DNA of 50,713 bases from Cytophagales bacterium (GTDB lineage Bacteria; Bacteroidota; Bacteroidia; Cytophagales; Cyclobacteriaceae). Shown one piece after another: positions 1 through 50,713 of this stretch (the first letter of the stretch is position 1; the number at the start of each line of letters is the position of its first letter). The stretch spans positions 1 through 50,713 of the forward strand of contig JAKSDO010000029.1 of NCBI GenBank assembly GCA_022360055.1. Reading direction: 5' to 3'. Position numbers and translations under genes: made by a program. The notes beneath the pieces were generated by a model, which searched no databases, was not told where the DNA came from, and saw nothing but the letters and a program-made list of their open reading frames with translations.

Positions 1-7
1 ATATATA

Positions 8-580
8 ATGTTTGGTATTGATAAATTAATCAATTGGGCAATTGGAAAACGTCGTAAAAATGCGTTTGACCTGAAAGAAAAGGATATAAATAATAAAATT
101 ACTATCGTCAAAATGGAAGCGGAATTGGACTCCGCCAAAAACAACCACAGAAACCTTTTGGATTTAAATAATCTTTATGGCCAACATGAGAATGAAATTA
201 TTAGAATAAAAACTGATATTCGATCTTTGTTTGAGTCTGTTGGTAACATAAAAAACAATATTGATGCGGCAGCCATAAGCAAAGTTGAAGAACAAAGTCA
301 ATTTGATTATGATTATAAAGAAGAGGGAGAATTTAGATCAAAGTATCATAGCGAATTTATCAGCACAGATTTGTTCAAATATTTTCCATCAATCGGCCTT
401 TCCGTTAGCAAATCTAAGTCTATACCTGAAAACATTAATGAACTTGTTGTAGAAAAGTTCATTACTGAAGATATTATTAAAAGAACTCATGATGCAAGTA
501 CAGATAAATACTATATGGCATTTACTAAGAAAGGCTATTCCTTTTGGAAGCAATATCTAGCATCAACACCTTTAGAATAG
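8..580 (+). CDS. Hypothetical coiled-coil protein
   Basis: This is a 190-residue protein that I do not recognise. It has no signal peptide or clear membrane segment. Residues about 25-90 are rich in Lys, Glu, Asn and Asp and look like a coiled coil. The last 45 residues, with alternating hydrophobic positions and a TKKGYSFWK stretch, resemble the wing of a winged-helix DNA-binding domain, but this is only an impression. The gene is clearly more AT-rich than most of the window and ends 18 bases from the end of the convergent small gene next to the Rep gene. That composition and location suggest acquired DNA, possibly part of the same mobile element. Function is unknown. Confidence 0.6.
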   Translation: MFGIDKLINWAIGKRRKNAFDLKEKDINNKITIVKMEAELDSAKNNHRNLLDLNNLYGQHENEIIRIKTDIRSLFESVGNIKNNIDAAAISKVEEQSQFDYDYKEEGEFRSKYHSEFISTDLFKYFPSIGLSVSKSKSIPENINELVVEKFITEDIIKRTHDASTDKYYMAFTKKGYSFWKQYLASTPLE

Positions 581-597
581 TAAAAGTATAATCAACT

Positions 598-843
598 TTA
601 TGGAATCTCATACCTTTCCCGATTAAACCAACCACGTTGAAAACCAACTTTTTTTGTTTTCTTGTTGTAGTCGTAAATTTTGGCATAGTAAAAATTCGGG
701 TGATCCAAAAAAAGCTCGATAACCTTTTTCAAATTCCGGTTGTAACATCGATACCAGGCAACAGGTTTTGAATTATCGTTATTCTTAAATACGGCCCGGA
801 TGATGGCCGAACCTTTGATATAAATTCTTGAATCTACATACAT
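598..843 (-). CDS. Small hypothetical protein downstream of Rep
   Basis: The product is an 81-residue, basic, aromatic-rich protein with no signal peptide and no recognisable family. Its start codon lies inside the last codons of the Rep gene (10-base overlap), so the two are almost certainly co-transcribed and translationally coupled. A small basic protein made together with a rolling-circle Rep could be an accessory replication or single-strand DNA-binding protein, but that is inference from position only. The gene could also belong to a degraded phage or plasmid module whose other genes are gone. Confidence 0.55.
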   Translation of the reverse strand: MYVDSRIYIKGSAIIRAVFKNNDNSKPVAWYRCYNRNLKKVIELFLDHPNFYYAKIYDYNKKTKKVGFQRGWFNRERYEIP

Positions 844-2318
844 AGTCCTTGAGTTTTAATGATTAATGATTTCTTACTTATAAATTGATTTCTAACGATT
901 TCTACATAGGCACGCCGTAGCGAGTAGAACATTCTGAGCCACTTTTTGCGCTCGGATAATCGATAGTGGTATATCGTGAAAGGAGGTTCCCCGGCAATGA
1001 CATGGATATAGGTTTCAAATATCTTTTTGAGGCCCTTTTTGGCTCCATACGTGAACTTTTCAACCATGTACTCAAGGCAGTTAAACAAACCCGAATCATG
1101 GGTAATGTCCTTGAAAAAGGTTAAACCGCCGATTTTCTTGGAAGATCGATAAACACGGCAGTAGATTTTGTAATCGTTGATCGAATTGCCGTCCTGGTCC
1201 TTGTCCTTATCATCGTTGTCCTTTTTAAATACGCCTTTGGTAACGTATTTGGTCATATAGGATTGAAGCTGCCTAATACTCTTTATGGCCTTACAATCCA
1301 CCGGATTAAACATACATGAATCAATTAGCTTGACTCTTTCCGTGTAAATTCGATCGTCGTATTTGCTAGAATCAAAATACTCATAAGGATTAAAAAGTTG
1401 ATCCATAAAGGTATTGTTTCGCATTTTGTCACGAGTAACACGGGGAAGTTTAGCCCGGAGCTTGTTTTGCTGATCTTTAATTTTCGATTTCGAAAATGTT
1501 TGATAATTGAGCTTGGCCAAATGCCACAGCCAAAGCGCGTTAACGCCTCGTATATCGAGCCTTTTAGAGGATTCTTGTAATATGATTGCATGAAAGTGTA
1601 TTTTATTGGTAGGTTGTTTTCCGTTCTTTTTGTCCCGTTCGCTCAGTTTCATTCCGCTTTGCCGTTCGGCCACGATGACGTAGTGGTTTACACCGTGATA
1701 TTCGCGAAGCGTTTCCATAAAGCGGGAAAATTGCTTTGAAACGGGCATATCGTCTTTTTGAGGATCGTATTTTGAGCGGTCGATTTTATCCGGCAATGTG
1801 AACGTGTACCATAGAAGTTTGGGCAGATCCTTGCGTTTTTCCCTGGGGATCTTTCCGCCGTGCATGGCTCTGATCTTGGCTTCGACATCCCGGGTTTTCC
1901 AATACAGCCAATTGATTTGAAACTTGATCTTTCTTGCCGAACGGCCGTTCAAGACATACCCGGAGGCCGCGTTTTTGCGGTCGTGACGGTAACCGAGCTC
2001 AGAACCAAGTGATTCAATGTTCTTAAGTAAGGTTTGGATTTCGGCGCTTTCTTCAATGAGTTGCTCATTGTAAATATCGATTTTGTGTAAAATCGTACTT
2101 TTTTCGTTCCAGGTAACATCACTTAATTTTTCTTCGAGATTGTTTTTTGTTGCCTGTAGATTTGATACGGATAATTCAAGCGTTTCGAGCCGCTTTTTAT
2201 ACTCAGAATATTTCACTACCTTTTTGGATTTTTTGAAAACCGGAAAGACGTCTACAATTCCAGTGACGTTTACTCGGGCCTTGTAACCCAATGCAGGCAG
2301 GCTATTTTTATCTAACAT
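834..2318 (-). CDS. HUH-type rolling-circle replication initiator (Rep)
   Basis: This 494-residue protein carries the three motifs of HUH single-strand endonucleases in the right order. A hydrophobic strand WYTFTLP lies at 170-176 (motif I), the metal-binding HFHAII at 241-246 (H241 and H243) and YMTKYVTK at 354-361 (Y354, K357, Y358 as nicking tyrosine candidates). The spacing and the YxxKY form recall Rep proteins of small single-stranded DNA phages and rolling-circle plasmids. A long coiled coil (about 38-105) precedes the catalytic core and a charged linker follows motif III. Such proteins nick an origin and stay covalently bound to the 5' end. No coat, assembly or integrase gene is visible nearby, so this is either a minimal integrated replicon or a remnant. 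The reading frame is intact. Confidence 0.75.
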   Translation of the reverse strand: MLDKNSLPALGYKARVNVTGIVDVFPVFKKSKKVVKYSEYKKRLETLELSVSNLQATKNNLEEKLSDVTWNEKSTILHKIDIYNEQLIEESAEIQTLLKNIESLGSELGYRHDRKNAASGYVLNGRSARKIKFQINWLYWKTRDVEAKIRAMHGGKIPREKRKDLPKLLWYTFTLPDKIDRSKYDPQKDDMPVSKQFSRFMETLREYHGVNHYVIVAERQSGMKLSERDKKNGKQPTNKIHFHAIILQESSKRLDIRGVNALWLWHLAKLNYQTFSKSKIKDQQNKLRAKLPRVTRDKMRNNTFMDQLFNPYEYFDSSKYDDRIYTERVKLIDSCMFNPVDCKAIKSIRQLQSYMTKYVTKGVFKKDNDDKDKDQDGNSINDYKIYCRVYRSSKKIGGLTFFKDITHDSGLFNCLEYMVEKFTYGAKKGLKKIFETYIHVIAGEPPFTIYHYRLSERKKWLRMFYSLRRAYVEIVRNQFISKKSLIIKTQGLCM

Positions 2319-2333
2319 GACTTAAATCAGTTT

Positions 2334-2353
2334 TTTAACACATTTTTGTTAAA
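2334..2353. repeat. Inverted repeat just upstream of the Rep start
   Basis: TTTAACA (2334-2340) and TGTTAAA (2347-2353) are perfect 7-base arms around a 6-base spacer, beginning 16 bases before the Rep start codon. It could be an operator for Rep autoregulation or part of an origin hairpin. It is short and AT-rich, so chance cannot be excluded. Confidence 0.4.
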
Positions 2354-2600
2354 TCCCTTCTTTAAGCAATTTGTTATATAATTTACATTATGTTAAATAG
2401 AGTTGATCATATCTATCCCATCGGCTTTTTCTCAGTTGTTATCACTACTTCACTTAGGCAAACTCCCAAAAATCTTTCAATCCTGCCTTGCCATTAATTC
2501 GCATATGCTCCGATTCAAATTTGTGAAATCAGAATCAGATTATTTTCGCTTTGAACGAACTGTTTTCTTTTGGCTCTTTTCCAGTGCTTTGGCCTGATCT

Positions 2601-2634
2601 GTAACACAATGTTACCCTCCCCGTTACCCTCCCC
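2601..2634. repeat. Iteron-like tandem repeat with adjoining inverted repeat
   Basis: GTTACCCTCCCC occurs twice back to back (2611-2622 and 2623-2634) without mismatch. The first copy overlaps a perfect inverted repeat, GTAACA (2601-2606) and TGTTAC (2610-2615), with a 3-base spacer. Tandem short repeats next to a small hairpin are typical of Rep binding sites and nick regions of rolling-circle replicons. The assignment to this Rep is inference from proximity (about 290 bases upstream of its start). Confidence 0.45.
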
Positions 2635-2720
2635 ATGTTCTGGAAAGACGGGATATAGGTATGGATGACTGGATGAAACAACATTTGACCAAAGAAGAAT
2701 ATTTAATGCGGACGTATCAG

Positions 2721-5348
2721 TTATTCATTTCTGAGGGAATCTACTGGGTTGGTCAGCGCTGCTTTGATGGACTGGAAGCTGACGGTGAGCATCGCTACCA
2801 GGAAGGTAGCTGCTATGGCTAGGGCAAAAATCCCAGCTCCAATTTCTATCCGATAAGTGAAGTTCTCCAGCCAGTTCTGCATCACCCACCAGGCTAATGG
2901 AGCTGCTATTATGAATGCCAGGATCAACAGGCGGGTAAATTCTTGGCCAAACAGCCATAGTATACTTTGTAAGCTGGCTCCCAATACTTTCCGCACACCT
3001 ACTTCTTTGGTTTTCTGAGCTGCCATAAATAATACTAATCCGTATAATCCAAGACAACCGATAATAATAGCTATGCTGGCAAAAATCTGGATTAGCCGGA
3101 AGATCATGTTGTCCATTTCGTAAAACCGGGCAATCTGCTCATCCAGGAAATTGTATTCAAAGATATGGTTTGGGAAAACTTCCTTCCAACTCGTTTCGAG
3201 AGCTGATAAGGTGGGCTGTAGATTGGCCGGATTAACTTTTACGGCACATTCGGTATACCATTTGTTTGAGGTGGTAATACAAAGTGGATCAATGGTCTCG
3301 TGGAAAGAGTTATTATGAAAATCCTTCACCACTCCCACGATAATTCCTTCACTGTTGTTGAGACCTATCTGCATTTTTTTTCCGATTACATCCTGAGGGG
3401 ATTGCTCGCCAAACTTTTTCACTGCTGTCTCATTGACCAGAAATTCACGAACTGTATCCGAAGGATGCAAATTTCGGCCGGCTACGAGTTGTAAGTCGAA
3501 GGTGGAAACATACTGATCGTCACCTGCTTTAACAGTAATATCGAAGTCTTCGTCTTCTGTACGTGAAGCGAAACGCACGGTCACACTGGCCCACCCTCGG
3601 GATGCCGGGGCACGACTGCAAAAGGCTATTTTTTCTACGTTTGCTATCCGGGAAATCTCCGAGTTAAATGCGCTTATGGTTGATTTTTCCCTTTCAGCTA
3701 CCGGAAGCATCACGATAGCATCTTTCGTGAAACCCATATCCGCTTGCCGGGAGTAACGCATCTGGCTCGCGATCACAATAGTACCAATAATAAGCAACTG
3801 CGAAATTGCGAACTGGGTAACTACCAACCCTCGTCTTAACGAGAAACCGCCTACGTGTTTTTGGTATAGTTTACCTTTCAAGGCTGTAGTTGGCCGAAAG
3901 CCCGCCATAATTAAACCGGGATAGGAGCCGGAAAGTAGGATCACGACCAGCAGCAGGATGGGCAGAAAGGTAAGCAGGTAAACATCCTGAAAGATATTGA
4001 CCCGAAGCTCAATATCTAAGAGCTGATTTAGATAGGGCAGTGCTAACTGAGCCAGAACATAAGCTAATACCAGTGCCAACATTGAGATCAACGCTGTTTC
4101 GGCTATAAACTGCCAGAAGAGCTGCACTCGTTTACCTCCCAGTACCTTCCGCACACCAATCTCCTTAGCTCGGTGAAGTGCCTGGGCAGTGGCCAGGTTA
4201 ATAAAATTCACGCAAGCCGTAATGATCAGAAAAAGGCCGATTAGGGACAAAGCCCAAAGGTTTTTCTTGGCTAGATAGCCTCCAAAATCAGGATTGAAGT
4301 GAATATCCGAAATAGGCTGAAGCTTAAACTGATATATTTCTGCATTCCGTTCATTGTAATATTTTTTAGACAGCTCGGGAAAAGCTCTATTTACCTCGGA
4401 AGGCAAGACACTAGGTTTTAGCAGCACAAAACAATGCATACCTCCTGACAGCCCCGGCCAGCTACTATTGCCGGCCAGCCATGCGTTATAATCTTTCAGA
4501 TTGCTATAGGATAAATAAATTTCGTCCCGGCGATCGGTGTTGATCGGCAAATCTTGCAGAATTCCGGTAATTCTGAAATCCCACTTATTTTGTAGGCGGA
4601 TCATTTGATTCATCGGGTTTTGATCTCCGAAAAATTTTTTCGCAATCCGCTCGGTAACGATTGCCGTATTGGGTTCGGTCAAGATGGTATTTTTATCCCC
4701 TTGTATCAAAGGAAAATCCAGGATATCAAAAAATTCGGGTTCTGCAAAAGCAATATCTTGTTCAAATTTATTATTGCCTTCAGCAGAGGGAACAGAGACC
4801 AGCCAATCCGATTGACTGTATACCATTGCTATTTTTTCAGCAAAGGTATAGTCATCACGAAGGGCTTTCCCCATGGGTTGTGGAACATTAGCTTCTCTAC
4901 TTATTTCTTTCCGGTGAAATTCAGTAGTGACGCGGTAAATCCTCTCCGCTTTTGAATGGAATGTATCAAAACTTAAATGATACTTAACCAGGGTAAAAAT
5001 CAGGATAGCACCGATGATTCCCAGGGTCAATCCGGCAATATTGATAGCCGCAAAGCTCCTATGCTTCCGAAGATTTCTCAGGGCAATGGTGAGATTGTTT
5101 TTGAACATAGCCGTATGATTTAATCTGTACTCTCTTTTCAGTCCCCTCATCAGCGTAGGACGTAATAATTTTAACGTATCCCAGGCATATAATCGCCTGG
5201 CTTTTTTAGCAGAAAACAGTTCCAGGTTATCCCGATACCGTTCCTCCATATCTCCTTCGATCTCTTCCAGGTATTCATCTTTGAGCAAAAACCGAAGGAA
5301 TTTTGCCGGCCATTTAGGTGGGGTGGTATGTTTATCCATTTCAGTCAT
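2721..5348 (-). CDS. Large FtsX/MacB-type ABC permease with PadR-linked prefix domain
   Basis: This is an 875-residue inner-membrane permease of the duplicated MacB/FtsX type. Residues 1-80 form a soluble prefix rich in acidic and Arg residues (EIEGDMEERYRDNLE). This is followed by a transmembrane segment (about 100-120), a periplasmic MacB-like domain, a first FtsX membrane block (about 370-500), a second periplasmic domain and a C-terminal FtsX block. KEIGVRKVLGGK and KEVGVRKVLGAS mark the two cytoplasmic coupling loops. Its start overlaps the PadR regulator stop by one base (TGATG), so the two form one unit. No ATPase gene is adjacent, so it must borrow one or act differently. Substrate is unknown. 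A second ATG three codons downstream is an alternative start. Confidence 0.88.
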   Translation of the reverse strand: MTEMDKHTTPPKWPAKFLRFLLKDEYLEEIEGDMEERYRDNLELFSAKKARRLYAWDTLKLLRPTLMRGLKREYRLNHTAMFKNNLTIALRNLRKHRSFAAINIAGLTLGIIGAILIFTLVKYHLSFDTFHSKAERIYRVTTEFHRKEISREANVPQPMGKALRDDYTFAEKIAMVYSQSDWLVSVPSAEGNNKFEQDIAFAEPEFFDILDFPLIQGDKNTILTEPNTAIVTERIAKKFFGDQNPMNQMIRLQNKWDFRITGILQDLPINTDRRDEIYLSYSNLKDYNAWLAGNSSWPGLSGGMHCFVLLKPSVLPSEVNRAFPELSKKYYNERNAEIYQFKLQPISDIHFNPDFGGYLAKKNLWALSLIGLFLIITACVNFINLATAQALHRAKEIGVRKVLGGKRVQLFWQFIAETALISMLALVLAYVLAQLALPYLNQLLDIELRVNIFQDVYLLTFLPILLLVVILLSGSYPGLIMAGFRPTTALKGKLYQKHVGGFSLRRGLVVTQFAISQLLIIGTIVIASQMRYSRQADMGFTKDAIVMLPVAEREKSTISAFNSEISRIANVEKIAFCSRAPASRGWASVTVRFASRTEDEDFDITVKAGDDQYVSTFDLQLVAGRNLHPSDTVREFLVNETAVKKFGEQSPQDVIGKKMQIGLNNSEGIIVGVVKDFHNNSFHETIDPLCITTSNKWYTECAVKVNPANLQPTLSALETSWKEVFPNHIFEYNFLDEQIARFYEMDNMIFRLIQIFASIAIIIGCLGLYGLVLFMAAQKTKEVGVRKVLGASLQSILWLFGQEFTRLLILAFIIAAPLAWWVMQNWLENFTYRIEIGAGIFALAIAATFLVAMLTVSFQSIKAALTNPVDSLRNE

Positions 5349-5680
5349 CAGGTATTGCTTAAACCCAATTCAGGCATAGCTTGCCACAGGCTTGATCTGA
5401 TATCTTTCATTTCACGAAGCACCCGATGAGCATAGGGGGTGGCCTGATAAATACGCTTACGTTTGCCCCCTCGCTTTTGAGTAGCCTCTCCGAACTCAGA
5501 GGTTAAGAATCCTTTTTCGACCATCCTTTTCAGGGCAGTTTGGATGGCCCCTACACTCAGACGCTCGTTCAGTCTTTCTTCCAGGTTGCGTTGTATTTCC
5601 ACTCCATAGGCATCCTCCTGCAGTACGATCACTGTCATCAGTACAAGTTCCTGAAATTCTCCCAGCCTGTTTTTTTTCAT
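5348..5680 (-). CDS. PadR-family transcriptional regulator
   Basis: This 110-residue winged-helix protein matches short PadR regulators. The N-terminal helix ELVLMTVIVLQEDAYGVEI is followed by SVGAIQTALKRMVEKGFLTSE, the recognition helix and turn. A basic wing (KRGGKRKR) and a C-terminal dimerisation helix complete it. PadR genes in Bacteroidota and Acidobacteriota commonly sit directly before a permease with a matching prefix domain, as here with one-base overlap. It probably controls transcription of this two-gene unit. The ligand is unknown. Confidence 0.88.
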   Translation of the reverse strand: MKKNRLGEFQELVLMTVIVLQEDAYGVEIQRNLEERLNERLSVGAIQTALKRMVEKGFLTSEFGEATQKRGGKRKRIYQATPYAHRVLREMKDIRSSLWQAMPELGLSNT

Positions 5681-5862
5681 TTTTTGTTGTATGAATATTC
5701 TAAAATTTGCTCAATACAGCCTCCCCAATCGGTGTCCCATAGTCGCTTTGTTTCAATGACAATTGTATAGATTTTTGCAACTAGTATATAAGCGCTCCCT
5801 TTTGCTCTTTCTTTTGACGGTGGTAGAACCAAAGCGGGAGATGACCACCCCCTACCCCCTTT

Positions 5863-5881
5863 CGCTCAAGTTTTTTGAGCG
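5863..5881. repeat. Small perfect inverted repeat
   Basis: CGCTCAA (5863-5869) and TTGAGCG (5875-5881) pair perfectly around the spacer GTTTT. There is no gene immediately upstream in either direction and no following T-run, so a terminator is unlikely. An operator or chance palindrome is possible. Confidence 0.35.
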
Positions 5882-6035
5882 CCACTAACACCTCCCCTAA
5901 ACTTATGGAATGTCAGTAAGCTCAGCCAATTGACCGGTAATGCCTATTGCGTTAGCTTTTCCTTTCCCCTACAGCTACCAGCGTTAATACCAATTCCTCT
6001 ATCGGGCAAAGTTTGACCACCGATTACTTATTATT

Positions 6036-6087
6036 ATTCCTAATTGAAGTAAATATAGTGAATTATTATTTTATTCCTAATTGAAGT
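6036..6087. repeat. Spaced 15-base direct repeat
   Basis: ATTCCTAATTGAAGT occurs at 6036-6050 and again at 6073-6087, a 37-base period, each preceded by an AT-rich TTATT tract. It lies 120-170 bases upstream of the lipoprotein gene. Two identical half-sites at this spacing could bind a regulator or mark a small duplication. Confidence 0.45.
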
Positions 6088-6207
6088 TTAAATAAAAATT
6101 AAATGAGGATCTAGAACTTATGCAGTAATTCGCAGTCAGTTGTCCTGAATCGGTGTCTAAAATAGTAATATGCACATGTTTATGCCGTTTACACTCTAAA
6201 AGAAATC

Positions 6208-7683
6208 ATGCAAAAAATCCTGCATTTATCCATCTCCATCCTGCTGATCAATATGATGTTTTTCCGTTGCCAACAATCAGGAAACCCGGAAACCATTTTA
6301 TCCGGATCTGTAAAGGGGGTTGAAGCGGACAGCCTGAAAATTACTTATTATAAGACTTATACCTGGGAAGGCCCGGAAAATTTATGGATCCCTTTAGATT
6401 CGGTTGGACAATTCACAACTACCTTACCGGTAAATTCATTGAAAGAATTCAGAACCAGGCAAAGCCGGGTTGTACTGAAAACCGGCTGGAAAACCACCAT
6501 GAATATTTATATGAATGCGGAAGGTGAAATGGATTCTACAACCTTCGATGGAGATGGTGCTGAGGAGAATGAGGTATACAACAATAACCTGACCCTGAGT
6601 TTCAATGCCTACAATGATATGAATAAAGAGCCGGGTGAATTTATTGCTTTTTTGGATTCCATCAGCCAGCTAATGAAAACTAATGTTGATCGCTTGAAGG
6701 ATGCAGACCAGGAATTTGTTGCGATGCTCCGTAATAATATAGCTTATCATAAAATGTATTGCTGGGAATCTTATGCCGAACAAAAATTTGATTACGCCGG
6801 AAAAGAAAGGCCCAATACACTTAAAGCATACAGCAGTCGGTTTGATAAATTAATGGTGTTTGATAATGCTGAATTGCTTAATTCCCTTTTTTATAAATCC
6901 ATGCTGGAAGACCATTTCAAGGAGATGGTGAGAGACAGTATTAATTTTGATGCATTGCTGGAAGCCAATAAGGGTGATCAGGAAAAAGCAAAGGAAGATT
7001 ATAATAAAATATCTTTCAACCTGATGCTGGACCTGGCAGACAGCATTATTCCCAACCCGGAGATTAAAAGTTACATTTATTGTAATGCATTTTACAATGC
7101 ATTTCTGCGCAATATAGGTCTGCAATTGATTGAATCTTTCAAACAAAATTATACGGGGCGTATCCGGGAGGTAGTAACAGACACGCTCATAATCAATTAC
7201 ATTGCGAGCCAAATTAACCACCTTGAAAAATTGTCTCCGGGTATGCCCGCACCTGCCTTTAGTTATCCTGATACCACTGGCAAGCAGGTAAGTCTTAGCG
7301 ATTTTAAAGGAAAATATGTGTATATAGATGTTTGGGCAACATGGTGTCGCCCATGCATTCGGGAAATACCAAAGCTAAAAGAACTGGAAAAAGATTTTGG
7401 AGATGAAATAGCTTTTATAAGTGTTTCAGTTGATAATGAGAAAGAAACATGGCATAAATATGTAAGAGAAAAGGAGCTGACTGGTATCCAGATTCTTTCT
7501 CAAGGAGGTAGTAAGGCCGAAATAATGGATCTCTACATGATCCAGGGAATACCCAGGTTTATAATGGTTGATCCCGACGGCAACCTTGTAGATGCGGATG
7601 CCAGCAAGCCCTCCTATGATAAAACCAAGAAACTCTTTGAAGAATGGACAGGACGCGAGGTAGTTGATACGGAACCGATTTAA
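6208..7683 (+). CDS. TlpA-like thioredoxin-fold lipoprotein
   Basis: This 491-residue exported protein ends in a thioredoxin/TlpA domain (about 345-485) with the redox motif WCRPC (Cys380 and Cys383) and the later cis-Pro segment IQGIPRF. Residues 1-20 are a hydrophobic signal ending at Cys21, which suggests a lipoprotein, although Arg at -1 is not a standard lipobox. The 300-residue middle region is mostly helical and acidic, as in Bacteroidota thiol-disulfide proteins with an N-terminal DUF4369-like part. The expected role is reduction or isomerisation of disulfides in the periplasm. The gene precedes the sigma factor and lgt on the same strand by 82 bases. The partner protein is unknown. 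Confidence 0.85.
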   Translation: MQKILHLSISILLINMMFFRCQQSGNPETILSGSVKGVEADSLKITYYKTYTWEGPENLWIPLDSVGQFTTTLPVNSLKEFRTRQSRVVLKTGWKTTMNIYMNAEGEMDSTTFDGDGAEENEVYNNNLTLSFNAYNDMNKEPGEFIAFLDSISQLMKTNVDRLKDADQEFVAMLRNNIAYHKMYCWESYAEQKFDYAGKERPNTLKAYSSRFDKLMVFDNAELLNSLFYKSMLEDHFKEMVRDSINFDALLEANKGDQEKAKEDYNKISFNLMLDLADSIIPNPEIKSYIYCNAFYNAFLRNIGLQLIESFKQNYTGRIREVVTDTLIINYIASQINHLEKLSPGMPAPAFSYPDTTGKQVSLSDFKGKYVYIDVWATWCRPCIREIPKLKELEKDFGDEIAFISVSVDNEKETWHKYVREKELTGIQILSQGGSKAEIMDLYMIQGIPRFIMVDPDGNLVDADASKPSYDKTKKLFEEWTGREVVDTEPI

Positions 7684-7765
7684 TTCAATAGCTATTAAAA
7701 AATTTCATCTATCTGTGATAATTCCTCAGATTTTGCTACTAATACAATAAAAGCGGTAGCCTAAA

Positions 7766-8269
7766 ATGAAATTTGAAAAGCGTCATTTTATTCAAATCAT
7801 AGACAATAATAAAGGCACGATCAGAAGCCTCTGCAAAGTTTATTATGCGAATAGCGAAGACCGGAAAGATGCTTTTCAAGACATCATTCTTCAACTTTGG
7901 AAATCATTTGACACATTTCGCGGAGAATCTGAAATCAGCACCTGGATTTATCGGGTAAGTCTTAATACGATTCTTACTAAAAAACGAGGAGATAAGAAAT
8001 CGATCTCCATCGAGCCACTTGATACACCTCATCAGGATATTTGCACTGCAAAAGCTGATGATAATGTTGAGCTTCTTTACATTATCATTCAATCATTAAA
8101 GGATATTGACAAAGCGATTATAGTTCTATATCTGGAAGGTTACCGAAACAAAGAAATCGCTGAAATTCTAAAAATGTCTCAAACTAACGTTGCTACCCGC
8201 TTGAATCGATTAAAATCCCGATTAACAAAGAAATTTAACAATAAGTCGCATGCAGCTAAACGATCTTAA
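7766..8269 (+). CDS. ECF-type RNA polymerase sigma factor
   Basis: This 167-residue sigma-70 family protein has only regions 2 and 4. Region 2 covers about residues 8-75, with DAFQDIILQLWKSFDTF and ISTWIYRVSLNTIL for core binding and -10 recognition. Region 4 covers about 105-155, with the helix-turn-helix YRNKEIAEILKMSQTNVATRLNRLKSRL. It should redirect RNA polymerase to a small regulon, perhaps including its own operon. Its 3' end overlaps a short anti-sigma-like ORF by 20 bases. In Bacteroidota such sigma genes are usually followed by a membrane-anchored partner of about 200 residues, which here is much shorter. Confidence 0.9.
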   Translation: MKFEKRHFIQIIDNNKGTIRSLCKVYYANSEDRKDAFQDIILQLWKSFDTFRGESEISTWIYRVSLNTILTKKRGDKKSISIEPLDTPHQDICTAKADDNVELLYIIIQSLKDIDKAIIVLYLEGYRNKEIAEILKMSQTNVATRLNRLKSRLTKKFNNKSHAAKRS

Positions 8270-8438
8270 ACCGGCTTGGAAACAACTAAAGCTTTTGAAT
8301 GCTATGCGGCACATAGAATCAAAAGAAATCTTGTCAATTATTGAGAATCCGGAAAATACCAATAAAACCAAACTACAAAGGGTACTCTTCAACATAGTCA
8401 TGTTCATTGTCATAACAGTTTTCTGTCAGGGCGGATGA
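8250..8438 (+). CDS. Short anti-sigma-like membrane protein, probably truncated
   Basis: This 62-residue ORF starts within the end of the sigma gene and ends four bases into lgt (ATGA overlap). Its beginning, MQLNDLKPAWKQLKL, matches the soluble opening of the small proteins that follow ECF sigma factors in Bacteroidota (pattern recalled, not searched). The following segment (about 45-60) is a single hydrophobic helix. The family is usually two to three times longer with more membrane helices, so this looks like a C-terminally truncated form. Overlaps on both sides indicate that it is really translated as the middle gene of the operon. It may hold the sigma factor at the membrane. Confidence 0.55.
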   Translation: MQLNDLKPAWKQLKLLNAMRHIESKEILSIIENPENTNKTKLQRVLFNIVMFIVITVFCQGG

Positions 8439-9274
8439 TTTTATATATTTTTTGGGATATAGAACCCAGAATATTTCATGGATTTGAGTTCTTGAGATGG
8501 TATGGAGTCTGTTGGGTTTTAGGAATCCTCCTGGGTTATAAAATCATGCATAATGTTTACAAATCAGAAGACATTCCAACTATTGAACTCGACAAACTCA
8601 CGGCTTATATAATGTTGGGAGCAATCCTTGGCGCGCGTTTTGGTCATATTTTATTTTACGACCCGATTTATTACCTGGATAATCCAATTGAAATTCTCCC
8701 TGTCAGGATCAAACCGACTTTTCAATTTACTGGTCTGGCAGGCCTTGCAAGTCATGGAGGAATTTTAGGAGCTTTGCTCGCTCTTTACTTTTATAATAGA
8801 AAGTTTAAGAAAGGCTATTTATGGCTTTTGGACAGATTAACCATAGCCGGAGCTGCATTAGGAGGATTCATTAGACTGGGTAACTTAATGAATTCCGAAA
8901 TAATCGGAATTCCTTCAAACCTTCCGTGGGCCTTTATATTTGCAAGGGTAGATCAAATTCCAAGACACCCATCACAACTTTATGAAGCTATATTTTATTT
9001 AATCGTAAGCATTGCATTATACTTGATTTGGAAGTCAGGAAAATTCTACAGAAACAGCGGATTCATCTTTGGAGTAGGGATAGCATCGATATTTGCCCAG
9101 AGATTCTTGATTGAATTTTTGAAAGAAAACCAAGTTCCATTTGAAGAGAACCTAAGCTTGAACATGGGACAAACTTTAAGTATTCCATTGGTTCTGGTTG
9201 GCGTATTTACGATGATGCGGAGCCTGAAAAGGATGAAGTCTTGCGGATTATTTGCAAAGCATAAAACGGGCTGA
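8435..9274 (+). CDS. lgt: Prolipoprotein diacylglyceryl transferase
   Basis: This 279-residue inner-membrane enzyme transfers diacylglycerol from phosphatidylglycerol to the lipobox cysteine of prolipoproteins. It has the family's signatures: HGGILG at 107-112, RLGNLMNSE at 147-155 and RHPSQLYEA at 177-185, with about seven hydrophobic segments. Length is normal. The start overlaps the stop of the anti-sigma-like ORF by four bases, placing lgt under sigma-operon transcription, which is not its usual setting. A putative lipoprotein gene lies two genes upstream. Whether this is the only lgt of the genome or a specialised second copy cannot be seen from the window. Confidence 0.93.
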   Translation: MILYIFWDIEPRIFHGFEFLRWYGVCWVLGILLGYKIMHNVYKSEDIPTIELDKLTAYIMLGAILGARFGHILFYDPIYYLDNPIEILPVRIKPTFQFTGLAGLASHGGILGALLALYFYNRKFKKGYLWLLDRLTIAGAALGGFIRLGNLMNSEIIGIPSNLPWAFIFARVDQIPRHPSQLYEAIFYLIVSIALYLIWKSGKFYRNSGFIFGVGIASIFAQRFLIEFLKENQVPFEENLSLNMGQTLSIPLVLVGVFTMMRSLKRMKSCGLFAKHKTG

Positions 9275-9483
9275 AAAGTCTTCCAATCAATCAAACTCCT
9301 TGAGGAGAACCTATTTAACCATTTGATTACTAATTAGTTAAAATTAAAAAATGGTGCTGGGTCCCGGCTTCAAAAAGTCCCGCTTTCTTACGTCGTTAGC
9401 TTGTATACGATATAGGTCAATTTAATATTTTACACTTAATTAATTTCATAATCCGGCTGCTAGCTATTATCAACCAAATTAAA

Positions 9484-10692
9484 ATGTTCAACCAAAAAAT
9501 ATTAAATACCATGATTGGTCAATCCATACAAGCAGTGTACCAAAGGGATAAAAAGGTGTTTATCCCGGAGTTTGGAGCCTTTTTCTATTCGGAAGCAACA
9601 AACAGGCTTGATTTCAATGATCTTTTGACGTTTGATGACGGAAAAATAATTCGAGAAATACAAAAACAGCAAACGCTTTCCGAAGAGGAGGCCAGAAGCA
9701 CGCTCGACAAATATGTTCAAAAAATAAGAAACATTCTGGAATACAAAAAATCTTATCTTTTCGAAGGAATCGGTACACTCGTTAAACAGGAAGACGGTAC
9801 ATTAGCCATTGATAGAAATGAAGATGCGTCCGGTGCCGCCGCGACTTTTGAAGGCAGGGTGCCGGAACCTATCGACATTCATGAGCATTCCGGCCCAAAG
9901 CATGAAACCGACTCATTAGAAAATTATGCGGACACATCGCAACAAATTGATAGTCAGCGGAATGATGATTTCAGATTAACGCAAAACTCAAGACGGTCTG
10001 AACCCGTCCGTAAAAAGAAACCACCGGTGCAAAAGGGGCCAGCAAAAAAAGAACCGGTCAATAAGACGCTACATTACAATCCGTTCCTGTCTGATGCGGA
10101 TGAAAATGTGCAAGAATACTATAGGCGTAAAGAAAAATACCATAAAAAGCTCGAGAAAAGGAATCCGCTGGTTACCGCCTTGTGGTTCATTATTCCAATC
10201 GTATTGTTGGCCCTGGCTGCTCTTTATTATTTCAAGTACGATCAGATAAATGCATATGTTGCACGTTTTCAAGAGTACAATATATTCGATGGTGACCGCC
10301 AGCGACAAGCTAACGCATCATCACCATCGGCCCGACCTGCAAATCCGGAAAGCAACGTTGTTCCGGGCAATTCAGATACCCCGGGGGCTTATGAAACAGG
10401 AGGCAATACATCGGATAAAGCGGTTAAAACCATCGAAGATGCTTCAAAGTCCAAGATTAGCAGCACAGATCTCTACAGCCTGGTTTTGGGTAGCTTTAAG
10501 AACGAAGAGAATGCCAATCAGTTGATAATTGAATGGAAAAACCGCGGATTGGATGAAGTGGACAAGTTTCAGGGATCAAACGGTTATTTTTTTGTGGGAA
10601 TTGAAAACATTGAGGGTAAAAATAAGGCGAACGAGCTTCTTTCCAGTGTAAGGCAAAAAGAGCCTTCCGCATGGATCATGAAGAAAAAATAA
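9484..10692 (+). CDS. HU-like and SPOR domain envelope protein
   Basis: This 402-residue protein has an N-terminal HU-like domain (about 1-110, with FIPEFGAFF and YLFEGIGTL), as in bacterial proteins related to the CCDC81 HU domain. It is followed by a charged disordered linker with a Lys/Pro-rich tract, one membrane helix at about 233-250 (ALWFIIPIVLLALAALYYF), a Ser/Pro/Asn linker and a SPOR domain (about 330-402, starting SLVLGSF). SPOR domains bind denuded peptidoglycan at division sites. The cytoplasmic HU-like domain plus periplasmic SPOR architecture is common in Bacteroidota and suggests a role in cell division or nucleoid-envelope coupling. It appears to be transcribed alone. Confidence 0.85.
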   Translation: MFNQKILNTMIGQSIQAVYQRDKKVFIPEFGAFFYSEATNRLDFNDLLTFDDGKIIREIQKQQTLSEEEARSTLDKYVQKIRNILEYKKSYLFEGIGTLVKQEDGTLAIDRNEDASGAAATFEGRVPEPIDIHEHSGPKHETDSLENYADTSQQIDSQRNDDFRLTQNSRRSEPVRKKKPPVQKGPAKKEPVNKTLHYNPFLSDADENVQEYYRRKEKYHKKLEKRNPLVTALWFIIPIVLLALAALYYFKYDQINAYVARFQEYNIFDGDRQRQANASSPSARPANPESNVVPGNSDTPGAYETGGNTSDKAVKTIEDASKSKISSTDLYSLVLGSFKNEENANQLIIEWKNRGLDEVDKFQGSNGYFFVGIENIEGKNKANELLSSVRQKEPSAWIMKKK

Positions 10693-10792
10693 CTATTCTC
10701 AATTCGTTCATTCAGCCCAGGTATATTCCCGCGCCCTCCGAACTTTCGGAATATTTGACCGTCCCGCTAAACAATTACTCGCAAAATTGTTA

Positions 10793-10800
10793 TATGTTTG
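10793..10800 (+). promoter_or_regulatory. Candidate Bacteroidota -7 element
   Basis: TATGTTTG fits the TAnnTTTG element and lies 26 bases before the ATG of the GPW-repeat protein gene. No TTG or TTTG is found at the expected -33 distance, so only half of a promoter is supported. Confidence 0.4.
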
Positions 10801-10825
10801 ACCTCCACTATCACACTGCATAACT

Positions 10826-12799
10826 ATGGTCAAATGGTCATCGATATTCCTTCTGACATTACTTCTATCCGAAAGTAGCATCGCCCGGCAAACCGGGCCT
10901 TTCTGGCCGAAACAGATTGAGGCTGAAAATGTAGTATTCACAATTTATGCTCCCGAACCCGAAGGATTCAATAATAATGTCCTAAATGCCAGAGCCGCTT
11001 TCAGTATTTATGACAAAAAACATCTTCCGGTATTCGGCGCCATGTGGTTCAGATGTCTTGTGCAGACGAATGTCAAAGATAACGAGGTTTACTTCACTAA
11101 TATCGAGCTTGTCCATGCCAGTTTCCCGAATGCCAACGCCGAAAACATTGAATATTTGCAAAATCTTATCGAAGAACAGGCGCAGTTCTGGCATTTCAAC
11201 AGCAATCTGCAGGATTTTTACAGCGAAGTGGAAGTCATAAACATAAATAATGAACTCAATGAGGAGCTCAAGAGCAACCCGCCGAAGATCTACTACGCCA
11301 CAGAGCCAACAATCCTTGTCTATATTGACGGCGAGCCGGTCTTAGAAAATATCAGCGGTTCGGAATTGTATCAATTTGTGGTGAACTCCCCACATTTCAT
11401 TGTAAGAAGCAGCAGCGACCGGCATTACTACCCCAACAGTGGAAGCTGGTGGTACACAAGCTCCAACCCTGCCGGCCCCTGGGCGCCGATCGAAACCCCT
11501 CCCGGTCAAGTACAGGTACTGGCAAACAAAGCCCGGGAGCTGAACCCGTCAAAAGCAACTATTTCGGACAGTAAACCGCCAAAGCTCATCGTTACCTGGG
11601 AACCTGCCGAGCTCATCCAAACAGAGGGCGAACCGGAAATAAAGCAGATCTATGAGCACCTGTTTGGCATTACCAACTCCAACGATGAAATCATCTTTGA
11701 CTCCTATTCGGACAACTATTTTATCCTCGTCTCCGGCCGGTGGTACAAAACCAAAAACCTCTCAAGAGGCCCATGGATATTTGTGGCGCCCGGAGATATG
11801 CCGGAAATTTTTAAGGAAATACCGTCGACCTCTCCCCTGGCCCATGTGAAACTCAGCATACAGGGAACCCCCGAAGCGATCGCCGCAGCATTGAACAACG
11901 GCATTCCGCAAACGGCTATAGTAGATCGCTTCAAAACAAAAATGATCCTGGAATACGACGGCGTACCGCAATTCGAGCCGATTCCGGGAACATCATTAAA
12001 ATATGCCGTTAATACCGGCGGAAGTGTTATTATGTCTGCCGACAACAAATATTACGCCGTTGATCAGGCCGTCTGGTTTAGCGCCGACCACCCGGAAGGT
12101 CCCTGGTCGGTCACCGATCATTTTCCAAAGGAAGTGCATAAGATCCCACCGAGCTGCCCGGTATTCAACATGAAATATGTAAATATTTATGACTACGACG
12201 ATCAGGTTGTTTACATGGGATATACCCCGGGATATTTGGGCGCATTTCTTTATCGTGGAGTGGTCTACTATGGGACCGGTTATCGATACAAGTCCTGGTT
12301 CGGGAATAAATACATCCCCAGGCCAAATACCTATGGATATGGAGCTAAGCAAAAGAAGGCGTCCGGAGGAGGTCATGTGAGTTTTTATGCCGGGGCCGGA
12401 ATGGGAGGTCCGATGTTTGGAATGGGATTCGGCGGTTATCCTTACGGCTGGGGCCTGGGATATGGCGGCTTCTACGGCGGCTATGGGATGTGGAGCCAGA
12501 TGGCCTATAATCAATATTACTTTGCCGGACAAAAGGTGGCGATCGACCATGATGTGGTGGAAGAAAAACCAATTGATCTGCAAAACATATACAACAACCG
12601 GGTAGAGGGAATCGTGATCACAGAAACGGCCAGAAAAAACGATCCGATGAAACCGGTTATTCTCAGGGACCGAAAGGCCGCTCCCCACCACCTCTACGTC
12701 GATGAAGATGGAAATCTATACCGACAGGACGAGCACGGAAGCTGGTATGAGCAAGACGGCACCGGGTGGGTAAAAACGGATAAAAAGATTTCGGAATAA
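10826..12799 (+). CDS. Exported protein with three GPW repeats and Gly/Tyr-rich tail
   Basis: This 657-residue protein begins with a signal peptide (1-22, ending ARQ). A central region holds three copies of a repeat in which a W(W/Y/F) segment is followed by a GPW about eight residues later (GPW near residues 217, 315 and 425). The third copy leads into a stretch rich in Tyr, Gly and Pro. Residues about 512-555 are almost entirely Gly, Tyr, Phe and Met. The protein ends in a charged domain with YVDEDGNLYRQD. Similar proteins are annotated elsewhere as carbohydrate-binding family V/XII-like, but no function is established. It is probably periplasmic or surface-located. It converges with the penicillin-binding protein gene. 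Confidence 0.75.
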   Translation: MVKWSSIFLLTLLLSESSIARQTGPFWPKQIEAENVVFTIYAPEPEGFNNNVLNARAAFSIYDKKHLPVFGAMWFRCLVQTNVKDNEVYFTNIELVHASFPNANAENIEYLQNLIEEQAQFWHFNSNLQDFYSEVEVININNELNEELKSNPPKIYYATEPTILVYIDGEPVLENISGSELYQFVVNSPHFIVRSSSDRHYYPNSGSWWYTSSNPAGPWAPIETPPGQVQVLANKARELNPSKATISDSKPPKLIVTWEPAELIQTEGEPEIKQIYEHLFGITNSNDEIIFDSYSDNYFILVSGRWYKTKNLSRGPWIFVAPGDMPEIFKEIPSTSPLAHVKLSIQGTPEAIAAALNNGIPQTAIVDRFKTKMILEYDGVPQFEPIPGTSLKYAVNTGGSVIMSADNKYYAVDQAVWFSADHPEGPWSVTDHFPKEVHKIPPSCPVFNMKYVNIYDYDDQVVYMGYTPGYLGAFLYRGVVYYGTGYRYKSWFGNKYIPRPNTYGYGAKQKKASGGGHVSFYAGAGMGGPMFGMGFGGYPYGWGLGYGGFYGGYGMWSQMAYNQYYFAGQKVAIDHDVVEEKPIDLQNIYNNRVEGIVITETARKNDPMKPVILRDRKAAPHHLYVDEDGNLYRQDEHGSWYEQDGTGWVKTDKKISE

Positions 12800-12820
12800 G
12801 TGGAAAAGGTATGTCCTTTC

Positions 12821-12876
12821 CTCCATTGATTCATTCCTCCATTGCTTCATTAATTCATTGCTCCATTGCTTCCTTG
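12821..12876. repeat. Degenerate 8-base tandem repeat
   Basis: Seven consecutive octamers follow the pattern (C/A)T(C/T)C(A/C)TT(G/C/A). CTCCATTG itself occurs three times, at 12821, 12837 and 12861. The array lies between the convergent stop codons of the GPW-repeat gene and pbpC. Open reading across it would give spurious peptides of repeating Asn, Glu, Trp and Met. It may be a microsatellite-like filler and offers no clear terminator. Confidence 0.7.
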
Positions 12877-12890
12877 ATCCCTTCACCGGC

Positions 12891-15251
12891 TCAATTTGCA
12901 ACGCGCTTATTCACGGCTTCAAACGAAACGTTGAGCTCTCTCCCCTGCTCATCCACCAGGTTCAACACATGATTTCCGACTGACGGATAAATGCCCATTT
13001 GGTGGTTTCTCGTGGTTTCTCCGAGGAATTCACGATCCAGGTACCAGAATACCTTCGTTGCCGTATTTCTGTGCGCAGCTTCAAATACAACTCTGCCGGG
13101 CTTTCCATCGATTTCGACCGGAACATATACCCTCGTGAATTTCCTGGGATAGATCATTTCGATGAATTCTCCTTCGGGAGTACAACCCGGCAGGAACTCC
13201 GGCGGTTCGGCATAATCCGTATTAAACTGCTTGTAATACCGGGCTTGGGCCGGCGGCAATATAAACCAGGGCATTTCAACCATTTTTTCAACACGGTAAC
13301 ATTTCGAATTGACCTGATACTTCTTCGATTGATCGAGGTGCACAAGTTTGTGGTGCCTGCATTTGGGCGTTTGTTTCGCAGACGTGCTCACAGGCAGGAC
13401 CTCGGTCTCCGTACAATATGCTCCGGCCGTATTTCCGCTCAGCTTGCAAATCCGCAGCATCCCAACGTCGGCAACCGGCAACGGAAAATGGCCGTTGCCG
13501 TCCAATACCTCGAAAATGCGAAACATTAACGGTGCCGCAGCCAGGATGCCGGTGAGGTCGGGCCTCCCCTCCCCGTCCGCATTGCCCAGCCAGACACCTA
13601 CCACATGTTTTGAATTAAGTCCGATCGCCCAGGCGTCTTTATGTCCATAGCTCGTGCCCGTTTTCCAGGCAATGGCCTGACTGTTCCCGAATTGCTGCCA
13701 GTTCGACTCGGCATCAGGCCTTCTGAGCTCCTGCATCGCTTTTAGCATATGCCAGATGGCTGAAGCACTGACCGGGCTGTCCGAAGATCTTTCCTCATCA
13801 CGCACCTTCCTGTCGCTTCTGTAAGAAAGCGGTCGAAAGTCGTGCAGGTCATACCGTTTCGCGCCCTTGCTCCGGTGGTAGGTTTGAAGTGTCCTTGCCG
13901 TACTTGCGTACAACCCGGCCATCTCCCACAAAGTTACTTCCGCCCCGCCCAAGATGACGGACAATCCGTAATGCCCGGCCGGCTTGTCCAGGCTGGCAAT
14001 TCCCATTTTTTTCAGATCGTAGTGAAACTGCTCATAGCCGTAATCCCGAAGCAAGCTGACAAACGGGACATTGAGCGAGCTGCGAAGCGCAAGGTTTGCC
14101 GGCACGGCGCCCTTAAACTTCTTATCAAAATTCTGAGGGGCAAACCCTTGGTAATAAACAGGTATATCCTCGAGCAACTGCCATGGCGTAATGATGCTTT
14201 TGTCAATGCTGAGCGCATAGAGCAGCGGTTTCAGCAAGCTTCCGGGACTGCGGCGCCTGTTGATTATATCGACCTGCTGGCCGTGGTCGGCCGACTTCAA
14301 CGAGCCGGCATTTCCGACATAAACTTCAACTTCACCCGTCTTTATATTTGCGACTATTGCGGCCGCGTTGTGAATTTGTTTGAAGCTAAAAAACTTATGA
14401 TAATCGTCGACAATCCCATTTACAGTATTTTGAAGATTGTAATCAACAGTAGATCTCACTCTTGTTCCCCCGTGCCCGTCCCCGATGGATCTGTCCAGCA
14501 GGTGTTGGGCGATCATCGGAAGGGGTTTGGGCTTCCCGGGCAACGGTTCGGCAATTGAGAGTCGATAAGTGGTCGAGTCGATGACCCCGTTTTTGAGAAG
14601 GCCGGAGAGGATACGATTTCTTTTGGATAAGAGCGCTCTGTCGTTGGTTCCCGGAAATACAAGCCCCGGCGCGTTCGGCAAAACCGCCAGGTTGGCGGAT
14701 TCGGCCCAGGAAAGTTCGTACATTGACCGCCCGTAATATCTCCAGGCCGCGGCAGAAATACCTACAACATTTCCGCCAAAAGGCGCATTATCGGCATAAA
14801 GCCTCAAAATCTCCCGTTTGGAGTATTTGAGCTCAATGCGCAAAGCGAGCAGCAATTCAAGAAATTTCCGGGGAACAGTTCGCCGCCTGTTTCCCAGGGC
14901 CATTCTCGCCACCTGCATCGTAATGGTGCTGCCCCCGCTTACTACTTTCCCGGCGCTCAGATTCTGTCCGATGGCTCTGAAAATCGACACCGGGTTGAAG
15001 CCGGGATGCCGGAAGAAATATTTATCTTCGAATTCAAGCAGGCAGGCCGTGTAGTTGTCCGGCAGCGAATCCGACGGAGGAAACCGCCACTGCCCGTCCC
15101 TTGCAATTCGCGCCCCCAGGAGATGCCCTCCCCTGCTTTCAAGGGTGGTGGCATACGGATTGTCGAACAGGGGGTCCGGCAATGGGATGAGCAACCCGGC
15201 CAGGATGATTATAAAAGATCCAACGGTAATTCCTTTCAGCTTTTTTTTCAC
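12891..15251 (-). CDS. pbpC: Penicillin-binding protein 1C
   Basis: This 786-residue bifunctional peptidoglycan synthase has one N-terminal membrane anchor (about 9-24). A glycosyltransferase domain (about 40-220) carries the catalytic EDKYFFRH (Glu75) and GGSTITMQVAR. The transpeptidase domain shows SLLK (Ser338, Lys341), SLN (392-394) and KTGTS (530-534). A C-terminal PBP1C-type domain covers about 690-786. The enzyme polymerises glycan strands and may cross-link them in the periplasm. It lies 218 bases downstream of the alpha-2-macroglobulin gene on the same strand, the classic pbpC-yfhM pair, in which the two are thought to act together in envelope repair and defence. Confidence 0.95.
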   Translation of the reverse strand: MKKKLKGITVGSFIIILAGLLIPLPDPLFDNPYATTLESRGGHLLGARIARDGQWRFPPSDSLPDNYTACLLEFEDKYFFRHPGFNPVSIFRAIGQNLSAGKVVSGGSTITMQVARMALGNRRRTVPRKFLELLLALRIELKYSKREILRLYADNAPFGGNVVGISAAAWRYYGRSMYELSWAESANLAVLPNAPGLVFPGTNDRALLSKRNRILSGLLKNGVIDSTTYRLSIAEPLPGKPKPLPMIAQHLLDRSIGDGHGGTRVRSTVDYNLQNTVNGIVDDYHKFFSFKQIHNAAAIVANIKTGEVEVYVGNAGSLKSADHGQQVDIINRRRSPGSLLKPLLYALSIDKSIITPWQLLEDIPVYYQGFAPQNFDKKFKGAVPANLALRSSLNVPFVSLLRDYGYEQFHYDLKKMGIASLDKPAGHYGLSVILGGAEVTLWEMAGLYASTARTLQTYHRSKGAKRYDLHDFRPLSYRSDRKVRDEERSSDSPVSASAIWHMLKAMQELRRPDAESNWQQFGNSQAIAWKTGTSYGHKDAWAIGLNSKHVVGVWLGNADGEGRPDLTGILAAAPLMFRIFEVLDGNGHFPLPVADVGMLRICKLSGNTAGAYCTETEVLPVSTSAKQTPKCRHHKLVHLDQSKKYQVNSKCYRVEKMVEMPWFILPPAQARYYKQFNTDYAEPPEFLPGCTPEGEFIEMIYPRKFTRVYVPVEIDGKPGRVVFEAAHRNTATKVFWYLDREFLGETTRNHQMGIYPSVGNHVLNLVDEQGRELNVSFEAVNKRVAN

Positions 15252-15469
15252 CCGTTTATACTTTTTTAAATTGCCAGACCCACTGAGAAATACAATCGTG
15301 CTCGTGTGTGTCCCGAATTTGCTCCGGTCCTGCCGGTTTCATCGACCGCAAATTTTATGTGCCGACAATCCGGTCGGGCAGTCCTTTGGCCTTGTCTTGA
15401 CTTATTGCATGAAACAATTAATTTTAATTCATTAATAATCAATTAGATATAACTTATAATAAATGCGGG

Positions 15470-18400
15470 CTATTTCACCACTTTTACCCATTTCCCTTTG
15501 GTATTGCTCGCGATGCTGTTGTCATACATTGCTTCAACCGAAACAGCGGGCATGTAGTATTCGCCCCGGTAACTCGCGTTCAGGAACACCCTAAATGTCG
15601 CTTTGGTATTTTTGCTCAGATCAAAGTAGGTGAGCACCCGGTCGTCGCGGATATCCAGATATTCGGGTTTGTAACCTTCCTGGTATTGGTCGGTATCGTC
15701 GAGGCGATTGTTCAGGATCTCCCAGCCCGAAGGGAATATTTGTGTTATGGCCAGTTCTTCATAATCGCCCCGCAATCCCGGATTTGTGATGGTCACTTCG
15801 GCGATAAAATCCGTTCCCTGCTTCAGCTCGTCAATATGGATTCGACTCCCCTGCATATCTTTGTATGCCACTTCCATTTTGATGTTGGCTTCGCTGACCT
15901 CTTCCGTGCCTTCCAGTGGCACTCCTGTTCTTATCAGCCTGATAAACAATGGATTGTCGCCATTATTTTCAACCCGGATCTCACTTTTGTCGTCCGGCTC
16001 GATCAAGGTAACCTGGTTGAGGTACCGGTCACCGTCGACCCGGAACGCATTGCCGGCTATATTTACACCGACGTTCACACCATCGCCCGGAGGAACGTTT
16101 TTGGCGAACTCTGCAATACCGATGAGACAATACGCCGTGGTCTGTGTACTCATCCAGTGATTTGTGTTGCCCATTTTATCGGCAATCTTTTTGATCATTT
16201 CGAAAGCGTCGGTCGGTCTGTTTAGCCTTGTAAGCGTCTCCAGTATCATGGCCTGATCGCGTTGGGTCGATCCGTAGGTCCCGCCAAGCTCGCGGTATTC
16301 CTTAACGTCTGTTGTGAGTCCTTCTATAATTCCAAGGGCCGCGTCTTCGTAGCCCGCAATGGCATATGCCGAGGCAAGCATCCATTTGGAAACCGGAGAA
16401 ATGTCGGCCCGGCCTTTAAGCCTGTTCATGGCTCCGAGCGATGGAGATCCGGAAATAGCCAGGGTATAAAGCCGGTAAGCCTGTGTATGGTTATCCCTGT
16501 ATAATATGGCGTTCCAGTTGTTGGCCTGCTCCTGCTGGTAGGCCACCCATTTCGACATGATATCCTCCGGCACATGGTATCCCTGTTTTTTTGCCTCCAC
16601 CAGGAAATGCCCGGCGTAATTTGTCCCCCAGAGGTTGGGCTGGCTGTTTCCGGGCCAGTACGAAAAGCCGCCGTCAGCCAACTGGAACGACCTGAGCCGT
16701 TCAATGGCGGCATTTATATTCCGCTGGATCTCTCCGCTGCGTTTTTCATCCACATCCACCAATTCGTCAAGATATAACTGCGCAAATACCGAAGAGGTCG
16801 TCTGCTCAATACATCCGTGAGGATATCGAATCAGATACTTCATACGCTGCTCAAGGTTTAGCGGTGGAAGGCTTGAGATTTCGATCATCCCTTCGTTTGT
16901 TCCGATGAGTCCGAGCGGGTTATACTTCAGATCCCAGGTGTTGCCGCCGGCAAGCACTTTTTCTTCAACCTGGCTCATTTCCGGGTTGCTTGCCCGCACC
17001 TGCAACTCCACATCGTAATTTGCCTCGAAGCTTCCCGATATCGCTTTCATACGCACTTTACCAAGGCCCAGCGCAGGTGTGGCTTTCAGATCAAAATAAG
17101 CCATCCGGTCGCCCGGCTCTGAGAAAGTTATTGTTTTCGAAGAAGCGCCCGCTATTTCGAGCCTGCCGGAGGTCTCGACGCTCAGTTTCACATCCCTGAT
17201 ATGCTCGTCCATGGCAAATACGTTTACCGGAAGCGCTATTTGCTCCGACGGCCCGGCAACTCTCGGCAAGGTAGCCAGGATCATCAGCGGTTGTTTGACA
17301 GGAACGGTTTTTTCACTCGATCCGTAAGCGCCGTCATATCCCGCAACGACCATCGCCCTTACGCTCCCGATATATTGGGGCAGTTGGAACTTATGCGCTT
17401 TTCGCTCGCCTGCCTTGACATGGAAAGGTCCTTTGAACAATACAACCGGTTTAAACCTGTTGGCTTTATCCGCTTCCGGAGCCCCGACCTCATCATCGCC
17501 CCCGACAGCCATCAGCTTCTCAAGTTCACCTCCGTAGGCCCCCATCACATCATCAAAAATGTCCCATGTTTTAATGCCCAAGGCTTCGCGTGCATAAAAT
17601 GATTTCCACGGTTCGGGGGTTTGGAATTTCGTGAGATCGAGCAAGCCGTCCTCTACAATGGCAATGGTATAGGTCATTGGCCTCTTATGGGCTTCGCTGA
17701 CCTCCAGTGAAAAGCTCTGCTCGGACCTTAATTCATCCGGCATCGAGATGACCGGCTTTAATTGCGTTTCCGGATCGGCCACCTCGACCGACTGAACCCC
17801 GTACATCCGGATCGGAAGGTCATTGCCGGTTTGCGCATGGGGCTGAAGCATAGTGACATGGGCGTAAACATTCGGCGCCATATCCGGAGTCGCTTCAAAT
17901 TCTACCGTCGTATTTTCCGTTTCGGTATCTACCCAGAACGTCTGCAAAACCCTGCTTCCCGTTTCAAGGCTGATGAGCGCTCTTCCTCCTTCACTGCTCG
18001 GTATATTCAGCCGGACAAACTCGCCGACCTTCAGGCTTTCACGCTCCACGTTGAAATCGAGCATGGTTACCCCGCCCAGCGCTCCTATCTTATCGTTGCC
18101 GGTCCAGCTCATGTAAACAATTTTTCCGGCAGCATGTCCGGAAACCGGATCCTTCACCCGAATCAGGTAGCGCCCCCATCTTTCGACGTTCAGCACATAG
18201 GTTCCCTCGCCATTTTCGGTACGGACCTCAGTCGTCTTAATGTGATCGGAATAGTAGCTGCTCGTGTAGTTGCTTCTGTTTTCCCAGGAGTTATCCCACC
18301 ACCAGCGCCATTGCATTCTGTACAGACCCACCTCGAGCTTCCGGTCTACCGGATTGCCCCTGGAATCAAGGGATACGATCCTCACATGGTGCGATTTATC

Positions 18401-20980
18401 CCTGGGCAGCGCCCCCCAGCGATTTCCCTCCGGCACTTTTATACCGGCAAAACTATTGTACGGTACATATTGGATCGCCGTATTGTCAATGCTAAAATCT
18501 CCGCCTTCCTCGAAAACCTTACCTTTAAAAACAGCCTTCATCATGCCCGGGGCTTCGTCCGTCGTTTGCAGCCTGAACGGTATCCGGGCAATTCCCTGTT
18601 CGTCTAACCTTCCTTCGAAGACGGGTTCGTTCTCCGGCCTGAATTCCTTGGACGGATCGTCAAAAGTGACGTCTTCATAGCCTTTGAAAGAGGTCTTCGT
18701 CGGAACGAGCAGCACCTCATAACTCGCTTTCAGGTTCTTTGCCACCGCTCCGTGCAGCCACCTGACCTTCAGATTTCCATATTGCGTGCCCTGATCTGCG
18801 TACAGCTTGTCTTCGTCAAACTTCAGTTCCACCTTCAGTCTGTTGGGCTTAACCGTTTCAATTTTGACCTGCTTTGTGAATGCGGCTCCGCCAACTTTCA
18901 CTTTTGCGAGCCAGTTTCCGGTGAGCGCATCTTCGGGCGTTTGAAGGTGAAATGTGTACAGGCCTTTTGATGCGCCGGATTGAACGGAGCGGCTGTGCAA
19001 TTGCCCCAGGGGATTGAATAATTCCAGAATTACAGGCTGCGCTTCCGGCAACCGGTTTTGGGCATCCTCCAGGAGGAACGACAGGTGAAGCGTATCGGAT
19101 GGTCGCCACACGCCCCTTTCCCCATAAATAAATCCTTTGATTCCCTTTTGAACGGTATGTCCCGAAACATTGAAATTGCTCAAGGAAAGCGATGATTCTT
19201 CATCCAGTTTCAGGTATCCGAACTGACTATTCTTTTTGGCGATCAGGGCATAAGGCTTGCGTTTTACTTCAATTTCCAGCTTGCCATCGCCATCCGTAAT
19301 ACCCGAGGTGATGAGTTGCTGTTGATAATCGTAAACATCGATTTGCGCGCCCTGCATGGGCAGGGCCGAGATCAGGTTTGTTGTAAACACATGCAGGTTC
19401 CCCTTTTCGGCCTTTTTCGCCAGAATACCGATATCCGAGGCGAAGATTATTTTCCGGGCATTGCCCCTTCTTCGAGCATAATAGGATTCATGACAGGGAT
19501 TGTCGCGTTGCTCCCAATCGTAATAATAGTAATAATCATCGTCGTATCCGCTCCAATCCAGCTCCTCTTCCCGGTCCTGTTCCGGGAACGTTTCCTCCAT
19601 CCCATCCTGCTCTGCACTGCAAAAATACAGGCTGTGCGATTTCCTGAAATCCAGCCTGACCTGGTAAAATGCGCCGGGTTCCACATCCACATATTCGGCG
19701 AGGTCAATACTAAACCTGTTCCATTCGCTCAGGTTGGTTGCTCCCATCATCGCCAATGGAATGGTTTTCCTGACAATCGGCCGGCCCACGCGCTGCAACT
19801 GGTAGCTTCCCCCGGGATCATTTACCTGCAAGTATTGCAATACGTTATTCTCGAAAATTCTAATAATTGTTAAATCGACCGCGCTGAGGCTTACGGCTTC
19901 AAAAGGAACGATCAAACCTTCGGAACTTGGCATGATCACCCCCTTGTTGGCCGTGATCTTAACTTCGGGTTTGTTCTGAGAAAATTGCAAATCCGTTTCA
20001 AAATCATCTTTCAGGGCATATCCGGCGGTGTTCTTGATCGATCTGTCGACGGTCAACGTCACCTTTCCTGCAAGTTTGCCCGTGGCGTACACTTTTAACT
20101 CGTTAAGGTTTGTCACCACCCTAGGAGCCGTGCCCATCGACATGGTGACCAGGCCCCTCAAATTCTGGCGGGGATCGATCGGATCGGAAAATTTCACCGA
20201 TATATACTTATCTCCGGTTTGGATAATGTTTACCGATGTTACTTTAAATTCATCGAGCGCAGGTATAGCATATTCCTTTTTACCGGACATGTCCGCGCCG
20301 ATTGCATCTCCGTTCCAGGAGACCGTCACGTTATGTTCATTTTCGCCCCTGGCGATATTTTCGATCACAAATCCATACAGATTCCGGCCCAAACCATATT
20401 CATAAGTTATTTTCATGGCCTTGCCGGCCTGCTCCGCTCTGAGCAATTGACCGGCCTGTTCGCGGGTGATCTGGTCGGCCGTCTGAATTTTCCCGGTCAG
20501 CTTTACACGCTTCAGGTCATTTGCGTCATAGACCGAAATCCCGTCGAATTTGATGTGGAACGATTGCGGGATACATTCGAATGTAAACTTGAACCTGCTG
20601 CGGTCTGTCGGCACTTCCACCAGTTTGTCGATAAGAAAAACGGTTTTGTATCGCTGTCCGTTTGCAAGCTCGGTCGCAGGTTTGAAAACAATTGTCCGGT
20701 GGTCTTCCCATACGGTTTTGCCCTTCAGGGCCGGTTCGAACGAAAATAGCTTTTCCCCGATTTCCTTTCCCGGCTCGGCAGTTTGTACCGGCTTGGTCAG
20801 CTTGACGGTTATTTCCGACTTCTTTGATACGTATCCGGCCGTATGCACCGAGACATATTCTGCAAACAGCGTTTTCGGACTGCTAAACGTATCTTTTTCT
20901 TTTTTTTCACCTTCCCTGCACGAAAAAGTCAACAGAAAAGCGAGCAAGTAAATACCAAAAAATGAGTGGTTGAATTTCAT
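15470..20980 (-). CDS. Bacterial alpha-2-macroglobulin (YfhM type)
   Basis: This very large exported lipoprotein (1836 residues, signal ending at Cys21) traps proteases in the periplasm. The thioester motif is intact: CIEQ at 1390-1393 within GCIEQTTSS, where Cys and Gln form the reactive bond. The N-terminal third has MG-type beta domains and the region after the thioester has the alpha/alpha toroid (YWPGNSQPNLWGTNYAGHFL). A low-complexity acidic Asp/Tyr patch lies near residues 475-490, probably an exposed loop. The family usually has 1500-1900 residues. Its neighbour downstream is pbpC, the expected partner: the trap would protect the wall while PBP1C repairs it. Confidence 0.93.
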   Translation of the reverse strand: MKFNHSFFGIYLLAFLLTFSCREGEKKEKDTFSSPKTLFAEYVSVHTAGYVSKKSEITVKLTKPVQTAEPGKEIGEKLFSFEPALKGKTVWEDHRTIVFKPATELANGQRYKTVFLIDKLVEVPTDRSRFKFTFECIPQSFHIKFDGISVYDANDLKRVKLTGKIQTADQITREQAGQLLRAEQAGKAMKITYEYGLGRNLYGFVIENIARGENEHNVTVSWNGDAIGADMSGKKEYAIPALDEFKVTSVNIIQTGDKYISVKFSDPIDPRQNLRGLVTMSMGTAPRVVTNLNELKVYATGKLAGKVTLTVDRSIKNTAGYALKDDFETDLQFSQNKPEVKITANKGVIMPSSEGLIVPFEAVSLSAVDLTIIRIFENNVLQYLQVNDPGGSYQLQRVGRPIVRKTIPLAMMGATNLSEWNRFSIDLAEYVDVEPGAFYQVRLDFRKSHSLYFCSAEQDGMEETFPEQDREEELDWSGYDDDYYYYYDWEQRDNPCHESYYARRRGNARKIIFASDIGILAKKAEKGNLHVFTTNLISALPMQGAQIDVYDYQQQLITSGITDGDGKLEIEVKRKPYALIAKKNSQFGYLKLDEESSLSLSNFNVSGHTVQKGIKGFIYGERGVWRPSDTLHLSFLLEDAQNRLPEAQPVILELFNPLGQLHSRSVQSGASKGLYTFHLQTPEDALTGNWLAKVKVGGAAFTKQVKIETVKPNRLKVELKFDEDKLYADQGTQYGNLKVRWLHGAVAKNLKASYEVLLVPTKTSFKGYEDVTFDDPSKEFRPENEPVFEGRLDEQGIARIPFRLQTTDEAPGMMKAVFKGKVFEEGGDFSIDNTAIQYVPYNSFAGIKVPEGNRWGALPRDKSHHVRIVSLDSRGNPVDRKLEVGLYRMQWRWWWDNSWENRSNYTSSYYSDHIKTTEVRTENGEGTYVLNVERWGRYLIRVKDPVSGHAAGKIVYMSWTGNDKIGALGGVTMLDFNVERESLKVGEFVRLNIPSSEGGRALISLETGSRVLQTFWVDTETENTTVEFEATPDMAPNVYAHVTMLQPHAQTGNDLPIRMYGVQSVEVADPETQLKPVISMPDELRSEQSFSLEVSEAHKRPMTYTIAIVEDGLLDLTKFQTPEPWKSFYAREALGIKTWDIFDDVMGAYGGELEKLMAVGGDDEVGAPEADKANRFKPVVLFKGPFHVKAGERKAHKFQLPQYIGSVRAMVVAGYDGAYGSSEKTVPVKQPLMILATLPRVAGPSEQIALPVNVFAMDEHIRDVKLSVETSGRLEIAGASSKTITFSEPGDRMAYFDLKATPALGLGKVRMKAISGSFEANYDVELQVRASNPEMSQVEEKVLAGGNTWDLKYNPLGLIGTNEGMIEISSLPPLNLEQRMKYLIRYPHGCIEQTTSSVFAQLYLDELVDVDEKRSGEIQRNINAAIERLRSFQLADGGFSYWPGNSQPNLWGTNYAGHFLVEAKKQGYHVPEDIMSKWVAYQQEQANNWNAILYRDNHTQAYRLYTLAISGSPSLGAMNRLKGRADISPVSKWMLASAYAIAGYEDAALGIIEGLTTDVKEYRELGGTYGSTQRDQAMILETLTRLNRPTDAFEMIKKIADKMGNTNHWMSTQTTAYCLIGIAEFAKNVPPGDGVNVGVNIAGNAFRVDGDRYLNQVTLIEPDDKSEIRVENNGDNPLFIRLIRTGVPLEGTEEVSEANIKMEVAYKDMQGSRIHIDELKQGTDFIAEVTITNPGLRGDYEELAITQIFPSGWEILNNRLDDTDQYQEGYKPEYLDIRDDRVLTYFDLSKNTKATFRVFLNASYRGEYYMPAVSVEAMYDNSIASNTKGKWVKVVK

Positions 20981-21156
20981 AAGATTAAATGTTAAAAAAC
21001 TTTAGCAGCAAGTAAAGCACTTTTGGGCAAATAACCATGTGAGAAATATGAAGTTTACGTGTAATTTACCCGGTGTAAGGGTTTGGGGATTTAAGTCGTT
21101 ATTTTAGCGGAATCCATTTATCGGGCAATTACGTATAACTATTTAAATCGGCAATC

Positions 21157-22119
21157 ATGTTGAAAAAAATCCTTTACTCCGCCGGGCTCTTTCTTCTGAT
21201 TTTATTTCTGTTAATTCTTATAAATCAGCTCGTCTCGTTCTACAACAATTTATATACGGTGCATCCGCTTCTTGCAATTGTAGGGACGGCATTTCTGGGG
21301 GTTGTATTGTTGGCTTTGGCGATTTCTCCATTTGTACTGCTGGTAAAACTTCCGGCTCCGTTGCCTTTTCCGGACAGCGATACCGATCTGGATAAATATC
21401 TGGTTGAATTTAAAAAAAGGCTTGCCAAACATCCGGTATGCCGCGAACACAGACTTGATCCTCACGATGCGGAGGGCCTAAGGATTATCGATGAGAAACT
21501 GAAGGAAAAGGCCGATAAGATCATTTTTGAATCCGCGTCGGCCGTCTTTATTTCTACGGCGATATCCCAGAATGGAAAGCTCGACGCATTTACGGTCCTG
21601 GCAGCCCAGGCCCGCTTAATATGGAAGGTTTCACACGTTTACTGGCAACGGCCGTCGCTGCGTAATCTTCAGCAGCTTTATACAAATGTCGCCATCAACG
21701 CTATGGCCGCCAGCGGCATCGAACAAATTGATCTGTCGCAACAAATTCAGCCGATCGTAAACGCCATGCTAAAAAGTCCGGGAAAGCATATTCCGGTAGT
21801 AGGAAATGCCACACATATCATAACGGAGTCTATTCTGGAAGGAACGGTCAATGCCTTTTTGACCTTGCGGGTCGGTGTGCTCACTAAGAACTACTGCTTC
21901 CCCGAAGTCAGGACGATCAATGATATTAAGTCAAATTCTTTTATTGAAGCTTCCGGCTTATTAAAAACCCTGGTTGTAAAATCTTCGGCAAAAGTTGTTG
22001 AAGGAATATTGAAGGCGGGCAAAAATGCGGGAATTCAAACATTTAAAACGGGCTACGACGCTGTTTTAAAAGGAGTAAAAACAGCAAAACACGGGCTAAC
22101 CGGCCTTTTTTCCAAATAA
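21157..22119 (+). CDS. DUF697-like membrane protein
   Basis: This 320-residue protein has two N-terminal hydrophobic segments (about 5-25 and 38-65) followed by a mostly helical soluble domain. The stretch about 140-235 (DAFTVLAAQARLIWKVSHVYWQ onward, rich in Ala, Leu and Gln) matches the DUF697 pattern. The remaining C-terminal part is basic and helical. No enzymatic motif is visible and the function of the family is unknown. It is divergent from the alpha-2-macroglobulin gene and convergent with the TPR gene, so it is a single-gene unit. Confidence 0.7.
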   Translation: MLKKILYSAGLFLLILFLLILINQLVSFYNNLYTVHPLLAIVGTAFLGVVLLALAISPFVLLVKLPAPLPFPDSDTDLDKYLVEFKKRLAKHPVCREHRLDPHDAEGLRIIDEKLKEKADKIIFESASAVFISTAISQNGKLDAFTVLAAQARLIWKVSHVYWQRPSLRNLQQLYTNVAINAMAASGIEQIDLSQQIQPIVNAMLKSPGKHIPVVGNATHIITESILEGTVNAFLTLRVGVLTKNYCFPEVRTINDIKSNSFIEASGLLKTLVVKSSAKVVEGILKAGKNAGIQTFKTGYDAVLKGVKTAKHGLTGLFSK

Positions 22120-22134
22120 GAAATTCCGGATAAT

Positions 22135-22221
22135 AAAAAAGAGACTGTCTCAAAAGTGCTCCGTTTGCGCGGGGCGGGAACAAAATGTCCTGCTTTGACC
22201 TATTGAGACGGCCTCTTTTTT
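22135..22221. terminator. Long imperfect inverted repeat, bidirectional terminator or MITE remnant
   Basis: The arms AAAAAAGAGACTGTCTCAA (22135-22153) and TTGAGACGGCCTCTTTTTT (22203-22221) pair at 17 of 19 positions, with one further G-T wobble. They are separated by 49 GC-rich bases. A-run on one side and T-run on the other give a terminator shape on both strands, fitting its place between convergent stop codons. The long loop and the long arms also resemble a miniature inverted-repeat element. Confidence 0.6.
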
Positions 22222-22240
22222 GACGGGGAAATCAGTAGTT

Positions 22241-23437
22241 CTACTGACCCGAAAGCGCTTTTATTTTACCATCCAAAGCTTCTGCTTTATCGTTCATGTG
22301 CAGCCTCAGATATACGCCTTGCAACGTTTCAAGAAGTTGAACATCTTCATCCGGCTTGATTTCAACGGCTTTTTCAAAATATGGGAGCGCTTCCTTAAAA
22401 TGAACGGCGGCCTTTTCCATATATGCGGATTCCTGCTTTCGGTACTCCTCTAACGAAAGATTGTTCAGTTCGCTTAATACCGATCGTGCTTTTTCGTAAT
22501 ATACCACCGCCAAATTATAGTTGGCCTCATAGTATTCGGGATTTAGCTCAACGGCCTTACTGTAGTTTTCGATGGATTTATCGGGATCTTTCTGAACATC
22601 GTACAAATAACCGAGAAAATAATAGTACAGAGAATTTGTTGGCTCCGCTGCAATCGCCCCTTCCAATTCGGACTTTGCCTCGTCAACGCGTTCCATAATT
22701 ATGAGTGATGTAATCTTTTCCTGCGTCAGCTCCTTATTACTGGGAAATTTTTCCAAACCTTGATTTACGACCTTCAGCACACGCTCCATATCCTCTTTTT
22801 CGGTTCTGTACAGATAAATCATGGTTTTATACGTATCGAGATTCGCATCGCCGTTGTCCACAAGTTGCTGAAATGCGCCCAGGGCTTCATCATACATTTC
22901 AGCTTGTTGCGCCGATACGCCCCCGTATAATAACGCGGTTGTATCACCCGGGGAGACCACCAGGGCGGTCATAAAATCGTTGTAGGCTCCTTTGAAGTCG
23001 TTATCATTATATTTTTCCGCGCCTTCGTTCACGATCATTCCATAAAGCTGACTTACTTCCTGATCGGTAAAGATCACATACGTAGAAGTTTGCTTTTCCA
23101 TTTCTTTCACCTTGCTGAAAGCTTCCATGGCAGTTTCTAGCGCCTCCTCCTTTGGAGCCAGATCTTTGAAATCGGTGCTGTCATCAAGATAGATGGCTTT
23201 ATAAATTCTACCTCGTGTGTACCAGTTTTTTGCAGAACCGGTAACTTTTCCTTTAGCATTTACTTCAAAAGCTTTGTCCACTTCTGCTTTAGCGATATCA
23301 AGTTTATTTTGGTTAAACGCCGTTTCGGCTTTGGAAACCTTTCCCTTTGGCGTATACTGGCCATAGGCAAAAGTACCAATACCAAGAGTTATTAGGGCAA
23401 AAATTAACTTTTTCATTTGTATAAAAATTGAGTTCAA
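22241..23437 (-). CDS. Exported tetratricopeptide repeat protein
   Basis: This 398-residue protein starts with a signal peptide (MKKLIFALITLGIGTFAYGQ from residue 8, which may be the true start at 23416). The rest is a series of TPR helices, clear at about 140-360 (for example SIENYSKAVELNPEYYEANYNLAVVYYEKA). It should serve as a periplasmic protein-interaction scaffold. It lies 41 bases downstream of gyrA on the same strand and is probably co-transcribed, an arrangement I recall from other Bacteroidota. No enzymatic domain is visible. Confidence 0.85.
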   Translation of the reverse strand: MNSIFIQMKKLIFALITLGIGTFAYGQYTPKGKVSKAETAFNQNKLDIAKAEVDKAFEVNAKGKVTGSAKNWYTRGRIYKAIYLDDSTDFKDLAPKEEALETAMEAFSKVKEMEKQTSTYVIFTDQEVSQLYGMIVNEGAEKYNDNDFKGAYNDFMTALVVSPGDTTALLYGGVSAQQAEMYDEALGAFQQLVDNGDANLDTYKTMIYLYRTEKEDMERVLKVVNQGLEKFPSNKELTQEKITSLIIMERVDEAKSELEGAIAAEPTNSLYYYFLGYLYDVQKDPDKSIENYSKAVELNPEYYEANYNLAVVYYEKARSVLSELNNLSLEEYRKQESAYMEKAAVHFKEALPYFEKAVEIKPDEDVQLLETLQGVYLRLHMNDKAEALDGKIKALSGQ

Positions 23438-23478
23438 AAATCCTTTTCCTATTTTACAGAGGGTAAAATTAATAAATA

Positions 23479-26007
23479 TTACCCTTCGGATTCATCAGTT
23501 TGTTCGTCTTTTTTGCCGGATTCCCCGGATTCAGTTTCATTATTTTCACCGGAATCCTCAATTTTATGAATCACCTCAACAGAAGAAATCTCATCATTAT
23601 CATTCAGTCGTATCAGTTTCACTCCCTGGGTCGCTCTTCCCATTACCCTGAGATCCTTTACTTCCATTCGTATGGTAATTCCGGACTTATTGATAATCAT
23701 GAGGTCATCCGAATCGAGTACTTCCTTTATTGCGACGAGGTGACCGGTCTTATCCGTAATGTTCATGGTCTTGACTCCCTTCCCTCCGCGATTGGTAATC
23801 CGGTATTCCGAAACCTTGGAGCGTTTCCCAAATCCTTTTTGGGAGACGACAAGCAGATCGGCATCATCGCGCTCAATACAAACCATACCGATTACCTTGT
23901 CATCCGTGGTCTCATCGATATAAATACCTTTTACACCTGCCGCCGTCCGGCCCATGGCCCGCACGAGGGATTCGTGAAAGTGAATTGCCCGGCCGGATTC
24001 GACCGCAATTACGATATGATTGTTCCCGTTCGTCAATTTAACTTGCAACAAACGGTCTCCTTCATTAATCGTTATCGCATTTATACCATTTTGCCTTGGA
24101 CGCGAATAAGCTTCCAGCGATGTCTTCTTAATCGTACCTTTTTCGGTACACATAACAATATAATTGTTGTTGATGTAGTCCTCGTCCTGCAAGCTCTTTA
24201 CATTGATTACGGCTCTTACGGAATCCCCGGATTCGATGCTGATCAGATTTTGAAGGGCCCGTCCTTTGGATGTTTTACCGCCCTCGGGAACTTCATAGAC
24301 CTTTTTCCAATACACTTTGCCGTAGTTCGTAAAAATCAATAACGGATTGTGTGTATTTGCAACAAACAAATGATCCGTGAAATCATCGTCTTTGGATACC
24401 GCACCTCTGCTGCCAACGCCTCCCCGGCCCTGTATCCGGTATTCGGCCAGCGGCGTCCTTTTTATGTATCCCTGGTGAGAGATGGTAATTACCATTTCCT
24501 CGTCGGGGATAATATCTTCAATATTAATATCGTCGGCGCTGTGAACGATCTCCGTGCGCCGTTCGTCTCCGTACCGCTCTTTGATCAGGCTCAACTCATC
24601 CTTTATGATGCCCATTCTAAGCCCCTCTTTTTCAAGAATTTCTTTGAGCTTTTCGATGAGCTCGAGAATCTCGGCATATTCCTTTTCTATCTTTTCTCTT
24701 TCAAGTCCGGTCAATCGCTGAAGCCTCATATCCAGGATCGCTCTGGCCTGAATCTCGGTCAGTTCGAATTTGTTTATCAACCCGTCCCGGGCATCGTCGG
24801 GATCCTTGGAATTGCGTATCAACGAGATCACTTCATCGAGGTTGTCCAGGGCGATCAGGTAGCCTTTAAGAATATGCGCTCTTTTTTCAGCTTCCTTCAG
24901 CTCAAATTCCGTCCTCCTCACCACAACATCGTGCCGGTGATCGACAAAATGCCTGATCAGGTCCTTTAAGTTAAGCGTATGCGGACGCCCCTTGACCAGG
25001 GCAACATTATTTACGCCGAATGAGGACTGTAGCTGGGTATATTTAAATAGATTGTTTAATACGATATTTGGAATAGCATCTTTCTTGAGATCATAAACGA
25101 CCCGTAATCCGTGACGGTCCGATTCGTCCCGAATGTCGGAAATGCCTTCAATCTTCTTTTCATTGATCAGGGCAGCCGTTTTTTCGATCATCGATGCCTT
25201 GTTTACCATGTATGGAATCTCGGTAACTATGATCTGTTCCTTTCCGGTCCTGGTTTGATCGAAATGGGCCTTTGCGCGGATCACCACTCTGCCCCTTCCC
25301 GTTTCGAACGCATTAATTACGCCCTGATACCCATAAATGATCCCTCCGGTAGGAAAATCAGGGGCGGTAATATATTTCATCAATTCCTTGACATCGATGT
25401 CGTTATTATCGATATACGCATGGATCCCATTCACGATTTCATTTAAATTGTGCGGAGGCATATTTGTGGCCATACCGACGGCAATACCCGATGCGCCGTT
25501 CAGCATCAGGTTTGGTAGCGCAGACGGCAGAACCGTAGGTTCGTTGAGCGAATCATCAAAATTGGGTTGAAAATCAACCGTATCCTTGTTTATGTCATTG
25601 AGCATTTCCTCGGATATTCTTTTGAGCCGCGCTTCCGTGTACCGCATTGCGGCCGGAGAGTCGCCGTCGATCGAACCGAAGTTGCCCTGCCCGTCTACCA
25701 GAGGATATCTTAAAGACCATTCCTGCGCCATTCTTACCATGGTATCATAAACAGAGGAATCGCCGTGAGGGTGATATTTACCAAGCACCTCCCCTACGAT
25801 CCTTGCGGATTTCTTATAAGGCCTGTTATAACTGACACCCAATTCCAGCATCCCGTACAATACCCTTCGATGAACCGGCTTGAGGCCGTCTCTGACGTCC
25901 GGAAGGGCCCTGGAAATAATTACCGACATCGAATAGTCGATGTAGGCCCCCCTCATTTCATCTTCAATATTTATAGGAATTATATTTTCTCCCGATCCTT
26001 CTATCAT
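23479..26007 (-). CDS. gyrA: DNA gyrase subunit A
   Basis: This 842-residue type IIA topoisomerase subunit breaks and rejoins DNA to introduce negative supercoils together with GyrB. The catalytic tyrosine is Tyr123 in MRYTEARL. The quinolone-determining region reads [11 protein letters not shown] with Ser84, Ser85 and Asp88, so no classical resistance substitution is present. The C-terminal beta-pinwheel contains a GyrA-box-like NRGGKG in place of the usual QRRGGKG. The tail is strongly acidic, rich in Glu, Ser and Asp. Length and start ([18 protein letters not shown]) are normal. It is followed by a TPR gene. Confidence 0.97.
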
Positions 26008-26095
26008 AGATATGTTTTCAGCTCCTAAAAATTCGGCGCAAGTTAACTAAAAATTATGATACAATGATGCTAAGAATCAATTTTCGGGCCAGAAA

Positions 26096-26103
26096 CAAAA
26101 CTA
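26096..26103 (-). promoter_or_regulatory. Candidate -7 element for gyrA
   Basis: On the minus strand this reads TAGTTTTG, which fits TAnnTTTG, and it lies 89 bases upstream of the gyrA start. A matching -33 element was not found at the expected spacing. Confidence 0.35.
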
Positions 26104-26160
26104 AAAAGCGGACCGACCACCTAACGGTTTGAAAACCAATAAATTAATTCACAATCCACG

Positions 26161-27207
26161 CTAATGTTTGCTTCTCTTTTTCCGCTTATATTGCTCCAAT
26201 TCGCGATACAATTCACCGATTTTCGGGTTTTGCTCTTTGTAGAACGGCTGACCTCTGAATTCGCGGCTTCCATGGACGTGCTTCAATTGTGTCCGGCACG
26301 ATTTTACCGGACATCGCCGGATCTCAGGCAGCTTCATCCGGACACCAAAATTTAAATAAAACGCAGGTTGATTGTGCTGGAAACTGGTCGACTCATTGTT
26401 GGTTCCGGAAAGTGTTACGGAATAATTCTTGATATCAAACGAAGGCCTTACGACAATCCAAAAATATTCGGACAGCTCGTACTCAAACGGCAAACCTATA
26501 TTGAAATAGATCCCGTTCCGCAGGGAAGCCTTATCGTATTGCTTTCCGTATTTAACTTTTCCAATTTGAAAATCGATATTGTAATCCCAGCCTTTTACAT
26601 GATAAACTTTCGCTCCTGCCGTAAAAAAATACCTGAACATAAAAGTGCTGTTAAAATTCGGGATATAGGGATGCGTCCCCTGCTCTTTTGGGTTTAGCTG
26701 CTTTATCCGGTGCATTTCATACACGATGCCCCCTCCGATCCTGAACCGGTCGATATCCAGATGAAGGCTTAGATTTACCGGCAGATTAAAACCGCTTCCT
26801 CCATATCTTATCGATGCACTGTCAACATACAAAATGCGATTTTCCGTATCGGGACCGATCGTTTCGGTGCCTTCGACAATTGCAGGGGCATTTAGCCAAT
26901 CCACGACGCCTGTATACTCCAGGCTTGTGCCGGACAGCGTATATTCACCCAGCATGATCAGTTTTTGAGGGGTCTCCAGCACATCCGAATTCACCTCGTG
27001 GCTGTAAAAAGTTCTGCCGTATCCCAGGGAGGCATTCAATGAAAACTTGTTCAGGAAGGCCCTGATCGGACTGGCTTTTTTTATATTTTCGCCATTCCAA
27101 CCCTGATAAGCGTGCTGGTAAGGATTGAAAGCCTGGCCCGATGCAAGAGCCGAACACAAACTTAACACACCTGTTACAACAATTTGATATATGAGCGATC
27201 TCGTCAA
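26161..27207 (-). CDS. Probable outer-membrane beta-barrel protein
   Basis: This 348-residue protein has a signal peptide (1-25, ending SGQ) and then many alternating aromatic/polar strands, such as NASLGYGRTFYSHEV, FRIGGGIVYEMH and FWIVVRPSFDIKNYSV, as expected for a beta-barrel. The C-terminus is not a typical final strand but a basic, helical tail (KRKKRSKH) preceded by a CPVKSC pair of cysteines. No family is recognised. It lies upstream of gyrA on the same strand with a 153-base gap and is probably separate from it. Confidence 0.6.
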   Translation of the reverse strand: MTRSLIYQIVVTGVLSLCSALASGQAFNPYQHAYQGWNGENIKKASPIRAFLNKFSLNASLGYGRTFYSHEVNSDVLETPQKLIMLGEYTLSGTSLEYTGVVDWLNAPAIVEGTETIGPDTENRILYVDSASIRYGGSGFNLPVNLSLHLDIDRFRIGGGIVYEMHRIKQLNPKEQGTHPYIPNFNSTFMFRYFFTAGAKVYHVKGWDYNIDFQIGKVKYGKQYDKASLRNGIYFNIGLPFEYELSEYFWIVVRPSFDIKNYSVTLSGTNNESTSFQHNQPAFYLNFGVRMKLPEIRRCPVKSCRTQLKHVHGSREFRGQPFYKEQNPKIGELYRELEQYKRKKRSKH

Positions 27208-27458
27208 AATATCAATTTTTTAAACATCAAAATTAAAATCATATTCCGAAAATATAGCTGCAATTATCAAAAATATAGTACAATCCCCCCAAATATTCGT
27301 ATTTAATACCAGAATGGAGTTTAAGCTCTAAATAAAACACGCTTTTTTTGATCTTTGAGTATATCAATCCAAAAAAATATAGGAAACACGTTTACTTTTT
27401 AAATAGTCAATCAATATGAGCTCAGCAAAGAGCGTTATTTGAGTGTTTTTGCAAATCA

Positions 27459-28142
27459 ATGATATATCTACATAAAATCACCAAATCATACGAGGCGGGG
27501 GGTCACTCTTTACAGGTATTGAAAGATGTAAATCTGGAGATCGAGAAGGGCGAACTGGTATCCATCATGGGGTCTTCAGGTTCCGGGAAATCGACGATGC
27601 TCAACATCCTGGGAATACTGGATAAGTACGATTCCGGTACATACAGCCTCAATAATACGTTGATAAAGAACCTTTCCGAGCGAAAAGCTGCTTACTACCG
27701 GAATCAATTTATCGGTTTTGTATTTCAATCCTTCAATTTGCTTTCGTTTAAAAACGCTATGGAAAATGTGGCCCTGCCTCTTTACTATCAAAAGGTAGGC
27801 CGCAAGAAAAGGAATATGAAGGCGCTTGAATACCTGGATATGGTCGGATTAAAAGATTGGGCGCACCACATGCCGTCTGAAATGTCCGGAGGTCAAAAAC
27901 AGCGGGTGGCCATAGCGCGGTCCCTGATTTCCGATCCGAAGGTAATTCTTGCCGACGAACCTACCGGGGCCCTGGACTCCAAAACAACCATGGAAGTGAT
28001 GGATATTTTCAAGGAGGTAAACAGAAAGGGGATTACCGTTGTAATTGTGACGCACGAAAATGAAATCTCCGAGCTTACGGACAGAATGATCTTTCTCAAG
28101 GATGGCCGGATCATACAAAAAGCAATGGCCAATGCATCTTAA
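27459..28142 (+). CDS. ABC transporter ATP-binding protein (MacB/LolD type)
   Basis: This 227-residue ATPase drives the adjacent permeases. Walker A is GSSGSGKST (38-46), the Q-loop Gln90, the signature SGGQKQ (143-148), Walker B VILADEP with Glu167, and the H-loop His199 in VTHE. It has the length and sequence style of the MacB/LolD/FtsE group. It starts a four-gene operon with two permeases and a membrane-fusion adaptor, so it probably powers export of a peptide, lipid or macrolide-like molecule from inner membrane or periplasm. The substrate cannot be read from the sequence. Confidence 0.93.
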   Translation: MIYLHKITKSYEAGGHSLQVLKDVNLEIEKGELVSIMGSSGSGKSTMLNILGILDKYDSGTYSLNNTLIKNLSERKAAYYRNQFIGFVFQSFNLLSFKNAMENVALPLYYQKVGRKKRNMKALEYLDMVGLKDWAHHMPSEMSGGQKQRVAIARSLISDPKVILADEPTGALDSKTTMEVMDIFKEVNRKGITVVIVTHENEISELTDRMIFLKDGRIIQKAMANAS

Positions 28143-28153
28143 CGGTACGATCT

Positions 28154-29401
28154 ATGTTTGACATCGACAAGTGGCAGGAGATCCTCTTTACCATACGGAA
28201 AAATAAGCTCAGAACTTTTCTTACGGCATTCAGCGTCGCATGGGGGATCTTTATACTTATTATTCTTCTCGGTGTGGGAACCGGCCTGCAGCGCGGAGTC
28301 GAATATGATTTCAGGAACGACGCCATCAACAGCATCCGGATTTCTGCAGGACAGACAAGTCTCCCATACAAAGGTTTGCAGCCCGGCCGGCGGTGGAGCC
28401 TGAAATCGGAAGATTATCGGGACATTAAAAATAAGATAAAAGGCGTGGAGCATGCGACGGCAAGATTTCATTGCCGGGGAGACTTTACCGTTCGATATCG
28501 GCACAAATACGCTTCGTTCAATGTCCGCGGCGTAAGCCCCGATATGATGTATATCGAAAATCAAACACCCGTACTGGGGAGATATATAAACAGGCTCGAT
28601 TTGCAGTCGCGCAGAAAGGTGGCAGTCATTGGCACCAAAGTCGTTGAAGGTCTCTTTGATAAGGGAGCAAATCCTATTGGAAAATGGATCGATATAAGCG
28701 GGGTGCAATACCGGGTCGTAGGCGTTTACAAAGATCAGGGCGAAGAAGGAGAAATGAAGAATATCCTGATCCCATTAAGCACCGCCCAGGTAGCTTACAA
28801 TGCAAAAAATACGGTGCACACAATTATGTATACGGTCGGAGATGCCTCGGTTAAAGAAAGTATTGCCATGGCAGATCAGACGCGGGAAATGCTTTCGGAA
28901 AAATACCGTTTCGACCCGAAGGACCAACGGGCAATTTATATCGGAAACAATTTGGAAAACTTCCGGAAATTCAAAAATCTGTTTTTGGGCGTAAAAGCAT
29001 TCTTATGGGTCATCGGATTATTTACGATCATTGCGGGAATTGTCGGCGTAAGCAACATCATGTACATCGTCATCAAAGACCGGACCCGTGAAATCGGGGT
29101 GCGCAAGGCCATCGGAGCCCCACCCGGTTCCATCATTGGCTTATTTCTCCAGGAGTCTATCCTGATCACACTGGTTGCGGGTTACATTGGTCTGATCGCG
29201 GGAATTGCAGTGATCGAATTTGCAAAATGGGCTTTGGTCGCGTTCGATGTTAACGCCCCTTATTTCAAAGATCCCGAAATTGATCTTTTCACCGCGGTTA
29301 TGGCCACGGTGCTGCTGGTTGTTTCCGGAGCCGCGGCCGGCTACTTTCCCGCAAGGAAGGCGGCCGGAGTAGATCCTATTGTAGCACTAAGAGACGAGTA
29401 A
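28154..29401 (+). CDS. MacB-type ABC permease, first copy
   Basis: This 415-residue permease has one N-terminal membrane helix (about 20-40), a large periplasmic MacB domain (about 45-280) and three C-terminal helices of the FtsX domain. The coupling helix is marked by DRTREIGVRKAIGA. It starts 11 bases after the ATPase stop. It is a clear paralogue of the following gene: both begin MFD.DKW followed by TIRKNKLRTFLT or TIKKNKLRTFLT. The pair probably form a heterodimer with the single ATPase. Confidence 0.92.
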   Translation: MFDIDKWQEILFTIRKNKLRTFLTAFSVAWGIFILIILLGVGTGLQRGVEYDFRNDAINSIRISAGQTSLPYKGLQPGRRWSLKSEDYRDIKNKIKGVEHATARFHCRGDFTVRYRHKYASFNVRGVSPDMMYIENQTPVLGRYINRLDLQSRRKVAVIGTKVVEGLFDKGANPIGKWIDISGVQYRVVGVYKDQGEEGEMKNILIPLSTAQVAYNAKNTVHTIMYTVGDASVKESIAMADQTREMLSEKYRFDPKDQRAIYIGNNLENFRKFKNLFLGVKAFLWVIGLFTIIAGIVGVSNIMYIVIKDRTREIGVRKAIGAPPGSIIGLFLQESILITLVAGYIGLIAGIAVIEFAKWALVAFDVNAPYFKDPEIDLFTAVMATVLLVVSGAAAGYFPARKAAGVDPIVALRDE

Positions 29402-29406
29402 AGCGA

Positions 29407-30663
29407 ATGTTTGACAGAGATAAGTGGGTGGAAATATTTGATACCATTAAGAAGAACAAGCTTCGTACCTTTTTGACGATGTTCGGCGTTTTCTGGGGTA
29501 TATTTATGCTGATGATCCTCATGGGGTCCGGCAACGGACTGGAAAATGGGGTTCATGAAGAATTCGGAGGCTGGGCGACAAACAGCGGGTTTATATGGAG
29601 GGGAAGGACCACCATGCCCTACAATGGCCTTCAGCCGGGCAGATATGTGGAATTCCGCAATGAAGACCGGGATCTGTTGCTAAACACGGTCGGGGAACTG
29701 GAATACCTGGTCCCGAGGAATAGCCGTCAGCTCCCCGGCAATAACGTAGTCCGGGCCGACCGGTCCGGAGCCTTCAGAATTTACGGCGACTACCCGGAAA
29801 TACGACATATTCAAGTTGTCCGCATTGTTCAGGGAAGACATCTCAACAAATTGGACATCAAACACCGGCGGAAAAACGCAGTAATCGGAGATTATGTACG
29901 AAGGGTGCTGTTCCGGGACGATGAAGACCCGGTTGGCGAATACATCATTGCCAACGGGGTGTATTTTCAGGTCGTTGGAGTGTTCAGATCACCGCGCAAA
30001 GGCGATCAGGCAGAAAGAGACGAGCAGAGCATCTATACCCCGTTTACAACATTTCAGCAGGCATTTAGCTACGGCAGCCATGTCGGATGGTTTGCTTTCA
30101 CGGCAAAGCCGGGAAAATCGGTCGCGGCAGCAGAGCAAAAAATCCGAAAAGTGTTGATGGACAAGCACAACATCCACCCCCGCGATATTAACGCGCTGGG
30201 ATCCAATAATGTACAGGAAGACTGGGACAGGATCAACAGGCTATTTAACGGAATCGATATCTTTACCTGGATCGTAGGGGTCGGCACGTTGCTCGCCGGG
30301 GTTATCGGTGTGAGCAACATCATGCTCATCACCGTAAAAGAGCGAACAAAAGAAATCGGGATCCGGAAATCTCTGGGGGCGACGCCATTTTCCATTATCG
30401 GCCTGGTAATTCAGGAATCGGTTTTCATTACCCTTGCGGCCGGTTATTTTGGCCTGCTGAGCGGCGTACTTCTGTTGAGCGGAATTTCATATGGCCTGGA
30501 AGCCTTTGAAATTGAGACGGGAATGTTCTCCAGGCCGGAGGTAAACCTCAGGACAGCGTGTATGTCGCTCCTGGTATTGGTGGTCTGCGGGGCCCTGGCC
30601 GGATTATTTCCGGCGTCCAAAGCCGCCAGGATAAATCCGGTCGAAGCATTGCACGCGGAATAA
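29407..30663 (+). CDS. MacB-type ABC permease, second copy
   Basis: This 418-residue protein has the same layout as the preceding permease: an N-terminal helix, a periplasmic MacB domain and a three-helix FtsX domain with ERTKEIGIRKSLGA. It starts only five bases after the first copy. The first 30 residues of the two proteins are nearly alignable, and the periplasmic domains diverge more. This points to an old tandem duplication with specialisation of the two halves of a heterodimeric transporter. Confidence 0.92.
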   Translation: MFDRDKWVEIFDTIKKNKLRTFLTMFGVFWGIFMLMILMGSGNGLENGVHEEFGGWATNSGFIWRGRTTMPYNGLQPGRYVEFRNEDRDLLLNTVGELEYLVPRNSRQLPGNNVVRADRSGAFRIYGDYPEIRHIQVVRIVQGRHLNKLDIKHRRKNAVIGDYVRRVLFRDDEDPVGEYIIANGVYFQVVGVFRSPRKGDQAERDEQSIYTPFTTFQQAFSYGSHVGWFAFTAKPGKSVAAAEQKIRKVLMDKHNIHPRDINALGSNNVQEDWDRINRLFNGIDIFTWIVGVGTLLAGVIGVSNIMLITVKERTKEIGIRKSLGATPFSIIGLVIQESVFITLAAGYFGLLSGVLLLSGISYGLEAFEIETGMFSRPEVNLRTACMSLLVLVVCGALAGLFPASKAARINPVEALHAE

Positions 30664-30700
30664 TTTTGTATAAACACGGGAAGCATATAAGTTAGTATTC

Positions 30701-31774
30701 ATGAAAAAAGTAATAGGTAGTTTAGTCGCATTAGTTTTTGTCGCAAGTTTTATAGCTGTCGGATATGTTCTAATTAAAAAGTCGATCAGGCCGGATGAGG
30801 TATTTGAAAGCGCCTCGCCTTTTTACGCAGATATTGTAAGCAAAACGGTTGCGACCGGCTCCATAACACCGCGCAAAGAGATCGATCTCAAAAGCCAGGT
30901 ATCGGGGGTTGTGGAAACACTGTATGTCGAAGCCGGAGATATCGTTGGAAATAACGATATCATCGCAAAGATCAAGATTATTCCCGATGTGGTTATGCTG
31001 AATAATGCCGAGATGAGGCTAAAGGCGGCCCTGATCAATTTTAAAAATGCCCATACCGAAATGGAACGACAAAACCAACTGTACGCCGAAAACGTTATTT
31101 CGGAGCTTGAATACAACCGGCACAAACTCGAGTATCAATTGCGCCAGCAAGAAGTCGAAGCGGCAGAGAACAACCTCGAGCTCATAAAAGAAGGTGCGTC
31201 GAAAAATACCGGAACCGTGTCGAATGTGGTCCGATCTACTGCAGAAGGCATGGTTATCGACGTGCCGGTAAAAGAAGGGTCTTTTGTAATTGAATCAAAC
31301 ACCTTCAACGAGGGGACGACCATCGCAACGGTAGCAAATATGAAAGATATTATTTTTGAGGGAAAAGTGGACGAATCCGAAGTTGGAAAAATCCATGAAG
31401 GGATGATGCTGGACCTGAAGATCGGAGCGCTCCAGGAGGAAAAAATCCGGGCCGAACTGGAGTATATCTCTCCCAAGGGAATCGAAGAGGACGGGGCCAT
31501 TCAGTTTGAAATAAAGGCGGCGGTAAACCTGAAAAGCGATCTATTCCTGAGGGCGGGATACAGTGCCAACGCCGATATCGTACTTGATCGGCGCGATAGC
31601 GTCCTGGCGATAAAGGAAAGCGATATTTATTTCGATGCGGATAAAATCTTTGTAGATGTCGTAGCGGGCGAACAGGAGTACAGGAAAACCGAAATCAAAA
31701 CCGGCTTGTCGGACGGCATAAATATCGAGATCCTGGAAGGGCTGGATGCAAATCAAAAGATTAAAAAGCTATAA
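30701..31774 (+). CDS. Periplasmic adaptor (MacA/HlyD family)
   Basis: This 357-residue membrane-fusion protein has an N-terminal anchor (about 5-25), a lipoyl-like half at about 60-90 (LKSQVSGVVETLYVEAGD), a helical hairpin (about 95-165), the second lipoyl half (AEGMVIDVPVKEGSFV) and beta-barrel domains. It should join the MacB-like permeases to an outer-membrane channel. No TolC-type channel gene is in the operon, so a channel encoded elsewhere must be used. The gene lies 37 bases after the second permease. In many MacAB operons the adaptor comes first, but here it comes last. Confidence 0.92.
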   Translation: MKKVIGSLVALVFVASFIAVGYVLIKKSIRPDEVFESASPFYADIVSKTVATGSITPRKEIDLKSQVSGVVETLYVEAGDIVGNNDIIAKIKIIPDVVMLNNAEMRLKAALINFKNAHTEMERQNQLYAENVISELEYNRHKLEYQLRQQEVEAAENNLELIKEGASKNTGTVSNVVRSTAEGMVIDVPVKEGSFVIESNTFNEGTTIATVANMKDIIFEGKVDESEVGKIHEGMMLDLKIGALQEEKIRAELEYISPKGIEEDGAIQFEIKAAVNLKSDLFLRAGYSANADIVLDRRDSVLAIKESDIYFDADKIFVDVVAGEQEYRKTEIKTGLSDGINIEILEGLDANQKIKKL

Positions 31775-31861
31775 CGTTCCTGAAACCGCACCGTAGTCTC
31801 CCATTCGCAATCGTAAGTCTGCGCCCTGCAAGCTTCAGGATGTAACGCGCGCAGAAATTAA

Positions 31862-31887
31862 AAAGGCCCGGTTTTCGCCAGGCCTTT
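31862..31887. terminator. Bidirectional terminator hairpin
   Basis: AAAGGCC (31862-31868) and GGCCTTT (31881-31887) pair perfectly, with two more G-C pairs inside one mismatch and a TTTTCG loop. It lies between the convergent ends of the adaptor gene and the small exported helical protein gene. It suits termination in both directions, although the T-run is short. Confidence 0.65.
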
Positions 31888-31907
31888 ATGATTATTGGAA
31901 ACCGCTC

Positions 31908-32345
31908 TTACTTCATGGCATCAAGATATGCCTGGAATTTGGATTTTTTGTCCGCATCTGCAGAAATTGCAGCCTTTGTAGCTTTGTACTTTGCAGCGCC
32001 CATGGCATTCGCAGCCAACAATTTCACCACATCCGTAGCCGCTTTCTTCTTTTTGTCAATTTGTTTGTTCACTACTTCCAGAAACTTTTGCTCCCACTCT
32101 TCTGCACCTTCTCCTTTTGATTTTTGCAATTCCTGAAATCGTTGGCCGGTCATTCCCTCCTGTTTTTCAATCATGCCGTTTACCATGGGGCTGATGCCTT
32201 CGGTAATACTGTTTTTCGCAAGTTCAATAATTGCAAAATTCTTAATGTCGGCATCGGTCACTTCGTCCTGGGCATAGGACTGCGTCGATGCAATGGTTAA
32301 TAACACTCCCAAAGCCAACATACCAGTTGTTAATTTTCTCACCAT
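31908..32345 (-). CDS. Small exported helical protein, possibly DUF4168-like
   Basis: This 145-residue protein has a signal peptide (1-25, ending SYAQ) and a mature part that is almost wholly helical, Lys/Ala-rich and without cysteine. The opening DEVTDADIKNFAIIELA recalls the DUF4168 pattern, but this is a weak resemblance. It is probably periplasmic. It lies 120 bases downstream of the TonB-dependent receptor gene on the same strand and may have its own promoter. Function is unknown. Confidence 0.6.
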   Translation of the reverse strand: MVRKLTTGMLALGVLLTIASTQSYAQDEVTDADIKNFAIIELAKNSITEGISPMVNGMIEKQEGMTGQRFQELQKSKGEGAEEWEQKFLEVVNKQIDKKKKAATDVVKLLAANAMGAAKYKATKAAISADADKKSKFQAYLDAMK

Positions 32346-32465
32346 AGTTCCTTAATTTTTCATTTTTATAATTATTAATTTAATTTTAGCTTGCTAATAT
32401 AGTAAAAATCAATAATTAATGGATTCTTAATAAAATTTTGAGTAGTAATTAGAAATAATTGATTG

Positions 32466-34853
32466 CTAAAATTTTAAATTAGCCCGGATATTGAGGAATC
32501 TTTGAGACAGCGAATTCGGCACGGCATAATAATTGCCGGATACATCGGTGACCCAATAATACGATATTGTGTTTTGGTTGCCCGTTAGGTTCAGGACCTC
32601 CGCACTTATCCATAGCGATTCAAATAACGTCTTTTCTTTCCCAATTCCAAACCGGATCAATTTTGAGAATCCGATATCAATTCGTTGATATTCACTGCCT
32701 CTGAACGAATTTCTGAATTCGGGATTTTGCGGGGGAGAAAATGGAAGACCTGTCGAGTACAACAATCGAAGATACACCCGGAATGTCGGAAGGTTCGGGA
32801 GGTGATCCTGAAAAAATATGGCGGCATTCAATCGCTGATCCGACGGCCTGGGGATATAACCCCTGCGATCGGTCTCCAGGTCTTCCCCGGTCGACAAAAC
32901 ACCTAAACTAAACCAGGACTCATCCCCGGGGATAAATTCGCCGCTCAACCTGAAATCGATGCCGGCGGCATACGCCTTTGCCATGTTATCGGCAAAATAC
33001 CTGATTCGTACGTTTTCGATATCATAAGGATTCACATCCCATAAATATTTGTAGTAAACCTCTGCAATAAATTTGAAAGGCCTCCCCCACCTGGAGAAAT
33101 TCACGTCCATCCCGACGATTCCGTGCAGGGATTTTTGGGCCTTGAGATTATGGTTAATCGCTCCATCGGCGTTTCTGAATTCGCGGTAAAACGGCGCCTG
33201 CTGGTACATACCTGCCGACGCCCGGAATACGGTATGCCGAAGCCTCACCGGATTCCAGGCGTACTGGATTCTCGGACTTATCAGCACTTCGTCGCCGGAG
33301 GTTTGAAACAACGCTCTCAGCCCGTAAGTCAACGTATGCCGGGAATTCAGTTCCGTATGGTTTTGCAAATAGGCATGCACTCTGGAATAGCTGAGGTCCG
33401 ATTCGGATTTCACCGCATTGGAAATCGTAACGTAATCGGCCGAATCTATAAACCCATATTCGTTAAGCCGGTCTTCAAAGTCGTGAAAACCGTAACCTAC
33501 CCCGAACTCCAGGATATTCGCGTCGTCGAGGATAAGCTCATTGCGGGATTCGATATTCAGCAATTTTGCATTCAGAAGATTCCGGCCCGAAAAATAGTTT
33601 GTCCCGATTCCTATATTGGTCATACATTCATTAAATCCGGCGGACCCCGGATTATTATCGACCGTACACAAGAGATACCCGCTTTCTATATCATAGTATT
33701 CCCGTTCTCTGGAATAAACACCGGACAGGATCAAATGACTTTTCCAGCGGCTCGAGAACCGGTGGCTTAATCGTAGCCCGCTTTGCCAGGTGTCATAGGT
33801 CAGCCGCTCCTGTCCTTCAAAGGCCATAAACAGTCTAAGCTGGTTGTCGAACGTTCCAAAGGTTGTCTCCCTGCTTGTGGGCCGCACCAGATACCTGTTC
33901 TGGGCGTATGAAAAGAGCGCGCCGATTTCCGTATTACCAGGTGCTCCCTTATTGGAGATGTCAAAATTCACATAGCCCTGGATATCGGTAAATTTCGGCC
34001 GATATTCTCCTTTTGTCTCCAACGTGTTGAGCAAATACGTCGAAGATTTATGCCGGGTTCCCACCAAGTAACTGATCCGTCGATTATTTGTTATCCCTTC
34101 TATGTGGGCGGAACCGCCAAGCAACCCGATATTCACCGATCCTCCGGTTTTTTCCGGGTTCTTGTAATTGATATTCAGGGCGGAAGCCAACCCATCTCCG
34201 TATTTGGATTCCCATCCTCCGGATGAAAACTCGATGCCCCCGGTCAAGTCGATATTTATAAAACTTAATCCTTCCTGCTGGCCGGCTGTGATGATTTGCG
34301 GACGGTAGACCGGAATGTTATTGACATAGACGAGATTCTCATCAAAGTTTCCTCCTCTTACGGTATAACCGGTCGAAAGCTCATTGTTGCTCGACACCCC
34401 GGGAAGCGTAATAAGCATGTTGCTTATATCCTGAAACGGTGCCGGCATAAATTGAGCGTTGATCGGATCGAGATGAAAGGTGCTCGCATTTTGACCGGAT
34501 TCCTCAATTCCGGTAACCCTTACCTGATCGAGCACCCGAAGCGTATCTTCAAGGATTACCTTAAAACTATCAAAATCTTCGATGGTTGAAACCGGAACGA
34601 TCTTGTCCTTATATTGTAAATGGCGGAATATCAGATTTCTGCCCTTGTCCCCTTCCTTGATCTCAATATTGAATGCTCCGCGACTGTCCGATATTGTTCC
34701 GGAATTTGTCCCGTCTACAACGATTGAAACATCGGGCACGGGCCTGTTTTTTGCATCGTATATGTTGCCGGACAATAAGAGACGGCTTTGCTGGCAAACA
34801 ACCGTTTTGCTTCCGGCGATAAAGATCAGAAAAAAAAGAAGGAGAAATCTCAT
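32466..34853 (-). CDS. TonB-dependent receptor with carboxypeptidase-like N-terminal domain
   Basis: This 795-residue outer-membrane receptor has a signal peptide (1-21). A carboxypeptidase-regulatory-like domain follows (about 26-110, LSGNIYDAKNRPVPDVSIVV), then the plug (about 115-235, with ISNMLITLPGVSS and TGYTVRGGNFDENLVYVN) and a 22-strand barrel ending LNIRANLKF. It imports a ligand using TonB energy. There is no SusD partner gene, so it is not a classic polysaccharide utilisation pair. It is the last gene of a run starting at mnmA and lies 12 bases after rpe. The ligand is unknown. Confidence 0.9.
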   Translation of the reverse strand: MRFLLLFFLIFIAGSKTVVCQQSRLLLSGNIYDAKNRPVPDVSIVVDGTNSGTISDSRGAFNIEIKEGDKGRNLIFRHLQYKDKIVPVSTIEDFDSFKVILEDTLRVLDQVRVTGIEESGQNASTFHLDPINAQFMPAPFQDISNMLITLPGVSSNNELSTGYTVRGGNFDENLVYVNNIPVYRPQIITAGQQEGLSFINIDLTGGIEFSSGGWESKYGDGLASALNINYKNPEKTGGSVNIGLLGGSAHIEGITNNRRISYLVGTRHKSSTYLLNTLETKGEYRPKFTDIQGYVNFDISNKGAPGNTEIGALFSYAQNRYLVRPTSRETTFGTFDNQLRLFMAFEGQERLTYDTWQSGLRLSHRFSSRWKSHLILSGVYSREREYYDIESGYLLCTVDNNPGSAGFNECMTNIGIGTNYFSGRNLLNAKLLNIESRNELILDDANILEFGVGYGFHDFEDRLNEYGFIDSADYVTISNAVKSESDLSYSRVHAYLQNHTELNSRHTLTYGLRALFQTSGDEVLISPRIQYAWNPVRLRHTVFRASAGMYQQAPFYREFRNADGAINHNLKAQKSLHGIVGMDVNFSRWGRPFKFIAEVYYKYLWDVNPYDIENVRIRYFADNMAKAYAAGIDFRLSGEFIPGDESWFSLGVLSTGEDLETDRRGYIPRPSDQRLNAAIFFQDHLPNLPTFRVYLRLLYSTGLPFSPPQNPEFRNSFRGSEYQRIDIGFSKLIRFGIGKEKTLFESLWISAEVLNLTGNQNTISYYWVTDVSGNYYAVPNSLSQRFLNIRANLKF

Positions 34854-34865
34854 GAAATGCGATCT

Positions 34866-35525
34866 CTAGTTGACCAGAGATTTAAGTTCAGATATCGTAT
34901 CTATTGAGTTTTCACCATTAAAAATTACACTTCCGACCACCATCACATCAACACCGCAGGATTTTAATTTCGCAATGTTGTGATGCGAAACGCCGCCGTC
35001 AACCTGTATCAAAGTTTCAAGCTGATTTTCATTCAGGAATTTTTTCAATTCCTTTACCCGGTCATAGGTTGCTTCTATGAATTTTTGACCGCCAAATCCC
35101 GGAAAAACGGACATGATCAGCACCATATCGACATACGCGCAAAATTCAAATATTTCTTGAACGGGCGTATCGGGATTGAGCGCAATGGCCGGCCGGGCTC
35201 CGCTCTTCCTGATTTCCTTTAATATTGCGATCAGATCTTTGTCTTTGCAGGCTTCGTAATGCACATTTATCAGGTCGGCGCCGGCTTTTCTAAAACCTTC
35301 GATATACTTTTCCGGATTTACGATCATCAGGTGCACGTCCAAGGGTTTTTCTGTGATTTCCTTGGCCGCTTCCACAATCGGAAGACCAAAAGAAATGTTT
35401 GGGACGAATGAGCCATCCATAACATCGAGGTGAATCCAGTCGGCATCGCTTTCATTGATCATGTGAATCGAACTTCCAAGATGTAAAAAATCTGAGTTTA
35501 ATATTGACGGGGCAATCAGGGACAT
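34866..35525 (-). CDS. rpe: Ribulose-phosphate 3-epimerase
   Basis: This TIM-barrel enzyme interconverts ribulose 5-phosphate and xylulose 5-phosphate in the pentose phosphate pathway. The start chosen is MSLIAPSILNSDF, the usual opening of the family, giving 219 residues. The longer frame only adds seven residues upstream that run into the preceding gene's end. Metal and catalytic residues are seen in IHLDVMDGSFVPN, LDVHLMI and IQVDGGV. It sits 10 bases after the subtilase gene and 12 before the receptor gene, so it appears to be part of that operon. Confidence 0.95.
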   Translation of the reverse strand: MSLIAPSILNSDFLHLGSSIHMINESDADWIHLDVMDGSFVPNISFGLPIVEAAKEITEKPLDVHLMIVNPEKYIEGFRKAGADLINVHYEACKDKDLIAILKEIRKSGARPAIALNPDTPVQEIFEFCAYVDMVLIMSVFPGFGGQKFIEATYDRVKELKKFLNENQLETLIQVDGGVSHHNIAKLKSCGVDVMVVGSVIFNGENSIDTISELKSLVN

Positions 35526-35535
35526 AAAAAAAAAT

Positions 35536-37170
35536 TTATAATACAACTAATTTTGATTTCTTCTTTTTGGATCCTTGGACATATGTGAGAATATACGAGC
35601 CGGGCCTCAAAAAGGACACATCCAATTCAATAAGGTCCACTCCTTGTGTGACGCTCAATACTTCCGTTCTTATATAGCTGCCTTTGAGATTATAGAAATT
35701 AAGACTGGCGGCGCTGTTTTCTACCAAAGAATCCGTATAAAAATAGATGATCCGTTTGTTGGTTACCGGATTGGGAAATACGACAAACTTCTCAATGACG
35801 TCGCTTTCGTTCATCTTTATTTTATTATAAGCCCGGATGAAATTAGGTATCCCGTAACCAAGTAACGTATCGGGCGCATCGGCCTGGTGGGAAGTCATTC
35901 GGATGTACTGGATCAACTCCTGATTTGTCAACTGCGGATATGCCTGCCATAATCCGGCAGCCAGGCCGGCCACCATTGGCGCCGAAAAGGAGGTGCCGTT
36001 CGCGTAAATGATCTCCTCGCCCAAAGCAATTTTTACCCGGGCTCCCAACGCGCTGACGTCGGGCTTGATCCGGCCGTCGCTCGTCGGGCCAAAGGAGCTG
36101 AAGTTCGCTTTCTCCAGATCGTACGTCGCCGCCCCGACGGAAATGATCGAATCCGCATCCGCAGGAGCATTTAAATACTTCCAAAAATTGTTTCCTTCAT
36201 TGCCATTGCTGCATACGACCAGCATGCCTTTGGATGAGGCAATGGCAGCAGCCCTCGAAATTACCGCCGTCCTGCCATCCAGATCTTCGTAGGAATAATC
36301 CATGCGATCGTCATCAAAATAGGAATACCCCACGGAAGAATTGATTACATCCACCCCGATGCTGTCGGCATATTCGGCGGCAAAAATCCAGTTATACTCC
36401 TCAATGCTGTATTCCGACCGGACATCTTCCGTCACACATAAGACAATATCCGATGCCGGAGCAGTGCCGGAGTATACTCCTTCTTTATAGCCGGAAATGC
36501 ACGACAGTACTTTCGACCCGTGCACATCATATTGAAATACATTATCGGATCCGCGAATGAAATCCCTGGCAGCGACGAGCTGATCATTGTCGAATAAATG
36601 GGAGAAATAGGATGATCCGTCTACAAGGTCAAAACCCGAATCAAAAACAGCGATCAGTATATTTTTACCCCGATAATCCATTTGATGCATTACATCTGCT
36701 CCGATAAACATATTTTGTTCCAAAGATTCCGCGGCCTCATACCGGGCAATTTCTTTGTTTAGCATTTTTTTCGTTCTGCCTCCGGATGACCCCGAGTCCA
36801 GCCTACCGTGGGCAACCAATTGCACATCCTTAACATAGGAGTAAGATCTGACCTCTTCGGTTTTTGATTCATCCATCTCGACCAACACCCCGTTCAACCA
36901 TTTGGTCTGAAAAAAAACGGAAAGCGCCGGATCACTTTGCAGCCATTGAACGTACTTACCGGAAACCGGGAGGTCGTTGAAAGCGATCACGATGTTTTGC
37001 TTTGTTCTTCGCTGCAACGCTCTTTCGGACAAAAATTCATGAGGCCTGTTTATGGAGTATCCGTTGTCCTCTTTATCGGTGAAAAAGACAATGTAACGGT
37101 TTACAGCGCTTTTGGAAGGCATTGCATAGATCAACAGAAAGCATAATATCAGTATCCTATTCCTTGCCAT
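35536..37170 (-). CDS. Type IX-secreted subtilisin-like peptidase (S8)
   Basis: This 544-residue protein has a signal peptide (1-22), an N-terminal prodomain-like region and a subtilase domain. Its catalytic triad is visible as Asp177 (AVFDSGFD), His217 (DVHGSK) and Ser394 (GTSFSAP), with the oxyanion Asn324 (GNEG). The last 85 residues form a type IX sorting domain with FVVFPNPV and a terminal SKLVVL, so it should be sent across the outer membrane and attached or released. It overlaps the upstream lipoprotein gene by 14 bases. Substrates are unknown, and surface nutrient proteolysis is the general expectation. Confidence 0.92.
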   Translation of the reverse strand: MARNRILILCFLLIYAMPSKSAVNRYIVFFTDKEDNGYSINRPHEFLSERALQRRTKQNIVIAFNDLPVSGKYVQWLQSDPALSVFFQTKWLNGVLVEMDESKTEEVRSYSYVKDVQLVAHGRLDSGSSGGRTKKMLNKEIARYEAAESLEQNMFIGADVMHQMDYRGKNILIAVFDSGFDLVDGSSYFSHLFDNDQLVAARDFIRGSDNVFQYDVHGSKVLSCISGYKEGVYSGTAPASDIVLCVTEDVRSEYSIEEYNWIFAAEYADSIGVDVINSSVGYSYFDDDRMDYSYEDLDGRTAVISRAAAIASSKGMLVVCSNGNEGNNFWKYLNAPADADSIISVGAATYDLEKANFSSFGPTSDGRIKPDVSALGARVKIALGEEIIYANGTSFSAPMVAGLAAGLWQAYPQLTNQELIQYIRMTSHQADAPDTLLGYGIPNFIRAYNKIKMNESDVIEKFVVFPNPVTNKRIIYFYTDSLVENSAASLNFYNLKGSYIRTEVLSVTQGVDLIELDVSFLRPGSYILTYVQGSKKKKSKLVVL

Positions 37171-37849
37171 ATTCCACGATCTGCATATAATATCTTATTC
37201 CGGATTCAATGATTTCGGCGCCGATTGCATCCTGATTATAAATAAGAATAACATTTTCTTTATAAACCATGCCGACATTTTCCGCAAATATTTCCTTTTT
37301 GGAAATCCAATTTACTATAAAATCGGGAAGATACTCATGAATCACGGTCGATGAATTTTCAAATTCCATGTATTTACCCGGGTAGGGCCGCTCAACGCGT
37401 ATCGCTGTAAACGCTTTCGCAAACTTGTCGTTTAATTTGTTCCCGTCCCAGGAAAGACTGTCTTTCATCGGAAAAGACAATTTGACGATGGGAACGTTGT
37501 TCTCCACCATAACGGCCGTTTGAAGATCTTTTCTGGCCGTCCAAAGCGAATCGTTCGTCCAGGGATCATTTTCCTGCATCTTTTTTTTCCGAAGAATTTT
37601 GTACGATTTCCCGTGTTCAAGGTTGGTGAACGTGTCGACGACGCTTTCTTTCAGGAAATAAGAAAAAGAAGCGCTGTCATTTACGGAATAATATCGAACC
37701 CCATCGACTTTGTACACCCGGTATTCACCGACATTCAACGGAAAATAATTCGTCCCGGAAGTATCCGGCATCCCATCTTTTGTTTCCGAACATCCGGAAA
37801 GCAGCAGCCCCAAAAGAAGCGTCAGAAGATAATCGCTAATTTTCGCCAT
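37157..37849 (-). CDS. Hypothetical lipoprotein
   Basis: This is a 230-residue lipoprotein of unknown function. I chose the start at MAKISDYL because it gives a clean signal with lipobox LLSGC (Cys20). An upstream start would add 33 residues that only overlap mnmA. The mature part begins with NYFPLNVGEYRVYKVDG, a beta-rich pattern typical of many Bacteroidota lipoproteins with no assigned role. The chosen start overlaps mnmA by 14 bases, and the stop overlaps the subtilase start by 14 bases. Tight overlap suggests it may help the surface peptidase, but this is inference. Confidence 0.75.
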   Translation of the reverse strand: MAKISDYLLTLLLGLLLSGCSETKDGMPDTSGTNYFPLNVGEYRVYKVDGVRYYSVNDSASFSYFLKESVVDTFTNLEHGKSYKILRKKKMQENDPWTNDSLWTARKDLQTAVMVENNVPIVKLSFPMKDSLSWDGNKLNDKFAKAFTAIRVERPYPGKYMEFENSSTVIHEYLPDFIVNWISKKEIFAENVGMVYKENVILIYNQDAIGAEIIESGIRYYMQIVEYGKE

Positions 37850-38951
37850 GGTCCTGATTAAAACTCGACATGATCCATCCTCCTCCGACGACGTCTTCCC
37901 CTTCATAAAAAACAGCAGCCTGCCCGGGAGCAATGGCGTTGACCCCATTTCCGAAAAATACCTTCATCGTATCCCCGGTTTGCTCAATTACAGCGGGATG
38001 CCCGGGATCGTTGTACCGCACCTTGGTAATGGTATCCATCTTGCCGGTCAACGACTCATATTTGCCCATGATCAGCTTGTTCACATACATGCCGTTCCTT
38101 GCCAGCTCATCAAATGATCCAAGCACAATCCTGTTCTTATCTTTCTGAATTTCAATTACATATGTAGGGTATCCTAAAGCTATTCCCAAGCCTTTTCTTT
38201 GACCGATGGTGTAGAATGGATACCCTTCATGCGCACCTACTACGGTACCGTCTTCCAGCACAAACTCCCCTCCTTTTACCTGCGCTTCAAGATTTGGCAC
38301 CCGCCTCTTCAAAAAGCCCCTGTAATCATTGTCCGGCACGAAACAAATCTCATAAGATTCGGATTTAGTTACCAATTCCATGAATCCGCGTTCTTTGGCC
38401 ATTCCATATATCTCTTTTTTTGTAAGGTTTCCAAGCGGAAAAATCGTTCTGCTCAGACTTTGCTGCGAAACACCCCAGAGCGCGTACGATTGATCCTTAC
38501 TTTGATCTACTCCTTTGGATATAATATACCTTCCGCCTTCAAATCGTAACCGGGCATAGTGCCCGGTAGCGATATATTCGCACCCCAGCTTATCCGCACG
38601 CCGGAGTAAGGCATCCCACTTGATATGGGTATTGCACAGGACGCAGGGGTTGGGTGTCCTTCCGGCAATGTACTCGTCGGTAAAATAATCGATCACATAA
38701 TCGCCGAATTCGCTTCGGATATCCAGTATATAATGGGGAAAACCCAGGTTTACAGCAATGTTTCTCGCATCGTTGATGGAATCCAGGCTGCAGCATCCCG
38801 TTTCTTTTTTAGAAGCCCCGGAAGATGCGTAATCCCAGGTCTTCATTGTCATGCCGATCACTTCATACCCTTGTTCATGGAGCAAGACCGCCGCCAGGGA
38901 GCTGTCTATGCCCCCGCTCATTGCCACCAATACTCTTCCTTTTTTGCTCAT
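37836..38951 (-). CDS. mnmA: tRNA 2-thiouridine(34) synthase
   Basis: This 371-residue enzyme thiolates U34 in the anticodon of Lys, Glu and Gln tRNAs, using ATP to adenylate the base. The PP-loop is SGGIDSS (12-18). The two catalytic cysteines are Cys106 (VLCN) and Cys203 (EICFVPD). A C-terminal beta-barrel ends the protein. It is the first gene of a tightly packed leftward run. A candidate -7 element lies 86 bases upstream of its start. The housekeeping gene probably supplies the promoter for the peptidase and receptor genes behind it. Confidence 0.96.
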   Translation of the reverse strand: MSKKGRVLVAMSGGIDSSLAAVLLHEQGYEVIGMTMKTWDYASSGASKKETGCCSLDSINDARNIAVNLGFPHYILDIRSEFGDYVIDYFTDEYIAGRTPNPCVLCNTHIKWDALLRRADKLGCEYIATGHYARLRFEGGRYIISKGVDQSKDQSYALWGVSQQSLSRTIFPLGNLTKKEIYGMAKERGFMELVTKSESYEICFVPDNDYRGFLKRRVPNLEAQVKGGEFVLEDGTVVGAHEGYPFYTIGQRKGLGIALGYPTYVIEIQKDKNRIVLGSFDELARNGMYVNKLIMGKYESLTGKMDTITKVRYNDPGHPAVIEQTGDTMKVFFGNGVNAIAPGQAAVFYEGEDVVGGGWIMSSFNQDHGEN

Positions 38952-39036
38952 TTGATCTTTTGTTTCGCCAGGTTAAAAGCCTGGTTTTAAAGATTGTATT
39001 CTCTTGTGTAAGCACACTTCTTTACTTACTAAACTG

Positions 39037-39044
39037 CAAAAGTA
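39037..39044 (-). promoter_or_regulatory. Candidate -7 element for the mnmA operon
   Basis: On the minus strand this reads TACTTTTG, a match to TAnnTTTG, in the divergent region between mnmA and the lycopene cyclase gene. No clear -33 partner was found. Confidence 0.4.
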
Positions 39045-39200
39045 CCTGTATTTGTTTGATTTGGGAAAGGAATACGGATTTAATTGCCGGACCCTGGAAA
39101 AGCCTCGGTATTTCGGAAAGTATGCGCAAACATAAAAATTCACAAACAACCCGATCCCTGATCGGTTATAAGTACTAAAGAAATATCCGGATCATTTTTA

Positions 39201-39902
39201 ATGGAGAAGTATTACTATTTACTCATCAACGTTTTCACAATATCCATCCCGTTTATCAGAAGCTTTGAACCCAGAGTATATTTCATTTCCAGGTGGAAAG
39301 GGATTTTTCTGGGCATTTCGATCACCGGAGCGGTATTTATTATCTGGGACATGATCTTTACTAAAATGGGGATCTGGGGATTTAATCCGACGTACCTGAC
39401 CGGAGTCAATATTATAAATCTACCCCTGGAAGAATGGCTCTTTTTCATTACGATCCCCTACGCCTGCATATTTATTTACGAGGCCATGAACTACTTCATT
39501 AAGAAGGACATCTTAAACAGGTTCAGTTATCCGCTGACCTACGTCATCATCACGATTCTCTATATCCTGGGGATCGTATACAGACTAAACTGGTACACCG
39601 GATTTACCTTTATTTTCACTGCCAGTTTTTTACTCTTTCTCCTTGTTTTCGTCAAGCCGGCCTACCTGGGAAGATTTTACATCGGCTATGCGGTATCATT
39701 TATCCCGTTTTTACTGGTGAACGGCATCCTGACCGGCAGCTTTATCCCGGATGAAATCGTATGGTATAACGATTCGGAAAACTTATCTGTCAGGATCTTT
39801 ACCATTCCGGTAGAAGACAGCGTTTACATGATGCTTTTGCTCATCATGAACATTTCGATTTACGAATGGTGGAAGGACAAAAATAATCTCAATACGCACT
39901 GA
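39201..39902 (+). CDS. Lycopene cyclase, heterodimer-type (CrtYcd-like)
   Basis: This 233-residue integral membrane protein has about seven hydrophobic helices. It contains two copies of the lycopene cyclase domain fused in one chain, each marked by a PxE(E/D) motif: LPLEEWLFF near residue 75 and IPVEDSVYM near residue 205. These enzymes close the ends of lycopene to give beta-carotene-type rings. The organism is therefore probably pigmented. No phytoene synthase or desaturase gene is next to it, so the other carotenoid genes must lie elsewhere. It is a single-gene unit, divergent from mnmA. Confidence 0.85.
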   Translation: MEKYYYLLINVFTISIPFIRSFEPRVYFISRWKGIFLGISITGAVFIIWDMIFTKMGIWGFNPTYLTGVNIINLPLEEWLFFITIPYACIFIYEAMNYFIKKDILNRFSYPLTYVIITILYILGIVYRLNWYTGFTFIFTASFLLFLLVFVKPAYLGRFYIGYAVSFIPFLLVNGILTGSFIPDEIVWYNDSENLSVRIFTIPVEDSVYMMLLLIMNISIYEWWKDKNNLNTH

Positions 39903-39945
39903 TACATAACGGCCTGATAAGCTGCATTTTATAAAATACACCGGA

Positions 39946-39968
39946 CCCCGGAAACCATTGTTCCGGGG
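39946..39968. terminator. GC-rich hairpin after the lycopene cyclase gene
   Basis: CCCCGGAA (39946-39953) and TTCCGGGG (39961-39968) pair perfectly around a seven-base loop, starting 43 bases after the cyclase stop. There is no T-run directly after it, but a run of six T follows about 35 bases later. It is probably a transcription terminator or an RNA-stabilising hairpin. Confidence 0.5.
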
Positions 39969-40075
39969 AGCGGTCGCTAAAATGTGCGCCGCCGGCTTTT
40001 TTGCAATAAAAACTAATGTTAATTTTATAAGATTTACTATAATTAAACCAGACTAACACTAAATCAGCAATTGTT

Positions 40076-40879
40076 ATGAGAAACTGCATTATGCTACTTT
40101 GCTCATTGCTTTTGATCGCAATTATGAGCACACCGGCGCTTTCCCAGGGTTTACTCAAAAAGCTTAAAAAGCAAACGGAGCAAAAAATCCTTAAGAAGAC
40201 GGACGAAGTTCTTGACGATGCCGTATTTGGAGAGGATAATGACAACCCGAATAATCCCGGGAATACCTCCAATCCCGGCAGTACCCCGGGGTCAAACACG
40301 GCCAATACAACCGGTGGCGGCTTGGTGGTCGAACCCCCGGATGTCCTGAAAAATATCGATGATGCGGAACAGGCGTTTAATGTTCAAAATTACGGAACCG
40401 CAAGGTTTTCCGTAAGGCAGGCCATGCTCGGGATAGAAATGGAAATAGGTCATAACATCCTGGAAGAGCTCCCCAAAACCGTCGACGGCCTCAATTATGT
40501 CGAAAACAAGGACAAGGTAACTTCCATGAGCTATGGGTTTGTCGGTCTGACCCTCGAAAGAGTCTATCAGGGAGGAAACAAAGAATTAAGACTGAGCGTC
40601 GGCAATAACTCCGCCTTGCTAAGCGCAGCAAATATGATGTTGGCGAGTGGCGCTTATTCCACCTCCAGCACCGACCAAAATTATAAACAGACCACGTTCA
40701 AAGGGTACCGGTCCGTGTTGGAGTACGACAATTCGTCGGGCTATACCTTGAGCGTGCCGTTTGGTCAATCCTCCATTTTTGTGTTAAACGGAAGAAACTA
40801 TTCTTCCGAAGGAGAAATGATGGCCGCCGCAGAAAATTTTGATATCGAACCCATTAAAAAAGAATTAGGAGAAAAATGA
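40076..40879 (+). CDS. Exported protein of unknown function, paralogue 1
   Basis: This 267-residue protein has a signal peptide (1-24, ending LSQG), a short basic helix and a low-complexity linker of Asn, Gly, Pro, Ser and Thr (about 60-82), then a folded domain (about 95-267). That domain is alignable with the next gene: both have an A/F..QA...I......IL..LP....G.N(Y/F).E..D.V, followed by strands and a final helix after a (Y/Q)(S/G)YSSE or GYSESE segment. It ends four bases into the next gene (ATGA). No enzyme motif is visible. A periplasmic role is likely. Confidence 0.75.
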   Translation: MRNCIMLLCSLLLIAIMSTPALSQGLLKKLKKQTEQKILKKTDEVLDDAVFGEDNDNPNNPGNTSNPGSTPGSNTANTTGGGLVVEPPDVLKNIDDAEQAFNVQNYGTARFSVRQAMLGIEMEIGHNILEELPKTVDGLNYVENKDKVTSMSYGFVGLTLERVYQGGNKELRLSVGNNSALLSAANMMLASGAYSTSSTDQNYKQTTFKGYRSVLEYDNSSGYTLSVPFGQSSIFVLNGRNYSSEGEMMAAAENFDIEPIKKELGEK

Positions 40880-41481
40880 GAACTCGAATCATCACAACCG
40901 CTTTAAGTATTATCCTGGTTGCCGCTTTTCAATCAAGGGCTCAGGATTTAAGTTCCAAGCTTGGCGAAGCCAGATCGTCCTACAACTCGGGAAGCCTCGA
41001 CGATGCGCGGTTTGCCCTGGAACAGGCGCTGCAGCAAATAGACCAGGCTGTCGGAAGAGAAATTCTCAAAATTCTTCCAACCGATCTGATGGGCATGAAT
41101 TTCATTGAAGGGGAAGACAATGTCGTCGGCACCAACCTGGGGTTCGCGGGATTATTTGTCGACCGGAACTATGGCCAGGGAGAGAAAAACGCCGGTATTG
41201 ATATTATCGGGGATTCCCCGCTCATGGCCGGTCTGAACGCAATGCTGGCTCTGCCTGCCATTATGACCCAGGGCGACCAGGATCAAAAGCGGATCAAGGT
41301 AGACGGCTACAAATCCCTGCTTCAAAAAGAATCCGGCTCGGAAGGAATCACCTCCTATTCGGTGCAGATTCCGGCAAACCATACACTTATAACGCTTAAT
41401 GTTCAGGGTTATAGCGAGAGCGAAGTCATTTCAATGGCCAATATGATCCCGGTTTCGCAGATCGTAAAGCTGGCCCGGTAG
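40876..41481 (+). CDS. Exported protein of unknown function, paralogue 2
   Basis: This 201-residue protein has a signal peptide (1-22, ending SRAQ) and a single folded domain related to that of the preceding gene, lacking its low-complexity linker. The four-base ATGA overlap indicates coupled translation, and the two may form a heteromeric complex. The shared domain starts with a helix (DDARFALEQALQQID) and continues with strands around FIEGEDNVVGTNLGF. I do not recognise a family. It is followed by the VanX-like gene after about 95 bases. Confidence 0.75.
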   Translation: MRTRIITTALSIILVAAFQSRAQDLSSKLGEARSSYNSGSLDDARFALEQALQQIDQAVGREILKILPTDLMGMNFIEGEDNVVGTNLGFAGLFVDRNYGQGEKNAGIDIIGDSPLMAGLNAMLALPAIMTQGDQDQKRIKVDGYKSLLQKESGSEGITSYSVQIPANHTLITLNVQGYSESEVISMANMIPVSQIVKLAR

Positions 41482-41575
41482 ATTGCTCAAAGATGATTGA
41501 AATTACGGTTCAGGCAAAATGTCCGGACTTTTTTATATGTCATCGATGAGCCCGGCAATATCCTCAAGGCGTTGC

Positions 41576-42274
41576 ATGCCCATGTCCGCAATTTCATGGG
41601 CATCCGTCGCTTATCTGGCTTTTGTCCTCCAATTTTCATGTGATGGCAAAGCCGGACTGCCTTCCGGGTTTGTTTATCTCGATGATGTTGCACCCGGCGT
41701 TAAGCTGGAAATCAGATATTTTTCACCGGAAAATTTCGTTGGGGATACCATCGACGGATACAAATCCGGCCGATGCATTATCACCCGGGAAGCCGCCTTT
41801 GCCTTGCGAGAGATCCAACAGGAACTTAATAAAAAGGGCCTGGGGCTAAAAGTATACGATGCTTACAGACCCCAGCAAGCCGTTGATCATTTTGTGCGAT
41901 GGGCTCATGACCTTCCGGATACTCGGATGAAATCCGAATATTACCCGCAAGTGGATAAGGACTCTTTGTTTGACCAGGGGTACATCAGCGAAAAATCAGG
42001 ACATTCGAGAGGGAGTACCGTGGACCTCACGATCGTATACCACGACGGCCCCGATGCCGGGAAAGAACTGGATATGGGCACGTCCTGGGATTTTTTCAGC
42101 CCCTTGTCCTGGCCATCAAGCAATGAAATTACGGAAGTTCAAAAAGCAAACCGGATGTTGCTCCGGAAGGTTATGATCGCACATGGATTCAAACCCTTAA
42201 ACGAAGAATGGTGGCACTTCACATTGCGGAATGAACCCTTCCCGGACACCTATTTTAATTTCCCGGTGCAATAA
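41576..42274 (+). CDS. VanX-like D-alanyl-D-alanine dipeptidase
   Basis: This zinc dipeptidase of family M15D hydrolyses D-Ala-D-Ala. With the chosen start it has 232 residues, a hydrophobic signal ending at Cys22 (LQFSC, probably a lipoprotein) and the metal ligands His143 and Asp150 (SGHSRGSTVD) and His214, with the general base Glu211 (EEWWHF). YDAYRPQQA also fits. An in-frame ATG at 41519 would add 19 residues before the signal. Exported members are thought to recycle D-Ala dipeptides from cell walls rather than confer vancomycin resistance. No vanH, vanA or two-component genes are adjacent, so resistance is not implied. Confidence 0.88.
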   Translation: MPMSAISWASVAYLAFVLQFSCDGKAGLPSGFVYLDDVAPGVKLEIRYFSPENFVGDTIDGYKSGRCIITREAAFALREIQQELNKKGLGLKVYDAYRPQQAVDHFVRWAHDLPDTRMKSEYYPQVDKDSLFDQGYISEKSGHSRGSTVDLTIVYHDGPDAGKELDMGTSWDFFSPLSWPSSNEITEVQKANRMLLRKVMIAHGFKPLNEEWWHFTLRNEPFPDTYFNFPVQ

Positions 42275-42638
42275 GCGCACTGGGCGGCCGTCACACGCGA
42301 ACTCCCTTGTTCGAGCGCTTCGCCCGGACTACTCAAATTATTGCTTTGATCCCCTGGATTATTCGATATCTTTACTGCTCATATTTGAAGATTTTTAAGT
42401 ATGCTGTTTATGTCAAGACATTCATGTTCAAGACGGGATCTTTTCAGGGCAGGAACCCTGGGGAACGGCGCTCTCTGGACCGGCCGGGGAAAGTCGTCTC
42501 GGCCGATATCAATTAATTTTTCAATTCATATGGCCTTAATACCGGCATAATGGGTATTATTTAAGAAACTTTTTTTGACTTGTCCAAATACTATATTTGT
42601 TGAAATCTAAGGATACCAAATCATAAAATATTGAATCC
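42275..42638. other. Intergenic region before the sugar-phosphate cluster
   Basis: These 364 bases hold no credible gene on either strand. The last 90 bases are AT-rich and carry a TATATTTG promoter element (listed separately). The middle part, around 42440-42510, is GC-rich with several CCGG-type short palindromes but no clean hairpin. Confidence 0.5.
42592..42599 (+). promoter_or_regulatory. Candidate -7 element of the sugar-phosphate cluster
   Basis: TATATTTG is an exact TAnnTTTG match 39 bases before the first ATG of the cluster. A TTGAC at 42575-42579 precedes it, but the gap from TTG is only 14 bases, shorter than usual for a -33 element. It is the best promoter candidate for the five co-directional genes that follow. 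Confidence 0.5.
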
Positions 42639-43676
42639 ATGGAGTATCACGGGAGATACCAAACTTTCGATCCGAATAAGATCCGGACATATCCGATCAG
42701 CGCCAGGGAAAACAAGGTACAGCTTGAAGATCTGGTAGATCCGATGAACATCGGCGAGTTCCGGTTCGATGTTGCGCCTGAAGTCGATGAAAACCTAAAA
42801 TTACTGGCCGGCCATCTTGTGCGGTCCAGAAAAGATAATTTACCGGTTATACTCTTTTCGGGAGCCCATCTGATCAAAAACGGGTTAGGGCTTCTGCTCG
42901 CAGACCTTGTTGAAAAGGATCTGGTGACGTGCGTTGCCGGAAACATGGCGACCTCCATCCACGACTTTGAGTTGGCCATGATCGGTCAAACCAGCGAATA
43001 TGTGCCTCAGGCGCTTGAAAAAGGTCAATTCGGAATGGCCTACGAGTTTGCCTACATCAATACCGCCATGAATATCGGCAACAGGTATCACCTGGGCCTC
43101 GGTGAATCCCTTGGCAAAATGATTATGGATGAGGAGTTCCGGCAGGAAGTGTTCCGTGTTATCTGGAAGGCAGGATCGCCCGACAGCTTTCTGTATCCCG
43201 ACAAAAGCGTGCTGGCCGCCTGCCACAAGAAAAATATTCCTTTTACGGTGCACGCGGGCATCGGCACGGATGTCACGGATCAGCATCCCTCTTTTGACGG
43301 ATCGGCCAAGGGCGGTTGCTCGGGCAGGGATTTTCTGATCTATACACATGAAATCGAAAAGCTTGCGGCAGGCGGCATGGTCTTCAATATCGGAAGCGCG
43401 GTTACCGGCCCCGAAGTTTTTCTGAAGGCAGCTTCCATGACCGGGAATATTGGCAAAGTCCCCAGGCAAATCATCACTGCGGATTTCGATATTCGACCGT
43501 TTAACCCGGCACATATCACAAACGAGTCTCAAACAGGCTATTACTTCCGGGATCAAAAAAGTATTGTCGTCCGTGTTCCGGAAGCATACGGAGGCAAGGG
43601 GTATTATGTGGAAGGAAATCAGAAGCAGACGTTTCCGCTTTTCTATAAATATGTGACGGAGAAATTAAACGCTTAG
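42639..43676 (+). CDS. Deoxyhypusine-synthase-like conserved protein
   Basis: This 345-residue cytoplasmic protein has the pattern of a bacterial family distantly like deoxyhypusine synthase. SGAHLIKNGLG lies at 74-84, SIHDFELAMIG at 106-116, a histidine-rich segment HAGIGTDVTDQHP at 205-217 and FNIGSAVTGPEV at 249-260. I recall this pattern from uncharacterised proteins that sit beside sugar kinases, but I could not search it. True deoxyhypusine synthase modifies eIF5A, which bacteria lack, so the real reaction must differ, perhaps on a sugar or polyamine substrate with NAD. It is the first gene of the cluster, four bases before the isomerase. Confidence 0.6.
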   Translation: MEYHGRYQTFDPNKIRTYPISARENKVQLEDLVDPMNIGEFRFDVAPEVDENLKLLAGHLVRSRKDNLPVILFSGAHLIKNGLGLLLADLVEKDLVTCVAGNMATSIHDFELAMIGQTSEYVPQALEKGQFGMAYEFAYINTAMNIGNRYHLGLGESLGKMIMDEEFRQEVFRVIWKAGSPDSFLYPDKSVLAACHKKNIPFTVHAGIGTDVTDQHPSFDGSAKGGCSGRDFLIYTHEIEKLAAGGMVFNIGSAVTGPEVFLKAASMTGNIGKVPRQIITADFDIRPFNPAHITNESQTGYYFRDQKSIVVRVPEAYGGKGYYVEGNQKQTFPLFYKYVTEKLNA

Positions 43677-43680
43677 AAGT

Positions 43681-44238
43681 GTGAAGGAAAGGGTACTTAA
43701 GGCCATCGAAGGTCACGACAGGGCAATTCGGTATTTTGCCGCCCACAGTACGGATAAAGTATTGGAAATAGCTCGGCTTATCGCCGAAACGTTTCGTTCC
43801 GGAGGCCGGATTTACCTCTGTGGAAACGGGGGCTCAATGGCGGATTGTCAGCATATTGCGGGTGAGTTTGTGGGTAAATTCCGTAAAGTAAGGCGACCGC
43901 TTCCGGCGGTGGCCTTGTCGACCGACCCCGCTCTGACCACATGCATCGGAAATGACTTTTCTTACGAACATATCTTTTCAAGGCAGGTCGAAGCGCTCGG
44001 CAAACCGGGCGATATACTTTGGGCGTTCTCGACAAGCGGCACTTCCGAAAATGTCATCAAAGCGGCAGACACCGCCAGGATCAAGGGAATGACCGTCATC
44101 GGCTTTACCGGACGGCCGGACAGTCCGCTGGAACGCTTATCCGATATTTGCCTGTGCGCAAATTCCGATCAAACCAATCACAGCCAGGAAGTACACGAGC
44201 TCGCTTATCACATTATTTGTGAACTGATCGACGAATAA
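43681..44238 (+). CDS. Phosphoheptose isomerase-like SIS protein (GmhA type)
   Basis: This 185-residue SIS-fold enzyme resembles D-sedoheptulose 7-phosphate isomerase. It has GNGGSMAD (48-55) and STSG (117-120) for phosphate binding, and the two catalytic residues expected from GmhA, Glu62 (GEFVG) and His172 (QEVHELAYH). It would convert a ketose phosphate to an aldose phosphate. The start is GTG, four bases after the upstream stop, and no in-frame ATG lies nearby. It is directly followed by the kinase-HAD fusion, which places it in a GmhA-HldE-GmhB-like route. Confidence 0.85.
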   Translation: MKERVLKAIEGHDRAIRYFAAHSTDKVLEIARLIAETFRSGGRIYLCGNGGSMADCQHIAGEFVGKFRKVRRPLPAVALSTDPALTTCIGNDFSYEHIFSRQVEALGKPGDILWAFSTSGTSENVIKAADTARIKGMTVIGFTGRPDSPLERLSDICLCANSDQTNHSQEVHELAYHIICELIDE

Positions 44239-44259
44239 TATTAAAAACCCAGCTAATAA

Positions 44260-46167
44260 ATGGATCAACTACGCGTAAAAGAAATTCTGAAAAAAATAAA
44301 GTCATCCAAAATTGCCGTGTACGGTGATTTCTGTGTGGATGCTTACTGGATTATGGATTCCAGGGGATCGGAAGTGTCTATCGAGACAGGACTGCAGGCC
44401 GAATCCGTTGGTTCGCATTATTATTCTCCCGGCGGCGCAGCAAATATTGTCGCCAATCTTTCGGCGTTGCATCCCGCAAAAATCGAAGCCATAGCGGTAG
44501 TTGGCGATGATATTTATGGCAGGGAATTGACCGCCCAGCTCAAGGGACTGCATGCGGACACTTCCTCGCTGGTCATTCAAAAGGAAAATTTCAATACGTA
44601 TACCTACCTGAAAAAGTATCGCGGAGATATTGAAGATCCCAGAAACGACTTTGGGGTGTACAATGTACGGTCCGAAGCGACGGACAAGCAGATCCTTGCC
44701 AATATCCGGGAAGCATTGACGGAATGCGATGTCATGATATTTAATCAGCAGGTGCCGGGGAGCCTCCGCAATCGATTCTTTATAGATGAGGCCAATAAAA
44801 TCTTTAAAGCGTATGATGATAAGATCATAATCGTCGACTCAAGACATTACAATGATCAATTCAAAAATATCTACAGAAAGACCAATGATATCGAAATAGC
44901 GGCCCTGTGCGGGGAGAGTGTAAATCCCAGCGAAAGCATCCCCTACTCGGACATCAAAAAGTACGGCACCCTGGAATTTTCGCGCACCGGAAAACCGGTC
45001 ATCGTCACTTGCGGATCCCGGGGCGTCCTTGTTTTTGACGAAGAAGGAATACATGAAATCCCCGGCATCCAATTGACCTCGAAACTGGATACGGTGGGCG
45101 CCGGCGATACGGGGATCAGCGCTGTGGCGCTGTGCCTGGCCGCAGGATTATCGCCTTCGGAATCAGCAGCGTTCGGGAATTATGCCTCTGCAGTCACCGT
45201 TCAGAAACTTTTTACCACAGGTACGGCCAATGCCGAAGAAATCCTGGAAATCAGCAGGGACCCGAACTTTGTCTACCAGGCCGACCTGGCAGAAAATATT
45301 CGGGGCGCATCTTATCTGCCCGACACGGAAATAGAACTGTGTGATCTCACTGCAATGAATCAACTTGGCGACATCAAACACGCCGTATTTGACCACGACG
45401 GTACGATCAGCACACTCCGACAGGGATGGGAGGAAATCATGGAGCCGGTAATGATCAAAGCCATTCTCGGAAACAAATACAACAGCGTGGATCAGGCCGG
45501 TTACAACGAAGTCGTCAAACAGGTCAAAGAGTATATAAATAAAACCACCGGTATTCAGACCATATTCCAGATGGAAGGCCTGGTAAAAATGGTCGATGAA
45601 TTCGGCTACGTTCCAAAGCATGAAATACTCGACAAGTTCGAATACAAGAGAATATATAATGAGGCGCTGATGGAGATGGTGAATAAGCGGTTGCGCAAAT
45701 TGAAAGCGGGCGAACTGGACGTATTTGATTTTATGCTGAAAGGCGCTTTTAAATTTCTAACGGAATTGAAGAAACGAGGTGTAACCATGTACCTGGCGAG
45801 CGGCACGGATGTGGAAGATGTGATCAATGAGGCTTCCCTGCTCGGCTATGCCGATATGTTTGACGGCGGGATCTATGGAGCTATGCGGGATGTGACCAAA
45901 TTTTCCAAAAAAATGATCATGGAAAAAATCATCCGTGAAAACAAGCTGAAAGGAAATGAATTGGCCGTTTTCGGAGACGGTCCGGTTGAGATCAGAGCCT
46001 GCAGAAGATTCGACGGCATAGCAACCGGCATTACGAGTAATGAAATCCGAAGGTATGGGATGGATGTTGAAAAAAGATCCCGGCTGGTGAAGGCCGGCGC
46101 GCATTTTCTAATCTCGGACTTCTCCCAATATCAAAAGTTGACAAACCTTCTTTTTGAAGAGAAGTAA
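44260..46167 (+). CDS. Fusion of PfkB/HldE-type sugar kinase and HAD phosphatase
   Basis: This 635-residue cytoplasmic protein has two enzyme domains. Residues 1-320 are a PfkB kinase most like the HldE heptose 7-phosphate kinase: YGDFCVDAYWIM near 20, PGGAANIVANLSAL near 57 and the catalytic GAGDT at 280-284 (Asp283). Residues about 375-635 are a HAD hydrolase: motif I DHDGT (378-382, nucleophile Asp378), motif II SGT (514-516), a lysine near 550 and motif IV GDG (572-574). A long helical cap lies between motifs I and II. HldE normally carries a nucleotidyltransferase in this position, so here it is replaced by a phosphatase. Successive phosphorylation and dephosphorylation of a sugar phosphate is the likely job. 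Confidence 0.85.
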   Translation: MDQLRVKEILKKIKSSKIAVYGDFCVDAYWIMDSRGSEVSIETGLQAESVGSHYYSPGGAANIVANLSALHPAKIEAIAVVGDDIYGRELTAQLKGLHADTSSLVIQKENFNTYTYLKKYRGDIEDPRNDFGVYNVRSEATDKQILANIREALTECDVMIFNQQVPGSLRNRFFIDEANKIFKAYDDKIIIVDSRHYNDQFKNIYRKTNDIEIAALCGESVNPSESIPYSDIKKYGTLEFSRTGKPVIVTCGSRGVLVFDEEGIHEIPGIQLTSKLDTVGAGDTGISAVALCLAAGLSPSESAAFGNYASAVTVQKLFTTGTANAEEILEISRDPNFVYQADLAENIRGASYLPDTEIELCDLTAMNQLGDIKHAVFDHDGTISTLRQGWEEIMEPVMIKAILGNKYNSVDQAGYNEVVKQVKEYINKTTGIQTIFQMEGLVKMVDEFGYVPKHEILDKFEYKRIYNEALMEMVNKRLRKLKAGELDVFDFMLKGAFKFLTELKKRGVTMYLASGTDVEDVINEASLLGYADMFDGGIYGAMRDVTKFSKKMIMEKIIRENKLKGNELAVFGDGPVEIRACRRFDGIATGITSNEIRRYGMDVEKRSRLVKAGAHFLISDFSQYQKLTNLLFEEK

Positions 46168-46199
46168 TACATTATTTAAAACGATATAAATGACTTAAA

Positions 46200-48575
46200 A
46201 TGAGGTTTATATACTTTTTATTATTCTCCCTCGCACTGTCTTTTTTGGCCGGTTCCTGCAATCGGAAATCCACCGGAAATCTTCAGCCGGTCGATTATGT
46301 GGATCCGATGATCGGCACCGACTTTTTCGGACATACGTACCCGGGCGCCACACGGCCTTACGCCATGGTTCAGCTCAGCCCGGATAACGGTACGGACGGC
46401 TGGACATTCAGCTCCGGATATGCCTACAAGGAAAATACCATCATGGGATTTAGCCATACTCATCTAAGCGGGGTCGGATATACGGCCTGCGGCGACGTAT
46501 TGATTATGCCGACCGTTTCCGATGAAATAAAAGTGGTCCCAGGGTCAAAAGATAAACCCGAAACAGGTTACCGCTCCGGGTTCTCTCATGAAAATGAAGT
46601 TGCCCGTCCGGGCTATTATTCCGTATGGCTCGATGATTATGGCATCGAAGCGGAGCTGACTGCCACCCGACGCGTCGGTTTTCACAGGTATACCTTTCCA
46701 CAGTCGCATAAGGCGCCGATCATTGTGGACTTGGGACATTCTATCGGAGGTACCGTTGAGGAGGATCTTTCGAAAATCACCATATTAAACGATTCGGTGG
46801 TGACAGGGATCAAAAGCGGCCAGGGTGTAAAGGTATATTTCTACGCTCAATTCAGTAAACCCTTTAAATACTACGGTACGTTTGACGCGGGTTATTATAC
46901 GCCGGAATCCGGAGCAAGCTTATTCCCCTATAAAAACGAAGAGATCGGCCGCAAGATCGGGGCTTTTTTGATCTACAACACATCGGACCGGGAGGAGATC
47001 CTGGTAAAAGTAGGGATTTCCTACGTATCCGTTGAGGGCGCTCAAAAAAATCTTCTGGCAGAGCTCAATCACTGGGATTTTGAGCGGGTGAGATCCGATG
47101 CCAGGGACGTCTGGAACCGTGAGCTTTCCAAATTGCGCGTAAAAGATGCATCCGAGGATAAAAAACAAATTTTCTATACTTCGATCTATCACAGTCTTCT
47201 GGCGCAACAGATTTCACAGGATGCGGACGGCCGGTATTTCGGCATGGACGGAAACATACATACCGTAGATGGCGGAGACTTTTATCCCTCCTTTTCATGT
47301 TGGGATACGTATCGATCGGAACATCCTTTGCTCACAATCATCCAGCCGGATCACGTAAATGACATGATCCGGTCCATCGTTGCCAAGACAAAAGCTTATG
47401 GCTGGCTGCCGGCGCAGCACTTCCGGAATGAGTTTGGCCAGGGCATGGTCGGCGACCACCTGGTCCCCCTGATCGTAGACGCCTATGTGAAAGGCTTCCG
47501 CGATTACGATGTCGAATTCATATATCGGGCCATGAAAAAAAAGGCGCTTCAGCTCCCTCCCGCTCCGTTGCCAAAATCAGACGGGCGGTCCGGGTTGCTC
47601 GATTACATCGCGCTCGGGTATGCCCCCTGCGACAGGGTCACCGAATCCGCGCCGAACACACTGGAGCTGGCATACAACGACTGGTGCATTGCTCAAATGG
47701 CCAGGGCATTGGGGAAAGAAGACGACTACGAACTATTTATGAAAAGGGCGCACAACTATAAAAATGTGTTTGATGAGGAAACTCAATTCTTCCGGCCCAA
47801 AAAAGCTGACGGATCCTGGTTGCCGGAAATCGGGGATCGTGAACAGGAAATAATCACATCGGGCGAACATTCCTATTACAGGTACTTTGATCCCTTGCTG
47901 GTGGGAAGAAGGCCCAACCGGCACTATACCGAATCGAATGCCTGGCAATATTTATGGTCGGTTCAGCACGATCCGGTCGGTTTGATTGCGCTGCTTGGCG
48001 GCAATGAGCAATTCACCGGAAGGCTCAATGATTTTTTTGATATGACACCTACGATAAGCTCCCCAAAGTATGTCGGTGTTGTCGGGACGATCGGGCAGTA
48101 TGTTCATGGAAACCAACCCTCCCATCACGTCGCTTACCTTTACAATTACGCCCGAAGGCCCTGGCTGACCCAGGAAAAAACGCGCCGGATTACGGAGCAG
48201 CTTTACCGCACGGGGGCCGGCGGCATATGCGGGAATGAGGACATGGGCTCGCTTTCTTCCTGGTATGCCCTCAGCGCCATGGGATTCTATCCGGTAACCC
48301 CCGGCCAGACACAATACGCCATCGGATCCCCGGTTTTGGAGGAGGTTTCCATAATGCTTCCGGGCGACAAGAATTTCACCGTCTCTACCGTAAACAATTC
48401 ATCCGCGAACAGGTATATTCAATCCGCCACCTTAAACGGAGAGGAGTTCAATCGCTCGTGGATCGACCATCATGAAATAATGCAGGGGGGAAAACTGACT
48501 TTTGTTATGGGCCCCGAACCAAATAAAAACCGGGCGGTCCGGGCCGGATCGATTCCTTATTCTATGACTAAATAA
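46200..48575 (+). CDS. GH92 family alpha-mannosidase lipoprotein
   Basis: This 791-residue glycosidase begins with a lipoprotein signal (LAGSC, Cys20) and the GH92 opening VDYVDPMIGTDFFGHTYPGA. It has the family segments NTLELAYNDWCIAQMA and GNEDMGSLSSWYALSAMGFYP near the C-terminus, which hold the acidic catalytic residues. GH92 enzymes are calcium-dependent inverting exo-alpha-mannosidases acting on N-glycans and related mannans. Length is typical. It lies 32 bases after the kinase-phosphatase fusion, suggesting that its product sugar feeds that pathway. The exact linkage cut cannot be told from sequence. Confidence 0.92.
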   Translation: MRFIYFLLFSLALSFLAGSCNRKSTGNLQPVDYVDPMIGTDFFGHTYPGATRPYAMVQLSPDNGTDGWTFSSGYAYKENTIMGFSHTHLSGVGYTACGDVLIMPTVSDEIKVVPGSKDKPETGYRSGFSHENEVARPGYYSVWLDDYGIEAELTATRRVGFHRYTFPQSHKAPIIVDLGHSIGGTVEEDLSKITILNDSVVTGIKSGQGVKVYFYAQFSKPFKYYGTFDAGYYTPESGASLFPYKNEEIGRKIGAFLIYNTSDREEILVKVGISYVSVEGAQKNLLAELNHWDFERVRSDARDVWNRELSKLRVKDASEDKKQIFYTSIYHSLLAQQISQDADGRYFGMDGNIHTVDGGDFYPSFSCWDTYRSEHPLLTIIQPDHVNDMIRSIVAKTKAYGWLPAQHFRNEFGQGMVGDHLVPLIVDAYVKGFRDYDVEFIYRAMKKKALQLPPAPLPKSDGRSGLLDYIALGYAPCDRVTESAPNTLELAYNDWCIAQMARALGKEDDYELFMKRAHNYKNVFDEETQFFRPKKADGSWLPEIGDREQEIITSGEHSYYRYFDPLLVGRRPNRHYTESNAWQYLWSVQHDPVGLIALLGGNEQFTGRLNDFFDMTPTISSPKYVGVVGTIGQYVHGNQPSHHVAYLYNYARRPWLTQEKTRRITEQLYRTGAGGICGNEDMGSLSSWYALSAMGFYPVTPGQTQYAIGSPVLEEVSIMLPGDKNFTVSTVNNSSANRYIQSATLNGEEFNRSWIDHHEIMQGGKLTFVMGPEPNKNRAVRAGSIPYSMTK

Positions 48576-48584
48576 CATACCGCT

Positions 48585-49769
48585 ATGAAACTTAAATACA
48601 CACTCCTTATACTTTCGTTCCTTTGTACATGCTTCGTTTCGAAAGCTCAAAAAGGTCCGGAACCGAAATATATTGAAACAAAGGAATTGATCTTTCCGGA
48701 ACAAAGCGAGCATGTGCATGGCAGCAGTCTGGTATTGCTTCCGAACGGCGACCTGCTGGCTGCATGGTTCCAGGGAAGCGGAGAACGAAAGGCCGACGAT
48801 GTACGGATCATGGGAGCGCGATTGAAACAGGGTTCCTGGACCAAACCGTTTTTAATGGCAGACACAAAAGGGTTGCCCGATTGCAATCCGGTGTTGTTTC
48901 TGAACAAGGCAAACAAGCTCTTTCTGGTGTGGATTGCCGTACAGGCCAACAGATGGGAAAATTCGATCCTGAAATTCAGAACCTCGACCGACTACGATTC
49001 CGGCGGCTCCCCGGACTGGGATTGGCAGGACAACATTCTGTTGAAGCCCGATGATGCTTTTGCAGAAGAAGTAGCATCGAAATTCAAAGATCTGCCGGAA
49101 AATCATGCCGGTTGGGCGGAATACGCTCCGCTTTACGATGACATGATCATCGAAGCCAGCAAAGATCAACTGAAACGCAGCATTGGCTGGATGACCAGGA
49201 TAAAGCCATTGATCCTGGAGAGCGGCCGCATAATTCTTCCTCTTTATTCGGATGGGCTCAATATGTCGATCACGGCAATTTCGGACGACGACGGCGAAAG
49301 CTGGAGAGCGGGCTTACCGATGGTCGGGCGCGGACCGATACAACCGGCCCTGGCCCAAAGAGAGAACGGCGACATTATAGCGCTGATGAGGGATAGCGGG
49401 GATCCTCCGGCAAGGGTTCACAGGAGCATCTCCACGGACAGGGGGGAATCCTGGAGCGCTTCTGAAAAAACAGATATCCCCAATACGGCCAGTGTCGAGC
49501 TGCTAAAATTGCAGGACGGCACCTGGGCTTTCCTGGGCAACGATATAACCGATGGCAGGTATCGCTTAAGCCTGTATTTGTCCGATGACGAGGGGGAAAC
49601 CTGGAGTCGAAAGGTCCGGATAGAAGACGTCCCCCGGGGAGCCGGAAGCTTCTCCTATCCCTCCCTGATCGAAGATCAAAAAGGGAACCTGCATATGACC
49701 TATTCCCACCGAACCGGTGCGCACAATAAGTCGATAAAATATGTGGTCGTCAATCCGTCAAAGATTTAA
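48585..49769 (+). CDS. Exported sialidase-like BNR repeat protein
   Basis: This 394-residue protein has a signal peptide (1-22, ending SKA) and a six-bladed propeller of the sialidase BNR_2 type. Asp-box repeats SxDxGxxW occur as SDDDGESW, STDRGESW and SDDEGETW. The region near 75-100 (CNPVLFLNKANKLFLVW) is typical of proteins annotated as exo-alpha-sialidase, though activity has been shown for few of them. It starts 10 bases after the GH92 stop and should be co-expressed. It may remove a terminal acidic or other sugar before the mannosidase acts. A lectin-like role is also possible. Confidence 0.8.
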   Translation: MKLKYTLLILSFLCTCFVSKAQKGPEPKYIETKELIFPEQSEHVHGSSLVLLPNGDLLAAWFQGSGERKADDVRIMGARLKQGSWTKPFLMADTKGLPDCNPVLFLNKANKLFLVWIAVQANRWENSILKFRTSTDYDSGGSPDWDWQDNILLKPDDAFAEEVASKFKDLPENHAGWAEYAPLYDDMIIEASKDQLKRSIGWMTRIKPLILESGRIILPLYSDGLNMSITAISDDDGESWRAGLPMVGRGPIQPALAQRENGDIIALMRDSGDPPARVHRSISTDRGESWSASEKTDIPNTASVELLKLQDGTWAFLGNDITDGRYRLSLYLSDDEGETWSRKVRIEDVPRGAGSFSYPSLIEDQKGNLHMTYSHRTGAHNKSIKYVVVNPSKI

Positions 49770-49931
49770 TCCGGAAAGTTCATGGAATTTTTCGCCCTCC
49801 GGGCCGATGAAGCATAAAACGCTCAAAAATGGCTCTGGAATTTTGACAGATTGAGATGAATAATCCGGATTAACCGGCTTCATACCGGAAAGCCCGAATA
49901 TAATTGATTTTATTTTCACTTTTTAGGTTTG

Positions 49932-49939
49932 TATATTTG
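49932..49939 (+). promoter_or_regulatory. Candidate -7 element before the decayed regulator
   Basis: TATATTTG fits the Bacteroidota consensus and lies 52 bases before the ATG of the XRE remnant. A TTG about 25 bases upstream is somewhat far. The 220-base stretch from 49770 to the remnant otherwise shows nothing notable. Confidence 0.4.
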
Positions 49940-49990
49940 TATAATCATGTAAAACAAGGCTTTTATTGGCTTTTTAAGGTTTGCATTTGT

Positions 49991-50144
49991 ATGATCTCAT
50001 TCGGTAAAAAAATAGCGGCACTCAGAAAACGGATTTGGCCAAGCAACTCAACACATCTGTTTCTGTGATTAGCGGTACGAATGGAACGAGATGAACCCCT
50101 CTATTGCATTTATCGAGTTGCAAAATCTGCGCCTCATTTCATAG
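49991..50144 (+). pseudogene. Decayed XRE-family helix-turn-helix regulator
   Basis: Three short reading frames joined by frameshifts give the normal order of an XRE domain. MISFGKKIAALRK comes first, then in a second frame DLAKQLNTSVSVISG, then in a third YEWNEMNPSIAFIEL, ending in a TAG at 50142-50144. Bases for the GLSQ-type turn between the first two pieces are missing. An intact gene would go on for another 50 or so codons. It therefore appears to be a non-functional relic, probably once a regulator of the neighbouring genes. Confidence 0.7.
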
Positions 50145-50209
50145 GTGCGGGCATGAGAGCGATAAACATTTTAATTAATCGTCCGGTTTAAAGAGAAACA
50201 CTTGGCCGG

Positions 50210-50647
50210 ATGATCAGGAATATTTCATACAATACGAAGGAACTTCGTCGGGAAATACGAGAAACCGTCGGAAAACCGTTTTCAATGATCAAGCGATTTC
50301 GGTTGAAAGGGAACGGCTCCCAGCGTTACGTGATTCTTGAAGCGAGCGATGAACTTTTCCAACTCATCACACGGGACAACAACGCGAATTTCTGTAACAT
50401 CGAATTAAGAGAAAACGGCATCATCCTGAGATTCAGGTCAAAACTTGAGACCTTTGGCTGGATTTTACCTTATCGGTTGCTCAGTGTGTTCAAGTCCGAA
50501 AACAGCATAGCTATTTTTGCCGGTTCCGAATTCGTAAGATTAAAACCTGCCCACAACGCCACGTTGAATTTTAAATTTATCCGGAAACTTCTGGAGCTGA
50601 AATCGGAAAACCTTCTTCAAACATATGATTATAGTATTGAGAAATGA
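50210..50647 (+). CDS. Small conserved hypothetical protein
   Basis: This is a 145-residue soluble protein without signal peptide or membrane helix. It opens MIRNISYNTKELRREIRETVGKPF and has a beta-rich middle with LKGNGSQRYVILEASDELFQ and IELRENGIILRFRSKLETF. I recall similar proteins of about this length in many Bacteroidota with no assigned function. It follows the XRE relic and is co-directional. Nothing in the sequence suggests a catalytic role. Confidence 0.7.
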   Translation: MIRNISYNTKELRREIRETVGKPFSMIKRFRLKGNGSQRYVILEASDELFQLITRDNNANFCNIELRENGIILRFRSKLETFGWILPYRLLSVFKSENSIAIFAGSEFVRLKPAHNATLNFKFIRKLLELKSENLLQTYDYSIEK

Positions 50648-50713
50648 AACCGATATCCCAGGCAAGCTGTTCAGGGCAAATTTCATCGATAGCATGGTCG
50701 GCCGGCTTGCGAA
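50625..50713 (+). CDS. Possible start of a further gene, cut by the window edge
   Basis: An open frame beginning at ATG 50625 reads MIIVLRNETDIPGKLFRANF and stays open to the end of the window. It overlaps the end of the preceding gene. An alternative frame from ATG 50644 (ATGA overlap) is also open but has less protein-like composition. Too little is present to identify it. Confidence 0.3.
   Translation, partial: MIIVLRNETDIPGKLFRANFIDSMVGRLA

Follow-up and report, generated by a model that had tools for sequence, protein, structure and literature searches.

We suspect that a putative five-gene operon in a Cytophagales bacterium may couple two putatively exported enzymes that act on glycans to a heptose-phosphate module that is widespread and uncharacterised, and we hold this reading tentatively, as part of the whole best explanation. 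The operon lies at 42639..49769 of the window, by which we mean the entire 50,713-nucleotide stretch of DNA analysed here. Its five + strand open reading frames were confirmed, with gaps of 4, 21, 32 and 9 bases, and the co-directional cluster described in an earlier, sequence-only reading stands in its coordinates and spacing:

42639..43676, + strand: gene 1, GSU2086-family protein with a deoxyhypusine synthase (DHS)/AgrE fold, 345 aa (NF052581, 307 bits)
43681..44238, + strand: gene 2, GmhA-type SIS sugar-phosphate isomerase, 185 aa, GTG start (TIGR00441, 184 bits; PDB 2xbl/2x3y)
44260..46167, + strand: gene 3, fusion of a PfkB (HldA-like) kinase and a HAD phosphatase, 635 aa (Pfam PfkB and Hydrolase)
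46200..48575, + strand: gene 4, GH92 exo-alpha-mannosidase-family protein, 791 aa (PF07971/PF17678; PDB 6f8z)
48585..49769, + strand: gene 5, BNR/Asp-box protein of a sialidase-like family, 394 aa (PF13088, 163 bits)

None of the five encodes a glycosyltransferase or nucleotidyltransferase. The earlier description of heptose-type genes without a nucleotidyltransferase thus holds for the cluster, whereas the genome encodes an HldC nucleotidyltransferase, HldD, a second GmhA and a separate HldA-like kinase away from the operon. A promoter and terminator scan gave no signal (9 promoter-like sites vs 12.2 expected, and 13 terminator-like sites vs 10.7 expected).

The family of gene 1 is already named in NCBIfam, without a function there. 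Gene 1 exceeds the curated cut-off of 250 bits and is the weakest of the 14 over-cut-off matches to NF052581 in 296 Bacteroidota. It has the DHS fold, with 12.1 bits against the Pfam model PF01916 (gathering score 27), a model that found no matches in a search of the source genome. The family motif is GSAVxGPEV where DHS has GGGV-x-K, and lysine occurs at 255-258 in none of 68 sequences. This is the position, placed by eye on the shared strand, of the DHS catalytic lysine, which we take to be Lys329; given that it holds no lysine, deoxyhypusine synthesis was rejected for gene 1. We suspect instead a sugar-phosphate epimerase, probably NAD-dependent. Residues R23, H77, H108, D109, E111, H205, D211, E259, K263 and R304 are invariant and are expected to surround the pocket. 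Two otherwise near-invariant histidines, His 214 and His 328, are Asp and Gln in the window clade. In the open-licence literature, no paper was found in which deoxyhypusine synthase appears alongside phosphoheptose isomerase, heptose, or bacterial lipopolysaccharide biosynthesis; deoxyhypusine synthase with PfkB gave plant papers only, nickel-pincer nucleotide with ornithine cyclodeaminase gave nothing, and the phrase "deoxyhypusine synthase-like" was absent from the papers listed.

The three cytoplasmic genes had been proposed to belong together, and their co-occurrence in other genomes is far from rare. Gene 1, scanned against named genomes, gave 92 related loci, 80 of which were kept, and kinase, HAD and SIS partners were detected on the same strand within 3.5 kb by profiles built in this analysis. 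At least one partner was present at 58 of the 80 loci (31 of 44 among those with full flanks) and none at 22; kinases were found at 46 loci, HADs at 35 and SIS proteins at 26. Matches of at least 40 bits crowd within 1 kb, where 98 lie on the same strand and one on the opposite strand in 155 kb of flank, and not at 3.5-10 kb, where 625 kb hold 4, all HAD. A purely chance cluster was rejected by this distance control. Fusions are also found: kinase-HAD in the window clade (the window and 6 loci), SIS-HAD at six Firmicutes loci (L095 confirmed by Pfam), and the DHS-like protein with SIS in one frame at 4 loci, in the order DHS-like then SIS in three Chloroflexota and SIS then DHS-like in L122. 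That the four activities are fused pairwise argues strongly that they serve one pathway. Closer to the window, gene 1 occurs in 5/7 genomes of the genus and in 0/91 other relatives searched, and the full kinase-HAD protein occurs in the same five and in neither of the other two (one of which, G300, is 74% complete).

The proposed three-gene unit holds as a co-conserved module, with the qualification that the SIS isomerase is missing from several clade loci and is not an invariant part of it. Gene 2 falls under the TIGR00441 equivalog cut-off of 209 bits, which is passed in only 4/64 genomes; in many HldC-bearing genomes the best GmhA scores 185-200 bits. It matches PDB 2xbl/2x3y at E 1e-43, and the alignment keeps the His, Glu, Gln and His of QHIAGEF and SQEVHE..YH, presumably the GmhA metal/active-site residues. 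Cluster SIS proteins of the window genus keep these positions. Among the Firmicutes and Planctomycetota, Asp replaces the Glu in 8/9 aligned cluster SIS proteins (L108 keeps Glu), and this counts against our best explanation. The cluster SIS is present in 4 of 8 clade genomes, in three of which nothing else of GmhA type scores comparably, and all four genomes without it carry a GmhA-type protein elsewhere (at one of these, L059, the contig stops inside the HAD part). It therefore seems that an ordinary GmhA can stand in for the cluster SIS, and this favours heptose 7-phosphate as the substrate of the latter.

In gene 3 the kinase spans about residues 1-330 and the HAD domain about 372-632. Its best model is rfaE_dom_I at 122-124 bits, and the TIGR02198 equivalog cut-off of 345 is not reached; the other HldA-like kinase of the same genome scores 337 bits to the HldA model. 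This model matches all 39 kinases scanned, made up of 36 module kinases and three comparison kinases (L160, L131 and L064). It is the best model for the comparison kinases (239-344 bits) and for each of the 8 of 36 module kinases that were ranked individually, the window and seven others (112-162 bits), with the other 28 left out of the ranking. Against the PDB, the kinase profile finds HldA 4e84 at 178 bits and the next chain at 83, and the S-x-E and R-x-D motifs shared with 4e84 are invariant in 39/39 kinases. At positions 39, 114, 121 and 160 the module kinases depart from the three used for comparison, and thus look like a sister group of HldA; together with the changed histidines of gene 1, these differences suggest that the substrate may differ. 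Among the NCBIfam matches of 30 module HADs (E 0.001), the GmhB/histidinol-phosphatase model is absent and only other HAD models appear, and counts of GmhB-type HADs (TIGR01656) do not discriminate between groups.

The link between the cytoplasmic and glycosidase genes had been drawn from spacing alone, and it gains from the adjacency kept in relatives. GH92 follows kinase-HAD in 5/5 Bacteroidota loci with sequence there (the window, L049, L050, L056 and L157), the sequence of L051 and L059 ending too early to be read downstream. BNR follows GH92 in 2/3 loci readable that far, namely the window and L157, where it is 76% identical to gene 5, and not in L056. Gene 4 is far above the cut-offs of PF17678 and PF07971, matches PDB 6f8z at E 2e-155, and keeps (against 2wvx) the E of YTESNAW and the ED of GNED, which we take to be the GH92 acid/base residues. 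Gene 5 is a BNR_2 protein whose best PDB matches, BNR proteins and sialidases, are weak (E 2e-4 or worse), those to solved sialidases being at E 4e-4 or worse. Inspection by eye shows a lipoprotein-like signal at the start of gene 4 and a signal peptide at that of gene 5, and both products are predicted to be exported.

The setting of related loci bears on the direction of the pathway. In the window clade there is a rhamnosidase-like gene at L053, an AGE-type epimerase gene 11 bases upstream at L058 and an AraC-type regulator upstream at L059. ABC importer parts, which may serve sugars, were confirmed in Firmicutes and Chloroflexota module loci (L061, L072, L085, L095 and L104). Clusters of related neighbours, each identified from one scanned representative, comprise ROK proteins (7 loci), GntR/LacI-type regulators (4) and GFO/IDH/MocA oxidoreductases (4). 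Together with GH92 and BNR, these neighbours point to sugar uptake and use, whereas the kinase and phosphatase pair resembles a biosynthetic route to heptose 1-phosphate.

Phylogenetic analysis of gene 1 relatives, with the long-branch rows L043, L064 and L100 left out, resolves the window clade with 100/100 support and an LPS-type clade with 100/99, alongside the module types. At LPS-type loci outside Bacteroidota a gmhA-like SIS adjoins in 8/11 (L131 also has an HldE-type kinase), which suggests action before nucleotide activation. At 10/13 LPS-type loci in Bacteroidota, the run of genes also includes one that is represented by a member of the GT9 heptosyltransferase family. Geobacter has hldE (GSU2085), GSU2086 and gmhA (GSU2087) as consecutive tags with electrode-growth Tn-seq scores of -3.1, -3.2 and -3.7, and GSU2086 is annotated there as a "hypothetical cytoplasmic protein in sugar biosynthesis operon" (PMC5585712). 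Its gene order would place GSU2086 in the LPS-type clade.

Of the 296 Bacteroidota genomes, 171 have HldC (E up to 1e-50) and 156 have an HldD that exceeds its cut-off. HldD is present in 0/13 HldC-positive Bacteroidota with an LPS-type GSU2086 vs 151/158 without one, the window genome being among the 158 (Fisher 7e-15, uncorrected for kinship, the 13 carriers forming one clade). In LPS-type genomes of other phyla, the HldC domain is over cut-off and HldD is not in 8/8 tested, and the best HldD scores in tested LPS-type genomes are 78-150 bits, where the cut-off is 275. Five module genomes from Planctomycetota (G397, G408, G409, G426 and G427) also have the HldC domain over cut-off and HldD not; in G398, HldC is just under cut-off and HldD is lacking. 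The simplest reading is that the LPS-type GSU2086 takes the place of HldD.

It is nonetheless quite possible that these organisms use D,D-heptose without epimerisation, that GSU2086 performs another task beside GmhA and HldE, and that the exclusion of HldD is a coincidence of lineage. Some organisms may not need epimerisation at all: in seven HldC-positive Bacteroidota neither HldD nor GSU2086 is present, showing that HldD can be dropped without GSU2086 taking over, and the Bacteroidota carriers are one clade. Against coincidence, the same pattern recurs in all eight tested genomes from other phyla, and family f30 is split between two genomes with HldD and without GSU2086 (G093 and G243) and two with the reverse (G120 and G200). 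Replacement of HldD in the window's own genus was rejected, given that HldD is present there. In the window clade as a whole HldD is over cut-off in 7/8 genomes, the eighth showing a contig-end fragment of it, and thus the HldD argument comes from relatives that a long branch (support 100/100) separates from this clade.

We tentatively favour heptose-phosphate interconversion with an epimerase-like step, with salvage slightly preferred as its direction. In this scenario, the SIS would probably interconvert sedoheptulose 7-phosphate and a manno-configured heptose 7-phosphate, the HldA-like kinase would add a phosphate and the fused HAD phosphatase, at a step that we place only provisionally, would remove one. 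The GSU2086-family protein would most likely invert a carbinol centre of the heptose phosphate by transient NAD-dependent oxidation; our best guess for this centre is C6, since the LPS-type relatives stand in for HldD. Given the GH92/BNR link, the window-clade module would most likely serve to import or remodel sugars of manno type, heptose among them, that have been freed from a glycan. The earlier reading is thus supported in part, with its conversion of a released sugar standing as a proposal. Why a salvage route would need both a kinase and a phosphatase is not obvious, and this counts against the explanation. A bolder version, which we consider unlikely as a whole, would make the GSU2086 family a second, unrelated heptose-phosphate epimerase (DHS-fold, NAD-dependent, acting at C6 before nucleotide activation) that replaces HldD in Bacteroidota, Nitrospirota, Acidobacteriota and delta-type proteobacteria, with the glycosidase-linked operon of the window clade salvaging L,D-/D,D-heptose from the LPS of other bacteria into sedoheptulose 7-phosphate.

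The operon could instead be biosynthetic, although we regard this as rather improbable. Heptose 1-phosphate would be made for a surface or secreted glycan, which GH92 and BNR would trim or remodel. In ADP-heptose chemistry a kinase (HldA) makes the bisphosphate and a phosphatase (GmhB) then leaves the 1-phosphate, and the order of activities here fits. HldC is available elsewhere in the genome, and LPS-type relatives adjoin gmhA/hldE-like and heptosyltransferase-family genes. However, the genome already has separate GmhA, HldA-like, HldC and HldD genes, and the operon itself encodes neither a glycosyltransferase nor a nucleotidyltransferase. TIGR02199 is over cut-off in 0/14 Firmicutes module genomes tested, with no match at all in 8, and some loci have importer genes.

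We also doubt that the SIS, kinase and phosphatase use a hexose set free by GH92, be it mannose or another, with the resemblance to heptose enzymes reflecting ancestry only. GH92 is a family of alpha-mannosidases, D,D-heptose matches mannose in configuration at C2-C5, four positions set the module kinases apart from the comparison HldA-type kinases, and L058 has the AGE-type epimerase. Each of these would suit a hexose, but the cluster SIS keeps the GmhA metal/active-site positions and in 3 genomes has no GmhA-type counterpart of similar score, and the HldA motifs are invariant in all kinases scanned. That GH92 and BNR are passengers, inherited beside the module in one lineage without a functional link, is very unlikely: the linkage is seen only in the clade's Bacteroidota members (Planctomycetota locus L058 has kinase-HAD without GH92 downstream), but it persists at 62-73% identity, and G298 keeps SIS, kinase-HAD, GH92 and BNR together with gene 1 on another contig.

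These results tie a multi-phylum protein family without an assigned function to heptose metabolism. If GSU2086 does the job of HldD, nature has solved one step of LPS core synthesis in a second, hidden way, with a fold familiar from the chemistry of spermidine and ornithine. Should the window operon serve salvage, it would represent a pathway of heptose breakdown; a search of open-licence full text, judged by title, found no paper describing one.

Among known systems, DHS itself differs from gene 1, which is under the Pfam cut-off, has no lysine at the catalytic position and stands among sugar genes. The ornithine cyclodeaminase domain of AgrE/ArgZ and the LOR/SDH protein 3c2q are amino-acid enzymes, whereas the GSU2086 family adjoins sugar-phosphate enzymes. 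The Geobacter cluster resembles the window in having a family member among heptose genes and differs in its HldE nucleotidyltransferase; as far as the excerpt of PMC5585712 goes, no HAD, GH92 or BNR is mentioned alongside. The ADP-heptose pathway (GmhA, HldA/HldE, GmhB, HldC and HldD) shares with the window a GmhA-type isomerase, an HldA-like kinase and a HAD phosphatase. Unlike that pathway, the window cluster has no nucleotidyltransferase and a HAD without a GmhB-model match, and it has a fused kinase-phosphatase, an extra DHS-fold protein and attached glycosidase genes. We read the finding as putative heptose-phosphate metabolism that includes an enzyme of unassigned role and has glycosidase genes attached to it.

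The GSU2086 family model, which describes the deoxyhypusine-synthase-like gene of the operon, gave matches under its cut-off in 80 of 296 Bacteroidota genomes. The GGGVP motif typical of deoxyhypusine synthases was present in all 16 such sequences inspected (L015:730-1791 and the similar loci L016-L030), and the only one of them that was scanned proved to be a deoxyhypusine synthase with a full score of 321 bits to PF01916. A deoxyhypusine synthase is odd in bacteria, which are not known to have its usual target protein.

In a Clostridia locus (L084:124-5067), two tandem deoxyhypusine-synthase-like genes and two HAD matches surround a single kinase gene, an arrangement that looks like a duplication of the module. 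Seven loci carry a purH-like gene one to two genes downstream of the deoxyhypusine-synthase-like gene, assigned by clustering in six of them (L070, L075, L077, L082, L090 and L091); the seventh is:

L080:11037-12752, purH-like gene (AICARFT/IMPCHase)

In G298, a genome of the same genus as the window, the split module has upstream of it a gene for a BcrAD/BadFG ATPase of the CoA-enzyme activase type with DUF2229 (L157:3433-7701; 1423 aa).

Upstream of the operon, the window encodes:

40076-41481, two neighbouring proteins with signal-like starts and stretches of sequence similar by eye
41519-42274, VanX-like D-Ala-D-Ala dipeptidase (222 bits, under the cut-off of 320)

Neither protein of the pair matched any Pfam family over cut-off. 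A gap of 364 bases separates the VanX-like gene from the operon that follows it, and no such gene was found upstream in the congener loci L049-L052.

Elsewhere, the window carries:

12891-20980, penicillin-binding protein gene (BiPBP_C domain) adjoining a large bacterial alpha-2-macroglobulin gene

This pairing of penicillin-binding protein and bacterial alpha-2-macroglobulin genes is known elsewhere.
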